A stretch of 64,000 nt of DNA from Methyloversatilis discipulorum (GTDB lineage Bacteria; Pseudomonadota; Gammaproteobacteria; Burkholderiales; Rhodocyclaceae), in the NCBI RefSeq assembly GCF_000385375.1, contig NZ_ARVV01000001.1, positions 2,542,001-2,606,000 of the forward strand, given 5' to 3'. Under the pieces are notes generated by a model, which saw only the letters and a list, made by a program, of their open reading frames with translations, did not search any database and was not told the origin of the DNA. Position 1 is the first letter of the stretch; each line of letters begins with the position of its first letter. Positions 1 to 64,000 of this stretch are shown piece after piece. The position numbers and the translations under genes are program-made.

Positions 1-1
1 C

Positions 2-1165
2 GACGTCGCCCGCGCGGAAAAGCGGGAGAAGCACATCTATCGCTCGTTCAACCCGTCCGCCGGTGTGAGCTGGCTGCCGAGCGAGAACGTGAACCTGTTC
101 GCCAACTACAGCCGCGGGGCACGCGTGCCGTCGGTGATCGAACTCGGCTGCGCCATCGACCGCTCGACCGTGATCCGCGGTGGCTTCGAAATACCGGCGG
201 CCACCGTGGCGCCGGTCTGCCATCTGCCGAACACGATGTCGGGCGACCCCTTCCTGCCGCAGATCCGTTCGCACTCCTACGAGATCGGCGCCCGCGGCAC
301 GCTGGACAATGGCATAGGCTGGAACATCACCGCCTTCCGCACCGATCTGAGCAACGACATCTACATGATCGGCGTGTCGCCCAGCCGCAGCTACTTCGAC
401 ACGATAGGCAACACGCGCCGACAGGGTCTGGAAATGGGCGTGAATGGCAAGCTCGACAAGTTCGACTTTCGCGTCAATTACGCCTACACCGAAGCGACCT
501 TCGAGTCCGACTTCTACATGAACAGCCCGCACAACAGCAGCGCGGACTTCGACCGGAACTCGCGGCCCAACGCCCCCCTCCCCGGCCCCGGTGCGTCGCT
601 GAACAGCGGATACGGCACCTACCGGATGATCCATGTCGAACCGGGCGACACGCTGCCCGGTGTGTCGAAGCACAACATGAACTTCACGCTGGGCTACCAG
701 GCGACCGAAAAGCTGCATTTCAAGCTGGGCATGGTCGCGCACTCGCCGTCCTTCCTGCGCGGCAACGAGAACAACGACCATGAAACCGGCGGCACCGACA
801 AGGAAATCGGCACCTTCAACTGCGGCAACCCACCTGCTTGCACCGTCCTCACGCAGGGACTTACGCCACCCGGCCGCGCCTTCCGCTACGGCGGCAAGCT
901 GCCGGGCTACGCCATCTTCAACCTGACGACCACCTACAAGATCGATCGTCGATGGACGGCGCTGCTGCAGATCAACAACCTGCTCGACAAGGACTACTTC
1001 ACCGCCGGCCGCCTCGGCGTCACGCCCTTCGCGCCCAGCGTGAACGGCGCCATCGGTGAAAGCGGCTGGAACTACAACTCGGCCGACTGGCTGAACACCA
1101 CCATGGTCGCACCGGGCGCACCGCGCGCGGTGTGGCTGGGCATGAGCTATCGACTGGACCTTTAG
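2..1165 (+). CDS. TonB-dependent outer-membrane receptor, C-terminal part (5' end outside the window)
   Basis: The frame is open from the first bases of the window and ends at a TAG, so only the last roughly 387 residues are present. They look like the beta-barrel of a TonB-dependent receptor: alternating aromatic strands, NVNLFANYSRGARVPS near the start, TDLSNDIYMIG, a late segment QINNLLDKDYFTAGR, and a terminal aromatic strand WLGMSYRLDL typical of BAM-recognised barrel ends. Such receptors import siderophores, cobalamin or other large ligands using TonB energy. The plug and TonB box lie upstream of the window, so the ligand cannot be inferred. The next gene lies 295 bp away and is probably separately transcribed. 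Confidence 0.9.
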   Translation, partial: DVARAEKREKHIYRSFNPSAGVSWLPSENVNLFANYSRGARVPSVIELGCAIDRSTVIRGGFEIPAATVAPVCHLPNTMSGDPFLPQIRSHSYEIGARGTLDNGIGWNITAFRTDLSNDIYMIGVSPSRSYFDTIGNTRRQGLEMGVNGKLDKFDFRVNYAYTEATFESDFYMNSPHNSSADFDRNSRPNAPLPGPGASLNSGYGTYRMIHVEPGDTLPGVSKHNMNFTLGYQATEKLHFKLGMVAHSPSFLRGNENNDHETGGTDKEIGTFNCGNPPACTVLTQGLTPPGRAFRYGGKLPGYAIFNLTTTYKIDRRWTALLQINNLLDKDYFTAGRLGVTPFAPSVNGAIGESGWNYNSADWLNTTMVAPGAPRAVWLGMSYRLDL

Positions 1166-1460
1166 GGGCACTCCTTTCGCGCGTGACGAAGTCACACGGA
1201 CAGCATCCCTTCCTACCGGGGAGGATTTTGCACGCCCGTCCAAGACCAGCTCCAAGTCATTGTTTTGCAATATTTTTCAAAGTGAAAACATCCCAAGCAC
1301 CAGAGGGCACATTTCCCTGAAGGAATCGCATTTCACCTCCTAGGCTGCATAAGTCCATGCCAACGGGAAGGGCGGAGCCGGTCACGGTTCCGGCTGGCGG
1401 CGGACACCGATCCGGCGGGCAGACCGCGCGCCGGCCCATGTCTAGTCAGGAGGAATAACG

Positions 1461-2216
1461 ATGCGAAGAACCTTGCTGTCCGGTGCACTGCTGGTCGCCT
1501 GCGGTGCGCTGTCCGCACCGGCGATGGCCGATTTCGTCACGCTGAACATGTCCGGCGCACTGGTCATGACCTCGTGCAACCCGACGCCCACCTGCCGCAC
1601 CAGCGCATGGCCCGGCTCCAATCCCGGCGGCTATCTGCTGCTGAATGCCCGGCGCACCAACATCGTCGTGAACGCGGTGACGGTGGGCAAGGTGCTCGAC
1701 CGGGTGTGGAAGAAGCCTTTCTCCAACACCTACGTATTCGCCACCCGCGTCATCCTGAACGACAGCGACTGGGGCACCGGCTACCCGTTCGAAGTCGATG
1801 ACATCTTCCGCTACGGCTTCTCCGGCAGCGCGTCGCTGGCGGCGGGCTGGCGCAACGCCCGGGTCAGCGACCAGGCGATCGACCAGGTCGGCCGCACCAG
1901 CGTCGGCCTGAACGAAGGCGAAAAGACCTTCGACCTCGGCGTGGTCGACTTCTTCTCGCCGCTCTTCGTCCAGATACCGGAAGAAGGCGGCGGCGATGAC
2001 GACGACGACGAGGAAGAGGTCGCCGGCGGCGAGGACGAGGACGAAACCCTCGACACCGGCTCGCCCGGCAAGGTGCGCACCGCCTGGTACTACGTCCGCA
2101 CCACCGCCAGCGGCTACCAGCTGAGCGCCAACGCGATCCGGCTGTGGAACGCCGGCGAGAGCGAGGGCCAGGAACAGACCTCGCTGTGGTTCAGCGGCTT
2201 CGTTCCGACCCACTGA
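1461..2216 (+). CDS. exported protein of unknown function, paralogue of the next gene but without a PEP-CTERM tail
   Basis: A 251-residue protein with a clear signal peptide (MRRTLLSGALLVACGALSAP-AMA) and a strong ribosome site, AGGAGG at 1448-1453, seven bases before the ATG. It aligns along its length with the following gene: VGKVLDRV / VGSLSDRV, TYVFATR / TYIFGMR, FEVDDIFRYGFSGSAS / FEVNDAFRSGFAGAAS, NEGE / NEPG and AIRLWNAGE / AIRLWEGGE. Two differences stand out. There is an acidic insert at about residues 174-195 (runs of Asp and Glu), and the protein stops at GFVPTH, exactly where the paralogue goes on into its sorting tail. I do not recognise the family. It is probably secreted or periplasmic; the acidic stretch could bind divalent cations, but that is only inference. 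Confidence 0.8.
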   Translation: MRRTLLSGALLVACGALSAPAMADFVTLNMSGALVMTSCNPTPTCRTSAWPGSNPGGYLLLNARRTNIVVNAVTVGKVLDRVWKKPFSNTYVFATRVILNDSDWGTGYPFEVDDIFRYGFSGSASLAAGWRNARVSDQAIDQVGRTSVGLNEGEKTFDLGVVDFFSPLFVQIPEEGGGDDDDDEEEVAGGEDEDETLDTGSPGKVRTAWYYVRTTASGYQLSANAIRLWNAGESEGQEQTSLWFSGFVPTH

Positions 2217-2326
2217 GCGCAGATCGCGGCCGGCGGCATCTCTGTCGGCCTCCGTCACAACAGAAATCAGCGTATCGGGGCCATCCGGTTCCCGTTTCAA
2301 CAGCCTGTCCACCCAAGGAGAGCATC

Positions 2327-3148
2327 ATGAAACATCGCCTGATCTGCGCCGCCGGCGCACTCGCCCTGGCCGGCGTCGCCGCCCCCTCGCACGCCGCCTT
2401 CGTATCGCTGCCATCGACCGGCACCATCATGCAGGTGTGCGGCGACAGCGGCACCGGCAATTCGACCAGCGTCGCCTGCGGCGCCGGCTCGGTGTCCACC
2501 GCAACCTCCGGCTTCAGTCTGCTCACCAGCACCACGCGCACGCTGACCGCCGGCACGACAACGGTCGGCAGCCTGTCCGACCGTGTGTACGGCGACGGCG
2601 CCGGCACCTACATCTTCGGCATGCGGCTCGACATGAACGCCAATGTGTGGGATTCGACCGGTCTCGCCTTCGAGGTGAACGACGCCTTCCGCAGCGGTTT
2701 CGCCGGAGCTGCCAGCGTGCAGGGCGGCTATTCCAAGGTCGACATCACCGGGCCGGTCACCGACGAGTACGCACGCTCGATCGGCCGCTCGGCCGAAGGT
2801 ATGAACGAGCCCGGCATCGGCACCTATGACGCTGACTGGGTGCGCTTCGAAACCGACGTGAATGTCGATGATCCGGACGGCAGCAGCCCGGGCACCTCGG
2901 CCTGGTACTGGGTCAAGATCACCGGCGCCAACGGCTGGACGACCGCTGAAGAGGCCATCCGCCTGTGGGAAGGCGGCGAGGAAGACCAGACTGAGTACTC
3001 GATCTACGTGTCGGGCTATGTGCCCACCTATGCCAGCGCCCGCCTCGCGGCATCGACCCTGGCACCGGTGCCCGAGCCGTCGGAGTACGCGATGTTCCTG
3101 GCCGGTCTCGGCGTCCTCGGCTTCGCCGCCCGCCGCCGCATGCGCTGA
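2327..3148 (+). CDS. PEP-CTERM sorting domain protein of unknown function
   Basis: A 273-residue exported protein. An upstream in-frame start exists, but the ATG at 2327 follows AAGGAGAG and begins a proper signal peptide (MKHRLICAAGALALAGVAAP). The C-terminus is a textbook PEP-CTERM tail: VPEPSEYAMFLAGLG, a hydrophobic helix, then the basic cluster ARRRMR. In PEP-CTERM proteins this tail is recognised by an exosortase (EpsH/XrtA type), which removes it as the protein goes to the surface or extracellular matrix. No exosortase gene is in the window. The body is paralogous to the preceding gene, so the two arose by tandem duplication. A terminator follows at once. Confidence 0.88.
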   Translation: MKHRLICAAGALALAGVAAPSHAAFVSLPSTGTIMQVCGDSGTGNSTSVACGAGSVSTATSGFSLLTSTTRTLTAGTTTVGSLSDRVYGDGAGTYIFGMRLDMNANVWDSTGLAFEVNDAFRSGFAGAASVQGGYSKVDITGPVTDEYARSIGRSAEGMNEPGIGTYDADWVRFETDVNVDDPDGSSPGTSAWYWVKITGANGWTTAEEAIRLWEGGEEDQTEYSIYVSGYVPTYASARLAASTLAPVPEPSEYAMFLAGLGVLGFAARRRMR

Positions 3149-3157
3149 GCGCAACGT

Positions 3158-3195
3158 CCGGTCGCCGCGCCCGCAGCGGCGGCGGCCGGTTTTTT
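3158..3195 (+). terminator. rho-independent terminator after the PEP-CTERM gene
   Basis: An 11-bp GC-rich stem (CCGGTCGCCGC at 3158-3168 pairing with GCGGCGGCCGG at 3179-3189, with one G-U pair) is followed by six T residues at 3190-3195. It lies 10 bp after the stop codon and separates the paralogue pair from the protease gene. Confidence 0.85.
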
Positions 3196-3239
3196 GCTTT
3201 GCAGCCGCACGCCCTTCGCACGCTCACCCCGAGGCCACG

Positions 3240-4031
3240 ATGCACCGATCCCTGCTGCACGCACTCGCTCTCTCCGCCGCCCTGTTGCTGGCGGCGCCTT
3301 CGCACGCCCTCAACGGCGGCAGCCCTACGAATGCCTTCGGCCACCTCGGCACGGTCGGCAGCAACGGCCTGGACGGCATCCTGATCGCGCCGAACTGGGT
3401 GCTGACCGCGGCCCATGTCGCGCACAGCGGCAGCACCTTCCAGTCAGCCTACGGCAGCGCCGCCATCGACGCCGCCTACGTCGCGCCCGGCGCCGCCTTC
3501 CCGAGCCATGACATCGCCCTGCTCCACCTCGCGACACCGCTCGACGCCGCGCTCTTCCCGACACTCAACGCGACCGTGATCGACTTCGCCGCCGCAACGG
3601 CCGGTGCCGAGGCGACGGCGGTGGTTGCGGCGCGCAGCGGACAGAACAGCCTTGCCTACACCACGCTGGTCGATGCCTTCGAAACTGCTGTCGACGACGA
3701 CGGTGCGCGATTGACCGTCTGGTATATCGCAGTCGGCCCCGCCTCCAACGGCAACGCGCTGCTGCAGGGCGGCGACAGCGGCGGTTCGCTGTTCGCCGGC
3801 CAAGCCGACGACAGCAGCGGCCTGCTGATCGGCATCGCCTCGGCCAGCGACGGGCAGCATTCCTATTTCGTGCAGCCCGGCGCCTATCGCGCATGGCTGG
3901 ACAGCACGATGGCGACCTCCGGCCAGAGCGCCGTCTGGAGCGCCAGTCCGGTGCCCGAACCGGCGCCCGCACTGCTCTGGCTGGGCGCCCTGCCGCTGCT
4001 GATCGCCCGCGCGCGACGACATCGGCGCTGA
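3240..4031 (+). CDS. trypsin-like (S1) serine protease with PEP-CTERM tail
   Basis: 263 residues starting at the ATG at 3240, which opens a signal peptide (MHRSLLHALALSAALLLAAP-SHA). All three parts of the chymotrypsin-family triad are visible: His59 in LTAAH, Asp91 in HDIALLHL and Ser180 in GGDSGGSLF. The tail VPEPAPALLWLGALPLL followed by ARARRHRR is a PEP-CTERM sorting signal, so the enzyme is probably processed by an exosortase and kept at the cell surface or in the matrix. It is shorter than average for S1 proteases but the core is complete. Upstream in-frame codons encode no signal peptide, so the 3240 start is preferred. It may process neighbouring secreted proteins; that is inference from position only. 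Confidence 0.88.
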   Translation: MHRSLLHALALSAALLLAAPSHALNGGSPTNAFGHLGTVGSNGLDGILIAPNWVLTAAHVAHSGSTFQSAYGSAAIDAAYVAPGAAFPSHDIALLHLATPLDAALFPTLNATVIDFAAATAGAEATAVVAARSGQNSLAYTTLVDAFETAVDDDGARLTVWYIAVGPASNGNALLQGGDSGGSLFAGQADDSSGLLIGIASASDGQHSYFVQPGAYRAWLDSTMATSGQSAVWSASPVPEPAPALLWLGALPLLIARARRHRR

Positions 4032-4050
4032 GTACGCCACGTCCAGCACA

Positions 4051-4089
4051 GGTGGTTGTGATCAACCACCCTGCATGACATCAACCACC
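4051..4089. promoter_or_regulatory. palindrome plus direct repeat of CAACCACC, candidate activator-binding site
   Basis: GGTGGTTG (4051-4058), four bases, then its exact complement CAACCACC (4063-4070), followed by a further copy TCAACCACC (4081-4089). The elements lie about 90-125 bp upstream of a sigma-54-like promoter at 4176, the usual distance for an enhancer of an NtrC-type activator. A related inverted repeat occurs at 8512-8540, beyond the sigma-54 regulator pair. Binding by that regulator is inference. Confidence 0.5.
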
Positions 4090-4175
4090 GCCAACAAGGC
4101 TCGATACGAGCGGAGCATTCGGCCACTGCGCGCCGGGCCGCCTCGCACGGCGCAACGGTGATTCGCTCCCGCGGA

Positions 4176-4190
4176 AGGAACGGAATTTGC
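4176..4190 (+). promoter_or_regulatory. sigma-54-like promoter for the metalloprotease-like gene
   Basis: AGGAACGGAATTTGC has GG and GC with exactly ten bases between them and agrees with 9 of the 11 fixed positions of the TGGCACG-N4-TTGC consensus. Transcription would start near 4202, giving a leader of about 67 nt before the TTG at 4269. Confidence 0.5.
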
Positions 4191-4268
4191 GTTGTGCCGC
4201 ATGAAGTCATGACTGCGCGCAGTCATCCCATGCGCGGCACACGTATCCAACAAACAGGAGGACAGACC

Positions 4269-5279
4269 TTGAACAACTTCCGCAGACTGGCACTTGCGCT
4301 CGCACTCGGATCGACCTTCGGCAGCGCCCACGCCTACGTGAACATCGTGTTCGACTACAGCTACGACAGCAGCGGCTTCTTCACCGCCGAGCGCAGGGCA
4401 ACGCTGGAGCAGGCCGCACAGGCCTTCGAGACGCGGGTGTTCGACGACCTGACAGCCATCACCTCGACCCCGGGTGGCAATGGCGTCGTTCTGAATCTGG
4501 GTCCCCTCGGAAGCTCGAACGTCGGACAGCAGGTCACGAACGCCAACATCGCCGCGAAGGAGCTCCGCATCTATGTCGGCAGCAACAGCAATGGCGGTCT
4601 GAACTACGAAGAGAAGATTCCTGTATCGGCCATATCAGGTGGCATGGGCCTCACGCCGACGACCACCGACATGGGCTATGGCAACGCCGCCTTCTCGCGC
4701 GGCCAGACGGGCTGGCCGGACAGCGAATCCGGTACCTGGGGCGGCACGCTGAACTTCAGCAGCAATGTGAGCTGGTACGCCGACACAGACGTCAGCACGA
4801 CCGAATCCTTCGCCGGGCAATGGGATCTCTACACGGTGACGCTGAAAGGGCTGGTCGGCATCCTCGGCGCCGCCGACGACGGCATCGACACCGGCTGGCT
4901 TTCGCTGATCAATGGCGTCGGCAACTTCAACGGTGCAAAGGCAAAGGCCGAATACGACGTGCGCAACAGTCGCGGCATTCTGCAAGCCGTCCCGCTGGAG
5001 GAGGACTTCTCGGCCAACACCCGCCTCGAGGCCAATATCCAGGGCAAGCTGGAAGACGGCAGCATGCAGCTGGCGCTGCTGGCCTGGGGGCTGTCCATGG
5101 GCGAGCGACGCCATATGACGGAACTGGACTACGCCATTCTCGACGACATCGGCTGGGACGTCACCGGCTTCACCGAAATGCCCAACACGCCACCCATCCC
5201 GGAACCGCAGACCTGGGCCATGCTGGCCGCCGGTCTCGGCCTGATCGGCCTGCAGGCACGGAAGAAGATGCGCCGCTGA
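4269..5279 (+). CDS. PEP-CTERM protein of the NF038122-like metalloprotease family, HExxH motif lost
   Basis: 336 residues from a TTG start. The TTG is supported by AGGAGG at 4256-4261 with a 7-base spacer, and it begins the signal peptide MNNFRRLALALALGSTFGSA. The protein resembles PEP-CTERM-tailed metalloproteases: a glycine-rich region, GGTLNFSSNVSWY, then the helix that normally holds HExxHxxG, then LDYAILDDIGWDV (a met-turn-like segment), and finally the sorting tail IPEPQTWAMLAAGLGLIG plus basic residues. In the helix the sequence is TLKGLVGILG (residues 191-200), so His-Glu-x-x-His is replaced by Lys193-Gly194-x-x-Gly197. The fold looks kept but zinc catalysis should be impossible. The family name is my recollection of the pattern; the motif loss is seen directly. 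Confidence 0.75.
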   Translation: MNNFRRLALALALGSTFGSAHAYVNIVFDYSYDSSGFFTAERRATLEQAAQAFETRVFDDLTAITSTPGGNGVVLNLGPLGSSNVGQQVTNANIAAKELRIYVGSNSNGGLNYEEKIPVSAISGGMGLTPTTTDMGYGNAAFSRGQTGWPDSESGTWGGTLNFSSNVSWYADTDVSTTESFAGQWDLYTVTLKGLVGILGAADDGIDTGWLSLINGVGNFNGAKAKAEYDVRNSRGILQAVPLEEDFSANTRLEANIQGKLEDGSMQLALLAWGLSMGERRHMTELDYAILDDIGWDVTGFTEMPNTPPIPEPQTWAMLAAGLGLIGLQARKKMRR

Positions 5280-5297
5280 TCGCGGTCGCAAGCTGCG

Positions 5298-5328
5298 AAG
5301 GGCTCCGCTGTGCGGCGGGGCCCTTTTC
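5298..5328 (+). terminator. rho-independent terminator after the metalloprotease-like gene
   Basis: AAGGGCTCCGC and a GC-rich complementary arm ending GGGGCCC are followed by TTTTCG. It sits 19 bp after the stop and before the converging end of the response-regulator gene. Confidence 0.7.
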
Positions 5329-5351
5329 GTTTCCGCCGGTGCGGGCCGCGT

Positions 5352-6803
5352 TCAGTCCTCGACCGCGCCGCGCAGACCGTGCTTCTCGATGCGGTAGCGC
5401 AAGGTCATGCGGCTTACGCCGAGCCGGCGCGCGGCCTCCGACACATTGCCGCGCACGCGGTCCAGCGTGCGTTCGATCAGCCAGCGCTCGGCCTCGTCCA
5501 GCGTCATCGACGCGAAGGGCACCGCGGCGGCGTCGGCACCGGCAGTGGCCGCCGACGGCAGGCCTAGGTCGGCCGCGCCGATATCCCGCCCCTGGCACAG
5601 CAGCACGGCACGCTCGATCAGGTGCTTCAGTTCGCGCACATTGCCCGGCCAGTGATAGCGCTGCAGCGCCGACAGCGCGACCGGGTCGAAGCCGGGTTCG
5701 TCGAGCGCATAGCGGCGCGCCGTCTGCGCCGCGAAGTGGCGGGCCAGCAGGGTCACGTCGTTGCCGCGTTCGCGCAGCGGCGGCATGGTCAGCGTAACCA
5801 CGTTGAGCCGATAGTAGAGGTCGGCGCGGAACTGCCCGGCGGCGATCATCGCCGGCAGGTCGCGATTGGTGCCGGCGACGAAGCGCGCGGCAATCGGCCG
5901 CTCGCGCACCGAACCGACGCGCCGCACGACGCGTCGCTCGATCACGTTGAGCAGCTTGGCCTGCATGTCCAGCGGCAGTTCGCCGATCTCGTCGAGGAAG
6001 GCGGTGCCGCCCTCGGCCGCTTCGAGCAGACCCGCGCGCGCGCCCTGGGCACCGGTGTAGGCGCCCTTCTCGTGGCCGAACAATTCGGCTTCGATCAGTT
6101 CGCGTGGCAGCGAAGCGCAGTCGATCTGCACGAAAGGACGGTCCTGCAGCGGCCCGGCGCGATGCAGCAGGCGCGCCGCGACGTCCTTGCCGGTACCGGT
6201 TTCGCCGACGATGAGCACGGTGGGCGGCGGCGCAAGGCTGCTGCCGGTCAGCCCCGCCAGCGCGACCACCTGTTCGCGCGCCGCCCGCATGGCCGGACTG
6301 TCGCCGAGCAGCAGCGCGTTCTCGCTGACCTGGCTGTGATGGCTTTCGCGGCTGCGCGAGTAATCGACCTTCTGCCTGAGGCCGGCGGTGCGCAGCACGC
6401 GCTCGACCACCAGTTGCAGCTCTTCCAGATCGACCGGCTTCTTCAGGTAGTCGGCGGCCCCCAGTTTCATCGCCCGCACCGCGTCCTCGACCTCGCCGTA
6501 GGCGGTCAGCACGACCACCGGCGCGGCACGATTGTCGCCATTCAGCTCAGCCAGTAGGTCGAGGCCGTGGCCGTCCGGCAGACGCAGATCGAGCAGCACC
6601 ACGTCGGGCGCAAAACCACCCAGCGCCTCGCGCGCCTGCAGCAGCGTCGTCGCGTGCTGGCAGGCATAGCCGGCGCTGCCCAGCCGGCGCGTCACCGCGC
6701 GCGCGAACAGCGCCTCGTCCTCGACCAGCAGCAGGCGCGCCGCGGTGGATGGCGCCGGCGGCAAGGTTTCGTCGACGTCAATCGTTCCAGGGTTCGACAA
6801 CAT
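5352..6803 (-). CDS. sigma-54-dependent response regulator (NtrC family)
   Basis: 483 residues starting at the ATG at 6803 (MLSNPGTIDV), which lies inside the end of the kinase gene, so translation is coupled. The receiver domain (about 24-140) has the acidic pocket VEDE, phospho-acceptor Asp72 in LLDLRLPDG, Thr100 and Lys122 (KKP). The AAA+ domain has Walker A GETGTGKD (200-207), the sigma-54 contact loop GAYTGA (247-252; Tyr replaces the usual Phe) and Walker B TAFLDEIGE. The C-terminal Fis-type helix-turn-helix ends NVSEAARRLGVSRMTLRYRIEKHGL. When phosphorylated it should open sigma-54 promoters from upstream sites. Candidate targets are the adjacent PEP-CTERM genes and its own operon. Confidence 0.93.
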   Translation of the reverse strand: MLSNPGTIDVDETLPPAPSTAARLLLVEDEALFARAVTRRLGSAGYACQHATTLLQAREALGGFAPDVVLLDLRLPDGHGLDLLAELNGDNRAAPVVVLTAYGEVEDAVRAMKLGAADYLKKPVDLEELQLVVERVLRTAGLRQKVDYSRSRESHHSQVSENALLLGDSPAMRAAREQVVALAGLTGSSLAPPPTVLIVGETGTGKDVAARLLHRAGPLQDRPFVQIDCASLPRELIEAELFGHEKGAYTGAQGARAGLLEAAEGGTAFLDEIGELPLDMQAKLLNVIERRVVRRVGSVRERPIAARFVAGTNRDLPAMIAAGQFRADLYYRLNVVTLTMPPLRERGNDVTLLARHFAAQTARRYALDEPGFDPVALSALQRYHWPGNVRELKHLIERAVLLCQGRDIGAADLGLPSAATAGADAAAVPFASMTLDEAERWLIERTLDRVRGNVSEAARRLGVSRMTLRYRIEKHGLRGAVED

Positions 6804-8280
6804 GCGCTTCCTTCGATGGCAGCACCATGACTGCTTCGGTGCCAGGGTCGTGGTGGATGAATTCGAGCCGGCCACCGTGCACGTCGCACACCTTTGCGGC
6901 GAACGGAATACCCAGGCCGCTGCCCTGCAACTTGGTGGTGGCGACCGGCCGCAACCCACGCAGCGCCGGACTGCCGTTCATGCCGCTGCCGTGGTCGCGT
7001 ACCGACAGCGACACCTGGCCGCCAACGCTGGCGTGCCGCAGCACGATCTCGCCGCCCGGCGATGACGCCTCGATGGCATTGATCAGCAGGCCGAGCAGCG
7101 CCTGCTCCATCAATTGGGCATCCAGCTCGACCATGCCGCCTTCGCCCCAGCCGATGCGCCGCAGCCGGATGTCGCGTGCCTCCATACGGTCGCGCGCCAG
7201 CTGGGCGACGGTGTCGAACAGCGCTGTCACCTGCAGCGGCACGCGCTGCGGCTGCAGCGGATGCAGGTAGGACAGCAGTGAATAGGTCCACCCATCCAGG
7301 CGGTCGGCGGCGGCGATGATGCCGGCCAGTCCCTCCCGCACGTCGGCCGGCAGCGCGGCGTCATCGATCACCTGCGCGGTGGCCCGTATGCTGGCCAGCG
7401 GATTGCGGATGTTGTGCGCCACCACTGGCACCAGCGCGCCCAGCGTGGCCTGTTTCTCGGCACACAGCAGCGCTTCGCGGCTGGCAGCCAGATCGGCCGC
7501 CATCGAATTGATCGCGTGCGACAGCCTGACCAGTTCGGCTGCACCGCGCTCCGGCACGCGGTGCTGCAGTTGTCCGCGGCTGATGTTGCGGGTGGCGTCC
7601 ATGATGGCGGCGAGCGGCTCGGCCACGGCGCTGCGCAGATAGCGCCGGAACACGATGAAGATGACAGTGGCCAGCAGCAGCGGCAAGGCGAGCAGCCAGG
7701 GCACCACCGCGTGCAGCACACCGAGCCGGCGATCGACCGCGCGACGCTGTTGCTGCAGCTGGCTTTCGAACTCGCCGAGCCGCAGTTCGAAATCGTGGAA
7801 TGCACCGCGCTCCAGTTGAAGGTCGAGCCGGCTGCCCTCGGCACGCGCCGCGTCGGGCGATGCGCGCAGCAGCACTTCGCCATAGCCGCGCACGCCTTCG
7901 TAGGCCAGACGCAGCGCGTCGACGACTGTCCGCTCCTCGGGCTGTCGCACTTGTTGATAGACGAGGTCGAAGTGGCGATCGATGTCGTCGGCGTAATGCG
8001 CGAACTCGAGCGCCGCGCCGACATCGCCGAGAAAGGCGTGGTCGAACACCTCCTTGATCTGACGGTAGAGGCTGCCGCGCATCTCCAGTACCTCCGCGCT
8101 CATTCCGGCCAACCGGTCGCGTTCGCCGGCGGCCTCCTGCCACAGCTGCAGCCCGCCCCACCCCATCGCGCCGGAAAACAGCAGCAGACCGAGATAGAAC
8201 GCTGCGTAACGCAGCTGCAGTCTTTTAAGGGAATGCGCTTCACCGACGAAATGGCTGGCCAAGGCCCGGACACGCCTCAT
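6778..8280 (-). CDS. membrane sensor histidine kinase, partner of the sigma-54 regulator
   Basis: 500 residues from the ATG at 8280; longer frames start in low-quality sequence. There is a membrane segment at about residues 25-45, a periplasmic helical region of about 140 residues with several heptad-like stretches, a second membrane segment (VVPWLLALPLLLATVIFIVF), a HAMP domain, then the phospho-acceptor helix VVAHNIRNPLASIRATAQVI and an ATPase domain with LLINAIEASSPGG, DHGSGM and GLGIPFAAKVCDVHGG. His is followed by Asn rather than the more usual Glu. The last 26 bases overlap the regulator gene. The extracellular signal is unknown. Confidence 0.93.
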   Translation of the reverse strand: MRRVRALASHFVGEAHSLKRLQLRYAAFYLGLLLFSGAMGWGGLQLWQEAAGERDRLAGMSAEVLEMRGSLYRQIKEVFDHAFLGDVGAALEFAHYADDIDRHFDLVYQQVRQPEERTVVDALRLAYEGVRGYGEVLLRASPDAARAEGSRLDLQLERGAFHDFELRLGEFESQLQQQRRAVDRRLGVLHAVVPWLLALPLLLATVIFIVFRRYLRSAVAEPLAAIMDATRNISRGQLQHRVPERGAAELVRLSHAINSMAADLAASREALLCAEKQATLGALVPVVAHNIRNPLASIRATAQVIDDAALPADVREGLAGIIAAADRLDGWTYSLLSYLHPLQPQRVPLQVTALFDTVAQLARDRMEARDIRLRRIGWGEGGMVELDAQLMEQALLGLLINAIEASSPGGEIVLRHASVGGQVSLSVRDHGSGMNGSPALRGLRPVATTKLQGSGLGIPFAAKVCDVHGGRLEFIHHDPGTEAVMVLPSKEAHVVEPWND

Positions 8281-8735
8281 GGTTGATCGGCGAAGACAGT
8301 GCAAGAAACACGCCCGGAACAAGGCGGCATGCGGCGACCGACGACGACCGGCGCCGCCGTCACCCGCGGCGGCAGCGCGCGGACACCACATGACGATGGC
8401 GAGACCTCGCTGATGCGGTCGCCAGACGCATCGAGGACGACGTCACACGCGGAGAAACCACCCGAGGCGCACCGCCGGGTGGCTGACTGAAACCATGTCG
8501 TGTCATATCAACCACCATGAGAAACCGTCTGTCATGGTGGACCGACACCTCCCGACGCGCCCGGGAAACACACCTGCATTACCGGTGAGCTACACCTTGA
8601 GCAGGTGACGTCGGCATGTGCGATGGCAAGGGATGTGTCGGCGACGACCGGGCAAACGCACGCGCGAACTCGCGCATGACCGGTCAAGGCGGCGCTGGCG
8701 CCCGACGCAGGTCTTCGGAATCGGAGGCCGTGAAC
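8281..8735. other. intergenic region upstream of the kinase operon, no gene seen
   Basis: About 450 bp with no convincing reading frame. It contains an inverted repeat at 8512-8540 and, on the minus strand, a weaker sigma-54-like element at 8301-8315 (GGGCGTG-N4-TTGC, GG and GC ten bases apart) just before the kinase start. The rest shows nothing recognisable. Confidence 0.6.
8512..8540. promoter_or_regulatory. inverted repeat CCACCATGA / TCATGGTGG, candidate operator
   Basis: A perfect 9-bp inverted repeat with an 11-base spacer (8512-8520 and 8532-8540). Its left side reads ATCAACCACC, sharing the CAACCACC core with the palindrome at 4051-4070. It lies about 230 bp upstream of the kinase gene, so it may serve autoregulation of the two-component operon. 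Confidence 0.4.
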
Positions 8736-8769
8736 GAAAAAAAGCGCCCGGGAGAACAACCAGACGCTT
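8736..8769 (-). terminator. rho-independent terminator of the tRNA-Ser gene
   Basis: On the minus strand, AAGCGTCTGG pairs with CCGGGCGCTT (10 bp, two G-U pairs) around an 8-base loop and is followed by a run of T residues. It starts about 20 bp after the CCA end of the tRNA. Confidence 0.75.
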
Positions 8770-8789
8770 GATTCGAAAGGATTTTTCAG

Positions 8790-8879
8790 TGGCGGAGAGG
8801 GCGGGATTCGAACCCGCGTTAGGTTTTCACCTAAACACGCTTTCCAGGCGTGCGACTTAAACCACTCATCCACCTCTCC
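8790..8879 (-). tRNA. tRNA-Ser (anticodon GGA)
   Basis: Read on the minus strand, a 90-base class II tRNA. Acceptor arm GGAGAGG pairs with CCTCTCC, followed by discriminator G and an encoded CCA. The D region is GATGAGTGG..., the anticodon loop is CTGGAAA (anticodon GGA, 8843-8845), a long variable arm TTAGGTGAAAACCTAA is typical of serine tRNAs, and the T arm has GGTTCGAATCC. It reads UCC and UCU codons. Confidence 0.98.
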
Positions 8880-8961
8880 GCGAAGACGCGAGACTATATC
8901 AGAAACCCTGCCGCTTGTTTGCGCTCGGACGCGCCGCAAATGCGGTGGCCCAGAAAGCAGA

Positions 8962-8982
8962 AGGCCCGCTTTTGGCGGGCCT
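8962..8982. terminator. hairpin downstream of the acetate operon
   Basis: AGGCCCGC and GCGGGCCT form an 8-bp GC stem around a short loop about 70 bp beyond the stop of the symporter gene. The T-tract is poor in both directions, so it may act only partly as a terminator. Confidence 0.5.
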
Positions 8983-9050
8983 CTTGCCTTACAGGTGCCG
9001 ACTTTCGCGCGGGTTGCGCGGCCGGTCTAGGGATAGGCGGGGTCGTGCCT

Positions 9051-11120
9051 TCAGTGATCTACGCCTCCGCCGGTCGGCGCGCTGCGCGCCGTGGTGCCGA
9101 GATTGGGGTAACGGACATGTTCGACCAGATCTTGTGTTTCGGCGTCGGGTGCCGGCGTCAGCAGGCTGACGACGATGAGCACGACAAAGCCGGTCGGTAT
9201 GCCGAAGAAGCCGCATGAAATCGATTCGATGCCGAACCAGGCGTTGCTGATGTCGCCGCCGAAGAAGGGATGAGTGATGGCCGCGTAATAGAGGCACATG
9301 CCGAGCCCTGCCACCATGCCGGTAACGGCGCCTGCCATGTTCGCCCGCTTCCAGAACACGCCGCACACCAGCGCCGGGAAGAAGGCCGACGCGGCAATCG
9401 AGAACGCCAGCCCGACCATGAAGAGAATGTTGTCCGGCTTCAACGATGCGGTGTAAGCGGCGATCAGCGCCACCACCAGCAGCAGCGTCTTCGAAATGAC
9501 CAGCCGGCGCTGGGTCGAGGCGTTCGGGTCGATCACCTTGTAATAGACGTCGTGCGACATCGCGTTGGCGATGGTCAGCAGCAGACCGTCGGCCGTGGAC
9601 AGTGCCGCCGCCAGACCGCCGGCGGCGACGAGGCCCGAGATCACGTAGGGCAAGCCGGCGATCTCCGGTGTCGCCAGCACGATCACGTCGGTGTTCAGCG
9701 TCAGCTCGGCCAGCTGCAGGATGCCGTCGGCGTTGATGTCGTCTATCTTCACCAGCCCGACCTTGCCCCATGAGGCAACCCAGCCCGGCAAGGTGGAAAT
9801 GGTCGAGCCGACCAGGTTGTTGTACACCTCCCACTTGGCGAACACCGCGTAGGCGGGTGCCGTGAAGTAGAGCAGGAAGATGAAGAACAGCGACCAGAAA
9901 ACCGATTCGCGCGCTTCCTTGACGCTGGGCGTCGTGTAGTAACGCATCAGGATGTGCGGCAGCGAGGCGGTGCCTATCATCAGGCAGATCACCAGCGCGA
10001 TGAAGTTCAGACGCTTGCTGTCCGAGTCCGCCTGGTCCTTGCCGGCATGCGCCTCGGTGTGCGCGAGTGGCGGCTTGGCCTTTGCCTCGGCCAGCTTGCG
10101 CGCCTCGCCCCATTTGCGTCGCGCTTCGGCCTCGGTCTTCGGGATGTTGCGCAGCGCCATTTCGGCGGCGGCGATCTGCTTGGCCGGCGCGTTGGCCGAC
10201 TTCAGCTGGTCGAGCTTTGCGGTCAGTTGCGCGCGCTCGGCGTCGAGCGAGCCCGGCAGGCCCTGGATCTTACGGTCGAAATCGTCGGCCCTGGCCTTGT
10301 ACAGCGCATTGACCTCGACCTCCTTCGGTGCCGCGAACAGTTCGGTCTCCTTGGCCGTCAATTTCTGCAGCACCTGACCGTACATCGCCTGCGGCACCGG
10401 CACGCCGGTCACCTTGGTCGACAAGATGACCACCGGAATCAGGTAGGCGACGATGAGGATGATGTACTGCGCGACCTGGGTCCAGGTCACCGCGCGCATG
10501 CCGCCGAGGAAGGAACACACCAGGATGCCGGCCAGGCCGACGAATACGCCGACCTCGAACTCCAGGCCGACGAAGCGGCTGGTGATCAGCCCGACGCCGT
10601 AGATCTGCGCCACGACATAGGTGAAGGACGCGAGGATGGCGGCGACGACGCCGATCAGGCGCGCCAGATTGCCGCCGTAGCGGGCGCCGAGGAAATCGGG
10701 AATCGTGAATTCGCCGAACTTGCGCAGATACGGGGCGAGAAAGAGCGCGACCAGACAGTAGCCGCCGGTCCAGCCCATCACGAAAGCCAGACCCTGGTAG
10801 CCGCTGAAGTACAGCGTGCCCGCCATGCCGATGAAGGACGCGGCGGACATCCAGTCGGCGCCGGTCGCCATGCCGTTGAACAGCGCCGGCACCCGCCGGC
10901 CGGCGACGTAGTACTCGGCCACGTCGGCGGTGCGGCTCATGACGCCGATGCCGGCGTACAGCGCGATGGTCGAAAACATGAAGATGTAGCCGATCCACTG
11001 CGACGACATGCCCAGCTGCTCGGCGACTGCCAGGAAGGCGACAAAGATGAAGAAGCCGCCGGCGTACCAGCTGTACATCTTCTTCAACTGCTGATTGAAG
11101 GTGGCCTGCGTGTGAGGCAT
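9051..11120 (-). CDS. actP: sodium:solute symporter, VC_2705-type acetate/cation symporter
   Basis: 689 residues with about 13 hydrophobic segments of the sodium:solute symporter (SSS) family. Family-typical stretches include the TM1-TM2 region after YSWYAGGFF, AGRRVPALFNGMATGADWMSAASFIG and GGLAAALSTADGLLLTIANAMSHDVYYK. A soluble, charged, helical insert of roughly 120 residues lies at about 240-360 (Ala/Lys/Glu-rich), which makes it longer than E. coli ActP (549 aa). It probably takes up acetate or another short carboxylate with sodium. It begins 2 bases after the stop of the DUF4212 gene, its usual small partner. Downstream of acs, this forms an acetate uptake and activation operon. The symbol follows the context; substrate is not proven. 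Confidence 0.88.
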   Translation of the reverse strand: MPHTQATFNQQLKKMYSWYAGGFFIFVAFLAVAEQLGMSSQWIGYIFMFSTIALYAGIGVMSRTADVAEYYVAGRRVPALFNGMATGADWMSAASFIGMAGTLYFSGYQGLAFVMGWTGGYCLVALFLAPYLRKFGEFTIPDFLGARYGGNLARLIGVVAAILASFTYVVAQIYGVGLITSRFVGLEFEVGVFVGLAGILVCSFLGGMRAVTWTQVAQYIILIVAYLIPVVILSTKVTGVPVPQAMYGQVLQKLTAKETELFAAPKEVEVNALYKARADDFDRKIQGLPGSLDAERAQLTAKLDQLKSANAPAKQIAAAEMALRNIPKTEAEARRKWGEARKLAEAKAKPPLAHTEAHAGKDQADSDSKRLNFIALVICLMIGTASLPHILMRYYTTPSVKEARESVFWSLFFIFLLYFTAPAYAVFAKWEVYNNLVGSTISTLPGWVASWGKVGLVKIDDINADGILQLAELTLNTDVIVLATPEIAGLPYVISGLVAAGGLAAALSTADGLLLTIANAMSHDVYYKVIDPNASTQRRLVISKTLLLVVALIAAYTASLKPDNILFMVGLAFSIAASAFFPALVCGVFWKRANMAGAVTGMVAGLGMCLYYAAITHPFFGGDISNAWFGIESISCGFFGIPTGFVVLIVVSLLTPAPDAETQDLVEHVRYPNLGTTARSAPTGGGVDH

Positions 11121-11122
11121 GG

Positions 11123-11383
11123 TCAGCGGTCCTCGCTCACGCCGTACTCACGATCGAGCCGGTTCATCACGCGTGCGTAGTAGCCGATGATGATCACATA
11201 GACGATGAGCGCACCCTGCGCCCCCATGTAGAAGGCGAGCGGCCAGCCGAGGAAGGTGATCTCGTTCAGCGAGCGCGCGAAATAGACCGGCACGAAGGTG
11301 ACCAGGAACCAGATCGCCAGCAGAACCGCGGTGATGCGAAGATTCCGGCGCCAGTATTCGCGGTGCCGTTCTGACAACTGCAT
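11123..11383 (-). CDS. DUF4212 small membrane subunit of the symporter
   Basis: 86 residues starting at the ATG at 11383, which is preceded by AGGAGG on the minus strand; longer frames read into sequence without a ribosome site. The sequence MQLSERHREYWRRNLRI is followed by two hydrophobic helices (LLAIWFLVTFVPVYFA and the MGAQGALIVYVIIIGYYA region) and a charged tail. This pattern and position, immediately before a VC_2705-type symporter, are characteristic of DUF4212, the putative small subunit of these transporters. The mechanism by which it assists is not known to me. Confidence 0.9.
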   Translation of the reverse strand: MQLSERHREYWRRNLRITAVLLAIWFLVTFVPVYFARSLNEITFLGWPLAFYMGAQGALIVYVIIIGYYARVMNRLDREYGVSEDR

Positions 11384-11555
11384 ACAGGTCTCCTCCTGTG
11401 GCGTCATGTCGGCGAAGTCATCGCGACGCCTTGTATTCGTCATGCAAGCGCAGCGGCGAATCGCCGCGACACAAACACCCATGACGTGACGCACATGATG
11501 CAGTCCAATCTTACTGCCCGCTTACACCGCCTCGATATGGCGGTGCAGCATGCGT

Positions 11556-13034
11556 TCAGGGCAGCTGCCAGTCGATGCGTATGCGGTCGAGCAGGCGCTG
11601 CGCCTGGACCATAGCCTGCTTCAGTACCACCCGGTCGAGCGCATTGAGCAGTCGTGGATCGATGCGGTTTGCCGTCGCCAGAATGTTTGTCGTCTCGCCC
11701 TGGCGCTGCAGCCTCAGCTGCTGGATGACGAAGAAGGCGCGAATCATCGCCTCGACGTCGTCGCCGGCCAGCCCGCCCTGGCGCGCAAGCGCCCGCAGGC
11801 GCGCACTGGTCGAGCGGGCCGCGACGCCGTCGCGCAGGGCCAGCAGCCGAGCGCAGTCGGCGAAGATGCGCGCGCCGCCTGCCTTCAGATCCAGCGTGTG
11901 CGGTGCGTCGCGCACGTCATCGACGCGCAGGCGTCCCAACAGGCCCAGCGGTACGCGTGCGCGCAAGGCGTTCTGTGCCATCAGGCGCAGGAAGCGGGAG
12001 CCGGCAGAAGCCTGTGTCACCTGCTCCGTCAGCAGCGCGTCGGCCAGTGCGACGTCACCGTGCAGCGCCCGCAGATCGAAGAAGATGTTGGCCGCCAGCA
12101 GCGCCTCGGGCTGCGGTTCGGCGATCCAGTCGACGAAGGCCTTGCGCCATTCGTCGAGCGACAGGCAGCAGCGCGGCTGACCGGCCATCACCCCGCCCTC
12201 GCACAGCGGAAAGCCGAGTTGCGCCAGCGCGCGGTTGATGTCGCCGGCAATACGCAGCAGCGCCGGTCGTACGCTGGCGGCGGTCAGGCCAAGCGGCGCC
12301 TCGAACACCAGTCCATTGTCCTGATCGGTGCAGAAGGTCTGTTCCATCCGCCCTTCCGAGCCGAAGGCCAGCCAGCACCAGCGCACGCGGTCGAACACCG
12401 CACCGTCAGGGTGAGTGGCGCGCACGAGGTCGATGGCGCGTGCGGTCAGCGCGTCGTTCAGCGCGGACAGGTGCAGCGTCAGCGCCTCGGCCGAACTGCC
12501 GTCCTGCAACTGGGCAACACCGAAGCGGCGCACCGCAAGCGCGGCGTCGGCCAGCGCGTCCAGGTCGCCCGCAGAATGAATGCGACCGGCGAGCGAGCGG
12601 ATGTCGCTGCGCAGCCTCGCGTAAAGATCGTTCTGCGCAATCACGCCGAGCAGCCGCTGGTCGTGATCGACCACGGCGATGTGGCGTACGTCGTGGCGGG
12701 CCATCAGCCGCGCCGCGTCCTCGCCGCTGCAGTCGGCGTCGAGTACGTGCAGCGGGCTGCTCATCACCCGCGCCACCGGGGTATCGAGCGACAGGCCGGG
12801 CAGCAGCACACGCCCCGGCAGATCGGGCAACGTCAGGATGCCGACCGCGCGGCCGGCCTCCGTCACCAGCACCGAACCGACACGCTCGTCGTTCATGCGC
12901 GTCAGCGCTTCGCGCAGTGATGCATCCGCGGACACGCAGACGGCTGCGCGGCGGATCAGGCGATGCAGGGGAAGATGGAGATCCGGCCCGCCATGCGGCG
13001 GGCCGGAGATCGGTGTGGCGTCAGCTGAGCTCAT
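11556..13034 (-). CDS. CBS-domain nucleotidyltransferase-like protein (DUF294/DUF294_C)
   Basis: 492 residues from the ATG at 13034 (GTG codons just upstream are alternatives). Two CBS repeats occupy about residues 25-145 (DERVGSVLVTEAGRAVGILTLPDL and ARHDVRHIAVVDHDQRLLGVI). A nucleotidyltransferase-like domain follows, with LAFGSEGRMEQTFCTDQDN, the GlnD-like GSxGRxE...TDQD metal-binding motif, and a helical DUF294 C-terminal domain. CBS domains usually bind adenylates, so the protein may report energy state to the acetate genes. It lies 57 bp after acs and upstream of the DUF4212/symporter pair, a recurrent gene association. Function is unproven. Confidence 0.87.
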   Translation of the reverse strand: MSSADATPISGPPHGGPDLHLPLHRLIRRAAVCVSADASLREALTRMNDERVGSVLVTEAGRAVGILTLPDLPGRVLLPGLSLDTPVARVMSSPLHVLDADCSGEDAARLMARHDVRHIAVVDHDQRLLGVIAQNDLYARLRSDIRSLAGRIHSAGDLDALADAALAVRRFGVAQLQDGSSAEALTLHLSALNDALTARAIDLVRATHPDGAVFDRVRWCWLAFGSEGRMEQTFCTDQDNGLVFEAPLGLTAASVRPALLRIAGDINRALAQLGFPLCEGGVMAGQPRCCLSLDEWRKAFVDWIAEPQPEALLAANIFFDLRALHGDVALADALLTEQVTQASAGSRFLRLMAQNALRARVPLGLLGRLRVDDVRDAPHTLDLKAGGARIFADCARLLALRDGVAARSTSARLRALARQGGLAGDDVEAMIRAFFVIQQLRLQRQGETTNILATANRIDPRLLNALDRVVLKQAMVQAQRLLDRIRIDWQLP

Positions 13035-13091
13035 CGGCACCACACCGGAACAGGCAGAGCCGCGGCGCGGAAGACGCGCCGCGGGCCCCGA

Positions 13092-15062
13092 TCAGAGGGT
13101 TTGCGCCAGCTGGTCGAGGATGGCCGGGTTTTCCAGCGTCGAGGTGTCCTGCGTGATCTGCTCGCCCTTGGCGATCGAGCGCAGCAGGCGGCGCATGATC
13201 TTGCCCGAGCGGGTCTTCGGCAGGTTGTCACCGAAACGCAGATCCTTCGGCTTGGCGATCGGACCGATCTCCTTGCCCACCCAGTTGCGCAGCTCGTTGG
13301 CGATCTGCTTGGCTTCGTCGCCGGTCGGGCGCGAACGCTTCAGCACCACGAAGGCGCAGATGGCCTCGCCGGTCAGATCGTCCGGACGGCCCACCACAGC
13401 GGCTTCTGCCACCAGCGGATGCGCCACCAGCGCCGACTCGATTTCCATCGTGCCCATGCGGTGGCCCGACACGTTAAGCACATCGTCGATACGGCCGGTG
13501 ATGGTGAAGTAACCGGTCTTCGCGTCGCGGATCGCACCGTCGCCCGCCAGGTAGTAACGACCCTGGAAGTCGGCCGGGTAGTAGCTCTTCACGAAGCGGT
13601 CCGGATCGCCGTAGATGGTGCGGATCATCGACGGCCACGGCTTCTTGACGACCAGGATGCCGCCCTGACCCCAGGGCACGTCATTGCCGGTTTCGTCGAC
13701 GATGGCGGCCTGGATGCCCGGGAAGGGCAGCGTGCACGAACCCGGCACCATCGGCGTGGCACCCGGCAGCGGCGTGATCATGTGGCCGCCGGTTTCGGTC
13801 TGCCAGAAGGTATCGACGATGGGGCAACGGCTGCCGCCGACGTTCTGGTAGTACCACTCCCAGGCTGCCGGGTTGATCGGCTCGCCGACCGAACCAAGGA
13901 TGCGCAGCGACGACAGGTCGTAGCTCTTCGGGTGCACAGCGTCGTTCGCATCGGCCGCCTTGATCAGCGAGCGGATGGCGGTCGGCGCGGTGTAGAACAC
14001 GGTCACCTTGTGGTCCTGGATCATCTTCCAGAAGCGGCCGGCGTCCGGGTAGGTCGGCACGCCTTCAAACACGATTTCGGTCGAACCGCAGGCCAACGGG
14101 CCGTAGGTGATGTAGGTGTGGCCGGTGACCCAGCCGATGTCGGCGGTACACCAGAAGACATCGGAGGGCTTGATGTCGAAGGTCCACTTCATCGTCAGGA
14201 TGGCGTGCAGCAGGTAGCCGCCGGACGAATGCTGGACACCCTTCGGCTTGCCGGTCGAACCCGAGGTGTAGAGCAGGAACAGCGGGTGTTCCGCCTCGAC
14301 CCATTCCGGTTCGCAGGTGTCGGCCTGACCTTCGAGTGCCTCGTGCAGCCACACGTCGCGACCGGCAACCATGTTGCAGGCGCCACCGGTGCGCTTGTAC
14401 ACGATGACGGTCTTGCAGGACTCGCAGCCGCCCATGCCGAAGGCTTCATCGACGATGGGCTTGAGCGGGATGTTCTTGCCGCCGCGGCACTGTTCGTCGG
14501 CGGTGATCAGCATGACGGCGCCGGCGTCGCTGATGCGGTCGCGCAGCGACTGGGCGGAGAAACCGCCGAACACCACCGAGTGGGTGGCGCCGATGCGGGC
14601 GCAGGCCTGCATCGCGACGATGCCTTCGATCGACATCGGCAGGTAGATGACGACGCGGTCACCCTTCTTGACGCCCTTCGAACGCAGTGCGTTGGCCAGG
14701 CGGCTGACGCGCACCAGCAGGTCGCTGTAGCTGACGCGGGTGACGGTACCGTCGTCCGCTTCGAAGATGATCGCGGTCTTGTCGCCGAGACCGGCCTGGA
14801 TGTTGCGATCCAGGCAGTTGTAGGACACGTTCAGCTTGCCGTCTTCGAACCACTTGAAGAACGGGCGATTGTCTTCATTCAGGGTACGCGTGAACGGCGT
14901 CTGCCAAGTCACATGCTCGCGAGCCAGACGAGCCCAGTACCCCTCATAGTCGCGTTCCGCCTCGGCGCACAGAGCCTTGTAGGCATCCATGCCGGACACG
15001 GCGGCATTGCTCACCATGTCTTGCGAGGGCTGGTACACGCGAACTTCCGTAGCTTCAGACAT
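13092..15062 (-). CDS. acs: acetyl-CoA synthetase (AMP-forming)
   Basis: 656 residues, matching the usual length. It makes acetyl-CoA from acetate, ATP and CoA through acetyl-adenylate. Visible motifs are the phosphate loop [11 protein letters not shown], the [14 protein letters not shown] segment, [10 protein letters not shown], and the C-terminal [11 protein letters not shown] with Lys621, the residue acetylated in Acs regulation. The start has a strong GGAGGAGG site on the minus strand. It leads an operon with the CBS protein, DUF4212 and the symporter, so the operon takes up acetate and activates it. It is divergent from the UPF0114 gene. Confidence 0.97.
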
Positions 15063-15280
15063 ACAACCTCCTCCGTCATCTCAAATCTGCAAGCAGGCGG
15101 ATGGAAACCGCCGTGCAACGTACGGCCTTGTGGGCCGCCGACAGGCGCAGAACTACGCGCTCGTTTTTCTTCCATCGATTACAGCCTTTGCGGCTTACAG
15201 ACCGCTTACGCTCGCGGACCGAAGCTGCAAGAACCGGATGGTAATATCGGCGCCGTCTTTTGTCTTATATTCGACTGCGC

Positions 15281-15805
15281 ATGACTAATCTTGGACGTGT
15301 TCTAAAAAGCTGCATCTTTGCCAGTCGCTGGCTGCAAGCCCCGCTCTACTTCGGACTGATCGTCGCCCAGGCGGTGTATGTCTATCTGTTCATGGTCGAG
15401 CTGTCGCACCTGATCCACAAGATCGGCAACCTGACCGAAACCGACATCATGCTCATCGTTCTGGGCCTGATCGACGTGGTGATGATCGCCAACCTGCTCA
15501 TCATGGTCATCGTCGGTGGCTACGAAACCTTCGTGTCGCGACTGAACCTGGAGGATCATCCGGATCAGCCGGAATGGCTGTCGCACGTCAACGCCGGCGT
15601 GCTGAAGGTGAAGCTGGCCACCGCCCTGATCGGCATTTCGGCCATCCACCTGCTGAAAACCTTCATCAACGCCGGCCAGCTCGACGACCGCATCGTGCTG
15701 TGGCAGGTGGTGATCCACATGGTGTTCGTCGTGTCGGCCATGGCCATGGCCTACACCGACAAGCTGATGACGCAGACGCTGGTGCTCAACAAGACGCACC
15801 ACTGA
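15281..15805 (+). CDS. UPF0114 (YqhA/TIGR00645) family membrane protein
   Basis: 174 residues from the ATG at 15281 (an upstream TTG in frame is less likely). Sequence features are [20 protein letters not shown], the TM helix [54 protein letters not shown], and a last helix near [17 protein letters not shown]. These are the signature stretches of the YqhA family, which has three to four membrane helices. The biochemical role is unknown. Divergent from acs and followed by class I fumarase, 52 bp away, with a hairpin between. Confidence 0.9.
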
Positions 15806-15814
15806 GCGCAGCCC

Positions 15815-15838
15815 GGGCCGCCACGAGCGGCCCCCTTC
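15815..15838 (+). terminator. GC hairpin after the UPF0114 gene
   Basis: GGGCCGC (15815-15821), loop CACGA, GCGGCCC (15827-15833), then CCTTC. The T-tract is weak, so some readthrough into the fumarase gene is likely. Confidence 0.5.
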
Positions 15839-15857
15839 AATACCCGAGGACCTTTCC

Positions 15858-17393
15858 ATGAGCCAGCCCATCCGCCAGGACGACTTCATCCAGTCCATCG
15901 CCGACGCCTTCCAGTTCATTTCCTGTTATCACCCGCTCGACTTCATCCAGGCGCTGGGTGCGGCCTACGAGCGGGAACAGTCGCCTGCGGCACGCGACGC
16001 GATCGCGCAGATCCTGACCAACTCGCGCATGTGCGCGGAAGGCAAGCGCCCGATCTGCCAGGACACGGGTATCGCCGTGGTCTTCCTGAAGGTGGGCATG
16101 AACGTGCGCTGGGACGCCACGATGAGCGTCACCGACATGGTCAACGAAGGCGTGCGCCGCGCCTACATGCACCCGGACAACACGCTGCGCGCGTCGGTGC
16201 TGCTCGACCCGGCCGGCGCCCGCAAGAACTCGAAGGACAACACGCCGGCGGTCATCCACTACGAAATCGTGCCGGGTGACCACGTCGAAGTGATCTGCGC
16301 GGCCAAGGGCGGCGGCTCGGAGAACAAGTCCAAGATGGTCATGCTGAACCCGTCCGATTCCATCGTGGACTGGGTGCTGAAGACGGTGCCGACCATGGGC
16401 GCCGGCTGGTGCCCGCCGGGCATGCTGGGCATCGGCATCGGCGGCACGCCGGAAAAGGCCATGCTGCTGGCCAAGGAATCGCTGATGGAGCCGGTGAACA
16501 TCCAGATCGTCGCCGACAAGGCGGCGCGTGGCGAAAAGCTCACGCGCATCGAGGAACTGCGGCTGGAACTGATGGAGAAGGTGAACGCGCTGGGCATCGG
16601 CGCCCAGGGCCTGGGCGGCCTGTCCACCGTGCTCGACGTGAAGATCCTCGACTACCCGACGCACGCCGCCTCGCTGCCGGTGGCGATGATTCCGAACTGC
16701 GCGGCGACCCGTCACGTGCACTTCCACCTCGACGGCTCCGGCCCGGCCAAGCTCGAACCGCCGCGCCTCGAAGACTGGCCGGCGGTGACCTGGCAGGCCG
16801 ATACCAAGACCTCGAAGCGGGTCGATCTGAACACGCTCACGCCGGAAGAAGTGGCCTCGTGGAAGCCTGGCCAGACACTGCTGCTGAACGGCCGGATGCT
16901 CACCGGCCGCGACGCCGCACACAAGCGCATCGCCGACATGCTGGCCAAGGGCGAAAAGCTGCCGGTCGATTTCACCAACCGTGTCATCTACTACGTCGGT
17001 CCGGTCGATCCGGTGCGCGACGAAGTGGTCGGCCCGGCCGGCCCCACCACCGCCACCCGCATGGACAAGTTCACCGAAATGATGCTGGCGCAGACCGGCC
17101 TCATCTCGATGGTGGGCAAGTCCGAGCGCGGCCCGGCGGCGATCGAGGCCATCCGCAAGCACAAGAGTGCCTACCTGATGGCGGTCGGCGGTGCCGCCTA
17201 CCTGGTGTCGAAAGCGATCAAGGCGGCCAAGGTGGTCGGCTTCGAGGATCTCGGCATGGAAGCGATCTACGAATTCGACGTAGTCGACATGCCGGTCACC
17301 GTCGCCGTCGACTCCGGCGGCACCTCGGTGCACGAGACCGGTCCGAAGGAATGGCAGGCGAAGATCGGGAAGATTCCTGTCGCCACAGCGTGA
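15858..17393 (+). CDS. fumarate hydratase class I (iron-sulfur, single-chain)
   Basis: 511 residues with alpha and beta parts of class I fumarase fused in one chain. Cysteines expected to hold the 4Fe-4S cluster occur in RPICQDTGI, in the GAGWCPPGMLGIGIGG region and in MIPNCAATRH. The C-terminal part has the conserved YVGPVDPV and GPTTATRMD segments, and SERGPAAIEA. It converts fumarate and malate in the TCA cycle without the oxygen-stable class II fold. Gene names for this type vary (fumA, fumB, fumD), so none is assigned. It has its own short leader with a GAGGA ribosome site. Confidence 0.95.
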   Translation: MSQPIRQDDFIQSIADAFQFISCYHPLDFIQALGAAYEREQSPAARDAIAQILTNSRMCAEGKRPICQDTGIAVVFLKVGMNVRWDATMSVTDMVNEGVRRAYMHPDNTLRASVLLDPAGARKNSKDNTPAVIHYEIVPGDHVEVICAAKGGGSENKSKMVMLNPSDSIVDWVLKTVPTMGAGWCPPGMLGIGIGGTPEKAMLLAKESLMEPVNIQIVADKAARGEKLTRIEELRLELMEKVNALGIGAQGLGGLSTVLDVKILDYPTHAASLPVAMIPNCAATRHVHFHLDGSGPAKLEPPRLEDWPAVTWQADTKTSKRVDLNTLTPEEVASWKPGQTLLLNGRMLTGRDAAHKRIADMLAKGEKLPVDFTNRVIYYVGPVDPVRDEVVGPAGPTTATRMDKFTEMMLAQTGLISMVGKSERGPAAIEAIRKHKSAYLMAVGGAAYLVSKAIKAAKVVGFEDLGMEAIYEFDVVDMPVTVAVDSGGTSVHETGPKEWQAKIGKIPVATA

Positions 17394-17436
17394 TAGTCTC
17401 CAGCGCTACCTGAAGCCGGCACCGCCGGCCCGACAC

Positions 17437-17460
17437 GCGGACCGGCGCCAGCCGGTCCGC
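17437..17460 (+). terminator. strong hairpin after fumarase, no T-tract
   Basis: GCGGACCGGC and GCCGGTCCGC form a perfect 10-bp stem around GCCA, 44 bp after the fumarase stop. It lacks a T run, so it may stabilise the mRNA end or act with Rho. Confidence 0.4.
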
Positions 17461-17582
17461 GCAGCAACAGCAGAGACCGCCTGAAAGCGGTCCGTATTCC
17501 CCGCAGAAAAATCCGCCGTCGTGCCGCACAGGCACGGCTTCTGTCTTCCCGCGCGCAGTGCGTGCAGAACGGAGGCGACGCG

Positions 17583-18776
17583 ATGATCTTCGAAGCAGGT
17601 CGCATATTCACCTTGGTCGGCTGGCCGGCCGTTCTTCTGCTCGCCTGGCTGGCCGGCGAGATCTTCCATCGCGGGCTGGCGATACCGCGCGTCTGCGTCT
17701 ATTCGCTCGCCGGCATCGTCTACAGCGCCTGGGGCGGCGCGCCGCACGACGCCGAAACCCGGGCAGCCATGTCCTTCCTGGCCAATTTCTCGCTCGCGCT
17801 GTTCCTGTTCGAGCTGGGTCACCGCATCAATCTGCGCTGGCTGGTGACCAATTACTGGCTCACGCTGACCGGGATTGCCGAATCGCTGCTCACCTTCGTC
17901 GTGGTGCGCGCCATCGCCATTGCGATGGGCCAGCCACCGGACATCGCGATGGTGCTCGGCGCACTGTCGGTGGCCACCTCGCCTGCAGCTCTGGTACGCG
18001 TCGTGAACGATCTGCGCGGCTCCGGCCAGGTAACCGAACGGGCGCTGCATCTGTGCGCCATCAACTGCCTGCTGTCGGTGCTGCTGATGAAGGGTGCGAT
18101 CGGCTACTGGCAATTGCTGGCGTCCGGCAGCGTGGTCAGCGCGGTGTGGAACAGCGCCGCCATCCTCGCCGTGTCGGTCGGCTGCGGCATCCTGGTCGGC
18201 GTGCCACTGCCCTGGCTGCTGCGCCGGCTGCGCGCCGACGAACGCGGTGTCACCATCGTATTCGCGCTGGCGGTGATGCTGGTCACCCTGCTCACCCAGG
18301 GCGTCAACGTGTCGCCCTTGCTGGCCGCGCTGACGCTGGGCGTGCTGATGCGGCGCAAGCGGCTGGTGCTGACGCCGGCGCAGCGCAACTTCGGGGTGCT
18401 GGGCGAACTGCTGACGCTGTTCCTGTTCGTGTTCGTTGCCGGCATGGCGACCTGGCCGACCACCGCTGCCGGACTGGCGCTGGCCGTGCTGCTGTCGCTC
18501 GGCCGCATCGCAGCGAAGATGAGCGCGACCGCCGCCTTTGCCCATGTAAGCGGAACCAGCACACGCAAGGGCGCGCTGACCGGGCTGGCGCTCGCACCAC
18601 TGTCGACCTTCGCGCTGCTGCTGCTCGAATACAGTCGCACCGCCGGCTTCGGACTCGCCGACAGCGCGCTGTCGGCCATCGCCGGCATGGTGATCGTGAT
18701 GGAATTCGTCGGGCCGGTGTTCGCCCAGTGGGCGCTGGTGCTGGCCGGCGAAGCACAGAGGACGGAGGACGCCTGA
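17583..18776 (+). CDS. cation:proton antiporter (CPA2/Kef-like membrane protein)
   Basis: 397 residues. The ATG at 17583 has GGAGG at 17569-17573 and is preferred over a start 21 bases upstream. There are about 11-12 hydrophobic helices and no soluble regulatory domain. The region [19 protein letters not shown] resembles the transport core of Na+/H+ and K+/H+ exchangers, and the repeat-like segment near [21 protein letters not shown] is typical of the family. The Asp-Asp or Asn-Asp pair seen in the sodium-specific members is not obvious, so the ion is unclear. Its stop TGA shares a base with the next start (TGATG), so it is co-translated with the YbdK-type gene. Confidence 0.8.
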
Positions 18777-19894
18777 TGCCGCTCGAAACCTTCCACGCCT
18801 CGTCGGCGCTCAGCATGGGCGTCGAACTCGAACTGCAGCTGGTCGGCGAACACGACCGCGACCTCGCGTCGGCGGCGGCCGACCTGCTGGAATTGGCGCA
18901 GCGTCAGACCTTTCCCGGCGACATCAAGCCGGAAATGACCGACAGCATGATAGAGGTGGCGACCGGCATCCATGACAGCCACGCCACGCTGCTTGCACAA
19001 TTGCGCCTGATGCGCGATGCGCTGGTCAAGGATGCGACGCGGCTCAATGTATCGCTGTGCGGCGGTGGCACCCACCCGTTCCAGCAGTGGTCGGAACGGC
19101 GCATCTTCTCGGCACCACGCTTCCAGCAGCTGTCCGGCCTCTACGGTTATCTGGCCAAGCAGTTCACGGTGTTCGGTCAGCACGTGCATATCGGCATGCC
19201 GGATCCGGACAGCGCACTGCGCGTGCTGCACGCGCTCGGACGCTATGTGCCGCACTTCATCGCACTGTCCGCGTCGTCGCCGTTCTCACAGGGCAGCGAC
19301 ACGCTGTTCGATTCCGCTCGGCTGAATTCGGTATTCGCCTTCCCGCTCAGCGGCCGCGCGCCCTTCGTGCTCGAATGGTCGCGCTTCGAGCGCGACTACT
19401 TCGCACGGATGGAGGACACCGGCATCGTGCGCAGCATGAAGGATTTCTACTGGGACATCCGGCCCAAGCCCGAGTACGGCACGATAGAGCTGCGCGTCTG
19501 CGATACGCCGCTCGGCGTCGATCGGGCAGCACAGATCGCGGTTTACCTGCAGGCACTGTGCCGGCTTATCCTGTCCGGCGAGGATCCGGAGCCGGTGGAG
19601 GACGACTATCTCGTGTACACCTACAACCGCTTCCAGGCCTGCCGCTTCGGTCTCGACGGGCTGATCGTGCATCCGCGCAGCCACGCCGCGCTGCCGCTGC
19701 GCGACGACATCGCCGCCACGCTCGAACGGCTGGCACCGCACGCCGATGCACTGCGTTCGTCGGACGCACTGGACGCGCTGCATCGCATGGTCCGCGGCGG
19801 CGGTAACGACGCCACGCGACTGCGCGCGGTGCACGCCCGCACGCGCAACCTGCTGGCGGTGGTCGACGACGCGGTCGCCGCCTTCGCCCAATGA
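18776..19894 (+). CDS. carboxylate-amine ligase, YbdK family (GCS2-like)
   Basis: 372 residues, the normal length for YbdK. The start overlaps the antiporter stop by one base. Motifs include [10 protein letters not shown] near the start, [35 protein letters not shown] and [22 protein letters not shown], which together form the ATP-grasp-like glutamate-cysteine ligase type 2 fold. YbdK has weak gamma-glutamyl-cysteine ligase activity in E. coli; the true substrate is unknown. A four-base overlap (ATGA) links it to the DUF456 gene, so the three genes from 17583 form one operon. Confidence 0.9.
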
Positions 19895-20379
19895 GCGGCA
19901 TGGACATCCTGCTGTGGGCGATCGCGGCACTGCTGGTGCTGATCGGACTGGCCGGCGTCGTGCTGCCCGCCCTGCCCGGCATTCCGCTGATGTTCGGCGG
20001 CTTCCTGATGATGGCCTGGCTGGACGACTTCACCCACATCGGCAGCGTCACACTGTCGCTGCTGGGCGCACTCACCGTGCTCGCCTGGCTGATCGATTTC
20101 GCGTCGGGCGTGATCGGTGCTCAGCGAGTGGGCGCCAGCACGCTGGCGCTGGTCGGCGCAGCAATCGGCACCGTGCTCGGTCTGTTCGCCGGCCTGATCG
20201 GCCTGCTGTTCGCACCGTTGGCAGGCGCGGCGATCGGCGAATTCATCGCGCGACGCGACGCACTGCAAGCCGCACGCGTCGGCGTGGCGACCTGGCTCGG
20301 CATGCTGATCGCCGCCGTCGCCAAGGTGGCCATCGCCTTCATGATGCTGGGCATCGCACTGGCCGCCTGGCTGATCTGA
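19891..20379 (+). CDS. DUF456 family membrane protein
   Basis: 162 residues, nearly all hydrophobic, with a Gly/Ala-rich sequence. Family marks are [19 protein letters not shown] near the N-terminus, [15 protein letters not shown], and two glycine-zipper-like stretches ([16 protein letters not shown] and [12 protein letters not shown]). Probably four membrane segments. Its role is unknown; in other bacteria it is linked to membrane stress, but I have no direct evidence here. It ends eight bases before the converging pseudopilin gene. Confidence 0.85.
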
Positions 20380-20387
20380 CAGCCGCT

Positions 20388-21110
20388 TCAGCGCTTGCCG
20401 GTGTATTGCTCCTGCAGCGATCCCGCCGAACCGTCGGGTTGCGGAACATCACCGCCCTCGCCGACCACGACCGGAGTACTGCCCGCCGCCGATCCGGGCG
20501 CAGACGGCGACGAACCCGGTGTGTCCTGCTGCGCAGGCGTGTCGGCAACCGGCACGAACAGCCAGTCGGCATGACGCAGATCGCCCGCCGGACGGGCAGC
20601 GGACGGCGCCGTCGGACCGAGCTGTCCGGGCACGGCCTGCGGCTGACCCGGGATGGGCGCGGACGGCTGCGCGAGCGGCGTCTTGAGGCTGGTCGCCACT
20701 TTGTCGCCGGTCGCATCGACCCAGCGCGGCAGCACGTGGATGCGCGCCACCTTTTCCGATCGGCTGTGTACTGCGCGGATCTGCCCCTGCGACATGACCA
20801 GTCCCCAGTCACGGTTGTTGGTCATCGGGTCGACATAGATCTTGCGCAGATGACGCATCGGCACCTGATGCCGCTTGTCTTCGAGCAGATCCTCCAGCCG
20901 TGCCGGAAAGGTTTTCGGCTCGGCCGGGGACGCGTCGTAGTAGCGCTGCAGCGCCCGCGAGAACTCACCGCCGATGAACAGCAGTTCGCGTTCGCGTTCG
21001 GTCTGCGACAGCGTGGTCCACATCAGCGCGCTGCCGGCTGCAGCAATGCCCAGCGCGGCAACTGCGAACAGCAGCAGCAGATAGGAAAAGCCGCGCTGGT
21101 CCGCCCGCAT
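20388..21110 (-). CDS. type II secretion-like pseudopilin with Pro-rich tail
   Basis: 240 residues from the ATG at 21110. The N-terminus MRADQRGFSYLLLLFAVAAL has a prepilin-peptidase site (G/F) with Ser rather than Thr following, and a hydrophobic helix. Glu5, which most pilins have, is not present (FSYLLLL). A domain of about 100 residues follows (RYYDASPAEPKTFPARLEDLLED, then YVDPMTNNRDW), and then a long Pro/Gly/Ser tail of low complexity. Third gene of a three-pseudopilin cluster; 4 bases separate it from the GspG-like gene. Likely a minor pseudopilin; a link to the GspE-type ATPase at 29.9 kb is possible. Confidence 0.78.
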   Translation of the reverse strand: MRADQRGFSYLLLLFAVAALGIAAAGSALMWTTLSQTERERELLFIGGEFSRALQRYYDASPAEPKTFPARLEDLLEDKRHQVPMRHLRKIYVDPMTNNRDWGLVMSQGQIRAVHSRSEKVARIHVLPRWVDATGDKVATSLKTPLAQPSAPIPGQPQAVPGQLGPTAPSAARPAGDLRHADWLFVPVADTPAQQDTPGSSPSAPGSAAGSTPVVVGEGGDVPQPDGSAGSLQEQYTGKR

Positions 21111-21114
21111 CGCG

Positions 21115-21501
21115 TCAGAGGTCGGAATAGGCGACGCCGTCGCGCGACGTGCCTTCGGCACCGCTCTTCAGATCGGCCACACCGCTCTCGGTCGCCGAAT
21201 CGCGCGGCGGCACGACGATCCAGGTTTCGCTGCTGTCGGTAACCGGGTCAAAGGGCAGCTTGCGCAGGTACTGCTTGTCGACCAGGTCCTGCAGGCTCTG
21301 CGGCCAGGCACCACGATCGCCGCGGAACTTGTCGATCGCATCGCGGGTGACCGCCAGCGTCTGCTTCAGCGTCGCCTCCTTCGAGCGGTCGAGATGTTCG
21401 AAGTAGCGCGGTGCGGCAATGGTCAGCAGCACAGCGATGATGGCCATGACCACCAGCAGCTCGATCAGCGTGAAACCGCGTTTGCGGACGAAAGTGAACA
21501 T
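21115..21501 (-). CDS. GspG-like major pseudopilin
   Basis: 128 residues. The ATG at 21501 overlaps the stop of the preceding pseudopilin gene by one base (TGATG). The N-terminus MFTFVRKRGFTLIELLVVMAIIAVL holds the classic prepilin cleavage and methylation site G/FTLIE with Glu5, followed by the long hydrophobic helix. The soluble part contains RDAIDKFRGDRGAWPQSLQDLVDKQYL and PFDPVTDSSETW, as in GspG-type pseudopilins. These assemble a short periplasmic pseudopilus under a GspE ATPase and inner-membrane platform; neither the platform nor a secretin gene is in the window. Confidence 0.9.
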   Translation of the reverse strand: MFTFVRKRGFTLIELLVVMAIIAVLLTIAAPRYFEHLDRSKEATLKQTLAVTRDAIDKFRGDRGAWPQSLQDLVDKQYLRKLPFDPVTDSSETWIVVPPRDSATESGVADLKSGAEGTSRDGVAYSDL

Positions 21502-21986
21502 CACCAGTTCCGGTACGGAATGCCGTTCAGGCCGGTGCGGCCGGACAGCGAATAGACATCGAACACATCGGCGCCGGGTACCGGCTCGTCCGGCGGGCTG
21601 GCGTAGCTGCGCAGGCCCCAGGTCTGTTCGGGCGGCGTCGATGTATCGGGGTGGAAGGGGTCGCGCGGCAGCCGGCGCAGGAAGTAGATCTTCACGTCGT
21701 TCGGCTGCTTGACGTCGCGCACGCCATTGACGAGCACGTCGAGGCTGGGCGGGTAGCCGCTCGCACCGACCTTCTTCTCGATGCGCCCCTCGTCCCAGGC
21801 CTTCTTGTAATCGTCGAGCGCGGTGCGGATCTGCCGCAGCGAGGTGCGCAGTTCGGCCTCGTTCGCGCGCACGCGCGCCAGTTCCATCATGGGCATGGCC
21901 ATGGTGGCGAGAACGCCGACGATGGCGATCACCACCATCAGCTCGATCAGCGTGAAACCGCGGGAAAGACTCGTATGACGCAGCAT
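21501..21986 (-). CDS. type II secretion-like pseudopilin
   Basis: 161 residues, first gene of the pseudopilin operon. The N-terminus has LSRGFTLIELMVVIAIVGVL, the prepilin peptidase site with Glu5. A helical region (RANEAELRTSLRQIRTALDDYKK) and a GspG-like C-terminal half with RRLPRDPFHPDT and WGLRSYAS follow. It overlaps the next gene by one base. Family members of this kind are secreted or pilus-like; which system it belongs to cannot be told from the window. Confidence 0.88.
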   Translation of the reverse strand: MLRHTSLSRGFTLIELMVVIAIVGVLATMAMPMMELARVRANEAELRTSLRQIRTALDDYKKAWDEGRIEKKVGASGYPPSLDVLVNGVRDVKQPNDVKIYFLRRLPRDPFHPDTSTPPEQTWGLRSYASPPDEPVPGADVFDVYSLSGRTGLNGIPYRNW

Positions 21987-22147
21987 GTGCTGCAGGTTAA
22001 CACAGCACCATCACGGCACCGTGACAGCAGACTCCGGGTTCTGCCGGCGCCGGATCCGGTCCCACTCGTGCAGCCGGTGCGCCGCACTGCGAGGCGCAGC
22101 TCGCGGTTCAGCCCCGGCTGAGGTGATGCGAGCGTCACAGACGGCTT

Positions 22148-22390
22148 CTAACTCAGATGGCTGCGCCAGGGCTGAGGCCCCTCGTGTTCGCGCAGCCACA
22201 CGTAACGCTGCGAACGCCATTCGCGCAAGGCATTGAGTGCGGTGTCGAAGTCGGCATAGGGCAGCTGATAAAGCAGTTGCAGGTCGAATGGCGCATCGTG
22301 CTCGAGCGCGTCGAGCAACTGCCGGAAGATGGATGCGCTGTTTCCGCTGTCCGCGGCGTGCGCCTTTTCAAACACGACTTGCAGGTGCAT
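22148..22390 (-). CDS. small hypothetical protein
   Basis: 80 residues from the ATG at 22390, which is preceded by GGGAGA. The sequence is soluble, acidic in the middle and contains several Leu/Phe-rich segments (SIFRQLLDALEHDAPFDLQLLYQLPYADFDTA). I do not recognise a family. It stands between the pseudopilin operon and galE, on the same strand as both. The codon pattern fits a real gene, but the short length leaves some doubt. Confidence 0.6.
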   Translation of the reverse strand: MHLQVVFEKAHAADSGNSASIFRQLLDALEHDAPFDLQLLYQLPYADFDTALNALREWRSQRYVWLREHEGPQPWRSHLS

Positions 22391-22504
22391 GGGCAATCTC
22401 CCGGGCTGGTTCCGACCGACGGCGAGCTGCTGATTTAGCACGAAGCGGCGGTCGTCATCTATCGCGGCGCGCCGAGACTTTCTGCCCTCCGCCCGCGACG
22501 CGCG

Positions 22505-23521
22505 TCAGGCATAGCCCTGCGGGTTGCTGCGCTGCCAGTTCCACGCATCGGCGCACATCTGCGCGAGGTCGCGCCGCGCAACCCAGCCCAGAAGCCGGTT
22601 TGCGTGTGCCGGGTCGGCGTAGCACTGGGCGATGTCCCCCGGCCGCCGATCGACGATACGGTACGGCACGGCGCGTCCGCTCGCCTGCTCGAAGGCGCGC
22701 ACGACCTCAAGCACGCTGTAGCCACGACCGGTACCCAGATTCACCGTCAGCAGACCGGCATGCTCTGCAAGGTAGTCGATGGCGCGCACGTGACCTTGAG
22801 CGAGGTCAAGCACGTGGATGTAGTCGCGCACGCCGGTGCCGTCCGGCGTCGGCCAGTCACCGCCGAATACGCGCAACTCGGCCAGCTTGCCGACCGCCAC
22901 CTGGCTGACGAAGGGCATCAGATTGTTCGGCAGACCGTTGGGGTCTTCGCCGATCAGGCCGGATTCGTGTGCGCCGACCGGATTGAAATAGCGCAGCAGT
23001 GCGATGCGCCAGGACGGATCGGCCACGACGAGGTCCTGCAGCAGGTACTCGACCATCCATTTCGAGCGGCCGTAAGGATTGGTCGGCCCGGTCGGGAAAT
23101 CCTCGCGGATGGGCACCGACGCCGGATCACCGTAAACCGTGGCCGAGGACGAGAAGGCCAGCGTCTTCACCCCGGCTTCGGCCATCACCTCGCACAGCGC
23201 CACCGTGCCGCTGACGTTGTTGTCGTAGTACTCGAGCGGCTTAGCAACCGATTCGCCAACCGCCTTCAGGCCGGCGAAGTGGATCACCGCGTCGATGCCG
23301 TGCGCCGCAAACACCGCGCGCATCGCAGCGCGGTCGCGGACATCGGCCTGCACGAAGGCCTGCAGACCCTGCCCGGCGATGCGTTCGACGCGCGTCAGAG
23401 ATTCGCGCTTGCTGTTGCACAGGTTATCTACAACCACCACCTGGTGGCCCGCAGCCATCAGTTCGATGCAGGTGTGCGAGCCGATATAGCCCGCGCCACC
23501 GGTGACCAGCACACGCGACAT
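22505..23521 (-). CDS. galE: UDP-glucose 4-epimerase
   Basis: 338 residues, the standard length. An extended SDR enzyme: nucleotide-binding GGAGYIGSH at the N-terminus, the catalytic Ser in SSSATVYG and Tyr-x-x-x-Lys in YGRSKWMVE, plus RYFNPVGAHESG and the C-terminal GTGRGYSVLEVV region. It interconverts UDP-glucose and UDP-galactose for surface polysaccharides and the Leloir pathway. It lies just downstream of slyD on the same strand, with no other sugar genes next to it. Confidence 0.97.
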   Translation of the reverse strand: MSRVLVTGGAGYIGSHTCIELMAAGHQVVVVDNLCNSKRESLTRVERIAGQGLQAFVQADVRDRAAMRAVFAAHGIDAVIHFAGLKAVGESVAKPLEYYDNNVSGTVALCEVMAEAGVKTLAFSSSATVYGDPASVPIREDFPTGPTNPYGRSKWMVEYLLQDLVVADPSWRIALLRYFNPVGAHESGLIGEDPNGLPNNLMPFVSQVAVGKLAELRVFGGDWPTPDGTGVRDYIHVLDLAQGHVRAIDYLAEHAGLLTVNLGTGRGYSVLEVVRAFEQASGRAVPYRIVDRRPGDIAQCYADPAHANRLLGWVARRDLAQMCADAWNWQRSNPQGYA

Positions 23522-23608
23522 GGATATTCCCTGACAGGATTTCGATGCAGCGCCCGACAGCGGGCGTAGAACGCCGGGGCCTTCGTCGGCGCCCGGCGGG
23601 GGACGACC

Positions 23609-24088
23609 TCAGTGGTGGTGGCCGTGGTCGCCGTGCACGTGACCGTGCGACAGCTCTTCCGCCGACGCCTGACGCACTGCCGACACCGAGCACGAGAACA
23701 CCAGGGCGGTGCCAGCCAGCGGGTGATTGCCGTCGATCACAACGCGGTCGTCGGCAATGTCGGTCACGGTGTACAGGCCCTCTTCCTCGCCATCTTCGCT
23801 GACGCGCTCGAACTGCATGCCGACTTCGATATTGTCCGGGAAGTTCGCGCGCGATTCGATCTCGACCAGTTCTTCGTCGTACTCGCCGAAGGCATCTTCC
23901 GGCTGCAGCTTCACGACCACTTCGTCGCCGACGGTCTTGCCTTCAAGTGCTTCCTCGATCGGCTGGAAAATACCGCCGTAACCGCCGTGCAGATAGGCCA
24001 GCGGGGCTTCGCCCGGATCGACCATATTGCCGTCCGGATCCGTCACGCTGTACTTAAGGGTGACGACCGAGTTCTTGCTGATGAGCAT
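23609..24088 (-). CDS. slyD: FKBP-type peptidyl-prolyl isomerase, SlyD family
   Basis: 159 residues. FKBP part: VTLKYSVTDPDGNMVD, the flap region with EALEGKTVGDEVVVKL, and DAFGEYDEELVE. The inserted IF chaperone domain lies at about 68-125, ending GNHPLAGTALVF. The C-terminal tail is His-rich (HGHVHGDHGHHH) and should bind nickel or other metals, a SlyD hallmark. It assists protein folding and nickel handling in the cytoplasm. The first 35 bases overlap the end of the peroxiredoxin gene upstream on the same strand, so the two are probably cotranscribed. Confidence 0.95.
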   Translation of the reverse strand: MLISKNSVVTLKYSVTDPDGNMVDPGEAPLAYLHGGYGGIFQPIEEALEGKTVGDEVVVKLQPEDAFGEYDEELVEIESRANFPDNIEVGMQFERVSEDGEEEGLYTVTDIADDRVVIDGNHPLAGTALVFSCSVSAVRQASAEELSHGHVHGDHGHHH

Positions 24089-24569
24089 TCCTGATTCCTT
24101 TCATGTGCAGTGCGCGCACGCGTTCGAGGACTTCCCCGGCGTGCCCGCGCGGATTCACGCCATATTGCGCGTAACGTATGACACCCTTCCGATCGATGAT
24201 GAATGTCGAGCGGGTCATGCAGAACCGCAGCTTTCCGTCGACCTCGCGCTCGCGCCAGACGCCGTAGCGCCGACTGACCTCGCCATCGATGTCCGACAGC
24301 AGCCTGACCGTCAGGCCGTGCTTGTCGCGGAAATCTGCGTGTGTGAAACATTCGTCGCGGCTGACACCGAGCACGGTGCAGTCACAACGCCGGAAATCGT
24401 CGTCCAGATCGCTGAACTCGATGGCCTGGGCCGTACAGCCCGGCGTGTCGTCCTTGGCGTAGAAGTAGAGCACCATCAGGTGCTGCCCGAGCTGGTCGCC
24501 CAGATTGAACAGTTCCAGATCGGCATCCGGCAGTTCGAACAGCGGAGCGGGTTGTCCTGCATTCAACAT
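24054..24569 (-). CDS. peroxiredoxin, Bcp/PrxQ family, resolving cysteine absent
   Basis: 171 residues from the ATG at 24569, behind GGAGGTG. The peroxidatic Cys45 sits in DDTPGCTAQ, the Bcp signature, and the fold marks HLMVLYFYAKD, GVSRDECFTHADFRDKHGL and TFIIDRKGVIRY are present. E. coli Bcp uses Cys50 as resolving cysteine; here that position is Ile50 (TPGCTAQAIEF). Other cysteines (RRCDC at about 62-64) could substitute, or it may work as a 1-Cys enzyme with an outside thiol. It reduces hydrogen peroxide and organic peroxides. The long overlap with slyD (35 bases) suggests coupled expression. Confidence 0.88.
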   Translation of the reverse strand: MLNAGQPAPLFELPDADLELFNLGDQLGQHLMVLYFYAKDDTPGCTAQAIEFSDLDDDFRRCDCTVLGVSRDECFTHADFRDKHGLTVRLLSDIDGEVSRRYGVWREREVDGKLRFCMTRSTFIIDRKGVIRYAQYGVNPRGHAGEVLERVRALHMKGIRNAHQQELGRHP

Positions 24570-24984
24570 GCGCACCTCCCATCCACACGACGCGACCACG
24601 AAACATCGCACGCTCTGGAGTCCGGCGGATTCTAGCAGGCAGGCTTGCTGCGCCGTTGTAAAAAAAGCCGTCGCCGCATTGCACAAATGTGGCCCTGACG
24701 CACCAAAGAGCATCACACCCCAGCTGAGTCGAACGTCCGTCAACAATCAACTTTATTTAATAAATTCAAATAGTTGAAAATTTTTCTTCAGAAAGAGCAA
24801 TGACAAACAGAAAGTGGCCTGAGTCTTGCATTCCTGTTTCACCAGAACGCTGAGCTGCTCGCAGTGTGCGGAATGACCCCCTTACTTGTCGTTGCAAATG
24901 AGGGCGTCATCCCGGATTGTGGGGGGCTGATGTTCTTGCAAAAATCTGGGTTCCACTTTGTCACTTTTTGTGAAAGGACAGGAT
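24570..24984. other. AT-rich intergenic region between the peroxiredoxin and PEP-CTERM genes
   Basis: 415 bp without a convincing gene. It holds a notably AT-rich stretch at about 24745-24795, unlike the rest of the window, a sigma-54-like promoter at 24815-24829, and in the predicted leader an imperfect hairpin (ATGACCCCCTT at 24873-24883 against GAGGGCGTCAT at 24900-24910). It ends with the ribosome site of the PEP-CTERM gene. Confidence 0.6.
24815..24829 (+). promoter_or_regulatory. sigma-54-like promoter of the PEP-CTERM gene
   Basis: TGGCCTGAGTCTTGC followed by A: the GG and GC pairs are ten bases apart, and TGGC and TTGC match the TGGCACG-N4-TTGC consensus exactly. It would give a leader of about 145 nt. 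PEP-CTERM genes in other bacteria are often under RpoN with the PrsK/PrsR pair, which makes this site more credible. Confidence 0.6.
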
Positions 24985-25479
24985 ATGAAGAAAACCTTGG
25001 TCGCAGCTGTTGTATGCGGTCTGTTTGCAGTGGGAAGCGCGAATGCCGCGACGACCAGCTGGGACGACCACGCCACGATCGAAACCGGCATCGCCTCGCT
25101 GTCCGGCTCCTTCTCGGAAATTTTCACCTTCACGTTGACCGCACCGACCACCTCGTTGTCCACGCTGGCCGTATCGGCAGAAGCATCGCCGTTCTTCGGT
25201 CTGAGCGAGGACAGCATGGTGTGGCTGTACAAGGAAACCGGAGCGGTGGACAAGTTTCTGTCTGCCTACAGCTTTGGCACCCTGTTCACCGCCAACGGCC
25301 TGCTCGCCGGCGACTACTACTACAAGGTAACCGGTTCCACGACCGGCAGCCTGGGTGGTGTGCTCGCACTGACCTCGACGACCGCTCCGGTCGCCGTGGT
25401 GCCGGAAGCAGACACCTACGCGATGATGCTGGCTGGCTTGGGCATGATCGGCCTGATGGCAAAGCGTCGCATGGGCTGA
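24985..25479 (+). CDS. small PEP-CTERM protein (FxDxF-like)
   Basis: 164 residues from the ATG at 24985, after AGGACAGGAT. The signal peptide is MKKTLVAAVVCGLFAVGSAN-A. The mature part is a Ser/Thr-rich, beta-type domain with WDDHATIETGIASLSGSFSEIFTFTLTAP and a final VVPEADTYAMMLAGLG followed by a hydrophobic helix and KRRMG, the PEP-CTERM sorting signal. It resembles the FxDxF family, but I see no exact FxDxF motif, so the name is tentative. It is expected to be exported and cleaved by an exosortase. The sigma-54-like promoter and terminator make it a single-gene unit. Confidence 0.85.
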   Translation: MKKTLVAAVVCGLFAVGSANAATTSWDDHATIETGIASLSGSFSEIFTFTLTAPTTSLSTLAVSAEASPFFGLSEDSMVWLYKETGAVDKFLSAYSFGTLFTANGLLAGDYYYKVTGSTTGSLGGVLALTSTTAPVAVVPEADTYAMMLAGLGMIGLMAKRRMG

Positions 25480-25498
25480 GCTTCACCTGCCTGAAAAC

Positions 25499-25524
25499 AA
25501 AAAAGCACCTTCGGGTGCTTTTTT
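25499..25524 (+). terminator. rho-independent terminator after the PEP-CTERM gene
   Basis: AAAAAGCACC, loop TTCG, GGTGCTTTTTT: an extended stem with a T run, 20 bp after the stop codon. Confidence 0.92.
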
Positions 25525-25782
25525 GTTGCCTGGTCGAAGCCTCCGGACCTGCTGCGCCGCAACACTGTCAATAATATCGACAGCCGGAACCTAGTACTTC
25601 GGTATTAGATGCCCCGCCCGAACATCCTGTCATCCGGGCGCCACGGCAAAAATCCATTTCTTTTCATCGCACTGCACAAACCACACGGACCGGCGTTGGC
25701 TGGCAGGGTGCACGCGAACAAATACCACCCTGTAACAATTGTCGACAATCGACACCCGGCCTGCTTGCGCCTTTACGAATAA

Positions 25783-25798
25783 CTGTATAAAAATACAG
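25783..25798 (+). promoter_or_regulatory. LexA box (SOS operator) of lexA
   Basis: CTGTATAAAAATACAG is a perfect CTGT-N8-ACAG palindrome of the classical SOS type, 26 bp before the lexA start codon. LexA should bind here and repress its own operon, lexA-imuA-imuB. Confidence 0.93.
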
Positions 25799-25823
25799 TT
25801 CTCGTACAGCAAGCACCTGCCCC

Positions 25824-26432
25824 ATGTCGAACGACAGCCTGACGCCCCGCCAGCAGGAAATCCTGCAACTGATTCGTGACGCCGTCAGCGAACGTGGCAG
25901 CCCGCCCACGCGGGCCGAGATCGCGCAGGCCTTCGGCTTCCGTTCGCCGAACGCCGCCGAAAGCCATCTGCGCGCACTGGCACGCAAGGGCGTCATCAGT
26001 CTCGACGAAGGCCGCGCACGCGGCATCCGGCTGTCCGAGCCGGCAGGCATTCCACTCATAGGCCGGGTCGCGGCCGGCAATCCCATTCTTGCCGACGCCC
26101 ACGTGCAGGGACGCTATCAGGTAGACCCGTCGATGTTCTCGCCACGCGCCGACTATCTGTTGCGGGTGCGGGGCTTGAGCATGCGCGACGCTGGAATCCT
26201 CGACGGCGACCTGATCGCCGTCCATGCCACCTCCGAAGCACACAACGGCCAGATCATCGTCGCCCGGCTGCACGATGAAGTGACCGTGAAGCGGCTACGC
26301 CGCAGTGGCGCACAGGTCGAGCTGCTGCCGGAAAATCCCGAGTTCAGCCCCATCGTCGTCGACACCCGGCGCGACCCGCTGGTGATCGAGGGCGTCATGG
26401 TGGGGCTGATCCGCAACGGCAACGCGGTCTGA
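25824..26432 (+). CDS. lexA: SOS repressor LexA
   Basis: 202 residues. The N-terminal winged helix-turn-helix contains [15 protein letters not shown] and [30 protein letters not shown]. The cleavage site is Ala84-Gly85 in GRVAAG, and the catalytic pair is Ser119 (RGLSM) and Lys156 (DEVTVKRL). It represses SOS genes until RecA-ssDNA stimulates self-cleavage. A perfect LexA box lies upstream. imuA follows after 4 bases, so the operon encodes the mutagenesis proteins together with their repressor. Confidence 0.98.
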
Positions 26433-26436
26433 CGCG

Positions 26437-27123
26437 ATGAGCGCCTCCAGCCTGCATACCCTGTTGCACCGTCCGGATGTCTGGCGTGCCAACGACACGG
26501 CGGCGGACGCGTGCCCCACCGTGTCCACCGGTCATCCGGCGCTCGACGCCGAACTGCCCGGCGGAGGCTGGCCGATTGGCGACATGAGCGAAGTGCTGAC
26601 CGACTGCTGCGGGCACGGTGAAGTCTCCCTGCTGCTGCCCATGCTGGCGCAAGCCAGTCTGGCCGATGGCTGGGTGGCCTGGGTGGCGCCGCCTTGGTAT
26701 CCGAATGTTTCGGCGCTCGCCGCCGCGGGCCTGTGCACGCCTCGCATGCTGATGATTCAGGCGGGTAGTGCCGGCGAGCGTGTCTGGGCGCTGCGTCACG
26801 CACTCAACTCGGGTGCGTGCAGCGCAGTCGCCGGCTGGCTCGACCGGGTGGACACGGCCCTGCTGCGCCGGCTGCAGCTGGCGGTGCGTGAAGCCGCGCT
26901 GCCGCTGGTGCTGTTCCGCCCCGCCTCCGACGCACATATGGCCTCGCCAGCCGCCTTGCGCCTGCAGGTATCCGGCGCTGCGGAAGGCGAGGTGCGCATC
27001 GACATCCTGAAACGACGCGGTCCCCCAGCCAACCGAGCGGTTCACCTCGGCACCCGTCCGGGCCTCCCGGTACGGCGTGCCGACATCGCGCGCCAGCGCC
27101 CTGTCCTGGCGCTGGTCGGCTGA
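26437..27123 (+). CDS. imuA: translesion synthesis protein ImuA (SulA/RecA-like)
   Basis: 228 residues, 4 bases after lexA. The sequence has the RecA-fold look of ImuA: STGHPALDAELPGGGWPIGDMSEVL, then VAWVAPPWYPNVSALAAAGL and VRIDILKRRGPPA. The canonical Walker A lysine of RecA is absent (the loop reads CGHGEVSLLLP), as is normal for ImuA. It works with ImuB in damage-induced mutagenesis and is repressed by LexA. imuB follows after 29 bases. Confidence 0.92.
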   Translation: MSASSLHTLLHRPDVWRANDTAADACPTVSTGHPALDAELPGGGWPIGDMSEVLTDCCGHGEVSLLLPMLAQASLADGWVAWVAPPWYPNVSALAAAGLCTPRMLMIQAGSAGERVWALRHALNSGACSAVAGWLDRVDTALLRRLQLAVREAALPLVLFRPASDAHMASPAALRLQVSGAAEGEVRIDILKRRGPPANRAVHLGTRPGLPVRRADIARQRPVLALVG

Positions 27124-27152
27124 CAGGCCTGCACCATGGATCTGCGTACAAC

Positions 27153-28607
27153 ATGCTCTGGCTGGCACTGGTCTTTCCCGAGTGGCCGCTGCAGGCGCGC
27201 TTCCGTGCTCAGGCCCACACACAGCCGCTGGCGGTGGCGGAGAAGCAGCGTGTGGTCGCGCTGGATGCGACAGCGCTGGCTCAGGGCGTGCGCTCCGGCC
27301 AGCGGGTGGCCGACGCACTGGCACTAGCGCCCGACCTGCTGATCAGCCCGCGCGACAGCCGGGTGGAAGATGCGGCTCTGAAGGACGCCGCCGGCTGCGC
27401 TCTGCATTTCACCCCTCATGTCGCCCTGGCAACCGACGGACTGCTGCTGGAAATCGCCGGCAGCATCCGTCTGTTCGGCGGCCTCGACGGTCTGCTGCGT
27501 GCCTTGCGCAGTGCGCTGGCTGCCGCCGGCTTTCATGCACTCAGCGCCTGTGCCCCGACACCGCGTGCTGCACGCTGGCTGGCTCTCGGCACACCCGGGC
27601 GAACGATACGCGGCCCAGCAGCCTTGCCGGCAGTGCTGGCCGCATTGCCGCTCGACGTGACCGAAGCTGGCGAGACACGACTGGCCACCTTGCGCGAAGC
27701 CGGTCTGCGCAGCGTGGGAGACGCGATGAAGCTGCCGCGCGACGCACTGGCGCTGCGCGATGCACAGGCCCTGCGTCGCCTGATCGATCAGGCGCTCGGG
27801 CAGACCGCCGATCCGCGCATGTTCTTCTCGCCGCCTCCGGAAATCGACAGCCGGATCGAACTGCCGGTACCGCGTCACGATGCCGATGTACTGCTGTTCG
27901 CCGCCAGTCGGCTGTTCAACAGTGCATGCACCCAGCTGGCCGCGGCACACGCCGGCATCGCCGAGTGCCTGCTCGAACTGCAGCACGAGCATGAAGCACC
28001 CACCCGGCTGGAGTTGCGCACCGGTACCCCCACCCACGACGCCCGCCTGCTTGCATCGCTGACGCGCGAGCATCTGGCGCGCATCACCCTGCCGGAAGCG
28101 GTCACCGCGCTGAGACTGCGGGCACCCGACTGGATCGAGCAGCCCGGCCGCAGCCGCGACCTGTTCGGCACCCAGGCGCCCTCGCCACAGGACAGGCAGG
28201 AAGCCCGCGACGTGCTGGTCGAACGGCTGCGCGCCCGCCTCGGTCGCGATGCGGTCTACAGCCTGTCGGCCAGCGGCGATCATCGTCCGGAACGGGCGCA
28301 GCAGCGGGATGAACCGGGTCATGCGCAGCCGGCTGCCGGCAAGCCGCAGCGTCCCCTGTGGCTGCTGCCGGAACCCGAACTGCTGGCCGAACGCGACGGT
28401 CAGCCCTGGCGCAACGGGCCGCTGCATTGCCTCGGCCGCGCCGAACGGATCGAGGCCGGCTGGTGGGACGACGCTGGCGACAACGACCATCCGGCCGAAG
28501 CACTGCGCGATTACTACATCGCCGTCGGACCACGTCAGGAACGGTTGTGGATCTATCGAGAACACAGGGCACCGCATCGCTGGTATCTGCAGGGACTGTT
28601 CGCCTGA
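27153..28607 (+). CDS. imuB: Y-family DNA polymerase-like protein ImuB
   Basis: 484 residues. An N-terminal Y-family polymerase-like core (WLALVFPEWPLQARF, VVALDATALAQGVRSGQRVADAL, ATDGLLLEIAGSIRLFGG) and a long C-terminal region with LPEPELLAERDGQP, WWDDAGDN and HRWYLQGLFA. As is usual for ImuB, the acidic catalytic residues of Pol IV/V are not conserved, so it is a non-catalytic hub that binds the beta clamp and the DnaE2 polymerase. In most bacteria dnaE2 (imuC) follows directly, but here a MOSC gene comes next, so DnaE2, if present, is elsewhere. Confidence 0.93.
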   Translation: MLWLALVFPEWPLQARFRAQAHTQPLAVAEKQRVVALDATALAQGVRSGQRVADALALAPDLLISPRDSRVEDAALKDAAGCALHFTPHVALATDGLLLEIAGSIRLFGGLDGLLRALRSALAAAGFHALSACAPTPRAARWLALGTPGRTIRGPAALPAVLAALPLDVTEAGETRLATLREAGLRSVGDAMKLPRDALALRDAQALRRLIDQALGQTADPRMFFSPPPEIDSRIELPVPRHDADVLLFAASRLFNSACTQLAAAHAGIAECLLELQHEHEAPTRLELRTGTPTHDARLLASLTREHLARITLPEAVTALRLRAPDWIEQPGRSRDLFGTQAPSPQDRQEARDVLVERLRARLGRDAVYSLSASGDHRPERAQQRDEPGHAQPAAGKPQRPLWLLPEPELLAERDGQPWRNGPLHCLGRAERIEAGWWDDAGDNDHPAEALRDYYIAVGPRQERLWIYREHRAPHRWYLQGLFA

Positions 28608-28651
28608 AGTAGCATCCGTCCCGACATATTGCGCACGATGAAACGACGACC

Positions 28652-29134
28652 ATGGACATCCTGCAGACACTCACTTCCACCTTCGCACACGCCGGACAGG
28701 TCACCTGGATAGGCGTCCGTCCGGCGCGGATGCAGCCGCTGCGCGTCGTCGACACGGTGCAGGCCATCGAATCGCTCGGCCTCGAAGGTGACCGCTACGC
28801 CAGCCCGGACGGCAAGCGGCAGGTCACATTGATCCAGGCCGAACACCTGCAGACGGTGGCCGACCTGCTCGGTCTGGGCGAGGTCGATCCCGGCCTGGTC
28901 CGGCGCAATATCGTGGTCAGCGGTCTGAATCTGCTGGCACTCAAGGGCAAGCGCTTTCGCGTCGGCGATGCGCTGCTGGAATACACCGGCACCTGCGACC
29001 CGTGCTCGCGCATGGAAACCAATCTGGGCAAGGGCGGCTACAACGTGATGCGCGGCCACGGCGGCATCACCGCGCGCGTGCTGCGCAGCGGTCTGATCCG
29101 TCAGGGCGATGCGGTGACGCCCGAGAACGAATGA
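28652..29134 (+). CDS. MOSC domain protein
   Basis: 160 residues. The MOSC (molybdenum cofactor sulfurase C-terminal) fold is shown by VTWIGVRPARMQPLRVVD, GLEGDRYASPDGKRQVTLIQAEHL, RRNIVVSGLNLLALKGKRFRVGDALLEYTG and the cysteine-bearing GTCDPCSRMET. Such proteins are thought to carry sulfur or use the molybdenum cofactor; the YiiM and YcbX relatives act on N-hydroxylated bases. The exact substrate is unknown. It starts 44 bp after imuB on the same strand and might be part of its transcript, though no functional link is known to me. Confidence 0.88.
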   Translation: MDILQTLTSTFAHAGQVTWIGVRPARMQPLRVVDTVQAIESLGLEGDRYASPDGKRQVTLIQAEHLQTVADLLGLGEVDPGLVRRNIVVSGLNLLALKGKRFRVGDALLEYTGTCDPCSRMETNLGKGGYNVMRGHGGITARVLRSGLIRQGDAVTPENE

Positions 29135-29192
29135 ACGGGTCTGTTCTCCTGCCCGCGCGATAATCGCTGCATCAGAAGAAGGAAAAAACGAC

Positions 29193-29855
29193 ATGGATCG
29201 AAGACGCGTACTGACCACCCTGCTTGCCGGCGGTGCCGCCGCCCCGCTGGCCTTCGACGCACTGGTGCGCGAAGCGCTCGCCCGTGACAGCCGTACCGGC
29301 TTGCGCGGCTTCCGTGGCGACGTCAGCGTCAATGGCGCGCCAGCGAACTTTCACATGGAAATCCGTCCAGGCGACACGATACGTACCGGCCCGGGCGCCG
29401 AAGCGATCTATGTGCTCGGTCGCGACGCCTTCCTGCAGCGCGGCGAATCGCATGTCGCCTTCGGCAGCGGTGCCGCCGCCGACCTGATGCGGGTGATCAC
29501 CGGCAAGCTGCTGTCGGTGTTCGATCGCGGCCAGAAACGCATCGCCACGCCGGCAGCGACGATAGGCATACGCGGCACCGGCTGTTACATCGAAGCGGCC
29601 GAGGAACGGACCTACTTCTGCCTGTGCTACGGCGAAGCGGAACTGGCGCGCAACAGCGATCCGGACCAGCGTGAAACCGTGCGCACCCGGCACCACGACA
29701 AGCCGATGTGGCTCAGCGACAAACCCGGCACCGACATGATGTCGGCCGCCAGCGTCATCAATCACACCGACGCCGAACTGACGCTGCTCGAAGGTCTGGT
29801 CGGCCGCAAGCCACCCTTCGCCGGCATCGGCTGGCCGCCATCCACCGGCTATTGA
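29193..29855 (+). CDS. FecR-domain protein with twin-arginine signal
   Basis: 220 residues. The N-terminus MDRRRVLTTLLAGGAAAPLAF has RR followed by a hydrophobic stretch, compatible with a Tat signal. The body is FecR-like: GFRGDVSVNGAPANFHMEIRPGDTIRTGPG, LQRGESHVAFGS, and the signature IATPAATIGIRGTGCYIEA. FecR domains are known as periplasmic sigma-factor regulators, but similar domains occur in stand-alone exported proteins and no sigma factor is nearby, so the role is unclear. It converges on the GspE-type gene. Confidence 0.8.
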   Translation: MDRRRVLTTLLAGGAAAPLAFDALVREALARDSRTGLRGFRGDVSVNGAPANFHMEIRPGDTIRTGPGAEAIYVLGRDAFLQRGESHVAFGSGAAADLMRVITGKLLSVFDRGQKRIATPAATIGIRGTGCYIEAAEERTYFCLCYGEAELARNSDPDQRETVRTRHHDKPMWLSDKPGTDMMSAASVINHTDAELTLLEGLVGRKPPFAGIGWPPSTGY

Positions 29856-29869
29856 TCCACGCTGCCGGC

Positions 29870-31660
29870 TCAGGCCGGCGGCGCCACCTTCATCACCTCT
29901 TCCATCGTCGTCACGCCCTGCGCGATCTTCAGCGCACCGGACACACGCAGCGGGTACATGCCTTCGCGATAGGCCTGGTCGCGCAGCGCGCCGATGTCTG
30001 CACCAGCCGACACCAGCGATTTGATTTCCGGCGACATCAGCAGGATTTCGTAGATGCCGATGCGGCCCGAATAGCCGGTCATGCGGCAGTCCAGACAGCC
30101 GACAGCCTGCGTGAAACGCTCCGGCCGGGTGGCCTTCCATGGCGCCACCAGATCCTTCCATGCCTGTGGATCGGTGTCCTGCGGGGACGCCGGCTTGCGG
30201 CAGTGCGGGCACAGTGTGCGCACCAGCCGCTGCGCCATCACGCCGAGCACGGTCGCGTTCAGCAGATAGCTGGGCACGCCCAGATCGAGCAGACGGGTGA
30301 TGGCCGACGGCGCATCGTTCGTGTGCAGCGTGGACAGCACGAGGTGACCGGTCAGCGCCGCCTGGATCGCCATTTCGGCGGTTTCCAGATCGCGGATCTC
30401 GCCCACCATGATGATGTCCGGGTCCTGCCGCATCAATGAGCGGATGCCGGCCGAAAAGGTGACGCCGATGTCCGCCGACACCTGCACCTGGTTGAAGGCC
30501 GGCTCGATCATTTCGATCGGATCTTCCAGCGTGCACACGTTCACCTCGGGCGTGGCGAGGTTCTTCAGCGTCGAGTACAGCGTGGTGGTCTTGCCGGAAC
30601 CGGTGGGGCCGGTCACCAGCACGATGCCGTTCGGCTGCGTGGTCATCTGCTTCCAGCGCCGCGCGTCCTCGTCGGAAAAACCGAGATCGCGGAAATCGCG
30701 CACCAGCACTTCCGGGTCGAACACCCGCATCACCAGCTTTTCGCCGAAGGCGGTGGGCAATGTGGACAGCCGCAGTTCGATCTCCTGGCCGTCGGGTGCG
30801 CGCGTCTTGATCCGGCCGTCCTGGGGACGGCGCTTTTCCACCACGTCCATGCGGCCCAGTATCTTGATGCGCGAGGTCATCGCGCCCAGCACCGGCATCG
30901 GGATCTGGTAGACCTGATGCAGCACGCCGTCGATACGGAAGCGCACGACACCGAAATCGCGCCGCGGCTCGATGTGGATATCGCTGGCGCGCTGCTCGAA
31001 AGCGTATTGCCACAGCCAGTCGACGATGGTGACGATGTGCTGGTCGTTGGCATCGAGCGGCCGGTTGCTGCGCCCCAGTTCGACCAGCTGCTCGAAATTC
31101 GAGGCGCCCGCACCGCTGACGTCGCCCCGCTTGGCAGCGCCCTTGACCGACTTGGCCAGGCTGTAGAACTCGACCACGTAGCGGGCGATGTCGTCCGGGT
31201 TGGCGATGACGCGCCGGATCGGCCGGCGCAGTATCGGCGCCAGTTCCTTCTCCCACTCGGTCATGAAAGGTTCGGCGGTGGCAATCACCACCTCACGCGC
31301 CGACGCCTGCACCGGCAGGATGCGGAAACGGTTGGCGTAGGCGCTCGACACCACCTCGGTCACCGCCGCGAAATCGACCTTCAGCGGATCGATGTGGTAG
31401 TAGTCGTGACCGCTCCAGCCGGCCATCCACTCGGTCAGCGCATCGAGATTGAGCACCCGGTGCGGCGGGTGCAGCGATTTCCACTTCTGGCCGGCCAGCA
31501 CGACCAGCGGATGATCACCGCCGCGCCAGTAGCGGCGGTCGTGCAGGAACACGCGCGCCACCGACTCGCCGAGCAGGCCGTCGGCCACCATGCCCTCCAC
31601 CAGTTCCTGCAGCGTGACCTTGTGTTCCCGCGTGTCCTTGCCGGACGAAGCCTGTTTCAT
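29870..31660 (-). CDS. GspE/PulE-type secretion or pilus ATPase
   Basis: 596 residues from the ATG at 31660 (GGAGAC upstream). The N-terminal GspE region (about 20-160) comes first. Next is the ATPase core with IHIEPRRDFGVVRFRIDGVLHQV, Walker A GPTGSGKTTTLYSTL, the Asp box CTLEDPIE, Walker B RQDPDIIMVGEIRD and LHTNDAPSAITRLLDLGV. Near the C-terminus two CxxC pairs (LCPHCRKPA, GCLDCRMTGYSGR) bind zinc. It powers assembly of pseudopili or type IV pili. The gene stands alone on its strand; the pseudopilin cluster about 8 kb away is a possible client. Confidence 0.93.
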   Translation of the reverse strand: MKQASSGKDTREHKVTLQELVEGMVADGLLGESVARVFLHDRRYWRGGDHPLVVLAGQKWKSLHPPHRVLNLDALTEWMAGWSGHDYYHIDPLKVDFAAVTEVVSSAYANRFRILPVQASAREVVIATAEPFMTEWEKELAPILRRPIRRVIANPDDIARYVVEFYSLAKSVKGAAKRGDVSGAGASNFEQLVELGRSNRPLDANDQHIVTIVDWLWQYAFEQRASDIHIEPRRDFGVVRFRIDGVLHQVYQIPMPVLGAMTSRIKILGRMDVVEKRRPQDGRIKTRAPDGQEIELRLSTLPTAFGEKLVMRVFDPEVLVRDFRDLGFSDEDARRWKQMTTQPNGIVLVTGPTGSGKTTTLYSTLKNLATPEVNVCTLEDPIEMIEPAFNQVQVSADIGVTFSAGIRSLMRQDPDIIMVGEIRDLETAEMAIQAALTGHLVLSTLHTNDAPSAITRLLDLGVPSYLLNATVLGVMAQRLVRTLCPHCRKPASPQDTDPQAWKDLVAPWKATRPERFTQAVGCLDCRMTGYSGRIGIYEILLMSPEIKSLVSAGADIGALRDQAYREGMYPLRVSGALKIAQGVTTMEEVMKVAPPA

Positions 31661-32198
31661 CAATGTCTCCGTGGATCGGGCCCGCATGCTCTGTGCCCGG
31701 CACACGCCGGGGGCGGACACCCCATCCTGTGCTCCCGACTATAGCCGAGCGGGCGCTGCCCGACGGCGGGCCGGCCGCGGCGGATCGTGCACCGCATCAC
31801 CCGGGAGCCCTCATCAGGCAAGGCAAGCGGCAGCCGCAGCCGGGGCCGTTCCAGCGAGGTGCTCGACACCCTGCACGGGCCATCCACGAGCCCGGCGCAG
31901 GGTGCAATCAAATTTTCAAGCAAAACTGTTCCGCCTTGTCGTAACATGCACTTACAGGGTCAGACTCTGTCTGGATTCGTGCACCAGACAGCAGGAAAAA
32001 AAGGCAGGAAAACTGCCTCTCCAATTCGCCTCAAGAGGCGATTGTTTTCAGCATGCTTAAAGTCGGACATGCCGACGGAGGCTGAAATGGATCTGTTGAC
32101 CCCGCGCCATGGAGCAGGACGGCACCTGCCGTATCGCTCCGGAAAGAGTATCGACGCTGCCGCGCCTGCCCGCGATGTATTTCGTATGGAGGCGTGCA
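31661..32198. other. intergenic region and leader of the rpfF-like gene
   Basis: 538 bp between divergent genes with no credible coding frame. On the rpfF side it contains two small hairpins: GGCAG (32003-32007) with CTGCC (32013-32017), and TCGCCTC (32026-32032) with GAGGCGA (32035-32041) followed by TTGTTTT. They lie 150-200 bp upstream of the start codon and may form a regulatory leader. The remaining sequence shows nothing recognisable. Confidence 0.55.
32026..32048 (+). terminator. terminator-like hairpin in the rpfF-like leader
   Basis: A 7-bp stem (TCGCCTC / GAGGCGA) with a two-base gap, followed by TTGTTTT, ends 150 bp before the start codon. It could be an attenuator in the leader or the terminator of a small upstream transcript; nothing upstream looks like a gene. 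Confidence 0.45.
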
Positions 32199-33116
32199 AT
32201 GCAGATCATTGATCGCACCCGTGCTCATCTGCACACGGTGCCGCTGCCCGGCATGGCCGCTAATGCGCCACGCCTGTTGTCCACTCCTATCCTGACTTCA
32301 CGCTACGAGGCGGAAACGCGCGCCTTGTGGATGTATGCCCACCCGACCGGACGCCCCTGCTTCACGCCGGAGCTGCTGGCCGACGTCGTGGCGCAGCAGC
32401 AGGAGGTGGAACTGGCGCCGGGCACGGTGGATTTCTTCCTCAACTGCTCGGGCGTACCCGGCGTCTATAACCTGGGCGGCGATCTCGACCTGTTCCAGAA
32501 GCTGGTCGAGGCAGGCGACGAGGCCGGACTGATGCGCTACGCCGAAGCCTGCATCCGCGCCATCAACAACAACGTCGCCGGTCTGCATGCCGATGCGGTG
32601 TCGATGGCCGTGGTCCAGGGCGACGCGCTGGGTGGCGGTTTCGAGGCAGCGCTGTCCTGCCACGTGGTGATCGCCGAACGCGGCGCCAAGCTGGGCTTCC
32701 CGGAAATGATGTTCAACCTGTTCCCGGGCATGGGCGCCTACAGCCTGGTCGCACGCAAGGCGGGCCCGCGCGTGGCGGAAGACCTGATCCTGAACGCGAA
32801 GGTGCTGCCGGCCGAGAAGATGCACGAACTGGGTCTGGTCGACCACCTGGCCGAGCCGGGCCGCGGCGAATGGGTCGCGCGCGACGTGATGCGCTCGATG
32901 TCGTCCCAGCTCAAGGGGTTCCGCGCCTTCCAGCGCGCCAAGATGCACGCCTACGTGCGTCTGACCTACCAGGAACTGGAAGACGTGACCCGCGAATGGG
33001 TACGCGGCGCGATGAAGCTCGACCGCAAGGACCTGCGCACGATGGAACGCCTGGTCAAGGCGCAGAACCGCATGCACGCAGCGAATCACCCGGGCACCGG
33101 CAGCGTCAGCGCCTGA
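32199..33116 (+). CDS. rpfF: DSF-family quorum signal synthase (RpfF-like crotonase)
   Basis: 305 residues from the ATG at 32199, seven bases after GGAGG at 32188-32192. A crotonase-fold protein that matches Xanthomonas RpfF at its signature points: YNLGGDLDLF, VVQGDALGGGFEAALSCHVVIAE, GFPEMMFNLFPGMGAYS and LRTMERLVKAQNR. The two catalytic glutamates of RpfF (Glu141 and Glu161) correspond to Glu149 and Glu169 here. RpfF makes cis-2-unsaturated fatty acids (diffusible signal factor) from acyl-ACP by dehydration and thioester cleavage. No RpfC, RpfG or RpfR sensor lies beside it, so the receptor must be elsewhere. An ordinary enoyl-CoA hydratase is the less likely alternative. Confidence 0.88.
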   Translation: MQIIDRTRAHLHTVPLPGMAANAPRLLSTPILTSRYEAETRALWMYAHPTGRPCFTPELLADVVAQQQEVELAPGTVDFFLNCSGVPGVYNLGGDLDLFQKLVEAGDEAGLMRYAEACIRAINNNVAGLHADAVSMAVVQGDALGGGFEAALSCHVVIAERGAKLGFPEMMFNLFPGMGAYSLVARKAGPRVAEDLILNAKVLPAEKMHELGLVDHLAEPGRGEWVARDVMRSMSSQLKGFRAFQRAKMHAYVRLTYQELEDVTREWVRGAMKLDRKDLRTMERLVKAQNRMHAANHPGTGSVSA

Positions 33117-33128
33117 GTGTTCCGACCG

Positions 33129-33157
33129 CCGGCCGGTGCGATGCACGCACCGGCCGG
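33129..33157. terminator. long hairpin between convergent rpfF and redoxin genes
   Basis: CCGGCCGGTGCG (33129-33140) and CGCACCGGCCGG (33146-33157) form a perfect 12-bp stem with a 5-base loop, 12 bp after the rpfF stop. There is no T run, but it probably serves as a two-way transcript end. Confidence 0.6.
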
Positions 33158-33170
33158 ATCACCTTACGCC

Positions 33171-33782
33171 TCAGTTCGCGTACTTCACCGAGCAGCCATA
33201 CGGGCGCGTCTGCGCCTTGGCCACCGGTTTCCCCGCCAGTACCGCATCGATGGCCAGCCGCGCCAGCGGCTCGGCCTTCGGAATGTCGTTCACGTCCGGC
33301 GAGGCGATGCTGTCGATACCACCCATATAGGCCAGCCGGCCGTCGGGCGCGATGACGTACATGTGCGGCGTCACCTGTGCAGCGTAGGCGCGACCGACCT
33401 TTCCCTCGTGGTCAAGCAGGTAATGGGTCGGCACTGCCCCCTGCTCTTTCATCATACGGTTCGCCGTCGGGCCGTCGACGTGGCCCTGAGTGCCGGGTGC
33501 CGAGCTGAGCACGGTGAGCCACACCGCACCCTTCCCGGTCGCGTCCTTCTGCAGCGCCTGCATGCCGCCGCTGTACCACTTCTGCACGTAGGGGCAACCG
33601 TGATTGGTCCATTCCATCACCACCGTCCTGCCGGCGAAATCGGACAGCTTCACGGTACGGCCATTGGAATCGACGGCGGTGAAGGCCGGCGCCGGCTCGC
33701 CGATACGCGGCGCGGCATGGACGGCGGCGGCAAGCAGCGTGCTGGCCAGCAGGCCTGAGCGAAGCATGGCTTTGATGGTCAT
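33171..33782 (-). CDS. exported redoxin (AhpC/TSA-like thioredoxin fold)
   Basis: 203 residues from the ATG at 33782 (AGGAG about nine bases upstream). A signal peptide precedes the mature start (LLASTLLAAAVHA). The domain is redoxin-like: GEPAPAFTAVDSNGRTVKLSDFAGRTVVMEWTNHGCPYVQKWY, with a single Cys in place of the CxxC of thioredoxins, and YLLDHEGKVGRAYAAQVTPHMYVIAPDGRLAYMGGID. A second Cys near the C-terminus (YGCSVKY) may be its partner. It starts 14 bp after the dsbD-like gene, so its thiol is likely kept reduced by that protein in the periplasm. Confidence 0.88.
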   Translation of the reverse strand: MTIKAMLRSGLLASTLLAAAVHAAPRIGEPAPAFTAVDSNGRTVKLSDFAGRTVVMEWTNHGCPYVQKWYSGGMQALQKDATGKGAVWLTVLSSAPGTQGHVDGPTANRMMKEQGAVPTHYLLDHEGKVGRAYAAQVTPHMYVIAPDGRLAYMGGIDSIASPDVNDIPKAEPLARLAIDAVLAGKPVAKAQTRPYGCSVKYAN

Positions 33783-33795
33783 CGACAAGGTCTCC

Positions 33796-35892
33796 TCATG
33801 AAGCGATGTGATCGAGCACGATCTGCGGCGTCAGTATCTGCGGCAGCACGACGCCCTCCCGGCCGGGCGCGTAATACACGTAGAGCGGCACGCCGTCGCG
33901 ACCGTGCGACTGCAGGAAACGGGTGATGTCCGGGTCGGCGCGCGTCCAGTCACCCTTCAGGTAGACGACGCCCCGGTCGACGAAGGCGCGCTGCACGACA
34001 TCGGTCGACAGCGCCACCTTTTCGTTCATCAGACAGGTGACGCACCAGGCGGCCGTCATGTTCACGAACACCGGTCGGCCAGCGGCGCGCAGATCGGCCA
34101 GGCGCTGCGCCGAGTAGGCGCTTTCGGCCTGCTGCGCGACGGCCGTCGTCGCCACCGGCTCCGGTGTGCGCCCGAGCGCCAGCAGGCCGGCCAGCAGCGC
34201 CAGTGCCGCCGCGCCGCGCCAGCTCCAGGCGCGCGCTGCACCGCGCTGCGCCACTCCGAACAGCCAGGCCGCCAGCGCCACCAGCAGCAGCGCGACCAGC
34301 ACGTGCAGCACGCCATCGGCCCCGCTCTGCTGGCTCAGCACCCAGACCAGCCAGGCGGCCGCGCCGTACATCGGGAAGGCCAGCGCCTGCTTCAGTCGGT
34401 CCATCCAGGCGCCGGGTCTGGGCATGTGCGCAGCCGTCGCCGGAAAGAAGGCGAACAGCAGATAGGGCAGCGCCATGCCCAGTCCGAGCGCGACGAAGAT
34501 ACACACGGTCACCGGCGCCGGCGCGCCCAGAGCGGCCGCGATCGCCCCCCCCATGAAGGGCGCGGTGCAGGGCGTCGCGACCACTACCGCCAGCACGCCG
34601 GTGAAGAAGCTGCCCGCCAGCCCACCGCGCGAAGCCAGCGACTCGCCAGCCGATGCCAGCCGGACACCGATGTCGAACACGCCGGACAGGTTCAGCCCGA
34701 TGCCGAACAGCAAGGTGGCCATGGCGGCGACGAATACCGGCGACTGGAACTGGAAACCCCACCCTGCCTGACTGCCGGCGGCGCGCAAGGCAAGCAGCAG
34801 TGCGGCCAGCAGCAGGAAGCTGGCGACCACCCCGGCGCAATAGGCGAGCGACTGAAGGCGCACGGCCGCAGCGCGGTCACCGCCCATCCTCGCGAACGAC
34901 AAGGCCTTGATCGCCAGCACCGGAAACACGCAGGGCATCAGGTTCAGCAGCAGGCCGCCGGCGAAGGCGAACAGCAGCGGCCACAGCAGCCCCTCGTCGG
35001 CGGGCGCAGCGACCGGGCTCGCCGGTGCCGCAGGCGGCAAGGCATCCGCCGCCGCCAGGCTGAGCACCGGCGTACGTACCGGCGGCTCACCCGGCGTCGC
35101 CACCCACAGCGCCCGTTCGATGCCGTCGCCACCGCGGACGCGCAGCACGCCTTCAAGCGCCTTCGCCGGATCGAAGTCAGGGCCGGGCTTCAACACGATG
35201 CGCGCCGCATCGCCTGCCGTGTTCAGGGTCTGGGCAGCGCCGTGCTCGACGCGCCCCCAGTCGGCCGGGAAGAAATCGGCCGCCTGCAGACTGCCGGCGC
35301 CCGTCCCCTCCAGCGTCAGCACGCCCTGTGCATCGACCGTCGCCCGCCACTCGCTGCGCGTCGGCAGCGCCGCGCGCGCCGCCTCGAACAGCGCCGCATC
35401 GGGGCTGTCCTGCGAGGTGCCCGCGGGCAGTTCGAGTCTGAACACCCCTTCTTCCGGGATGCAGATGTCCTTGCATACCAGCCAGTTCGCCTTCACCGAC
35501 AGCGCGGCTGTGCCGGCAAGGGCAGGCGACAGCGTCACCGTGAAAGGCAGCAGCACCTCGCCCTGATGGACGAAGGTGGTGATCGGTCCATCGACGTGGC
35601 GTTCCGGTGCCGGCCAGCTCACTTCGCCGAGCACGGAGCCCGCAGGCGCGAACACCTCGATGCGCGGTGCCTGGCCGGCATCGCCCGGATTCATCCAGTA
35701 GATGTGCCAGCCGGGCTGGAAGCGGAAGTGCAGACCGAGGTCGAGCGTCTGCCCGGGCGCCGCGACGTCGGTCGCCGACAGCAGCGCGACGGTTGCGCGC
35801 GGGCTGACCTGTGCTTCGCTGCGCGCGGCGTGCAGCGCCGGCGCGGCGCTGGTCAGCGCAAGTACACAACAGAGATGGCGAATGAAGGACAT
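33796..35892 (-). CDS. dsbD: thiol:disulfide interchange protein DsbD (ScsB-like)
   Basis: 698 residues from the ATG at 35892, which starts a signal peptide (MSFIRHLCCVLALTSAAPAL). The periplasmic N-terminal domain holds LVCKDICIPEEGVF with two Cys. Eight or so membrane helices follow, with conserved Cys in LMPCVFPVLAIKAL and VVATPCTAPFMGGA that carry electrons across. The C-terminal thioredoxin domain has MTAAWCVTCLMNEKVAL (CVTC at about residue 617). It moves reducing power from cytoplasmic thioredoxin to periplasmic proteins, with the adjacent redoxin as a likely target. The long N-terminal domain and CVTC suggest the ScsB branch, linked to copper or oxidative stress. Confidence 0.92.
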   Translation of the reverse strand: MSFIRHLCCVLALTSAAPALHAARSEAQVSPRATVALLSATDVAAPGQTLDLGLHFRFQPGWHIYWMNPGDAGQAPRIEVFAPAGSVLGEVSWPAPERHVDGPITTFVHQGEVLLPFTVTLSPALAGTAALSVKANWLVCKDICIPEEGVFRLELPAGTSQDSPDAALFEAARAALPTRSEWRATVDAQGVLTLEGTGAGSLQAADFFPADWGRVEHGAAQTLNTAGDAARIVLKPGPDFDPAKALEGVLRVRGGDGIERALWVATPGEPPVRTPVLSLAAADALPPAAPASPVAAPADEGLLWPLLFAFAGGLLLNLMPCVFPVLAIKALSFARMGGDRAAAVRLQSLAYCAGVVASFLLLAALLLALRAAGSQAGWGFQFQSPVFVAAMATLLFGIGLNLSGVFDIGVRLASAGESLASRGGLAGSFFTGVLAVVVATPCTAPFMGGAIAAALGAPAPVTVCIFVALGLGMALPYLLFAFFPATAAHMPRPGAWMDRLKQALAFPMYGAAAWLVWVLSQQSGADGVLHVLVALLLVALAAWLFGVAQRGAARAWSWRGAAALALLAGLLALGRTPEPVATTAVAQQAESAYSAQRLADLRAAGRPVFVNMTAAWCVTCLMNEKVALSTDVVQRAFVDRGVVYLKGDWTRADPDITRFLQSHGRDGVPLYVYYAPGREGVVLPQILTPQIVLDHIAS

Positions 35893-36187
35893 CGTGCGGA
35901 ACGTATGAATATCGTGCGAGCGCCGGGCGCCCGTTTGCTTGTCGCTCAGTCGACCACGATAGACGATGCCGGTTCGCGGCCATCGGCTGGCGTATGGAAG
36001 CGGCGACAACGCAGGCGCACTCCGCCCGGCAATAGGGAACTGCGTCACGGAAGAACGGGAGTTACGGCACTAACGATGCTCATGAATCCGCGCCCGGCGA
36101 TCGTTATGTCCCGGGATGCAGAGCGAAAACAAGAAGCGGCGCCCCACGGGTGCGTCAGCACACATCGCACATGAGGAGAGCCGAGCC

Positions 36188-38839
36188 ATGGCCCAGTACA
36201 AGAACATCGAAGTCGATGCCGAGCTGGCGGGTGTCATCCGCCACATGGACAACGTCGAGGAGTACCGCGAACTGCTGCGCAACCTGCAGTCGGTCTGGGA
36301 CAACCTCACCATGCTGGGCCAGCTGTCCGGGACCGGCACCGACATGAGCGGGACCCGGCACGCTTTCGCCGAACTGACCGGCACGCTGCTCAACCAGCTC
36401 GGCCACGAGGAATTGCGCACCTGCCGGCAGGAAATGTCGGCCAAGGCGCAGGTCGCGATCGATATCCTGGTACGCAATCTGTTCGAGCGCACCGCCGACA
36501 TCGGATTCCTCGCCTGCGACGCCGACATCCGGCAGTTCATCGGCAAGGTCCACGAATGCGCGGGCAATGTGCTGCTGGCCCGCGACCTGGCCGCCGCCCG
36601 GACGCAACTGCGCACGCGTTTCGCCGAATACGCGGCGAAGTACACCGTGTACTCGGACATCGTGCTGACCGACACCGAAGGCCACATCCTGCTGCGGCTG
36701 GACGACACGACGGCACCGGCACAGTCGCACGACGCGCTGATCGCCGACGCACTGGCGACCGACGCCGGCTACGTGGAAACCTTCCGTGCCGTCGACTTCC
36801 TTCCGGCACAGACACAGTCGCTGGTCTATTCCTGCCGCGTCTGCGACGACGCGGGCAAGGCGATCGGCGTGCTGAGCCTGGTGTTCCGCTTCGACGACGA
36901 AATGCAGCGCATCTTCGACGGCCTGCTGACGGCCGACGACTGGGCCGTCATCCTGGTCGTTGACGCCGACCACCGGGTGATCGCCAGTTCGGACCGCTTC
37001 CACGTTCCGCTCGGTGCCCGTCTGCCCTGCCCCGACGGTCCGGAGGTCCAGCGACTTCGCTTTGCCGCACGCGAATACCTCGCCATGCGCTGCCCGAGCC
37101 GTGGCTATCAGGGCTACGCCGGCCCCGGCTGGTGCGGGCTGGTGATGCTGCCGGTCGAGCACGCCTTCGCTCGCGAAGCGGCCGCACCGCTGCGCGCGCT
37201 GGGCGACGAGGTACGCAGCGCCATCATGTCCAGCCCGACACTGTTCTCCGAACAGCTGCGGCGCATCCCGGAACAGGCCGACCGCATCCAGCGCACGCTG
37301 AACCGCTCGGTGTGGAACGGCAACGTCCGGCAGAGCAGTTCGCAGCGCGCACTGAACCCGGCCTTCTCGAAAATCCTGCTGTGGGAAATCAGCAATACCG
37401 GCGACCGCACCCGCGACGTGTTCGAGCGCTCGATCGCCAATCTGCACGAAACCGTGGTGTCGGCCATCCTGCACGACAGCCGCTTCGCAGCGTCGCTGGC
37501 CATCGACATCCTCGACCGCAATCTGTACGAGCGCGCCAACGACTGCCGCTGGTGGGCGCTCACCTCGGTGTTCCGCGAGGTGCTTGCAGCGCCGATCGAC
37601 GACGCGGGCCGGCAGCGCGTCACCGAGGTGCTGCGCTACATCCACTCGCTCTACACCGTCTATGCCAACCTGCTGGTGTTCGACACGCAAGGCGTGGTCG
37701 TCGCTGAATCGGGTTCGACCGTCGGCGGCGCATCGTGGAGCGGGCGCGCGCCGGGCGAGGACTGGGTGCGCAGGACGCTGGCGCTGGACGACTCCCAGGC
37801 GTGGGCAGTGTCCGCCTTTGCGCCGAGTGCGCTGTACGGCAACGCACCCACCTATATATATGGTGCAGCGCTGCGCGCGCCGTCGGCCGGCGACGAGAAG
37901 GCACCGGTCATCGGCGGCGTCGCTGTCGTGTTCGACAGCGCGCCACAACTGCTCGCCATGCTGCGCGACTGCCTGCCGCGCGGCGCCGACGGCGCAGTCC
38001 GCTACGGCTGCTTCGCGGCCTTCATCGACGCCGAGGCCCAGGTGATTGCCTGCACCGACGAGCGCTGGCGCCCCGGTCACCGCCCGCCAGAGGCCGTCGA
38101 GGCGCTGGCGCTGGCGGACGACGGCAGTGGCGTGCTGCCCATCGACGACCAGTACTTCGCGGTCGGCGTGGCGAACTCGCACGGCTACCGTGAGTACGGC
38201 AGCGGCGCGAACGCCGCCCGCACGCGCGTCACCGCACTGGTATTCATGCCCCTGTGCGCGGTCGCCGTGCAGTCGGCTACGGCGAGCTGCACGGCGCCAG
38301 CAATCCGCGGCGACGCGAGCAGCGACGACACGGTGGAAATCGCCACCTTCCGCGTCGGCCGGAACTGGTTCGGACTGCGCAGCGAGAAAGTCATCGAGGC
38401 GGTCGATGCGGCCGGTCTGACCGGCGTGCCCGGTGCCGGCGAAACGATGGCCGGCTATCTGATGTACGACGGCGTGCCGATCGCCGTGTTCGATATCGCC
38501 AGCATGCTGCACGACGACGAAGCGGTCCCGTCGACATCCGACGACTCGACGCGGCAGGTACTCGTGCTTCGCCGCGACGACGACACCCGCATCGGCATAC
38601 TGGCCGACGCGCTGGGCGACATTCCGGAAGTATCGACCGCCCGCCTGCGCCAGATACCGGCGATGCTGGCCGGCGGCAATGTGCTGGGCGAATCGGTGCT
38701 TGGCGGCAGCGGCGACGGCGACGAAGCGCTGCTGCTGGTGCTCGGCGTCGAGCGCATCGTCAATCGCCTCGCCGGTGGGAGCACGCCGCCGGCCGCAGCC
38801 ATTCCGCTGCCGCGACGCGAAGCGGCGGCCGCTCGCTGA
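36188..38839 (+). CDS. soluble tandem-sensor protein with C-terminal CheW domain
   Basis: 883 residues from the ATG at 36188 behind AGGAG. I see no signal peptide and no membrane helix, so it is cytoplasmic. The sensory half is duplicated: DILVRNLFERTADIGFLACD and KYTVYSDIVLTDTEGHILLRLDD recur as DILDRNLYERANDCRWWALT and LYTVYANLLVFDTQGVVVAE, each followed by a cache-like beta segment (GVLSLVFRFDDEMQRI / GGVAVVFDSAPQLLAM). The last about 170 residues are a CheW domain (IATFRVGRNWFGLRSEKVIEAV, GYLMYDGVPIAVFDIASML, RIGILADALGDIPEVST). CheW links receptors to the CheA kinase, so this protein may feed an intracellular signal into a chemotaxis-like array. No other che gene is nearby. Function unknown. 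Confidence 0.8.
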   Translation: MAQYKNIEVDAELAGVIRHMDNVEEYRELLRNLQSVWDNLTMLGQLSGTGTDMSGTRHAFAELTGTLLNQLGHEELRTCRQEMSAKAQVAIDILVRNLFERTADIGFLACDADIRQFIGKVHECAGNVLLARDLAAARTQLRTRFAEYAAKYTVYSDIVLTDTEGHILLRLDDTTAPAQSHDALIADALATDAGYVETFRAVDFLPAQTQSLVYSCRVCDDAGKAIGVLSLVFRFDDEMQRIFDGLLTADDWAVILVVDADHRVIASSDRFHVPLGARLPCPDGPEVQRLRFAAREYLAMRCPSRGYQGYAGPGWCGLVMLPVEHAFAREAAAPLRALGDEVRSAIMSSPTLFSEQLRRIPEQADRIQRTLNRSVWNGNVRQSSSQRALNPAFSKILLWEISNTGDRTRDVFERSIANLHETVVSAILHDSRFAASLAIDILDRNLYERANDCRWWALTSVFREVLAAPIDDAGRQRVTEVLRYIHSLYTVYANLLVFDTQGVVVAESGSTVGGASWSGRAPGEDWVRRTLALDDSQAWAVSAFAPSALYGNAPTYIYGAALRAPSAGDEKAPVIGGVAVVFDSAPQLLAMLRDCLPRGADGAVRYGCFAAFIDAEAQVIACTDERWRPGHRPPEAVEALALADDGSGVLPIDDQYFAVGVANSHGYREYGSGANAARTRVTALVFMPLCAVAVQSATASCTAPAIRGDASSDDTVEIATFRVGRNWFGLRSEKVIEAVDAAGLTGVPGAGETMAGYLMYDGVPIAVFDIASMLHDDEAVPSTSDDSTRQVLVLRRDDDTRIGILADALGDIPEVSTARLRQIPAMLAGGNVLGESVLGGSGDGDEALLLVLGVERIVNRLAGGSTPPAAAIPLPRREAAAAR

Positions 38840-38851
38840 GACCGTGCCAGC

Positions 38852-40894
38852 TCAGGCGACGCCGAAAGCGCCGCTGCGCAGCTTGAACAGGCGGTCGCGT
38901 GCCTCGGCCGCCTTTTCGAATTCCAGGTTCTTCGCGTGCTCGACCATCTCCTTTTCGAGCTTCTTGATCTCCTTCGCCAGATCCTTCTCGCTCATCGCCT
39001 CGAAACGCGCGTGTTCCTCGGCCACCATCAGCTCGCGCGCGACCTCTTCCTGGTCGTAGACGCCGTCGATGATGTCCTTGATCCGCTTGACTACGCCCTT
39101 AGGCGTGATGCCGTGCGCTTCGTTGTGCGCGATCTGCTTGGCGCGCCGCCGTTCGGTTTCCGCAATGGCGCGCTTCATCGAGTCGGTCATGTTGTCGGCG
39201 TACAGGATGGCGGTGCCGTGCAGATGTCGCGCCGCCCGGCCTATGGTCTGGATCAGGCTGCGCTCCGAACGCAGGAAGCCCTCCTTGTCGGCGTCGAGGA
39301 TGGCGACCAGCGACACTTCGGGAATGTCCAGACCTTCGCGCAGCAGGTTGATGCCCACCAGCACGTCGAATTCGCCGAGCCGCAGGTCGCGGATGATTTC
39401 CACGCGCTCGACGGTGTCGATGTCGGAGTGCAGGTAGCGCACGCGCACGCCGTTCTCGCTGAAATAGTCGGTCAGGTCCTCGGCCAGCCGCTTGGTGAGC
39501 ACGGTCACCAGCACCCGCTCGGACGCCTCGACCCGCTTGCGGATCTCGCCGAGCAGGTCGTCCACCTGGGTGGACGCCGGGCGGATATCGACCACCGGGT
39601 CCACCAGACCGGTCGGCCGCACCACCTGCTCGACCACCTGGCCCTGGTTGGCGGCCTCGTAGGCGGACGGCGTGGCCGACACGAACACCGTTTGCGGCAT
39701 CAGCTTCTCGAACTCGTCGAACTTGAGCGGCCGGTTGTCCAGCGCCGACGGCAGGCGGAAGCCGAAATCGACCAGATTGGTCTTGCGCGCCATGTCGCCC
39801 TTGTACATGCCGCCGATCTGCGGAATGGTCACGTGCGACTCGTCGATGAACATCAGCGCGTCCGGCGGCAGGTAGTCGATCAGTGTCGGCGGCGGCTCGC
39901 CCGGCTGGCGGCCTGACAGGTGGCGCGAGTAGTTCTCGATGCCCTTGCAGAAGCCCAGTTCGTTCAGCATTTCGAGGTCGAAACGGGTGCGCTGCTCGAT
40001 GCGTTGCGCCTCGACCAGCTTGTGCTGGCTGACGAGTTCCTTCGAACGCATTTCCAGCTCGATCTTGATCGCATCGATCGCGCGCAGCACAGTGGCGCGC
40101 GGCGTCACATAGTGGCTGGACGGATAGACGGTGAAGCGGCCGATGCGGCTGCGCACCTGGCCGGTCAGCGGATCGAACAGCGACAGTTCCTCGATCTGGT
40201 CGTCGAACAGCGACACGCGCAGCGCGTTTTCCGCGTGTTCGGCCGGAAAGATGTCGATCACGTCGCCGCGCACGCGAAAGGTGCCGCGCTTGAAGTCGGT
40301 GTCGTTGCGCTGGTACTGCATCTGCACCAGCCGGGCGATGATGTCGCGCTGGTGCAGCGTGCCGCCTTCGCGCAGGTGCAGGATCATCGCGTGGTAATCC
40401 ACCGGGTCGCCGATGCCGTAGATCGACGACACGCTGGCGACGATGACCACGTCGCGCCGCTCCATCAGGCTCTTGGTCGCCGACAGCCGCATCTGTTCGA
40501 TGTGCTCGTTGATGGCGCTGTCCTTCTCGATGAACAGGTCCTTCGACGGCACGTAGGCTTCCGGCTGGTAGTAGTCGTAATAGCTGACGAAGTACTCGAC
40601 CGCGTTCTCCGGGAAGAACTCGCGGAATTCCGAGTACAGCTGGGCGGCCAGCGTCTTGTTCGGCGCCATCACGATGGCCGGGCGACCGGTGCGCGCGATC
40701 ACGTTGGCCATCGTGAAGGTCTTGCCCGAACCGGTCACGCCCAGCAGGGTCTGGAACATGAGTCCGTCGTCGATGCCCTCGACCAGTTTGGCGATGGCGC
40801 CCGGCTGATCGCCGGCCGGCGGGAAGGGCTGGTGCAGCCGGTAAGGGCTGTTGTCAAAGGTTAACAAGGCGGGTGCGGCGACAGTTTCCGACAT
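38852..40894 (-). CDS. uvrB: excinuclease ABC subunit B
   Basis: 680 residues from the ATG at 40894 (MSETVAAP). Nucleotide excision repair helicase: Walker [16 protein letters not shown], the beta-hairpin region with [27 protein letters not shown], helicase motifs [10 protein letters not shown] and [12 protein letters not shown], and a C-terminal UVR motif ([24 protein letters not shown]). It verifies damage, loads UvrC and unwinds. No CTGT-N8-ACAG LexA box is seen in its upstream region. The gene is divergent from the aminotransferase at 41065. Confidence 0.98.
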
Positions 40895-41064
40895 GGTAGA
40901 ATTTTGCGTTGCACAAATCGTTTGCAGCCTGATGACCGCGCGACTTCGGCGGCGTTCGGGCAAAGGCAGACATTAGCGCGATTGTTGTCCGTTTTTCGAC
41001 CTATCTTTAATAGCACGACGCACCGCCCGTACCGGGCAAACCAACCCTGCACACCGGAGCACGC

Positions 41065-42270
41065 ATGAACCCGTCCGTATTCTCGTCCGTCGAGATGGCC
41101 CCGCGCGACCCCATCCTGGGCCTGACCGAAGCCTTCAACGCTGATACCCGCACCACCAAGGTGAACCTGGGCGTGGGCGTGTACTACGACGACGCGGGCA
41201 AGCTGCCGCTGCTGCGCGCGGTGCGCACGGCCGAAGAGGCGCGCATGAAGAATGCGCCGCCGCGCGGTTACCAGCCGATCGAGGGTGCGCCGGCCTACAA
41301 CAAGGCGGTGCAGGACCTGCTGTTCGGTCAGGGCGCCGCCCTGACCGCCGACGGCCGCGTGGTCACCGCCCAGGCCCTGGGCGGCACCGGCGCACTGAAG
41401 ATCGGCGCCGACTTCCTGAAGCGTCTGCTGCCGCAGGCCCGGGTGTACATCAGCGACCCGAGCTGGGAAAACCACCGCGCGCTGTTCGAAGCCGCCGGCT
41501 TCGAAGTCGATGTCTATCCGTACTTCGACGCCGACACCCGCGGCGTGCGCTTCGACGCGATGATTGCCCACCTGAAGGCGCTGCCGGCCAACCAGATCGT
41601 GCTGCTGCACGCCTGCTGCCACAACCCGACCGGCGCCGATCTGACCGACGCCCAGTGGGGCGAAGTGGTCGAGGTGTGCAAGTCGCGCAACCTGGTGCCC
41701 TTCCTCGACATGGCCTACCAGGGCTTTGCCGACGGCATCGACCAGGACGCCGTGGCGGTGCGCCAGTTCGTGCAGTCCGGCCTGAGCTTTGTCATTTCCA
41801 GCTCGTTCTCGAAGTCCTTCTCGCTGTACGGCGAGCGCGTCGGCGCGCTGTCCATCGTGACCGCGTCGAAGGATGAGTCGGCGCGCGTGCTGAGCCAGCT
41901 CAAGCGCACCATCCGCACCAATTACTCGAACCCGCCGACCCACGGCGGCGCCATCGTCGCTTCGGTGCTGGCGACGCCGGAACTGCGCACGATGTGGGAA
42001 CAGGAACTGGGCGAAATGCGTGAGCGCATCCGCGCCATGCGCACCGGTCTGGTCGACAAGCTGGCCGCCCGTGGCGTTGCACGCGACTTCTCCTTCGTCG
42101 TGCGCCAGCGCGGCATGTTCAGCTACACCGGCCTGACGGTGGCCCAGGTCGACCGCCTGCGCGACGAATTCGGCATCTATGCGGTCAGCACCGGCCGCAT
42201 CTGCCTGGCCGCGCTGAACTCGAAGAACATCGATTACGTGGCCGATTCGCTGGCAATCACCCTGAAGTAA
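41065..42270 (+). CDS. aromatic/aspartate aminotransferase (class I)
   Basis: 401 residues starting with MNPSVFSSVEMAPRDPILGL. PLP-dependent fold type I enzyme of the AspC/TyrB group: NLGVGVYYDDAGK, ALGGTGAL, HNPTGADLTD and the Lys-bearing SSSFSKSFSLYGERVG that binds PLP. The closing part VSTGRICLAALNSKNI carries the Arg that binds the substrate carboxylate. It transfers amino groups between glutamate and aspartate or aromatic keto acids. The TyrB and AspC functions are not distinguishable from motifs, so no symbol is given. It ends in a strong terminator facing gdhA. Confidence 0.95.
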   Translation: MNPSVFSSVEMAPRDPILGLTEAFNADTRTTKVNLGVGVYYDDAGKLPLLRAVRTAEEARMKNAPPRGYQPIEGAPAYNKAVQDLLFGQGAALTADGRVVTAQALGGTGALKIGADFLKRLLPQARVYISDPSWENHRALFEAAGFEVDVYPYFDADTRGVRFDAMIAHLKALPANQIVLLHACCHNPTGADLTDAQWGEVVEVCKSRNLVPFLDMAYQGFADGIDQDAVAVRQFVQSGLSFVISSSFSKSFSLYGERVGALSIVTASKDESARVLSQLKRTIRTNYSNPPTHGGAIVASVLATPELRTMWEQELGEMRERIRAMRTGLVDKLAARGVARDFSFVVRQRGMFSYTGLTVAQVDRLRDEFGIYAVSTGRICLAALNSKNIDYVADSLAITLK

Positions 42271-42288
42271 TCGAAGTACTGCTCCACA

Positions 42289-42319
42289 AAAAAGCCCACT
42301 CCGCGGAGTGGGCTTTTTG
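42289..42319. terminator. bidirectional terminator between the aminotransferase and gdhA
   Basis: AGCCCACTC pairs with GAGTGGGCT around a short loop (42293-42314), with A residues on the left and T residues on the right. It can end transcription in both directions between the converging genes. Confidence 0.9.
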
Positions 42320-42415
42320 TTGGCCAGGATGCACGGCAACGCGTCGCTGCAGCACCCCGGCCGATGTCGCGAGCACCGCTCTCCCGCACGGCGGCGCCGA
42401 GCGGGAGCAGGTCCG

Positions 42416-43759
42416 TCAGACCACGCCCTGCCCCAGCATGGCCTCGGCCACCTTGACGAAGCCGGCGACATTGGCGCCGTCGAGGTAGCTGACGCGCCCG
42501 TCCTTGCGCTTGCCGTACTGCAGGCAGGCGCCGTGGATGCCCTGCATGATGTGCAGCAGACGGGTATCGACCTCGTCGCGCGTCCAGCTCATGCGGATCG
42601 CGTTCTGGCTCATTTCCAGACCCGAGGTCGCGACACCGCCTGCGTTCGATGCCTTGCCCGGCGCGTACAGCACGCCCGCCGCCTCGAATGCCTTGGCCGC
42701 TTCGATGGTCGACGGCATGTTGGCGCCCTCGGCCACGCAGCGGACGCCGTTGGCGATCAGCGTGCGCGCATCGCTCTCGTCCAGTTCGTTCTGCGTCGCG
42801 CAAGGCAGCGCGACATCGACCGGCACCCGCCACGGCCGCATGTTCGCCTCGAAAGCAGCGCCCACCTTCTTCGCGTAGTCGCTGACGCGGCCGTACTGCA
42901 CGTTCTTCACGTCCATCAGGATGGCCAGCTTCTCCGGCGTAAATCCGTCCTCGTCGATCACCGTACCGCCGGAGTCGGACACCGTCACCACCTTGGCGCC
43001 GAGCGCCATCGCCTTTTCCACCGCGTACTGCGCCACATTGCCCGAGCCGGACACGGCGACACGCAGGCCGGCCATCGAATGGCCGGCGTGGCACAGCATT
43101 TCCTCGGCGAAGTAGACGGTGCCGTAGCCGGTCGCTTCCGGACGGATCAGCGAACCGCCAAAACTCAGGCCCTTGCCGGTGAACACGCAGTCGGCGCGAT
43201 TGCTGAGCTTCTTCATCATGCCGGCCATATAGCCGACCTCACGACCACCGACGCCGATGTCGCCAGCCGGCACGTCGGTATCCGAGCCGATATGGCGGAA
43301 CAGTTCGGACACGAAAGCCTGGCAGAAACGCATGATTTCGCCCTGGCTGCGCCCCTTCGGGTCGAAGTCCGAGCCGCCCTTGCCGCCGCCCATGGGCAGC
43401 GTGGTAAGCGCGTTCTTGAAGGTCTGCTCGAAAGCCAGGAACTTCAGGATGGACAGGTTCACCGACGGGTGGAAGCGGATGCCGCCCTTGTAGGGGCCAA
43501 TTGCCGAGCTGTGCTGGATGCGGTAGCCGCGATTCACCTGCACCTCGCCCTTGTCATCGACCCAGCTGACCCGGAACATGATCACCCGCTCGGGTTCGAC
43601 CAGTCGCTCGAGCAGGGCCTGTTCGGCGTAACGCGGATGCGCCTCGATGAAGGGCCACAGGCTCTCCATCACTTCGGTGACCGCCTGCATGAATTCCGGT
43701 TGCCCCGGATTGCGCGCCTCGACGACGCTCACGAACGACTTGAAATTGCTGTACTTCAA
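42416..43759 (-). CDS. gdhA: NADP-type glutamate dehydrogenase
   Basis: 447 residues from a TTG at 43759, the same length as E. coli GdhA; the TTG has AGGAG six bases upstream on the minus strand. A GTG 18 bases further upstream is the alternative. Motifs are YKGGIRFHPSVNLSILKFLAFEQTFKNALTTLPMGGGKGGSDFDP (substrate Lys residues), PAGDIGVGGREVGYMAG, GSGNVAQYAVEKAM (cofactor fold), and the last part ATSGLEMSQNAIRMSW. It makes glutamate from ammonium and 2-oxoglutarate. Next to it, amtB is transcribed the other way, so the two face each other in an ammonium assimilation locus. Confidence 0.94.
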   Translation of the reverse strand: MKYSNFKSFVSVVEARNPGQPEFMQAVTEVMESLWPFIEAHPRYAEQALLERLVEPERVIMFRVSWVDDKGEVQVNRGYRIQHSSAIGPYKGGIRFHPSVNLSILKFLAFEQTFKNALTTLPMGGGKGGSDFDPKGRSQGEIMRFCQAFVSELFRHIGSDTDVPAGDIGVGGREVGYMAGMMKKLSNRADCVFTGKGLSFGGSLIRPEATGYGTVYFAEEMLCHAGHSMAGLRVAVSGSGNVAQYAVEKAMALGAKVVTVSDSGGTVIDEDGFTPEKLAILMDVKNVQYGRVSDYAKKVGAAFEANMRPWRVPVDVALPCATQNELDESDARTLIANGVRCVAEGANMPSTIEAAKAFEAAGVLYAPGKASNAGGVATSGLEMSQNAIRMSWTRDEVDTRLLHIMQGIHGACLQYGKRKDGRVSYLDGANVAGFVKVAEAMLGQGVV

Positions 43760-43980
43760 CGCTGTCTCCTGAATCACGCACTAAGGCTGTTTGCACCACA
43801 GCAGGGCATTTTGATCGAATTTGTTTCAGCAAGCACACTTTTAGTGCCTGAAAACACGCCACGCCCCAGCTCAGTGCAACCAAAGACCGACCAGTGAGCT
43901 GTGCCGGGAGCACGGCCTGGTGCGGCACTCCGGATTACGCTCAATCACCGTGCATCGACCGTCACCAGACCGACACATTC

Positions 43981-43995
43981 TGGTGCGCTCCTTGC
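43981..43995 (+). promoter_or_regulatory. sigma-54-like promoter of amtB
   Basis: TGGTGCGCTCCTTGC: GG and GC ten bases apart, 9 of 11 fixed positions match TGGCACG-N4-TTGC, 34 bases before the amtB start. This fits NtrC/RpoN control of ammonium transport under nitrogen limitation. Confidence 0.65.
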
Positions 43996-44029
43996 TAAAC
44001 GCACCGCGATTGTGATTTCTGGAGCCCTC

Positions 44030-45232
44030 ATGGACAGTTTCAAGACCTCGGCCGACGTGTTGTTCATCCTGCTTGGCGCCATCATGGTGCTGGCGATGCA
44101 CGCCGGCTTTGCCTTCCTCGAAGTCGGTACGGTGCGACGCAAGAACCAGGTGAACGCCCTGGTGAAGATTCTGGTCGATTTCTGCGTATCGACGCTGGTG
44201 TATTTCTTCATCGGCTACGGCATTTCCTACGGCGTGCATTTCTTCGGCAGTGCAGCCTCGCTCACCCAGTCGAGTGGCTACGACCTGGTGAAGTTCTTCT
44301 TCCTGCTCACCTTCGCGGCGGCAATCCCGGCCATCGTGTCCGGCGGCATCGCCGAGCGCGCGCGCTTCTGGCCGCAGGTGATGGCGACCGCGCTGATCGT
44401 CGGCCTGCTCTACCCGCTGTTCGAAGGCATGGTGTGGAACGGCAACTTCGGCTTCCAGAGCTGGCTCGAAGCGCAGTTCGGCGCTCCATTCCATGATTTC
44501 GCCGGCTCGGTGGTGGTGCACGCGTTCGGCGGCTGGGTCGCGCTTGCCGCCGTGCTGCTGCTCGGCGCGCGCCGCGGCCGCTACTCGCGCGACGGCGGCA
44601 TCGCCGCGCACCCGCCGTCGAGCATCCCCTTCCTCGCGCTGGGCGCCTGGATACTGACCGTCGGATGGTTCGGCTTCAACGTGATGAGCGCACAGAAGCT
44701 GGAAGCGGTGAACGGCCTGGTCGCGGTCAATTCGCTGATGGCCATGGTCGGCGGCACGCTGGTGGCACTGGTCGCCGGCCGCAACGACCCGGGCTTCGTG
44801 CATAACGGCCCGCTGGCAGGGCTGGTCGCGGTCTGCGCCGGCTCGGACCTGATGCACCCGCTCGGTGCGCTGGCCACCGGTGCGGTCGCCGGCGGCCTGT
44901 TCGTACTGATGTTCACGCTGACGCAGAACCGCTGGAAGATAGACGACGTGCTCGGCGTCTGGCCGCTGCACGGTCTGTGCGGCGCCTGGGGCGGCATCGC
45001 AGCGGGCATCTTCGGGCTGGAAGCGCTCGGCGGTCTCGGCTCGGTCACCTTCATGACGCAGCTGGTCGGCACCGTAGCCGGCGTCGTCATTGCACTGGCG
45101 GGTGGCTTCGCCATCTACGGCATCCTCCGCGTCTTCGTCGGCCTGCGGCTCGATGCGGAACAGGAATTCGAAGGCGCCGACCTCGCCATCCATCGCATCA
45201 GCGCCTCGCCGGAACGCGAAACGCTGTGGTGA
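44030..45232 (+). CDS. amtB: ammonium transporter (Amt family)
   Basis: 400 residues from the ATG at 44030 (GGAG upstream). About 11 membrane helices. Amt-family marks are LAMHAGFAFLEVGTVRRKNQVNALVKILVDF, FFIGYGISYG, SGGIAERARFWPQ, FEGMVWNGNFG, VVVHAFGGWVALAAVLLLGARRGRY and CGAWGGIAAGIFG. The first signature reads EVGTVRRKN where classical AmtB has GGLVRxKN, placing it in a divergent branch. It conducts ammonium into the cell. No glnK gene accompanies it, which is unusual for amtB. A sigma-54-like promoter precedes it. Confidence 0.93.
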   Translation: MDSFKTSADVLFILLGAIMVLAMHAGFAFLEVGTVRRKNQVNALVKILVDFCVSTLVYFFIGYGISYGVHFFGSAASLTQSSGYDLVKFFFLLTFAAAIPAIVSGGIAERARFWPQVMATALIVGLLYPLFEGMVWNGNFGFQSWLEAQFGAPFHDFAGSVVVHAFGGWVALAAVLLLGARRGRYSRDGGIAAHPPSSIPFLALGAWILTVGWFGFNVMSAQKLEAVNGLVAVNSLMAMVGGTLVALVAGRNDPGFVHNGPLAGLVAVCAGSDLMHPLGALATGAVAGGLFVLMFTLTQNRWKIDDVLGVWPLHGLCGAWGGIAAGIFGLEALGGLGSVTFMTQLVGTVAGVVIALAGGFAIYGILRVFVGLRLDAEQEFEGADLAIHRISASPERETLW

Positions 45233-45335
45233 ACACCCGGTAGGACGGCGCTGGCGCGTGGTCGGTCCATACCGACAGCGCAAGCGGCCGGCGGCAAGGC
45301 AGAATCGCGGGCAGTCCACACTGGAGTCCCCCGCC

Positions 45336-46532
45336 ATGATCCGCCCGCGTCGCGCCGCGCCCTACCATCGTTCCACCCTGCTGTTCGCGCTGCTCGGTGC
45401 GCTGTTCGCCGCGCCCGTGCAGGCGGACCTGTTGCTCGCCACGCGGCAGACCGTGATCGACCCCGGTCTGCCGCTCACACTGACGGTCGTGTCGACCGCC
45501 GGCGAAGCGCTGCCCGACGAACTGAAGGCACGCATCATCGTCGGCGCCCGCGCCGCCGACGTGACGCTGCGCGCTGCCACGCCGGCACAGGGCGGGCGAC
45601 GCGACTACTCGGCGGTATTCCCGACCGATCTCGATGGCACCGGCCGTCTGGAACTGACGTCGGCTGCATCCAGCGTGCTGCTGGTGCAGCTCAGACCGGC
45701 GCCGCTGGCCGCCGGCGCAGTGGCGATCACGACGCCGGGCGCCGCCCGTCCCACTACGACCGACGACCAGGACGCCGAGCCGGCGGGCGTGGTCAACCTG
45801 GGCCGCAATCGTATCGGTCTGGGGACGCACGAGCCGGTCTACTTCGTCGCCGGCTCGCGCGGCGACACCACGGCGCGCTTCCAGCTGTCGTTCAAGTACC
45901 GCATCTTCGACCCGGAAGGCTGGGCGACCGAACTGCCGCTGGGCGAACTGCTGACCGGCCTGCACTTCGGCTACACGCAGACTTCGACCTGGGACTGGAG
46001 CGGCGACTCCAAACCCTTCCGCGACACCACCTACAAGCCCAGCTTCTTCTACGAGTTCGGGCCATACCGGCAGATCGGGTCGCGCCACACGGTGAGCGCC
46101 CAAGCCGGTTACGAACACCAGTCGAACGGCCGCGACGGCATCGAATCGCGCTCGATCGACACGCTGTTCGTGAAACCGTCCTGGCGCTGGGACATCGACC
46201 ACAACACCCACATCGGTGCGTCGGTGAAGCTGTTCGACTACACCGACCGCGATCCCAACAACCGCGACATATCGAAGTACCGCGGCTACGCGCTGGTCGG
46301 CGTGGAAGTGGGCAACGACGACGGCTGGCTGCTGAAGGCGGAAAGCTATCCGGGCGACCAGGGCTCGCTGCAGCTGGACCTGTCCTACCGGCTGAAGCGC
46401 CGCCTGCTGGCGGACGCCGGCGCTGGCGGCTTCCTGCACTTCCAGTACTTCAATGGCTACGGCGAAAGCCTGATCGACTACAACCGCAGCGGCCCGGCGC
46501 AGTTCCGCGTCGGTTTTTCCATCGTGCGCTGA
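45336..46532 (+). CDS. pldA: outer-membrane phospholipase A
   Basis: 398 residues from the ATG at 45336. A signal peptide (LLFALLGALFAAPVQA) is followed by an N-terminal extension of about 120 residues and a 12-strand barrel. The active site motif YEHQSNGRDGIESRSIDTLFVKP carries the His and Ser of the catalytic triad (HxSNG in E. coli PldA). It hydrolyses phospholipids in the outer membrane when the membrane is disturbed and needs calcium and dimerisation. The N-terminal extension is longer than in E. coli. It ends in a hairpin shared with the kinase gene. Confidence 0.93.
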   Translation: MIRPRRAAPYHRSTLLFALLGALFAAPVQADLLLATRQTVIDPGLPLTLTVVSTAGEALPDELKARIIVGARAADVTLRAATPAQGGRRDYSAVFPTDLDGTGRLELTSAASSVLLVQLRPAPLAAGAVAITTPGAARPTTTDDQDAEPAGVVNLGRNRIGLGTHEPVYFVAGSRGDTTARFQLSFKYRIFDPEGWATELPLGELLTGLHFGYTQTSTWDWSGDSKPFRDTTYKPSFFYEFGPYRQIGSRHTVSAQAGYEHQSNGRDGIESRSIDTLFVKPSWRWDIDHNTHIGASVKLFDYTDRDPNNRDISKYRGYALVGVEVGNDDGWLLKAESYPGDQGSLQLDLSYRLKRRLLADAGAGGFLHFQYFNGYGESLIDYNRSGPAQFRVGFSIVR

Positions 46533-46536
46533 GAAA

Positions 46537-46566
46537 GCAGCATCGCGACTCGCGTCGCGATGCTGC
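46537..46566. terminator. 13-bp hairpin between convergent pldA and kinase genes
   Basis: GCAGCATCGCGAC and GTCGCGATGCTGC form a perfect stem with loop TCGC in the gap between the two stop codons. No T run, so it is likely a transcript-end stabiliser for both. Confidence 0.6.
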
Positions 46567-46567
46567 C

Positions 46568-48580
46568 TTACGCGTGCGCCGGTCCCTCGGCGCCGCGGAA
46601 CTGCGGTTCGGCCAGCAGGTGCACGCTGAAGCAGGTGCCCTCGCCAGGCGTGCTGGTGACCGTAATGGTGCCGCCGTAGCGCTCGATCAGGCCGAGCGAC
46701 ACCGACAGCCCGAGGCCTGTGCCTTCCGAACGCTTGGTGGTGAAGAAGGGATCGAATACGCGACCGATGTGTTCGGGCGCGATGCCGTGGCCGGTGTCGC
46801 GCACGTCTATCCGTGCACCTTCCGGATCTTCGCTGTCTCGCGTCGCCAGCGTCAGCGTGCCGCCGTCGGGCATCGCATGCAGCGCGTTGACGATGAGGTT
46901 CACCAGCACCTGCTGCAGCTCGTCGCGATTGATGCGCACACGGGTCGTCGCTTCGGTATCGAACACGATGTCGACGCCGGACTTGCGCGCCTGGTGCTGC
47001 ACCAGCGGCAGCGTGTCGTGCAGCAGCGTCGCGGTGTCCAGCTCGTCCACATAGCCGGCGAACTCGCCCGGCCGCGCGTACTGCAGCAGCTTGGTCACGA
47101 TGACGCGGATGCGGTTGATCTGTTCGTCGAGCAGCCGGACTTCGGTCTTCACCGTATTGCCGGCCGGGCCGAGCAAGGCGCGCATCAGGTCGAGATTGCC
47201 CTGCATCACGGCGATCGGATTGTTGATCTCGTGCGCCACACCGGCGGTGAGCTGGCCGATGGCAGCCAGCTTTTCCGAGCGCACCAGCTGGCGCTGCGCC
47301 TCGCGCAATTCGGCGGTGCGTTCGACTACCTTCTGGTCCAGCTCGGCGTTGAGCTGTTTCAGTTCGGCCTCACGGGCAGCCACGGTATCGAGCAGGGTAT
47401 CGAGGTGACTGGCCAGACGGGCGATTTCCTCACCGCCCTCGACCGCACCGGTGCGCGCCGTCGCATCGCCCTTCTCGACGGCGCCGATGGTCGCATCCAT
47501 CCGCTCGATCGGCCGGAAGATGCTGCGCGCGCCGCGCAGCGACAGCACGACGCCGGTCGCCATGATGAGTGCGAACAGGCCGATCAGCGCCGCCAGGATG
47601 TTCTGCTTCACCTCGCGGAAGGGCGCTTCGAGAAAGCCGACGTAGAGCATGCCGATGCGCCGGTCGTCGCCATCGACCACCGGTTCGTAGCCCGACACAT
47701 ACCAGTCGTTCACGACGAAGGCGCGGTCCAGCCAGCGCTCGCCGTTGTCGAGCACGCGGTGGCGCACCGCCGCCGACACGCGCGTACCGAGCGCGCGGTC
47801 GCCGCCGAACATGCGCACATTGGTGGCGATGCGCACGTCGTCGAGGAAGAGCGTGGCAGTGCCGCGCGAGCCCAGCGGCAAGGCGCCGTCGTTGTAGACG
47901 AGGTCGTTGATGGTGTCGACGAAATCGAGGTTGCGGTTCAGCAGCTGACCGCCTTCGAGCACGCCGATCTGTTCGCCCTGCGCGTCGAGTATCGGTACGG
48001 CGATATGGATCACCATGCCGCGGTCTTCCTCGCTGCGCGGGTCGGGCCGGGCATTGGTGGTCGGCACGATGGCGAGTCGGGCGCGTTCGAGCAGCGGCGG
48101 GCTGATCGCTTCGAGCCGGGCGGCGTCGAACACCGACAGCACAACCCGTGCCTCGCCTTCGAGCGCGCCGCGCACCACCGGCCAGTCGGCGCGCGCCTCA
48201 CCCGGTTTCGCGCCGTTGGACGCTGCACGCACCCGCCCCTGACGATCGAGCACATAGAGATAGTCGAAGTGCTGCGAGCCGGCCTGTGCCGCCAGCAGCG
48301 TGCCAAGTCTGGCCGGGTTGTCGAGCACGCTGCGCAGCCTGCCCGACGCGGCCAGCCCGGCGATCGCCTGCTTCTGGCCGTCGAGCACGCGGTCGAAGTA
48401 CTGGCGTGCGATGGTCAGTTCGGCATTCACCTTGTAGATGAGCAACTGGTCGTAGGCCGAATTGCCCCAGTGCACGACCAGCCCGATCAGCAGCGGCAGC
48501 ATCAGCAGCGGCGGCGCCAGCACCAGCACGACCAGCCGGGTGCGCACCGAACCGCGGCGCAATGAATGAATGAATCGCAT
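46568..48580 (-). CDS. membrane sensor histidine kinase with periplasmic dCache-like domain (orphan)
   Basis: 670 residues. TM1 (about 15-35), a large periplasmic domain of about 280 residues with cache-like features (FDYLYVLDRQGRVRAASN, VIHIAVPILDAQGEQIGVLEGGQLLNRN, GYEPVVDGDDRRIGMLYVGF), TM2 around 335-357, a HAMP domain, a coiled stretch, then VAHEINNPIAVMQGNLDLM with the phosphorylated His near residue 449. The ATPase domain shows NLIVNALHAMPDGG, DTGHGIAPE and EGTGLGLSVSLGLIERYGG. No response regulator is next to it, so it is an orphan or a partner of a distant regulator. It converges on pldA. Confidence 0.93.
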   Translation of the reverse strand: MRFIHSLRRGSVRTRLVVLVLAPPLLMLPLLIGLVVHWGNSAYDQLLIYKVNAELTIARQYFDRVLDGQKQAIAGLAASGRLRSVLDNPARLGTLLAAQAGSQHFDYLYVLDRQGRVRAASNGAKPGEARADWPVVRGALEGEARVVLSVFDAARLEAISPPLLERARLAIVPTTNARPDPRSEEDRGMVIHIAVPILDAQGEQIGVLEGGQLLNRNLDFVDTINDLVYNDGALPLGSRGTATLFLDDVRIATNVRMFGGDRALGTRVSAAVRHRVLDNGERWLDRAFVVNDWYVSGYEPVVDGDDRRIGMLYVGFLEAPFREVKQNILAALIGLFALIMATGVVLSLRGARSIFRPIERMDATIGAVEKGDATARTGAVEGGEEIARLASHLDTLLDTVAAREAELKQLNAELDQKVVERTAELREAQRQLVRSEKLAAIGQLTAGVAHEINNPIAVMQGNLDLMRALLGPAGNTVKTEVRLLDEQINRIRVIVTKLLQYARPGEFAGYVDELDTATLLHDTLPLVQHQARKSGVDIVFDTEATTRVRINRDELQQVLVNLIVNALHAMPDGGTLTLATRDSEDPEGARIDVRDTGHGIAPEHIGRVFDPFFTTKRSEGTGLGLSVSLGLIERYGGTITVTSTPGEGTCFSVHLLAEPQFRGAEGPAHA

Positions 48581-48660
48581 CCGCCGATGCTACTTCAGGC
48601 CCCGGGTTTGCGCTGCCGCCCGCTACACTCGCGCCTTTCGTCCTTCCGCCCTCCCCGTCC

Positions 48661-49851
48661 ATGCATGTCGACGTGATCGTGATCGGCGCCGGCGCGGCCG
48701 GCCTGATGTGTGCCGCCACCGCCGGCAGCCGCGGCCGCAGCGTGCTGCTGATCGACCACTATCCGAAGCTGGCCGAGAAGATCCGCATTTCCGGCGGCGG
48801 CCGCTGCAATTTCACCAACCGCGATCTGCGGCCGGACTGTTTCCTGTCGCAGAACCCGCATTTCTGCCGCTCCGCGCTGTCGCGCTACACGCCGCGCGAT
48901 TTCGTCGCGCTGGTCGAGCGGCACGGCATCCGCTATCACGAGAAGACGCTGGGCCAGCTGTTCTGCGACGACAGCTCGCAGCAGATCATCGACCTGCTGA
49001 AGGCCGAGTGCGACGCCGGCAGCGTGCGCTGGCAACAGCCGTCGGCGGTGGCGGGCGTCACACGAGAAGGCGATCTGTTCCGCGTCGATACCGACCAGGG
49101 GGCGCGCTTCGCCGCCTCGCTGGTGATCGCCACCGGCGGGCTCACGGTGCCCAAGATCGGCGCCACCCCTTTCGGTTACAAGCTGGCCGAGCAGTTCGGC
49201 CTGAAGGTGGTGCCGCCCAAGCCGGCACTGGTGCCGCTGGCGCTGGACCCGGAGTGGCTGGCGCGCTTCGGCGAACTGTCCGGCGCCTCCTTCGATTCGA
49301 TCGCCTCCTGCGACGGCCCGGAATTCCGCGAACAGACCCTGCTCACCCACCGCGGCCTGTCCGGGCCGGCCATCCTGCAGGCGTCGAGCTACTGGCAGCA
49401 GGCGGGCGGCCGCGAGCCAGTGCGCATCGACCTGCTGCCGGACGTGGACGACGCGGAAGGCTGGCTGCAATCGGCGCGTGCCGGCCGGCAGACGCTGGCT
49501 GGGCTGCTGGCGGAACACCTGCCGAAGCGCTTCGCCCAGCAATGGGTGGATTTCGAAGGCGGCGGCCGATGGAACAGCGCACTGATCGAACTGCCGCGCG
49601 CAACGCTTGCCGACATCGCGGCAAAGCTCAAGAGCTGGGCGCTGCATCCGTCCGGCACGCTGGGCTACAACAAGGCCGAGGTGACGCTGGGCGGTGTCGA
49701 CACGCGCGAGCTCGACCAGAAGACGATGGCCGCCCGGCGCGTACCCGGCCTGCACTTCGTCGGTGAGGTGGTCGACGTGACCGGCTGGCTGGGCGGCTAC
49801 AACTTCCAGTGGGCCTGGTCGTCGGGCTGGTGCGCCGGTCAGTCAGTCTGA
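48661..49851 (+). CDS. FAD-dependent oxidoreductase, HI0933/YhiN family
   Basis: 396 residues. The N-terminal FAD-binding GxGxxG is VIGAGAAGLMCAATAG. RISGGGRCNFTNRD is the HI0933 signature, followed by SLVIATGGLTVPKIGATPFGY and, near the end, TMAARRVPGLHFVGEVVDVTGWLGGYNFQWAWSSG. The family is annotated as aminoacetone oxidase or simply as a flavoprotein of unknown substrate. It is a single gene, divergent from the kinase and converging on the SLC13-type gene. Confidence 0.92.
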   Translation: MHVDVIVIGAGAAGLMCAATAGSRGRSVLLIDHYPKLAEKIRISGGGRCNFTNRDLRPDCFLSQNPHFCRSALSRYTPRDFVALVERHGIRYHEKTLGQLFCDDSSQQIIDLLKAECDAGSVRWQQPSAVAGVTREGDLFRVDTDQGARFAASLVIATGGLTVPKIGATPFGYKLAEQFGLKVVPPKPALVPLALDPEWLARFGELSGASFDSIASCDGPEFREQTLLTHRGLSGPAILQASSYWQQAGGREPVRIDLLPDVDDAEGWLQSARAGRQTLAGLLAEHLPKRFAQQWVDFEGGGRWNSALIELPRATLADIAAKLKSWALHPSGTLGYNKAEVTLGGVDTRELDQKTMAARRVPGLHFVGEVVDVTGWLGGYNFQWAWSSGWCAGQSV

Positions 49852-49867
49852 GCGCGCCCTCTGCGCT

Positions 49868-51598
49868 TCATCGGGCGAACGGGAAGAACACCGGCACCAG
49901 CAGCAGCACGGTCGCGCCATAGGCGAGCGTGATCGGCAGGCCCATGCGGACGAAATCCAGCATGCGGTAGCGCCCGGGCGAATACACCATCAGATGGGTC
50001 TGGTAGCCGAAGGGGATCAGGAAACCGGCGCTGGCGCCATACAGTACCGCCATCACGAAGGGCATCGGGTCGGCGTCGAAGGCACGCGCGGTCGACAGCG
50101 CGATCGGAAAGGCCAGCGCCGCAGCGGCGTTATTGGTCACCAATTCGGTCAGGATCACCGTCAGCAGATAGATGCCGATGAAGGCGCCCACCACGCCGTG
50201 TCCGTCATAAAGCGTGCGCAGCGCACCGGTCATCAGTTCCGCGGCGCCGCTGTTTTCCAGCACCTGGGCGATGGCCAGCGACGAGCCTATGGTCAGCACC
50301 AGATCGAACGGAAAGCGGCGCCGCATTTCGCCGAGCGTCAGCAGGCCGCTGACGACCAGACCGGCGAGCAGCAGCAGCAGACCGGTGAACAGCGGCACGA
50401 TTTCCAGCCCGGACAATGCGATCACCGCCGCGAAGGCGCCCAGCGTGAGCCGGCTCTGCAGCGGCGTCAGGCGCGGCCGCACCGTGCCGCCGACTAGGTG
50501 GAAGTTGCGGTCGATGTTGCGGTGGTTGGCGAAATCGGGGCCGACCGCCAGCAGCAGGCTGTCGCCGACGTGCAGCGGCACGCGCCCGAGCTGACCGGTC
50601 AGGCGCTTGTCGCCGCGCCGTATGCCGACCACGCCGGCGTCGAACATGGTGCGGAAGTCGACTTCTCGCAGCGTCTTGTTTGCCAGTTCGGACTGACTCG
50701 ACACGACAACTTCGAGCAGGTTGGAGCGCAGCAGCGAATCCGCCTCGACACCGAACACCTGCAGGCCGTCGAAGCGCTGCAGCGCGGCCATCTTGTCAAC
50801 TTCGCCGGTGAAGATGAGCACGTCGCCGGACTCGATCACCTCGGTCGGTGCGACCGGAGAGATCAGCCTGCCCTCGCGCATGATTTCGAGCAGGAACAGG
50901 CCTTCGAGATTGCGCAGCCTGTTCTGTTCGATGCTGCGGCCGATCAGCGACGACGCTGGCTCTACCCGCGCTTCGAGGAAATACGCCTGCTGCAGTTCAC
51001 GGTCGTTCGCCGCATGCCTTGGCAGCAGACGCACGCTCAGCGCCAGCACCGCCACGCACACCAGCGCCACCGGCACGCCGACCCAGCTCGGGTCGAACAT
51101 GCCCAGCGGCTTCATGCCGGCATTCACCATCAGCGAACTGACCACCAGATTGGTCGAGGTACCGACCAGCGTGGTGATGCCGCCGACGATGGCGGCGAAG
51201 GACAGCGGTATCAGCAGCAGCGAGGCCGGGTGATGGCGCTGCTTGGTCACCACGCCGAGCAACGCGCCCACCACCGCGGTGTTGTTCAGAAAGGCGGAAA
51301 ACAGCGTGGTGACCGAGGTGAAACGCACCACCGCCCAGCCGGGCGAGCCGCGCAGCAGCCGGTCCGACACGCGCTCCAGTATCGGCGAGCGCTCGATCAC
51401 CAGCGACACCAGCAGCAGCATCACCAGCATGGCCAGCGCCGGATTGGTGTAGCTGGCCAGCCAGGCTTTCTGGTCGAGCAGACCGGCCAGGTAGTAACAG
51501 GTGGCCAGCCCGGCGAACAGCGGTGCAGGCGCTATGCGGCCATGCACCAGCAGCGCCAGCAGCAGGCCGATGGAGGCGAGAACCAGCCAGGCGGTCAT
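49868..51598 (-). CDS. SLC13/DASS-type permease with two TrkA-C (RCK) domains
   Basis: 576 residues from the ATG at 51598. About 11 membrane helices flank a cytosolic middle with two RCK_C/TrkA-C-like domains (ARVEPASSLIGRSIEQNRLRNLEGLFLLEIMREG and VVVSSQSELANKTLREVDFRTMFDAGVVGIRRGDKRL). The transport repeats contain FLNNTAVVGALLGVV, GGITTLVGTSTNLVVSSLM and TELVTNNAAAALAFPIALS, the paired SNT-like motifs of DASS transporters. It starts 10 bases after the cysQ stop, and its neighbours are sulfate assimilation genes, so it may carry sulfate (as CysZ/SLT-type proteins do) rather than carboxylates. Substrate is inference. Confidence 0.88.
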   Translation of the reverse strand: MTAWLVLASIGLLLALLVHGRIAPAPLFAGLATCYYLAGLLDQKAWLASYTNPALAMLVMLLLVSLVIERSPILERVSDRLLRGSPGWAVVRFTSVTTLFSAFLNNTAVVGALLGVVTKQRHHPASLLLIPLSFAAIVGGITTLVGTSTNLVVSSLMVNAGMKPLGMFDPSWVGVPVALVCVAVLALSVRLLPRHAANDRELQQAYFLEARVEPASSLIGRSIEQNRLRNLEGLFLLEIMREGRLISPVAPTEVIESGDVLIFTGEVDKMAALQRFDGLQVFGVEADSLLRSNLLEVVVSSQSELANKTLREVDFRTMFDAGVVGIRRGDKRLTGQLGRVPLHVGDSLLLAVGPDFANHRNIDRNFHLVGGTVRPRLTPLQSRLTLGAFAAVIALSGLEIVPLFTGLLLLLAGLVVSGLLTLGEMRRRFPFDLVLTIGSSLAIAQVLENSGAAELMTGALRTLYDGHGVVGAFIGIYLLTVILTELVTNNAAAALAFPIALSTARAFDADPMPFVMAVLYGASAGFLIPFGYQTHLMVYSPGRYRMLDFVRMGLPITLAYGATVLLLVPVFFPFAR

Positions 51599-51608
51599 GA
51601 GCGAAGAC

Positions 51609-52385
51609 TCAGGCGCCCAGTCCCCAGGCCGCGAAGTGCGGGTTGGCGAAATCGGGTTTGCCGTAGCTGAACGGCGAGCCGTCGACCTGTTCGATGCGGC
51701 CGCCGGCGGCAACCAGCACCGCGTGACCGGCGGCAATGTCCCATTCCATCGTGCGACCGAGGCGCGGATAGACGTCGGCTTCGCCGGCCGCCACCAGACA
51801 GATCTTCAGCGACGAGCCGGCGTTGCGCAGGTCAGCCACCTTGCGCCCCGCGAGGTAGGCGTCGAGCGCGGCCGCGTCGCCGTGCGAACGACTGGCCACC
51901 ACGGTGAGCCCTTCGCCTGGCGGCACGCGGCAGCGGATTTCGCGCGCGCCGTCGGCGTCCTCCAGCCAGGCGCCGACACCGGCGATGCCGGAGAACAGGC
52001 GGCCCAGCGCCGGCGCCAGCACGACGCCCAGCACCGGCTGGCCGTTCTCGATCAGGGCGACGTTGACCGTGAACTCACCGTTGCGGTTGATAAACTCTTT
52101 CGTGCCATCCAGTGGATCAACCAGCCAGAACGGTGCGCCGGCCGCCGGCCGCTGACCGGCTTCGGTGGACTCTTCGGACACGATGAAAATGTCCGGCGTC
52201 AGCGCCTTCAGTCGGGCAACGATCACCTCGTCAGCCTTCTTGTCGGCTTGCGTTACAGGCGAATTGTCCGACTTATCAGTGACTTCGAAATCCGTCGCAT
52301 AGACATCCATCACGCACTTGCCCGCATCCCGGACGATGTCCAGCAGTGCTGCGTGCAAGGTCTTCAGTTCGGCGACGTCCTTCAT
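51609..52385 (-). CDS. cysQ: 3'(2'),5'-bisphosphate nucleotidase
   Basis: 258 residues from the ATG at 52385, with AGGAG five bases upstream. Inositol monophosphatase superfamily: metal-binding SEESTEAG, LVDPLDGTKEFINRNGEFTVNVALI and WDIAAGHAVLVAAGG. CysQ hydrolyses PAP and PAPS, preventing their build-up during sulfate assimilation. Upstream and divergent are the cysD and cysNC genes; downstream, 10 bases away, is the SLC13-type transporter. The three units form a sulfate activation locus. Confidence 0.95.
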   Translation of the reverse strand: MKDVAELKTLHAALLDIVRDAGKCVMDVYATDFEVTDKSDNSPVTQADKKADEVIVARLKALTPDIFIVSEESTEAGQRPAAGAPFWLVDPLDGTKEFINRNGEFTVNVALIENGQPVLGVVLAPALGRLFSGIAGVGAWLEDADGAREIRCRVPPGEGLTVVASRSHGDAAALDAYLAGRKVADLRNAGSSLKICLVAAGEADVYPRLGRTMEWDIAAGHAVLVAAGGRIEQVDGSPFSYGKPDFANPHFAAWGLGA

Positions 52386-52505
52386 GTGTTCTCCTGACAA
52401 GCCACGGTGTCCGCCGGTTTAACGGCCACTAAATAATTAATGCACATTATCTGCGCACTGAATGCTTGTACTCTACATGACGGATGACAACCCTGTCCGT
52501 GAAGA

Positions 52506-53354
52506 ATGGACGCTAGAAACCTGCCTGCCGAAGAGTTGAACGAACGCCGCCGCGAAGCCGTCAGGCTGCGCCTGACCGGCATGACCGTGGCCGCGGTGTC
52601 GGCTGCGGTGCGCCTGAGCGCGCCCACGGTCATCGCTGCCCACAAGGCCTATCTGGCTGGCGGGTGGGATGCGGTGCTGCTGCGCCGGCGCGGCCGCAGT
52701 GCCGGCAGCGGTCGCAAGCTCGACGCCTCGGTCGAGCGCAGGCTGCTGGCCGCCATGGTCGGACACACCCCGGATGCGCTCGGCCTGCCGCAGCGTTTGT
52801 GGAGCGACGAGGCGATTGCGGCGTGGTTCGTGCAACAGGGTCTGCCGGTGCCGCCGCGGCGCAGCCTGGGTCGCTACCGCGCCGGCTGGGGCCTGCAGCC
52901 CGCGCTGTCCGACGACGACCACAGTCAGCTGCACACACTGATGAAATCGGTCGCGCGCGACCACGACCCCTTCTGGTGCGGCGCCCTGCCCGGCACCGCC
53001 ACCGAGCACCTTCATTGGCTCCTGTTCGCGCGCGGCAGCCGCGGCCAGCTGCACTGGTCGGCATGCCCGAACCCGCCCGATACCGACGACTGGACGCGCT
53101 TCTGGCAGCGTCTCGCCGCCGAACGGAAGCGGCCGGTGCATCTGTTGCTGAGCGGCCTGACGCTGACGCCGGGCGGTGAACTGGACCGCTGGATGTCGGC
53201 GCAGACGCCGCCGCTAAGCTGGACCGCGCTGCCGATGTCGCCGACCGTGACGCGCGCCGCAGCCCTGTCTTCGAATCCGCCGCCCGCCGTGACGCGCTCG
53301 AACGCGCACATCACGACGGCACCCCATCATTCTGCGATCAAACCGAGAGCGCCC
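52506..53354 (+). CDS. IS630-like helix-turn-helix/DDE-derived frame, open into cysD with no stop
   Basis: 283 codons from the ATG at 52506 that run straight into cysD without a stop. Residues 1-130 look like the N-terminal DNA-binding part of IS630/Tc1-type transposases ([54 protein letters not shown]). About residues 155-247 resemble the DDE core in layout ([38 protein letters not shown]) but the acids are missing: SGL stands where IVDN is expected and TVTRAA follows SPT where NPIE is expected. Residues 248-283 look like linker or fortuitous frame. It could be a domesticated DNA-binding protein, a real fusion with CysD, or a pseudogene that lost its stop. Confidence 0.6.
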
Positions 53355-54284
53355 ATGCAGACCACACCCGAAGCGATCGATCCCGACACCCTGACCCACC
53401 TGCAGCGGCTGGAAGCCGAGAGCATCCACATCATGCGCGAGGTGGTGGCCGAAGCCGAAAACCCGGTCATGCTCTACTCGATCGGCAAGGACAGCGCGGT
53501 CATGCTGCACCTGGCGATGAAGGCCTTCTACCCGGCCGTGCCGCCCTTTCCGCTGCTGCATGTGGACACCACCTGGAAGTTCAAGGCGATGTACCAGTTC
53601 CGCGACGAAATGGCGAAGAAGCTGGGCATGGACCTCATCGTGCACATCAACCAGGAAGGCGTCGCCAAGGGCATCAACCCGTTCACACACGGCTCGGCCA
53701 TCCACACCGACATCATGAAGACCGAGGCGCTGAAGCAGGCGCTGGACAAGTACGGGTTCGACGTCGCCTTCGGCGGCGCCCGCCGCGACGAAGAAAAGTC
53801 GCGCGCCAAGGAACGCGTGTTCTCCTTCCGCACAGCGCAGCACCGCTGGGACCCGAAGAACCAGCGGCCAGAACTGTGGAACCTCTATAACGCGCGCAAG
53901 CACAAGGGCGAATCGATCCGCGCCTTCCCGATCTCGAACTGGACCGAACTGGACATCTGGCAGTACATCTATCTGCAGAACATTCCCATCGTGCCGCTCT
54001 ACTTCTCGGCGCCGCGCCCGGTGGTCGAGCGCGACGGCACGCTCATCATGGTGGACGACGAGCGCATGCCGCTGCGCGCTGGCGAAGTGCCGCAGATGAA
54101 GAGCGTGCGCTTCCGCACCCTGGGCTGCTATCCGCTGACCGGCGCGGTCGAGTCGAATGCATCGTCGCTGACCGAAATCATCCAGGAAATGCTGCTCACG
54201 AAGACTTCGGAGCGTCAGGGCCGCGTGATCGACCACGATTCGGCCGGTTCGATGGAAAAGAAGAAGCAAGAGGGTTATTTCTAA
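53355..54284 (+). CDS. cysD: sulfate adenylyltransferase subunit 2
   Basis: 309 residues from the ATG at 53355 ([23 protein letters not shown]), close to the 302 residues of E. coli CysD. PP-loop motif [37 protein letters not shown], and [24 protein letters not shown] near the end. With CysN it forms APS from sulfate and ATP. The same frame is open 849 bases upstream. The internal start has only a weak GAGAG site, so some of the protein may be made as a fusion with the preceding frame. cysNC begins right after the TAA. Confidence 0.95.
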
Positions 54285-56195
54285 ATGGCACACGTATCAG
54301 ACCTCATCGCGCAGGACATCGGCGCCTACCTGAAGCAGCACGAGCACAAGAGCCTGCTGCGCTTCATCACCTGCGGCAGCGTCGATGACGGCAAGAGCAC
54401 GCTGATCGGCCGCCTGCTGTACGAATCGAAAATGCTGTTCGAGGACCAGCTGGCCGCGCTCGAAGCCGACTCGAAGAAGGTGGGCACCCAGGGCGGCGAT
54501 CTCGATTTCGCGCTGCTGGTCGACGGCCTGGCCGCCGAGCGCGAACAGGGCATCACGATCGACGTCGCCTACCGCTTCTTCTCGACCGACCGGCGCAAGT
54601 TCATCGTCGCCGACACGCCGGGCCACGAGCAGTACACGCGCAATATGGTCACCGGCGCCTCGACCGCTGACCTCGCCATCATCCTGGTCGATGCGCGCCA
54701 CGGCGTGCAGACGCAGACCCGCCGTCACAGCTTCCTGGTGTCGCTGATCGGCATCAAGCGCGTTGTCGTCGCGATCAACAAGATGGATCTGGTCGGCTAT
54801 TCCGAGGCCACCTTCCGCCGCATCCTCGACGACTACCGCGCCTTCGCCGCCCAGCTGGGCCTGGAGGACATCGTCGCGATACCGATGTCCGCGCTGAAGG
54901 GCGACAACATCACGTCACAGAGCGAACAGATGGGCTGGTACCACGGCCCGACGCTGATGGGCTATCTGGAAACCGTCGAGGTCGACCAGAAGCGCCGGCT
55001 GAAGGGCCCCTTCCGCCTGCCGGTGCAGTGGGTGAACCGCCCCAATCTCGATTTCCGCGGCTTCGCCGGCACCATCGCCAGCGGCGTGATCGAGCCGGGC
55101 GCAGCCATCCGCGTGCAGCCTTCGGGCCGCACCAGCACGATCAAGCGCATCGTCACCGCCGACGGCGACCTGCCGCGCGCCATCGCCGGTCAATCGGTCA
55201 CGCTGGTGCTGGAGGACGAGGTCGACATTTCCCGCGGCGACGTGATTTCGCACAAGGACACGCCGGCCGAAGTGGCCGACCAGTTCGAGGCCACGCTGGT
55301 GTGGATGCAGGACGAGCCGATGATGCCCGGCCGCGCCTACCTGATGAAGATCGGTACGCGCACGGTCACTGCCACGGTCACCGACATCAAGCACAAGGTG
55401 AACGTGAACACGCTGGAGCATCTGGCGGCCAAGCAGCTCGCGCTGAACGAAATCGCGGTGGTGAAGCTCGGCATCGACCGGCCTGTCGCCTTCGATCCCT
55501 ACGAATCGGTACGCGAAACCGGTGGCTTCATCCTGATCGACCGCATCAGCAACGCGACCATAGGCGCCGGCATGCTGCGCTTCGCGCTGCGCCGCTCGCA
55601 CAACATCCACATGCAGCACGTCGATGTGGACAAGGCGACCCGTGGCGCGATGAAGGGCCAGAAACCCTGCGTGCTGTGGTTCACCGGTCTGTCCGGCGCC
55701 GGCAAATCGACGCTGGCCAACCAGCTCGAAAAGCGCCTGAACGCGCTCGGCCGGCACACCTATCTGCTCGATGGCGACAACGTGAGGCACGGGCTGAACA
55801 AGGATCTGGGCTTCACCGAAGCGGACCGCGTCGAGAACATCCGGCGCGTCGCCGAAGTGGCCAAGTTGATGGTCGATGCCGGCCTCATCGTACTGACCGC
55901 CTTCATTTCACCCTTCCGCTCGGAACGCCGCATGGCGCGCGGTCTGCTGGAAGAAGGCGAATTCATCGAAATCTTCGTAGACACGCCAATCGCGGTGGCC
56001 GAGGAGCGCGACCCGAAGGGGCTGTACAAGAAGGCGCGGCGCGGCGAGATCAAGAACTTCACCGGCATCGACTCCCCCTACGAAGCGCCGGAGAACGCGG
56101 AAATCCGCATCGACACAAGCGGCCGCGACATCGAACAGACGGTCGATGACATGATGCAGCGCCTGCGCGATCTGGGCATCCTGATCGACGCGTGA
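54285..56195 (+). CDS. cysNC: bifunctional sulfate adenylyltransferase subunit 1 / APS kinase
   Basis: 636 residues, starting at the base after the cysD stop. The CysN GTPase part (about 1-455) has P-loop [31 protein letters not shown] and beta-barrel domains. The CysC part (about 455-636) has its own P-loop [15 protein letters not shown] (residue about 468), [15 protein letters not shown] and the FISPFRSER lid region. The first half couples GTP hydrolysis to APS synthesis; the second phosphorylates APS to PAPS. A fused cysNC is common in proteobacteria. Both functions appear intact. Confidence 0.97.
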
Positions 56196-56213
56196 CAGGC
56201 GCGGTCGCCGGTG

Positions 56214-59200
56214 TCAGCCGGTGACCGCTCGGCGCCGTGCGGCGCGCTGCAGTGCATCGATGCAGGCCGTCACCCGTTCACGCGCAGCGCTCAGACTGAG
56301 CGCCGCGGCCTGTGCTGCGGCCGCGTCGCCGCGCCGCAGGCAATCGATGATGTCGGCACCCAGTTCGTGCAGTTCGCGGTGCGCCACATCGAGGCGCCGA
56401 TATTCGTCGAGGCTGCCGTAGCGCTGTTCGCCCTCGGCGTGGAACCACAGACCGAAGCGGCATTGCGTCGGGTCACGCACCTCGACGTCGGTCAGGCGCG
56501 TCGTCTGGCCGGCGGCGATCGCCAGCACGTCGTCGGCCCAGCGGTTGAAGTCGCGTATCGCGGTAAACAGCGGCCGGTCGTCGATATCCCAGCTGAAATC
56601 CCGCCATTCCGTCCACCGCGGATCCGGCACCCAGGCCGCCAGCCACGGCAGCAGGTCAGCCGCCGGCATCGGTCGCGCGATGCCGTAGCCCTGAATCTGG
56701 TGACAGCCCAGACGCAGCAGCAGCAAGCCATGCTCCGGCGTCTCGACGCCCTCGGCCACCGATTCCCGCCGCAGTGCGCGCGCCAGCGCGATGACTGCCT
56801 GCACGACTTCGAAATCGTCCTCGTCGTCCAGCATGTCGAGCACGAAGGATTTGTCGATCTTGACGACATCGACCGGCAGACGACGCAGGTATCCGAGCGA
56901 GGCGTAGCCGACACCGAAGTCGTCGATCGCCACGCGCACGCCGAGCCGGCGGATGTCGCTGACCACGGTGGCGGCGCGCTCGATGTCGTTCAGCGCCACC
57001 GATTCGACCACCTCGATCTCCAGCACCCGGCGCGGCAGTTGCGGCTGCTCGGCCAGCAGTTCGGCCAGTCGCGCAACGAAGCCCGGCGCCAGCAGGTGCG
57101 GCGCGGATATATTGACCGACACGCTGAAGTGCGCACCGGCCGCCCACCAGTTCGACAGGTGGCGCAGCGCGTCGCGGATCACCCACTCGCCGAGGCGGTG
57201 GATCTCGAGATCGTTGTCGATCAGTGGCAGGAAGCTGTCCGGCGGCAGCAGGCCCTCCTCCGGGTGCTGCCAGCGCACCAGCGCTTCGGCGCTGACCATG
57301 CGCCCTTCGCGCATGTCGATGCGCGGCTGGAAGTACAGCCTCATCTCGCCGCGCGTGATCGCTTCGCCGATGCGTTCCTTACGGCGCAGGCGTTCGACCG
57401 ATTCCTGGCTGTGCTCGAAATCGAACAGCCGGTAGCAGCGCCCGCCGGCCTGCTTGGCCGCGTACATGGCCTGGTCCGCGTGGCGCAGCAGCGCGTCGGC
57501 CTCGCTGTCGTTCAGCGGGTAGAGCGTGACGCCGATGCTGGCTGGCGTGCTCACCTCCTCGCCGGCGAGATGCAGCGGCTCGGCCAGTGCGTCCAGCATG
57601 CGTTCGAGACAGGTTTCCATCTCGCCGACATCGCTGAGCGAACCGAGCAGCACGACGAATTCGTCGCCGCCCAGCCGCGCCACCGTGTCGTCCATACGCA
57701 CCGACGCGCTGAGGCGGTGCGCGATGGCCTGCAGCAGCTCGTCACCGGCTTCGTGGCCGAGCCGGTCATTCACCGCCTTGAATTCGTCGAGGTCGAGCAC
57801 GCATACCGCGAGCAGCTTGTCCTGGCGGCGCGCGCGGGCCATCGCCTGCGTCAGTCTGTCTTCGAGCAGCAGCCGGTTGGCCAGACCGGTCAGCGGGTCG
57901 TGTGTCGCCTGCCAGCGCAGGCGTTCCTGCATTCGATGGCGGTCGGTGGCGTCACGGAACACGACGACCGCACCACAGACGCCGCCGTGCGCATCGCGTA
58001 TCGGCGCCGCCGAGTCCTCGACCACGCGTTCCTCACCACTGCGCGACACCAGCAGCGTCTCGCCGTCCAACGGCATCACGACCTGCTGGCGCAGCACCTC
58101 GATCGCCGGATCGGGACGGGGCTGGCGGGTCACGCCGTCGACCAGACGGAGCACCTCGGCCAGCGGACGGCCCGCCGCCTCGTCGTTGGTCCAGCCGGTC
58201 AGGTGCTCGGCAACCGGGTTCAGGAAATCGATGCGGCCGTCCTCACCGGTCGAGATCACTGCGTCGCCGATCGACAGCAGGGTGACGCGCAGCCGCTCCT
58301 TCTCCGCCGACAGATTCCGCTCCAGCCGGATACGGGCCGAAATGTCACGCAGCGTCCACAGCGCTCCCTGCTTCGCGTCGCCGACGCGGATGGGCAGGAA
58401 ATCGCGCTCGATCACGCGGCCGTCCTTCAGCTGCACGCGCTCGCCTATCACCGCCTCGCCGCGCTGCGCAATGTCGAGCGCGCGCTGCACGCTGGCTGCA
58501 CCGTCGGCGAACAGCGCCTGTGCGTCGATCAGCACATCCTCGCGCCGCCGACCGATGAAGTCGGACGGGTCTCCCGACACCGACAGCAGTTCGCAGAAGG
58601 CGTGGTTGCACAGCGCGATACGCCCGTCGGCGTCCTCCATCACGACGCCGATATACATCTGCGCGAGCAGGCTGTAGAGGCGCGAACGCTCGAGCGCGAG
58701 GCCGGCTTCAGCGTTCTTCAGCGGCGTGATGTCGGTGTGGGTGCCGCTCATCCGCCGGGCGTGTCCGCTGGCGTCGCGAACCGCCGATCCACGCGACATG
58801 ATCCAGCGCCAGCCACCGTCGCGATGTCGTGCGCGAATGATGATTTCGTAGACTGGAATGCGCCCTTCGAGATAGTCGTTGATGCGGTCGAGCAGGCGCG
58901 GCAGATCGTCCGGATGAACGCGATCGAGAAAGGCGTCGGGGCGATTGCCCAGCTCGTCGTCGGAATAGCCGAGCATCTGCTTCCAGCGCGGCGAGTAATA
59001 GACATCGTTGCTCGCCAGGTCCCAGTCCCACACGCCGTCGTTCGAACCCTTGACGGCGAGCTCGAGCCGCTCCTGCGTCTGCTGCAGCACGCGGTCCTTG
59101 CGCATCAGCGTATCGAGCGTGTCGTTGATGCCGTCGAGCAGATCGCCAAGTTCGTCCTGGCGGCGATGCGTCAAACGCTGCGACAGATCGCCTTCGCGTA

Positions 59201-59852
59201 CCCGCTCGAACAGGCTGCGTGCGCGGCGCAGGTCCGCGGTCAGACCACGCGCCAGCAGCATCGCCAGCAGGGTGCCGATGACGATGGCCGTCAGCGCGTA
59301 GAGCGCGCCATCGAACACCGCGCGTTGCAGCGCCACCGCCTCGCTCTGGTGGTTGCGCGCGATGCGCACCCAGCCGACCAGCCGGTCGCCGTAGTGCACG
59401 GGCGCCAGCGCGTCGCTCAGCTCCGCCGTCTGCTGCAGCAGTCGTGCCCCCTGCCCGACGCCCGCAGACAGCGCGGACCGGCTGAGCGCGTCCGACAGCA
59501 TCGTACCGCTGCGCTCGGCCTCGGTATGGACCAGCACCCGGCCATCGGGATCCAGATACATCGCGTATTCGATGCCGGGCGAACTGCGCACGCTCTGCAG
59601 CAATTCGTCGAGGCCGGCGAGATCGTTCGCCAGCACCCATTCCCGGCCGCTGCGCGACAGCAGTTCGACCTCGGCCAGCAGCGCCTCGCGCGACTGCGCC
59701 AGCAGCACCTCGCGCTCGCGGCGAACCAGATCGCTGACGAAGAACGAAATCAGTACCGCGTGCAGCACGACGATCGACAACACCAGCCGACGCGTCAGCG
59801 ACGCCGTGAGCAGCGTGCGCAGTCGGGCAGCGAAGGTAGCGGCGAGCGTCAT
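56214..59852 (-). CDS. membrane GGDEF-EAL protein with three PAS domains and a CZB-like tail
   Basis: 1212 residues. TM1 (20-42), a periplasmic domain of about 140 residues, TM2 (about 186-206), HAMP, PAS domains at about 265-385, 395-510 and 515-640, GGDEF (motif RLGGDEF near residue 727), EAL (SAEALVRW near 855, then DDFGVGYASLGYL and KIDKSFV), and a C-terminal CZB-like domain with CRFGLWFHAEGEQRYGSL near 1130 and VAHRELHEL. Catalytic motifs of both c-di-GMP synthesis and breakdown are present. The first His expected in a CZB zinc site (HxxW) reads FNRW here. It overlaps the PhnD-like lipoprotein by 4 bases (ATGA), so the lipoprotein may feed it a ligand signal. Confidence 0.93.
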   Translation of the reverse strand: MTLAATFAARLRTLLTASLTRRLVLSIVVLHAVLISFFVSDLVRREREVLLAQSREALLAEVELLSRSGREWVLANDLAGLDELLQSVRSSPGIEYAMYLDPDGRVLVHTEAERSGTMLSDALSRSALSAGVGQGARLLQQTAELSDALAPVHYGDRLVGWVRIARNHQSEAVALQRAVFDGALYALTAIVIGTLLAMLLARGLTADLRRARSLFERVREGDLSQRLTHRRQDELGDLLDGINDTLDTLMRKDRVLQQTQERLELAVKGSNDGVWDWDLASNDVYYSPRWKQMLGYSDDELGNRPDAFLDRVHPDDLPRLLDRINDYLEGRIPVYEIIIRARHRDGGWRWIMSRGSAVRDASGHARRMSGTHTDITPLKNAEAGLALERSRLYSLLAQMYIGVVMEDADGRIALCNHAFCELLSVSGDPSDFIGRRREDVLIDAQALFADGAASVQRALDIAQRGEAVIGERVQLKDGRVIERDFLPIRVGDAKQGALWTLRDISARIRLERNLSAEKERLRVTLLSIGDAVISTGEDGRIDFLNPVAEHLTGWTNDEAAGRPLAEVLRLVDGVTRQPRPDPAIEVLRQQVVMPLDGETLLVSRSGEERVVEDSAAPIRDAHGGVCGAVVVFRDATDRHRMQERLRWQATHDPLTGLANRLLLEDRLTQAMARARRQDKLLAVCVLDLDEFKAVNDRLGHEAGDELLQAIAHRLSASVRMDDTVARLGGDEFVVLLGSLSDVGEMETCLERMLDALAEPLHLAGEEVSTPASIGVTLYPLNDSEADALLRHADQAMYAAKQAGGRCYRLFDFEHSQESVERLRRKERIGEAITRGEMRLYFQPRIDMREGRMVSAEALVRWQHPEEGLLPPDSFLPLIDNDLEIHRLGEWVIRDALRHLSNWWAAGAHFSVSVNISAPHLLAPGFVARLAELLAEQPQLPRRVLEIEVVESVALNDIERAATVVSDIRRLGVRVAIDDFGVGYASLGYLRRLPVDVVKIDKSFVLDMLDDEDDFEVVQAVIALARALRRESVAEGVETPEHGLLLLRLGCHQIQGYGIARPMPAADLLPWLAAWVPDPRWTEWRDFSWDIDDRPLFTAIRDFNRWADDVLAIAAGQTTRLTDVEVRDPTQCRFGLWFHAEGEQRYGSLDEYRRLDVAHRELHELGADIIDCLRRGDAAAAQAAALSLSAARERVTACIDALQRAARRRAVTG

Positions 59853-60817
59853 GGTCCGATCGGGCCTATCAATTCCGCGTAACGGGCGAGCATCGCGTGC
59901 ACCGGCGCGTAGCGAGCATCGGTCGCCGGCTCGAAGCCGGCAATCTCGGCATTGACCAGCAGTCGCCGCCCTTCTTCGGTCGCCGCCAGACCGAACAGGA
60001 ACTGCGCGACGCGTTCGACCAGTTCGGGCTCAAGGTCCGCCCGCGCCATCAGGCTGTTGTTCGGAAGGTTGTCGGTAACCCAGGCAACCTCGAGCTGGGC
60101 AGCGAGCTCCGGGTAGTCCTTCTGGAACGCACGCCAGGGCGGCGGCCAGGTTGCGCCTGCGTCAACCAGGCCACGCGCCACGTTCAGGATACTGGATTCC
60201 TGCGAGCCCACCGTCCTGACGTCGAGCTGGCGTGCAACGTCGAGACCCGCCTCGCGCAGATGCAGCAGCGGCAGCATGCAGGCCGCCACCGCGGTGCGCG
60301 CAGGACAGCTGAAGGTCGCCCCGCGCAGGTCGAGCGGCTGCCGGATCGGACTGTCGCGGCGCCGCAGTATCAGACCATGAAAGTCTTCGTCGCCAGACAC
60401 CTTGCCGAAGACGCGGTAGGCGGGCGCCGCGACCGAAACCGTCTGATAGGGATTGGGCAGTGCCAGATCGAGCGTCCGCTCGCGCAGTTTGCGTTCGTAA
60501 TCCGCGTAATCGCGCGAGGCCTCCAGACGGATCACGACATCGGGCAGCGCTTCGTTGAGCGCTTCGACGATAGGGCCGTAAAGCGCCATAAGACGCCCTG
60601 GGTTGTGCAGAGGGTGCACGCCGAAGCTGAGGCGACGCAACTGCGGCACCGCATCGGCTCGTGAGTACTCGGGCCGCTGTACCACCGGCGCGTCGTCGGC
60701 GCAGCCGGACAGCAGCGAGACGGTCATCACGCCCAGTACAGCGCACACGCCGCGGCGCAGCGTATCGACGCATCGCCGCTGCATTCGAGCGGCTTCGGGC
60801 ACCGTCGCAGTTATCAA
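59849..60817 (-). CDS. PhnD-like phosphate/phosphonate-type binding lipoprotein
   Basis: 322 residues from a TTG at 60817 with AGGAG five bases upstream (an ATG at 60784 is the alternative, lacking a ribosome site). The lipobox LLSGC at about 40 marks a lipoprotein. The body is a type 2 periplasmic binding protein of the PhnD/PtxB group: RRLSFGVHPLHNPGRLMALYGPIVEALNEALPD, DLALPNPYQTVSVAAPAYRVFGK, FSCPARTAVAACMLPLLHL and the NNSLMARADL region. No ABC permease or ATPase accompanies it. Instead, the next gene is a GGDEF-EAL protein, so it probably serves as a ligand sensor. Confidence 0.88.
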   Translation of the reverse strand: MITATVPEAARMQRRCVDTLRRGVCAVLGVMTVSLLSGCADDAPVVQRPEYSRADAVPQLRRLSFGVHPLHNPGRLMALYGPIVEALNEALPDVVIRLEASRDYADYERKLRERTLDLALPNPYQTVSVAAPAYRVFGKVSGDEDFHGLILRRRDSPIRQPLDLRGATFSCPARTAVAACMLPLLHLREAGLDVARQLDVRTVGSQESSILNVARGLVDAGATWPPPWRAFQKDYPELAAQLEVAWVTDNLPNNSLMARADLEPELVERVAQFLFGLAATEEGRRLLVNAEIAGFEPATDARYAPVHAMLARYAELIGPIGP

Positions 60818-61144
60818 GGGGTCTCCTGTTCCGCTTCCACGTCAGTGCGCATCATGCATTCACTTCGTAGCGGATAACGTCAGTCCGTGAGCCTTACTGA
60901 AGCACCGCCGGCAATCGCTGCTCACGTGCAAACAATGCATCGATGAAAATACCGTTTGCGTCGCGCGCGCTATTCCCGTATAAGCACGTCTGTAGGTGAT
61001 TTCAAGCATGAACGTGTTGTGCGTCGGTTCTCGATTTTCAAGTCAGTACTCCGCTTGCCATATTCCCCTTGAGGTTTCCCTGCGCTACGGTCTTCGCGTG
61101 TCGCGAAGACTTGTTCAAAACTACGTATTCAAAGGAATTCAAAA
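60818..61144. other. intergenic region with the cold-shock leader
   Basis: 327 bp between the divergent lipoprotein and csp genes. The csp side carries a perfect inverted repeat at 61090-61110 and an AAGGA ribosome site about nine bases before the ATG. I see no other gene; a promoter is expected upstream of 61050 but its elements are not clear. Confidence 0.6.
61090..61110 (+). promoter_or_regulatory. hairpin in the cold-shock mRNA leader
   Basis: GTCTTCGCG (61090-61098) and its exact complement CGCGAAGAC (61102-61110) with a three-base loop, 34 bases before the start codon. Cold-shock mRNAs often carry leader structures that change with temperature; this one is a candidate. Confidence 0.5.
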
Positions 61145-61348
61145 ATGGCAACTGGTACTGTCAAGTGGTTCAATGACGCCAAGGGTTTCGGTTTCATCTC
61201 CCCGGACGACGGCGGTGAAGACCTGTTCGCGCACTTCTCCGCGATCCAGGGCAACGGCTTCAAGTCGCTGCAAGAAAACCAGAAGGTGTCGTTCGAAGTG
61301 ACCCGCGGCCCGAAGGGTCTGCAGGCCTCCGAAATCAAGCCGCTCTGA
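61145..61348 (+). CDS. cold-shock protein, CspA family
   Basis: 67 residues, standard CspA size. RNP1 KGFGFI and RNP2-like DLFAHF (the usual form is DVFVHF) and the start [17 protein letters not shown] identify it. It binds single-stranded nucleic acid and loosens mRNA structure in the cold or during growth. The leader hairpin and strong downstream terminator show a single-gene unit. csp genes come in several copies, so no specific symbol is given. Confidence 0.97.
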
Positions 61349-61394
61349 TTCTTCAGACGGTTTGAGATCGCCGCAAGGCGATCCGCACTGAAAG

Positions 61395-61424
61395 AAAGCG
61401 CACCTCACGGTGCGCTTTTTTTTC
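61395..61424 (+). terminator. rho-independent terminator of the cold-shock gene
   Basis: AAAGCGCACC, loop TCAC, GGTGCGCTTTTTTTT: a 10-bp stem with a run of eight T residues, 47 bases after the stop. Confidence 0.95.
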
Positions 61425-61457
61425 GCCTACAGCTTTCGTCCGGCAAATAGCATAGGC

Positions 61458-61484
61458 GAAAAAAAGCCCCGCCGAAGCGGGGCT
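61458..61484 (-). terminator. rho-independent terminator of ppsA
   Basis: On the minus strand AGCCCCGC, loop TTCG, GCGGGGCT followed by a run of T residues, 17 bases beyond the ppsA stop. It sits back to back with the csp terminator. Confidence 0.93.
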
Positions 61485-61501
61485 TCCTGCTGCAGCGCCG
61501 A

Positions 61502-63871
61502 TTACTTCTCCTTGGCGTGCGCAGCGAACTTCAACCAGGTATCGACCACCGTGTCCGGGTTCAGCGACACGCTCTGGATGCCCTCGTCCATCAGCCACAG
61601 CGCGAAATCCGCGTGGTCGGACGGGCCCTGGCCGCAGATGCCGACATACTTGCCCAGACGGTTCGCGGTGCGGATCGCCATCGACAGCAGCTGCTTGACC
61701 GCCGGGTCGCGCTCGTCGAAGGCGCCGGCCACCAGGCCGGAGTCGCGGTCCAGGCCCAGCGTGAGCTGGGTCAGATCGTTAGAACCGATCGAGAAGCCGT
61801 CGAAGTGCTCGAGGAACTGCTCGGCCAGCAGTGCGTTGGACGGGATCTCGCACATCATGATCAGGCGCAGGCCGTTCTCGCCACGCTTCAGACCGTGCTC
61901 GCCGAGCAGCTTCACCACTTCGGCAGCCTCGCCGACGTTGCGCACGAAGGGCACCATCAGTTCGACGTTGGTCAGGCCCAGCTCGTCGCGCACGCGACGC
62001 ATCGCGCGGCACTCGAGTTCGAAGCAGTCGCGGAAGCTGTGCGCGATGTAGCGCGACGCGCCGCGGAAGCCCAGCATCGGGTTCTCTTCGTCCGGCTCGT
62101 AGATGTCGCCGCCGAGCAGCTTCTTGTACTCGTTGGACTTGAAGTCGGACAGACGCACGATGACCGGCTTCGGCCAGAAGGCGGCGGCGATGGTGGCCAC
62201 GCCTTCGACCAGCTTGTCCACGAAGAAAGCTTCCGGATTTGCGTAACCGCGGGCGCGACGGCGGATTTCCTCACGCAGGCGGGCCGGCGCCTGGTCGATT
62301 TCGAGAATCGCCTTCGGGTGGATACCGATGGTGTTGTTGATGACGAATTCGAGACGGGCCAGACCGACGCCGGCATTCGGCAGCTGGCAGAAATCGAAGG
62401 CCAGTTCCGGATTGCCGACGTTCATCATCACCTTGAGGTCGAGGTCGGGCAGATTCGACAGGTCGGAAGTGACCACCTCGAAATCGAGGCGACCGCGATA
62501 GATGTTGCCGGTATCGCCCTCGGCGCAGCTGGCGGTGACTTCCTCGCCTTCAGTCAGCGTTTCGGTCGCGTCGCCGCAGCCGACGATGGCCGGGATGCCC
62601 AGTTCGCGGGCGATGATGGCGGCGTGGCAGGTACGGCCACCGCGATTGGTGACGATGGCGGCGGCCTTCTTCATGACCGGCTCCCAGTTCGGGTCGGTCA
62701 TGTCGGTGACGAGCACGTCGCCAGCCTGCACCTTGTCCATCTCGGCTGCGCTTTCGACGATGCGCACCGGACCGGCGCCGATCTTCTGGCCGATGGCACG
62801 GCCGCTGGCCAGCACCTTGCCGTACTGCTTGAGGCGGAACTTCTGCTGCGACATGCCGGACTCGTGCGACTTCACCGTTTCCGGACGCGCCTGCAGGATG
62901 TAGAGCTGGCCGTCGACGCCATCCAGACCCCACTCGATATCCATCGGACGGCCGTAGTGCGCTTCGATGGTCATCGCGTAGCGCGCCAGCTCGAGCACCT
63001 GTTCGTCGGTCAGCGAGAAGCGCTGGCGATCGGCGTCGGTCACGTCGACCGTCTGCACGCTGCGACCCGCGGCCGCGGCGGCAGCGAACTCCATCTTGAT
63101 CATTTTGCTGCCGAGGGTGCGACGGATCACCGCCGGGCGACCCTGGGCCAGCATGGGCTTGTGGACGTAGAACTCGTCCGGATTGACCGCGCCCTGCACC
63201 ACGGTCTCACCCAGACCGTAGCTGGAGGTGATGAACACGACGTCGCGGAAGCCGGATTCGGTGTCCAGCGTGAACATGACGCCGGCCGCCCCCTTGTCCG
63301 AGCGCACCATGCGCTGCACGCCGGCCGACAGCGCGACACCCGCGTGCATGAAGCCCTTGTGCGCGCGGTAGCTGATCGCGCGGTCGTTGTAGAGCGATGC
63401 GAACACCTCGCGGATCGCGTGCAGCACGTTGTCGATGCCGGAAATGTTCAGGAAGGTTTCCTGCTGGCCGGCGAAGGACGCATCCGGCAGATCCTCGGCG
63501 GTGGCCGAACTGCGCACCGCGAACGAGCCATTGCCGGCGGCGTCCAGTTGCGCGTAGAAGCTGCGGATGTCGGCTTCGAGCTGGGCCGGGAACGGGGTGT
63601 CCATCATCCACTGACGGATCTGCGCGCCGGTACGGGCCAGCGCATTGACGTCATCGACATCCAGCGCCTCAAGGGCGGCGTGGATGCGATCGGCCAGGCC
63701 GTCCTGCGCCAGAAACTCACGGAAGGCTTCAGCCGTGGTGGCAAAACCTCCGGGTACGCGCACGGACTTGGGGAGCTGGCTGATCATTTCGCCCAGCGAC
63801 GCATTCTTGCCACCGACGCTTTCGACGTCGGTCATGCGCAGCTGTTCGAACGGGATGACGTAGCGAGACAT
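61502..63871 (-). CDS. ppsA: phosphoenolpyruvate synthase
   Basis: 789 residues from the ATG at 63871 (GAGAGGA upstream), close to the 792 of E. coli PpsA. N-terminal ATP-binding part with [15 protein letters not shown] and [26 protein letters not shown]; the mobile phosphohistidine domain with [21 protein letters not shown] (catalytic His); the PEP-binding C-terminal barrel with [46 protein letters not shown] and the terminal Cys in [11 protein letters not shown]. It makes PEP from pyruvate and ATP for gluconeogenesis, which fits growth on acetate. The final 129 bases upstream hold its promoter region; no gene is seen there. Confidence 0.97.
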
Positions 63872-64000
63872 GGGTATCCTCTCTTGAACATGGGGCGATC
63901 GCTTGTTGCGGCGACCGTGTACTTTCCTGTCGCACCGGGTGGGTGCGCGGGAAGCCGGCATTCTAGTTAAAGTCGCTGTTGCGCTGCGGAAATTTTTCCG

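What the first reader, a model, noticed from the sequence alone, without database searches (positions are those of the whole stretch)
4051..8540. Possible sigma-54 circuit: CAACCACC palindromes, RpoN-type promoters and an NtrC-family pair around PEP-CTERM genes
A perfect palindrome GGTGGTTG-N4-CAACCACC with an extra half-site (4051-4089) lies about 90-125 bp upstream of a sigma-54-like promoter (4176-4190) that leads a PEP-CTERM gene. A related inverted repeat (8512-8540) and a weaker minus-strand sigma-54-like element (8301-8315) lie upstream of the kinase/regulator operon, and GATCAACCA recurs at the kinase start. The regulator between them is a sigma-54 activator. Spacing and shared core suggest the regulator binds these sites, controlling itself and a cell-surface protein. 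PEP-CTERM genes are known to be RpoN-linked elsewhere through PrsK/PrsR, but this pair lacks the PrsK architecture.
Basis: partly seen in the sequence, partly recalled or inferred. Interest (0 to 1): 0.72.

Follow-up and report, generated by a model that had tools for sequence, protein, structure and literature searches.

The report
Sigma-54 surface-protein regulon with conserved operator
A two-component regulator in the methylotroph Methyloversatilis appears to switch on a transporter, surface proteins and its own genes through a paired palindrome that is also found beside the same kind of regulator in other families of bacteria.

Summary
The repeats and promoter-like sites are real. The functional unit is two tandem 14-bp palindromes, (GGTTG-N4-CAACC)x2, 19 bp apart. 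A profile finds three in the 4.25-Mb genome (next hit E 0.85), all here: before the PEP-CTERM gene at 4269, before the kinase-regulator operon (8481-8513), and 1.95 kb before the window between a TonB-dependent receptor and a divergent PEP-CTERM gene. All four promoters have a -24/-12 match, alike in six Methyloversatilis genomes. Outside the genus, a matrix trained on Methyloversatilis sites alone puts its best hit 93-488 bp behind the regulator gene in 11 of 15 distinct records whose regulator has the same recognition helix (RMT[LM]RYR); with a mixed matrix 15 of 17 RMT loci outscore all 82 others. The regulator is not PrsR: it is below that family's cut-off, and PrsK, with a PrsR-like neighbour of different helix, lies elsewhere. 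In other families the neighbours are a TonB receptor (6 of 15) or a candidate sigma-54-driven sRNA (10 of 15). Binding and expression are untested.

The parts
4051..4089 (+). Operator 1: (GGTTG-N4-CAACC)x2, 19-bp spacing; core 4054-4086, 18 of 20 matches
4176..4191 (+). sigma-54 -24/-12 match AGGAACGGAATTTGCG (9 of 12), 93 bp before the start codon, 89 bp after operator 1
   Evidence: matches 64-113 bp before the start in the 6 Methyloversatilis genomes (GG and GC required by the scan)
4269..5279 (+). PEP-CTERM protein; relative of matrixin-like proteins, with KGLVG where others have HExxH
5352..6803 (-). NtrC-type response regulator (receiver, sigma-54 ATPase, Fis-type HTH; recognition helix VSRMTLRYR)
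6778..8280 (-). Membrane histidine kinase with N-terminal sensor region, HAMP, HisKA, ATPase
8300..8315 (-). sigma-54 -24/-12 match GGGCGTGTTTCTTGCA (9 of 12), 36 bp before the kinase start
   Evidence: GGC/TTGCA-type match 36-54 bp before the start in the 6 genomes (8-10 of 12)
8478..8516 (-). Operator 2 (core 8481-8513), 15 of 20 matches, upstream of the kinase-regulator operon
8512..8540 (.).
1..1165 (+). 3' part of a TonB-dependent receptor gene; its promoter region, 1.95 kb before the window, holds operator 3 (L006 10013-10051)
1461..4031 (+). Co-located genes: 1461-2216 (no Pfam or NCBIfam match), 2327-3148 PEP-CTERM, 3240-4031 trypsin-like; synteny kept in 5 of 5 relatives fetched; no operator of their own found in this genome (L109 has one before the 1461-type gene)

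Best explanation
A membrane kinase senses an unknown signal and phosphorylates the NtrC-type regulator. The regulator binds as paired dimers to a 33-bp operator (two GGTTG-N4-CAACC palindromes, 19 bp apart) and contacts sigma-54 polymerase at -24/-12 promoters 66-165 bp away. It thereby switches on a TonB-dependent receptor, two PEP-CTERM surface proteins and its own operon. The operator, its rarity, its conservation and its link to the recognition helix are shown by computation; binding, phosphorylation, sigma-54 dependence and the signal are inferred.
For: Domains: receiver, sigma-54 ATPase, HTH_8; kinase with HAMP/HisKA/HATPase. rpoN is in the genome. Genome-wide profile search: the three sites at E 6e-6, 2.6e-4 and 4.8e-4, next 0.85 (the profile includes these sites; 150 of 1052 first-look candidates were scored). 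In the genus, exact CAACCACC repeats occur only at this locus, in 4 of 6 genomes with the kinase and 0 of 7 without it. Synteny in 5 of 5 relatives. 24 of 24 operator-side promoter regions in 6 genomes have a -24/-12 match of 8 of 12 or more, with recognisably similar sequence per gene. Across families, a matrix from 10 Methyloversatilis sites alone ranks RMT-helix loci 1-13, 15 and 16 of 99, and its best hit lies 93-488 bp behind the regulator in 11 of 15 distinct outside records. The converse matrix from 7 outside sites scores the own sites 36.7, 27.5, 24.9, next 6.5 in 76 kb, but those 7 were picked with the same consensus, so it is not a blind test. Mixed matrix, own site left out by name: 15 of 17 RMT loci at 29.1 or more, best of 82 others 22.2. 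Close homologs with RMA (L018, L146; 68-72% identity) score 8.6.
Against: No binding or expression data. With the genus-only matrix one non-RMT locus (L027, 27.6) outscores two RMT loci. Two of 17 RMT loci fail: L019 has palindromes at other spacings, L025 has only 134 bp behind the regulator. In the genus search, weaker profile hits outside the locus reach E 0.0286 in G069 (no kinase) and G068, and one-mismatch repeats occur elsewhere in G061, G064 and G068, against 2 hits of the reversed control. The -24/-12 matches are individually weak and GG/GC were required by the scan; L107 and L108 are near-copies of the own genome. In L130/L131 the operator lies behind the regulator and behind a pqqA-like gene on the other strand (by eye). 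The kinase promoter would leave only about 10 nt of leader. L132 (RMA) has a doubtful site of 20.9 in a divergent intergenic region.
Confidence: 0.86

Rival explanations
1. The operator belongs to another regulator (repressor or one-component activator) that sits in or acts on the same loci; the sigma-54 regulator acts elsewhere.
For: No binding data; palindromes of this type could fit many HTH proteins. A LuxR-type response regulator and kinase lie near the operator in L129 and L130.
Against: The operator goes with the recognition helix over 99 loci and is not found beside close homologs with RMA; -24/-12 matches lie at enhancer distances. Neighbours were only partly scanned, so another shared regulator is not excluded.
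Confidence: 0.08
2. PEP-CTERM genes here are governed by the genome's canonical PrsK/PrsR, as in Haft et al. 2006, and the palindrome is incidental.
For: PrsK is present at 3634533-3636557 with a PrsR-like protein beside it; PEP-CTERM genes are RpoN-linked elsewhere (PMC1569441, PMC9850573).
Against: The motif-1 core TTTACA/TGTAAA is absent from 4032-4268; the PrsR-like helix GVSRPTLYDLMNR differs; the operator recurs in loci of other families where one search found no homolog of the window's PEP-CTERM proteins.
Confidence: 0.04
3. Chance repeats in GC-rich DNA.
For: Single -24/-12 matches and half-sites are common.
Against: Shuffles, permuted motifs and cross-family location.
Confidence: 0.01

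Closest known systems
PrsK/PrsR PEP-CTERM regulation (Haft et al. 2006, PMC1569441; abstract, section 7 and passages read)
   Same: Kinase plus NtrC-type regulator; enhancer plus -24/-12 promoter before PEP-CTERM genes in Proteobacteria
   Different: Regulator below the TIGR02915 cut-off (358.6 against 502.6), kinase 43.6 against 300 for TIGR02916; different helix and operator; PrsK is elsewhere in the genome
AtoS/AtoC (PMC3118216; passages read)
   Same: Best NCBIfam match of both proteins; the AtoC site is two inverted 20-bp sites
   Different: 389.5 against cut-off 714 and 130.7 against 646; site sequence and targets differ
CbrA/CbrB-CrcZ of pseudomonads (PMC6296734; passages read)
   Same: Sigma-54 activator that drives sRNAs; in related loci here a sigma-54 promoter and terminator follow the regulator gene (that crcZ lies behind cbrB is recalled)
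   Different: CbrB subsites are reported as non-palindromic; the window has no such unit behind the regulator
PqqU/YncD TonB-dependent PQQ importer (PMC12124388; abstract and passages read)
   Same: Closest solved relatives of the TonB receptor
   Different: In the profile alignment Y99 falls on Leu and R304 on Ser, R365 is not aligned; in the own receptor the Y99 place is Val, read by eye

Membership tests
Sigma-54 enhancer-binding two-component system | Receiver + sigma-54 ATPase + Fis-type HTH, paired with a histidine kinase | tested here: met
Sigma-54 enhancer-binding two-component system | Sigma-54 in the genome | tested here: met
Sigma-54 enhancer-binding two-component system | Paired upstream sites and -24/-12 promoters, conserved | tested here: met
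   single promoters are weak matches
Sigma-54 enhancer-binding two-component system | Regulator binds the sites and activates with sigma-54 | not testable with these tools
   needs gel shift, footprint and mutants
PrsK/PrsR | Scores above TIGR02915 / TIGR02916 cut-offs | tested here: not met
PrsK/PrsR | Motif 1 (TTTACA end) upstream of the PEP-CTERM gene | tested here: not met
   core TTTACA/TGTAAA only, 4032-4268
PqqU | Y/F/W99, R304, R365 | tested here: not met
   profile of 8 related receptors, own one not among them: Y99 on Leu, R304 on Ser near an alignment end, R365 not aligned
CbrB-CrcZ type | sRNA with sigma-54 promoter directly behind the regulator gene | tested here: not met
   none in Methyloversatilis L026; 72 bp between regulator and the 4269 gene. 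Met in 9 of 16 RMT loci with 250 bp or more downstream, and in short L025

The most novel reading that the evidence does not exclude
An undescribed sigma-54 system spread over several betaproteobacterial families: kinase and RMT-helix regulator, double-palindrome operator, a sigma-54-driven small RNA with a CCTC stretch behind the regulator, and in some a TonB receptor. In Methyloversatilis the sRNA is missing and the system has taken over PEP-CTERM surface proteins that are catalytically dead matrixin relatives, possibly ligand binders that feed the TonB receptor.
Probability: 0.4. Interest if true: 0.7.

Novelty: new member of a known kind. Interest (0 to 1): 0.55.

Why it matters
It proposes an operator, recognition helix and target set for a regulator subfamily, shows a likely second sigma-54 route to PEP-CTERM surface proteins beside PrsK/PrsR, and points to a candidate sigma-54-dependent sRNA family in related bacteria. 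Each part can be tested in Methyloversatilis or a relative.

Tried and rejected
The inverted repeat 8512-8540 and GATCAACCA at the kinase start as binding sites: not conserved beyond near-identical strains. A PQQ link: pqqA-like genes lie near the operator in L130/L131 (seen by eye) and PqqU is the nearest solved relative, but signature residues fail, the four pqqA loci of the own genome gave only 14 of 20 in L148 and a 15-of-20 match over the gene end in L151, and the four L130 proteins scanned beyond the operator side were a LuxR-type regulator, a kinase and two hydrolase-type proteins; a fifth, on the other side, had no family. Rfam search of 8 relatives' loci: no match. ATCAACCACC half-sites elsewhere (16 in the genome against 4 of the reversed pattern): most lie inside mechanical ORFs. 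The regulator search in the family at E 1e-120 found 3 of 61 genomes and scored 26 candidates per genome; the kinase search in the order found 18 of 399 and scored 3 per genome, so both are lower bounds.

Limits: the outside sites used were picked with the consensus seen here; one search was added to avoid that. In one search a locus's own training site was left out by name, but L026 (the L111 contig) was not, and L026 also holds a training site; L024 and L137 are one record. Ten of the 82 non-RMT loci had no mapped helix. The RMT rule was seen after looking at the operators. The -24/-12 scans required GG and GC; one search also allowed AG.
Full report
WHAT WAS CHECKED. The palindrome, extra half-site and promoter-like elements are at the stated places. 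The palindrome is unique in the genome, and the CAACCACC-N11-CAACCACC repeat occurs exactly only here and 1.95 kb before the window. That second copy lies between a TonB-dependent receptor, whose 3' end is the first gene of the window, and a divergent PEP-CTERM gene, a paralog (about 36% identity) of the gene at 4269.

THE REAL UNIT. Comparing the copies shows two tandem 14-bp palindromes, GGTTG-N4-CAACC, 19 bp apart. In 24 kb of this locus the unit scores 15 of 20 or more at three places only: L006 10016, window 4054-4086 and window 8481-8513. None of 100 shuffles had three at that spacing, and 9 of 9 permuted half-sites gave none. The remaining 52 kb of the window have one match at 21-bp spacing.

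CONSERVATION IN THE GENUS. The genus is taken as Methyloversatilis because a same-genus genome has a contig of the same length as the named record L026. The kinase is in 6 of 13 genomes at E 1e-60. The order kinase, regulator, PEP-CTERM, trypsin-like, PEP-CTERM, 1461-type, TonB receptor, divergent PEP-CTERM is kept in 5 of 5 relatives fetched; two of these (L107, L108) are about 98% identical in the kinase. Exact repeats sit at this locus in 4 of the 6; in L110 and L111 they have diverged but are picked by the matrix. Of 24 promoter regions (4 genes, 6 genomes) 24 have a -24/-12 match of 8-10 of 12: TGGCC...TTGC(T/A) for the receptor, xGGCA(C/T)G...CTGCA for the second PEP-CTERM gene...TTGCA 36-54 bp before the kinase, and xGG...TTGC 64-113 bp before the 4269-type gene. 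GG and GC were required by the scan and single matches are weak; the likeness per gene carries the point. Genome-wide, the profile finds only the three sites below E 0.85 in the own genome; elsewhere in the genus it also gives E 0.0286 in G069 (no kinase) and on another contig of G068.

CONSERVATION ACROSS FAMILIES. A matrix from 10 Methyloversatilis sites alone was run over 99 loci of this and other regulators. The 17 loci whose regulator has helix [VI][ST]RMT[LM]RYR take ranks 1-13, 15, 16, 59 and 69; rank 14 is L027 (helix ISRDALRYR, 27.6). Of the 17, one is Methyloversatilis and two are the same record, leaving 15 distinct outside records: in 11 the best hit lies 93-488 bp behind the regulator, in L024 1264 bp behind it, in L021 before the TonB receptor; L019 has the palindromes at other spacings before its TonB receptor and L025 ends 134 bp behind the regulator. 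With a mixed matrix 15 of 17 score 29.1 or more and the best of 82 others 22.2. Three loci with RMA-LRYR (L018, L022, L146) score 8.6-11.6. A matrix from seven outside sites ranks the three own sites first with a wide gap, but these seven had been found with the same consensus.

NEIGHBOURS. A homolog of the TonB receptor is in the locus in 6 of the 15 outside records (L019, L021, L129, L133, L136, L139). A -24/-12 match of 10 or more of 12 followed within 50-170 bp by a terminator lies behind the regulator in 9 of 16 RMT loci with at least 250 bp there, also in short L025, and behind the next gene in L024 (seen by eye); 0 of 68 other-helix loci have the unit, though 19 of 68 have a promoter match alone. 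Nine aligned units share a CCTC stretch; five folded had z-scores from -2.0 to -5.4, terminator included.

MECHANISM. Shown: architecture, sites, promoter matches, co-occurrence. Inferred: phosphorylation, binding as two dimers, looping to sigma-54 polymerase over 66-165 bp, autoregulation. The kinase sensor region (residues 45-190) has no gap against the own sequence in 18 of 19 others (insertions not counted), 23-41% identity outside the genus, and 12 invariant residues between 40 and 194 in 20 kinases, so the signal may be shared; it is unknown. The 4269 protein belongs to a family with matrixin members (PF00413); it has KGLVG where most have HExxH (17 of 67 homologs lack HExxH), so it is probably not a protease.

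AGAINST KNOWN SYSTEMS. Not PrsK/PrsR, not AtoSC. The receptor is related to PqqU but two signature residues are not met in the profile alignment. The genome has three exosortases, not in the window. Literature searches (long lists seen only in part) showed no description of this operator or system; only open-licence papers are held.

Noticed in passing
L130 11925-12042, L131 8092-8210 (-), L129 12145-12258, L020 11420-11535, L023 5565-5685, L024 12510-12626, L134 11875-11990, L138 11990-12110, L139 11700-11785, L135 8045-8178 (-): Candidate sigma-54-dependent small RNAs with terminator behind the regulator (L024: behind the next gene); no Rfam match in the eight loci searched (L024 and L139 not among them).
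   Followed up: partly
window 4269-5279 and L006 8846-9841 (-): Two PEP-CTERM matrixin relatives with degenerate HExxH (KGLVG, RGLLG): probable inactive proteases.
   Followed up: partly
L140-L145: Kinases 36-39% identical in one other family, with no homolog of this regulator detected in the fetched flanks; partner unknown.
   Followed up: no
L018 and L146, behind the regulator: Strong sigma-54 match before a pilin-like gene in L146 (by eye); both regulators have RMA in the helix and no operator, suggesting a changed binding site.
   Followed up: partly
own genome 3234111, 1860731, 1871154, 2075254: Four pqqA matches in one genome.
   Followed up: no
L012 2863 and L017 877: Identical 90-bp context around ATCAACCACC at two distant places: a repeated element.
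   Followed up: no
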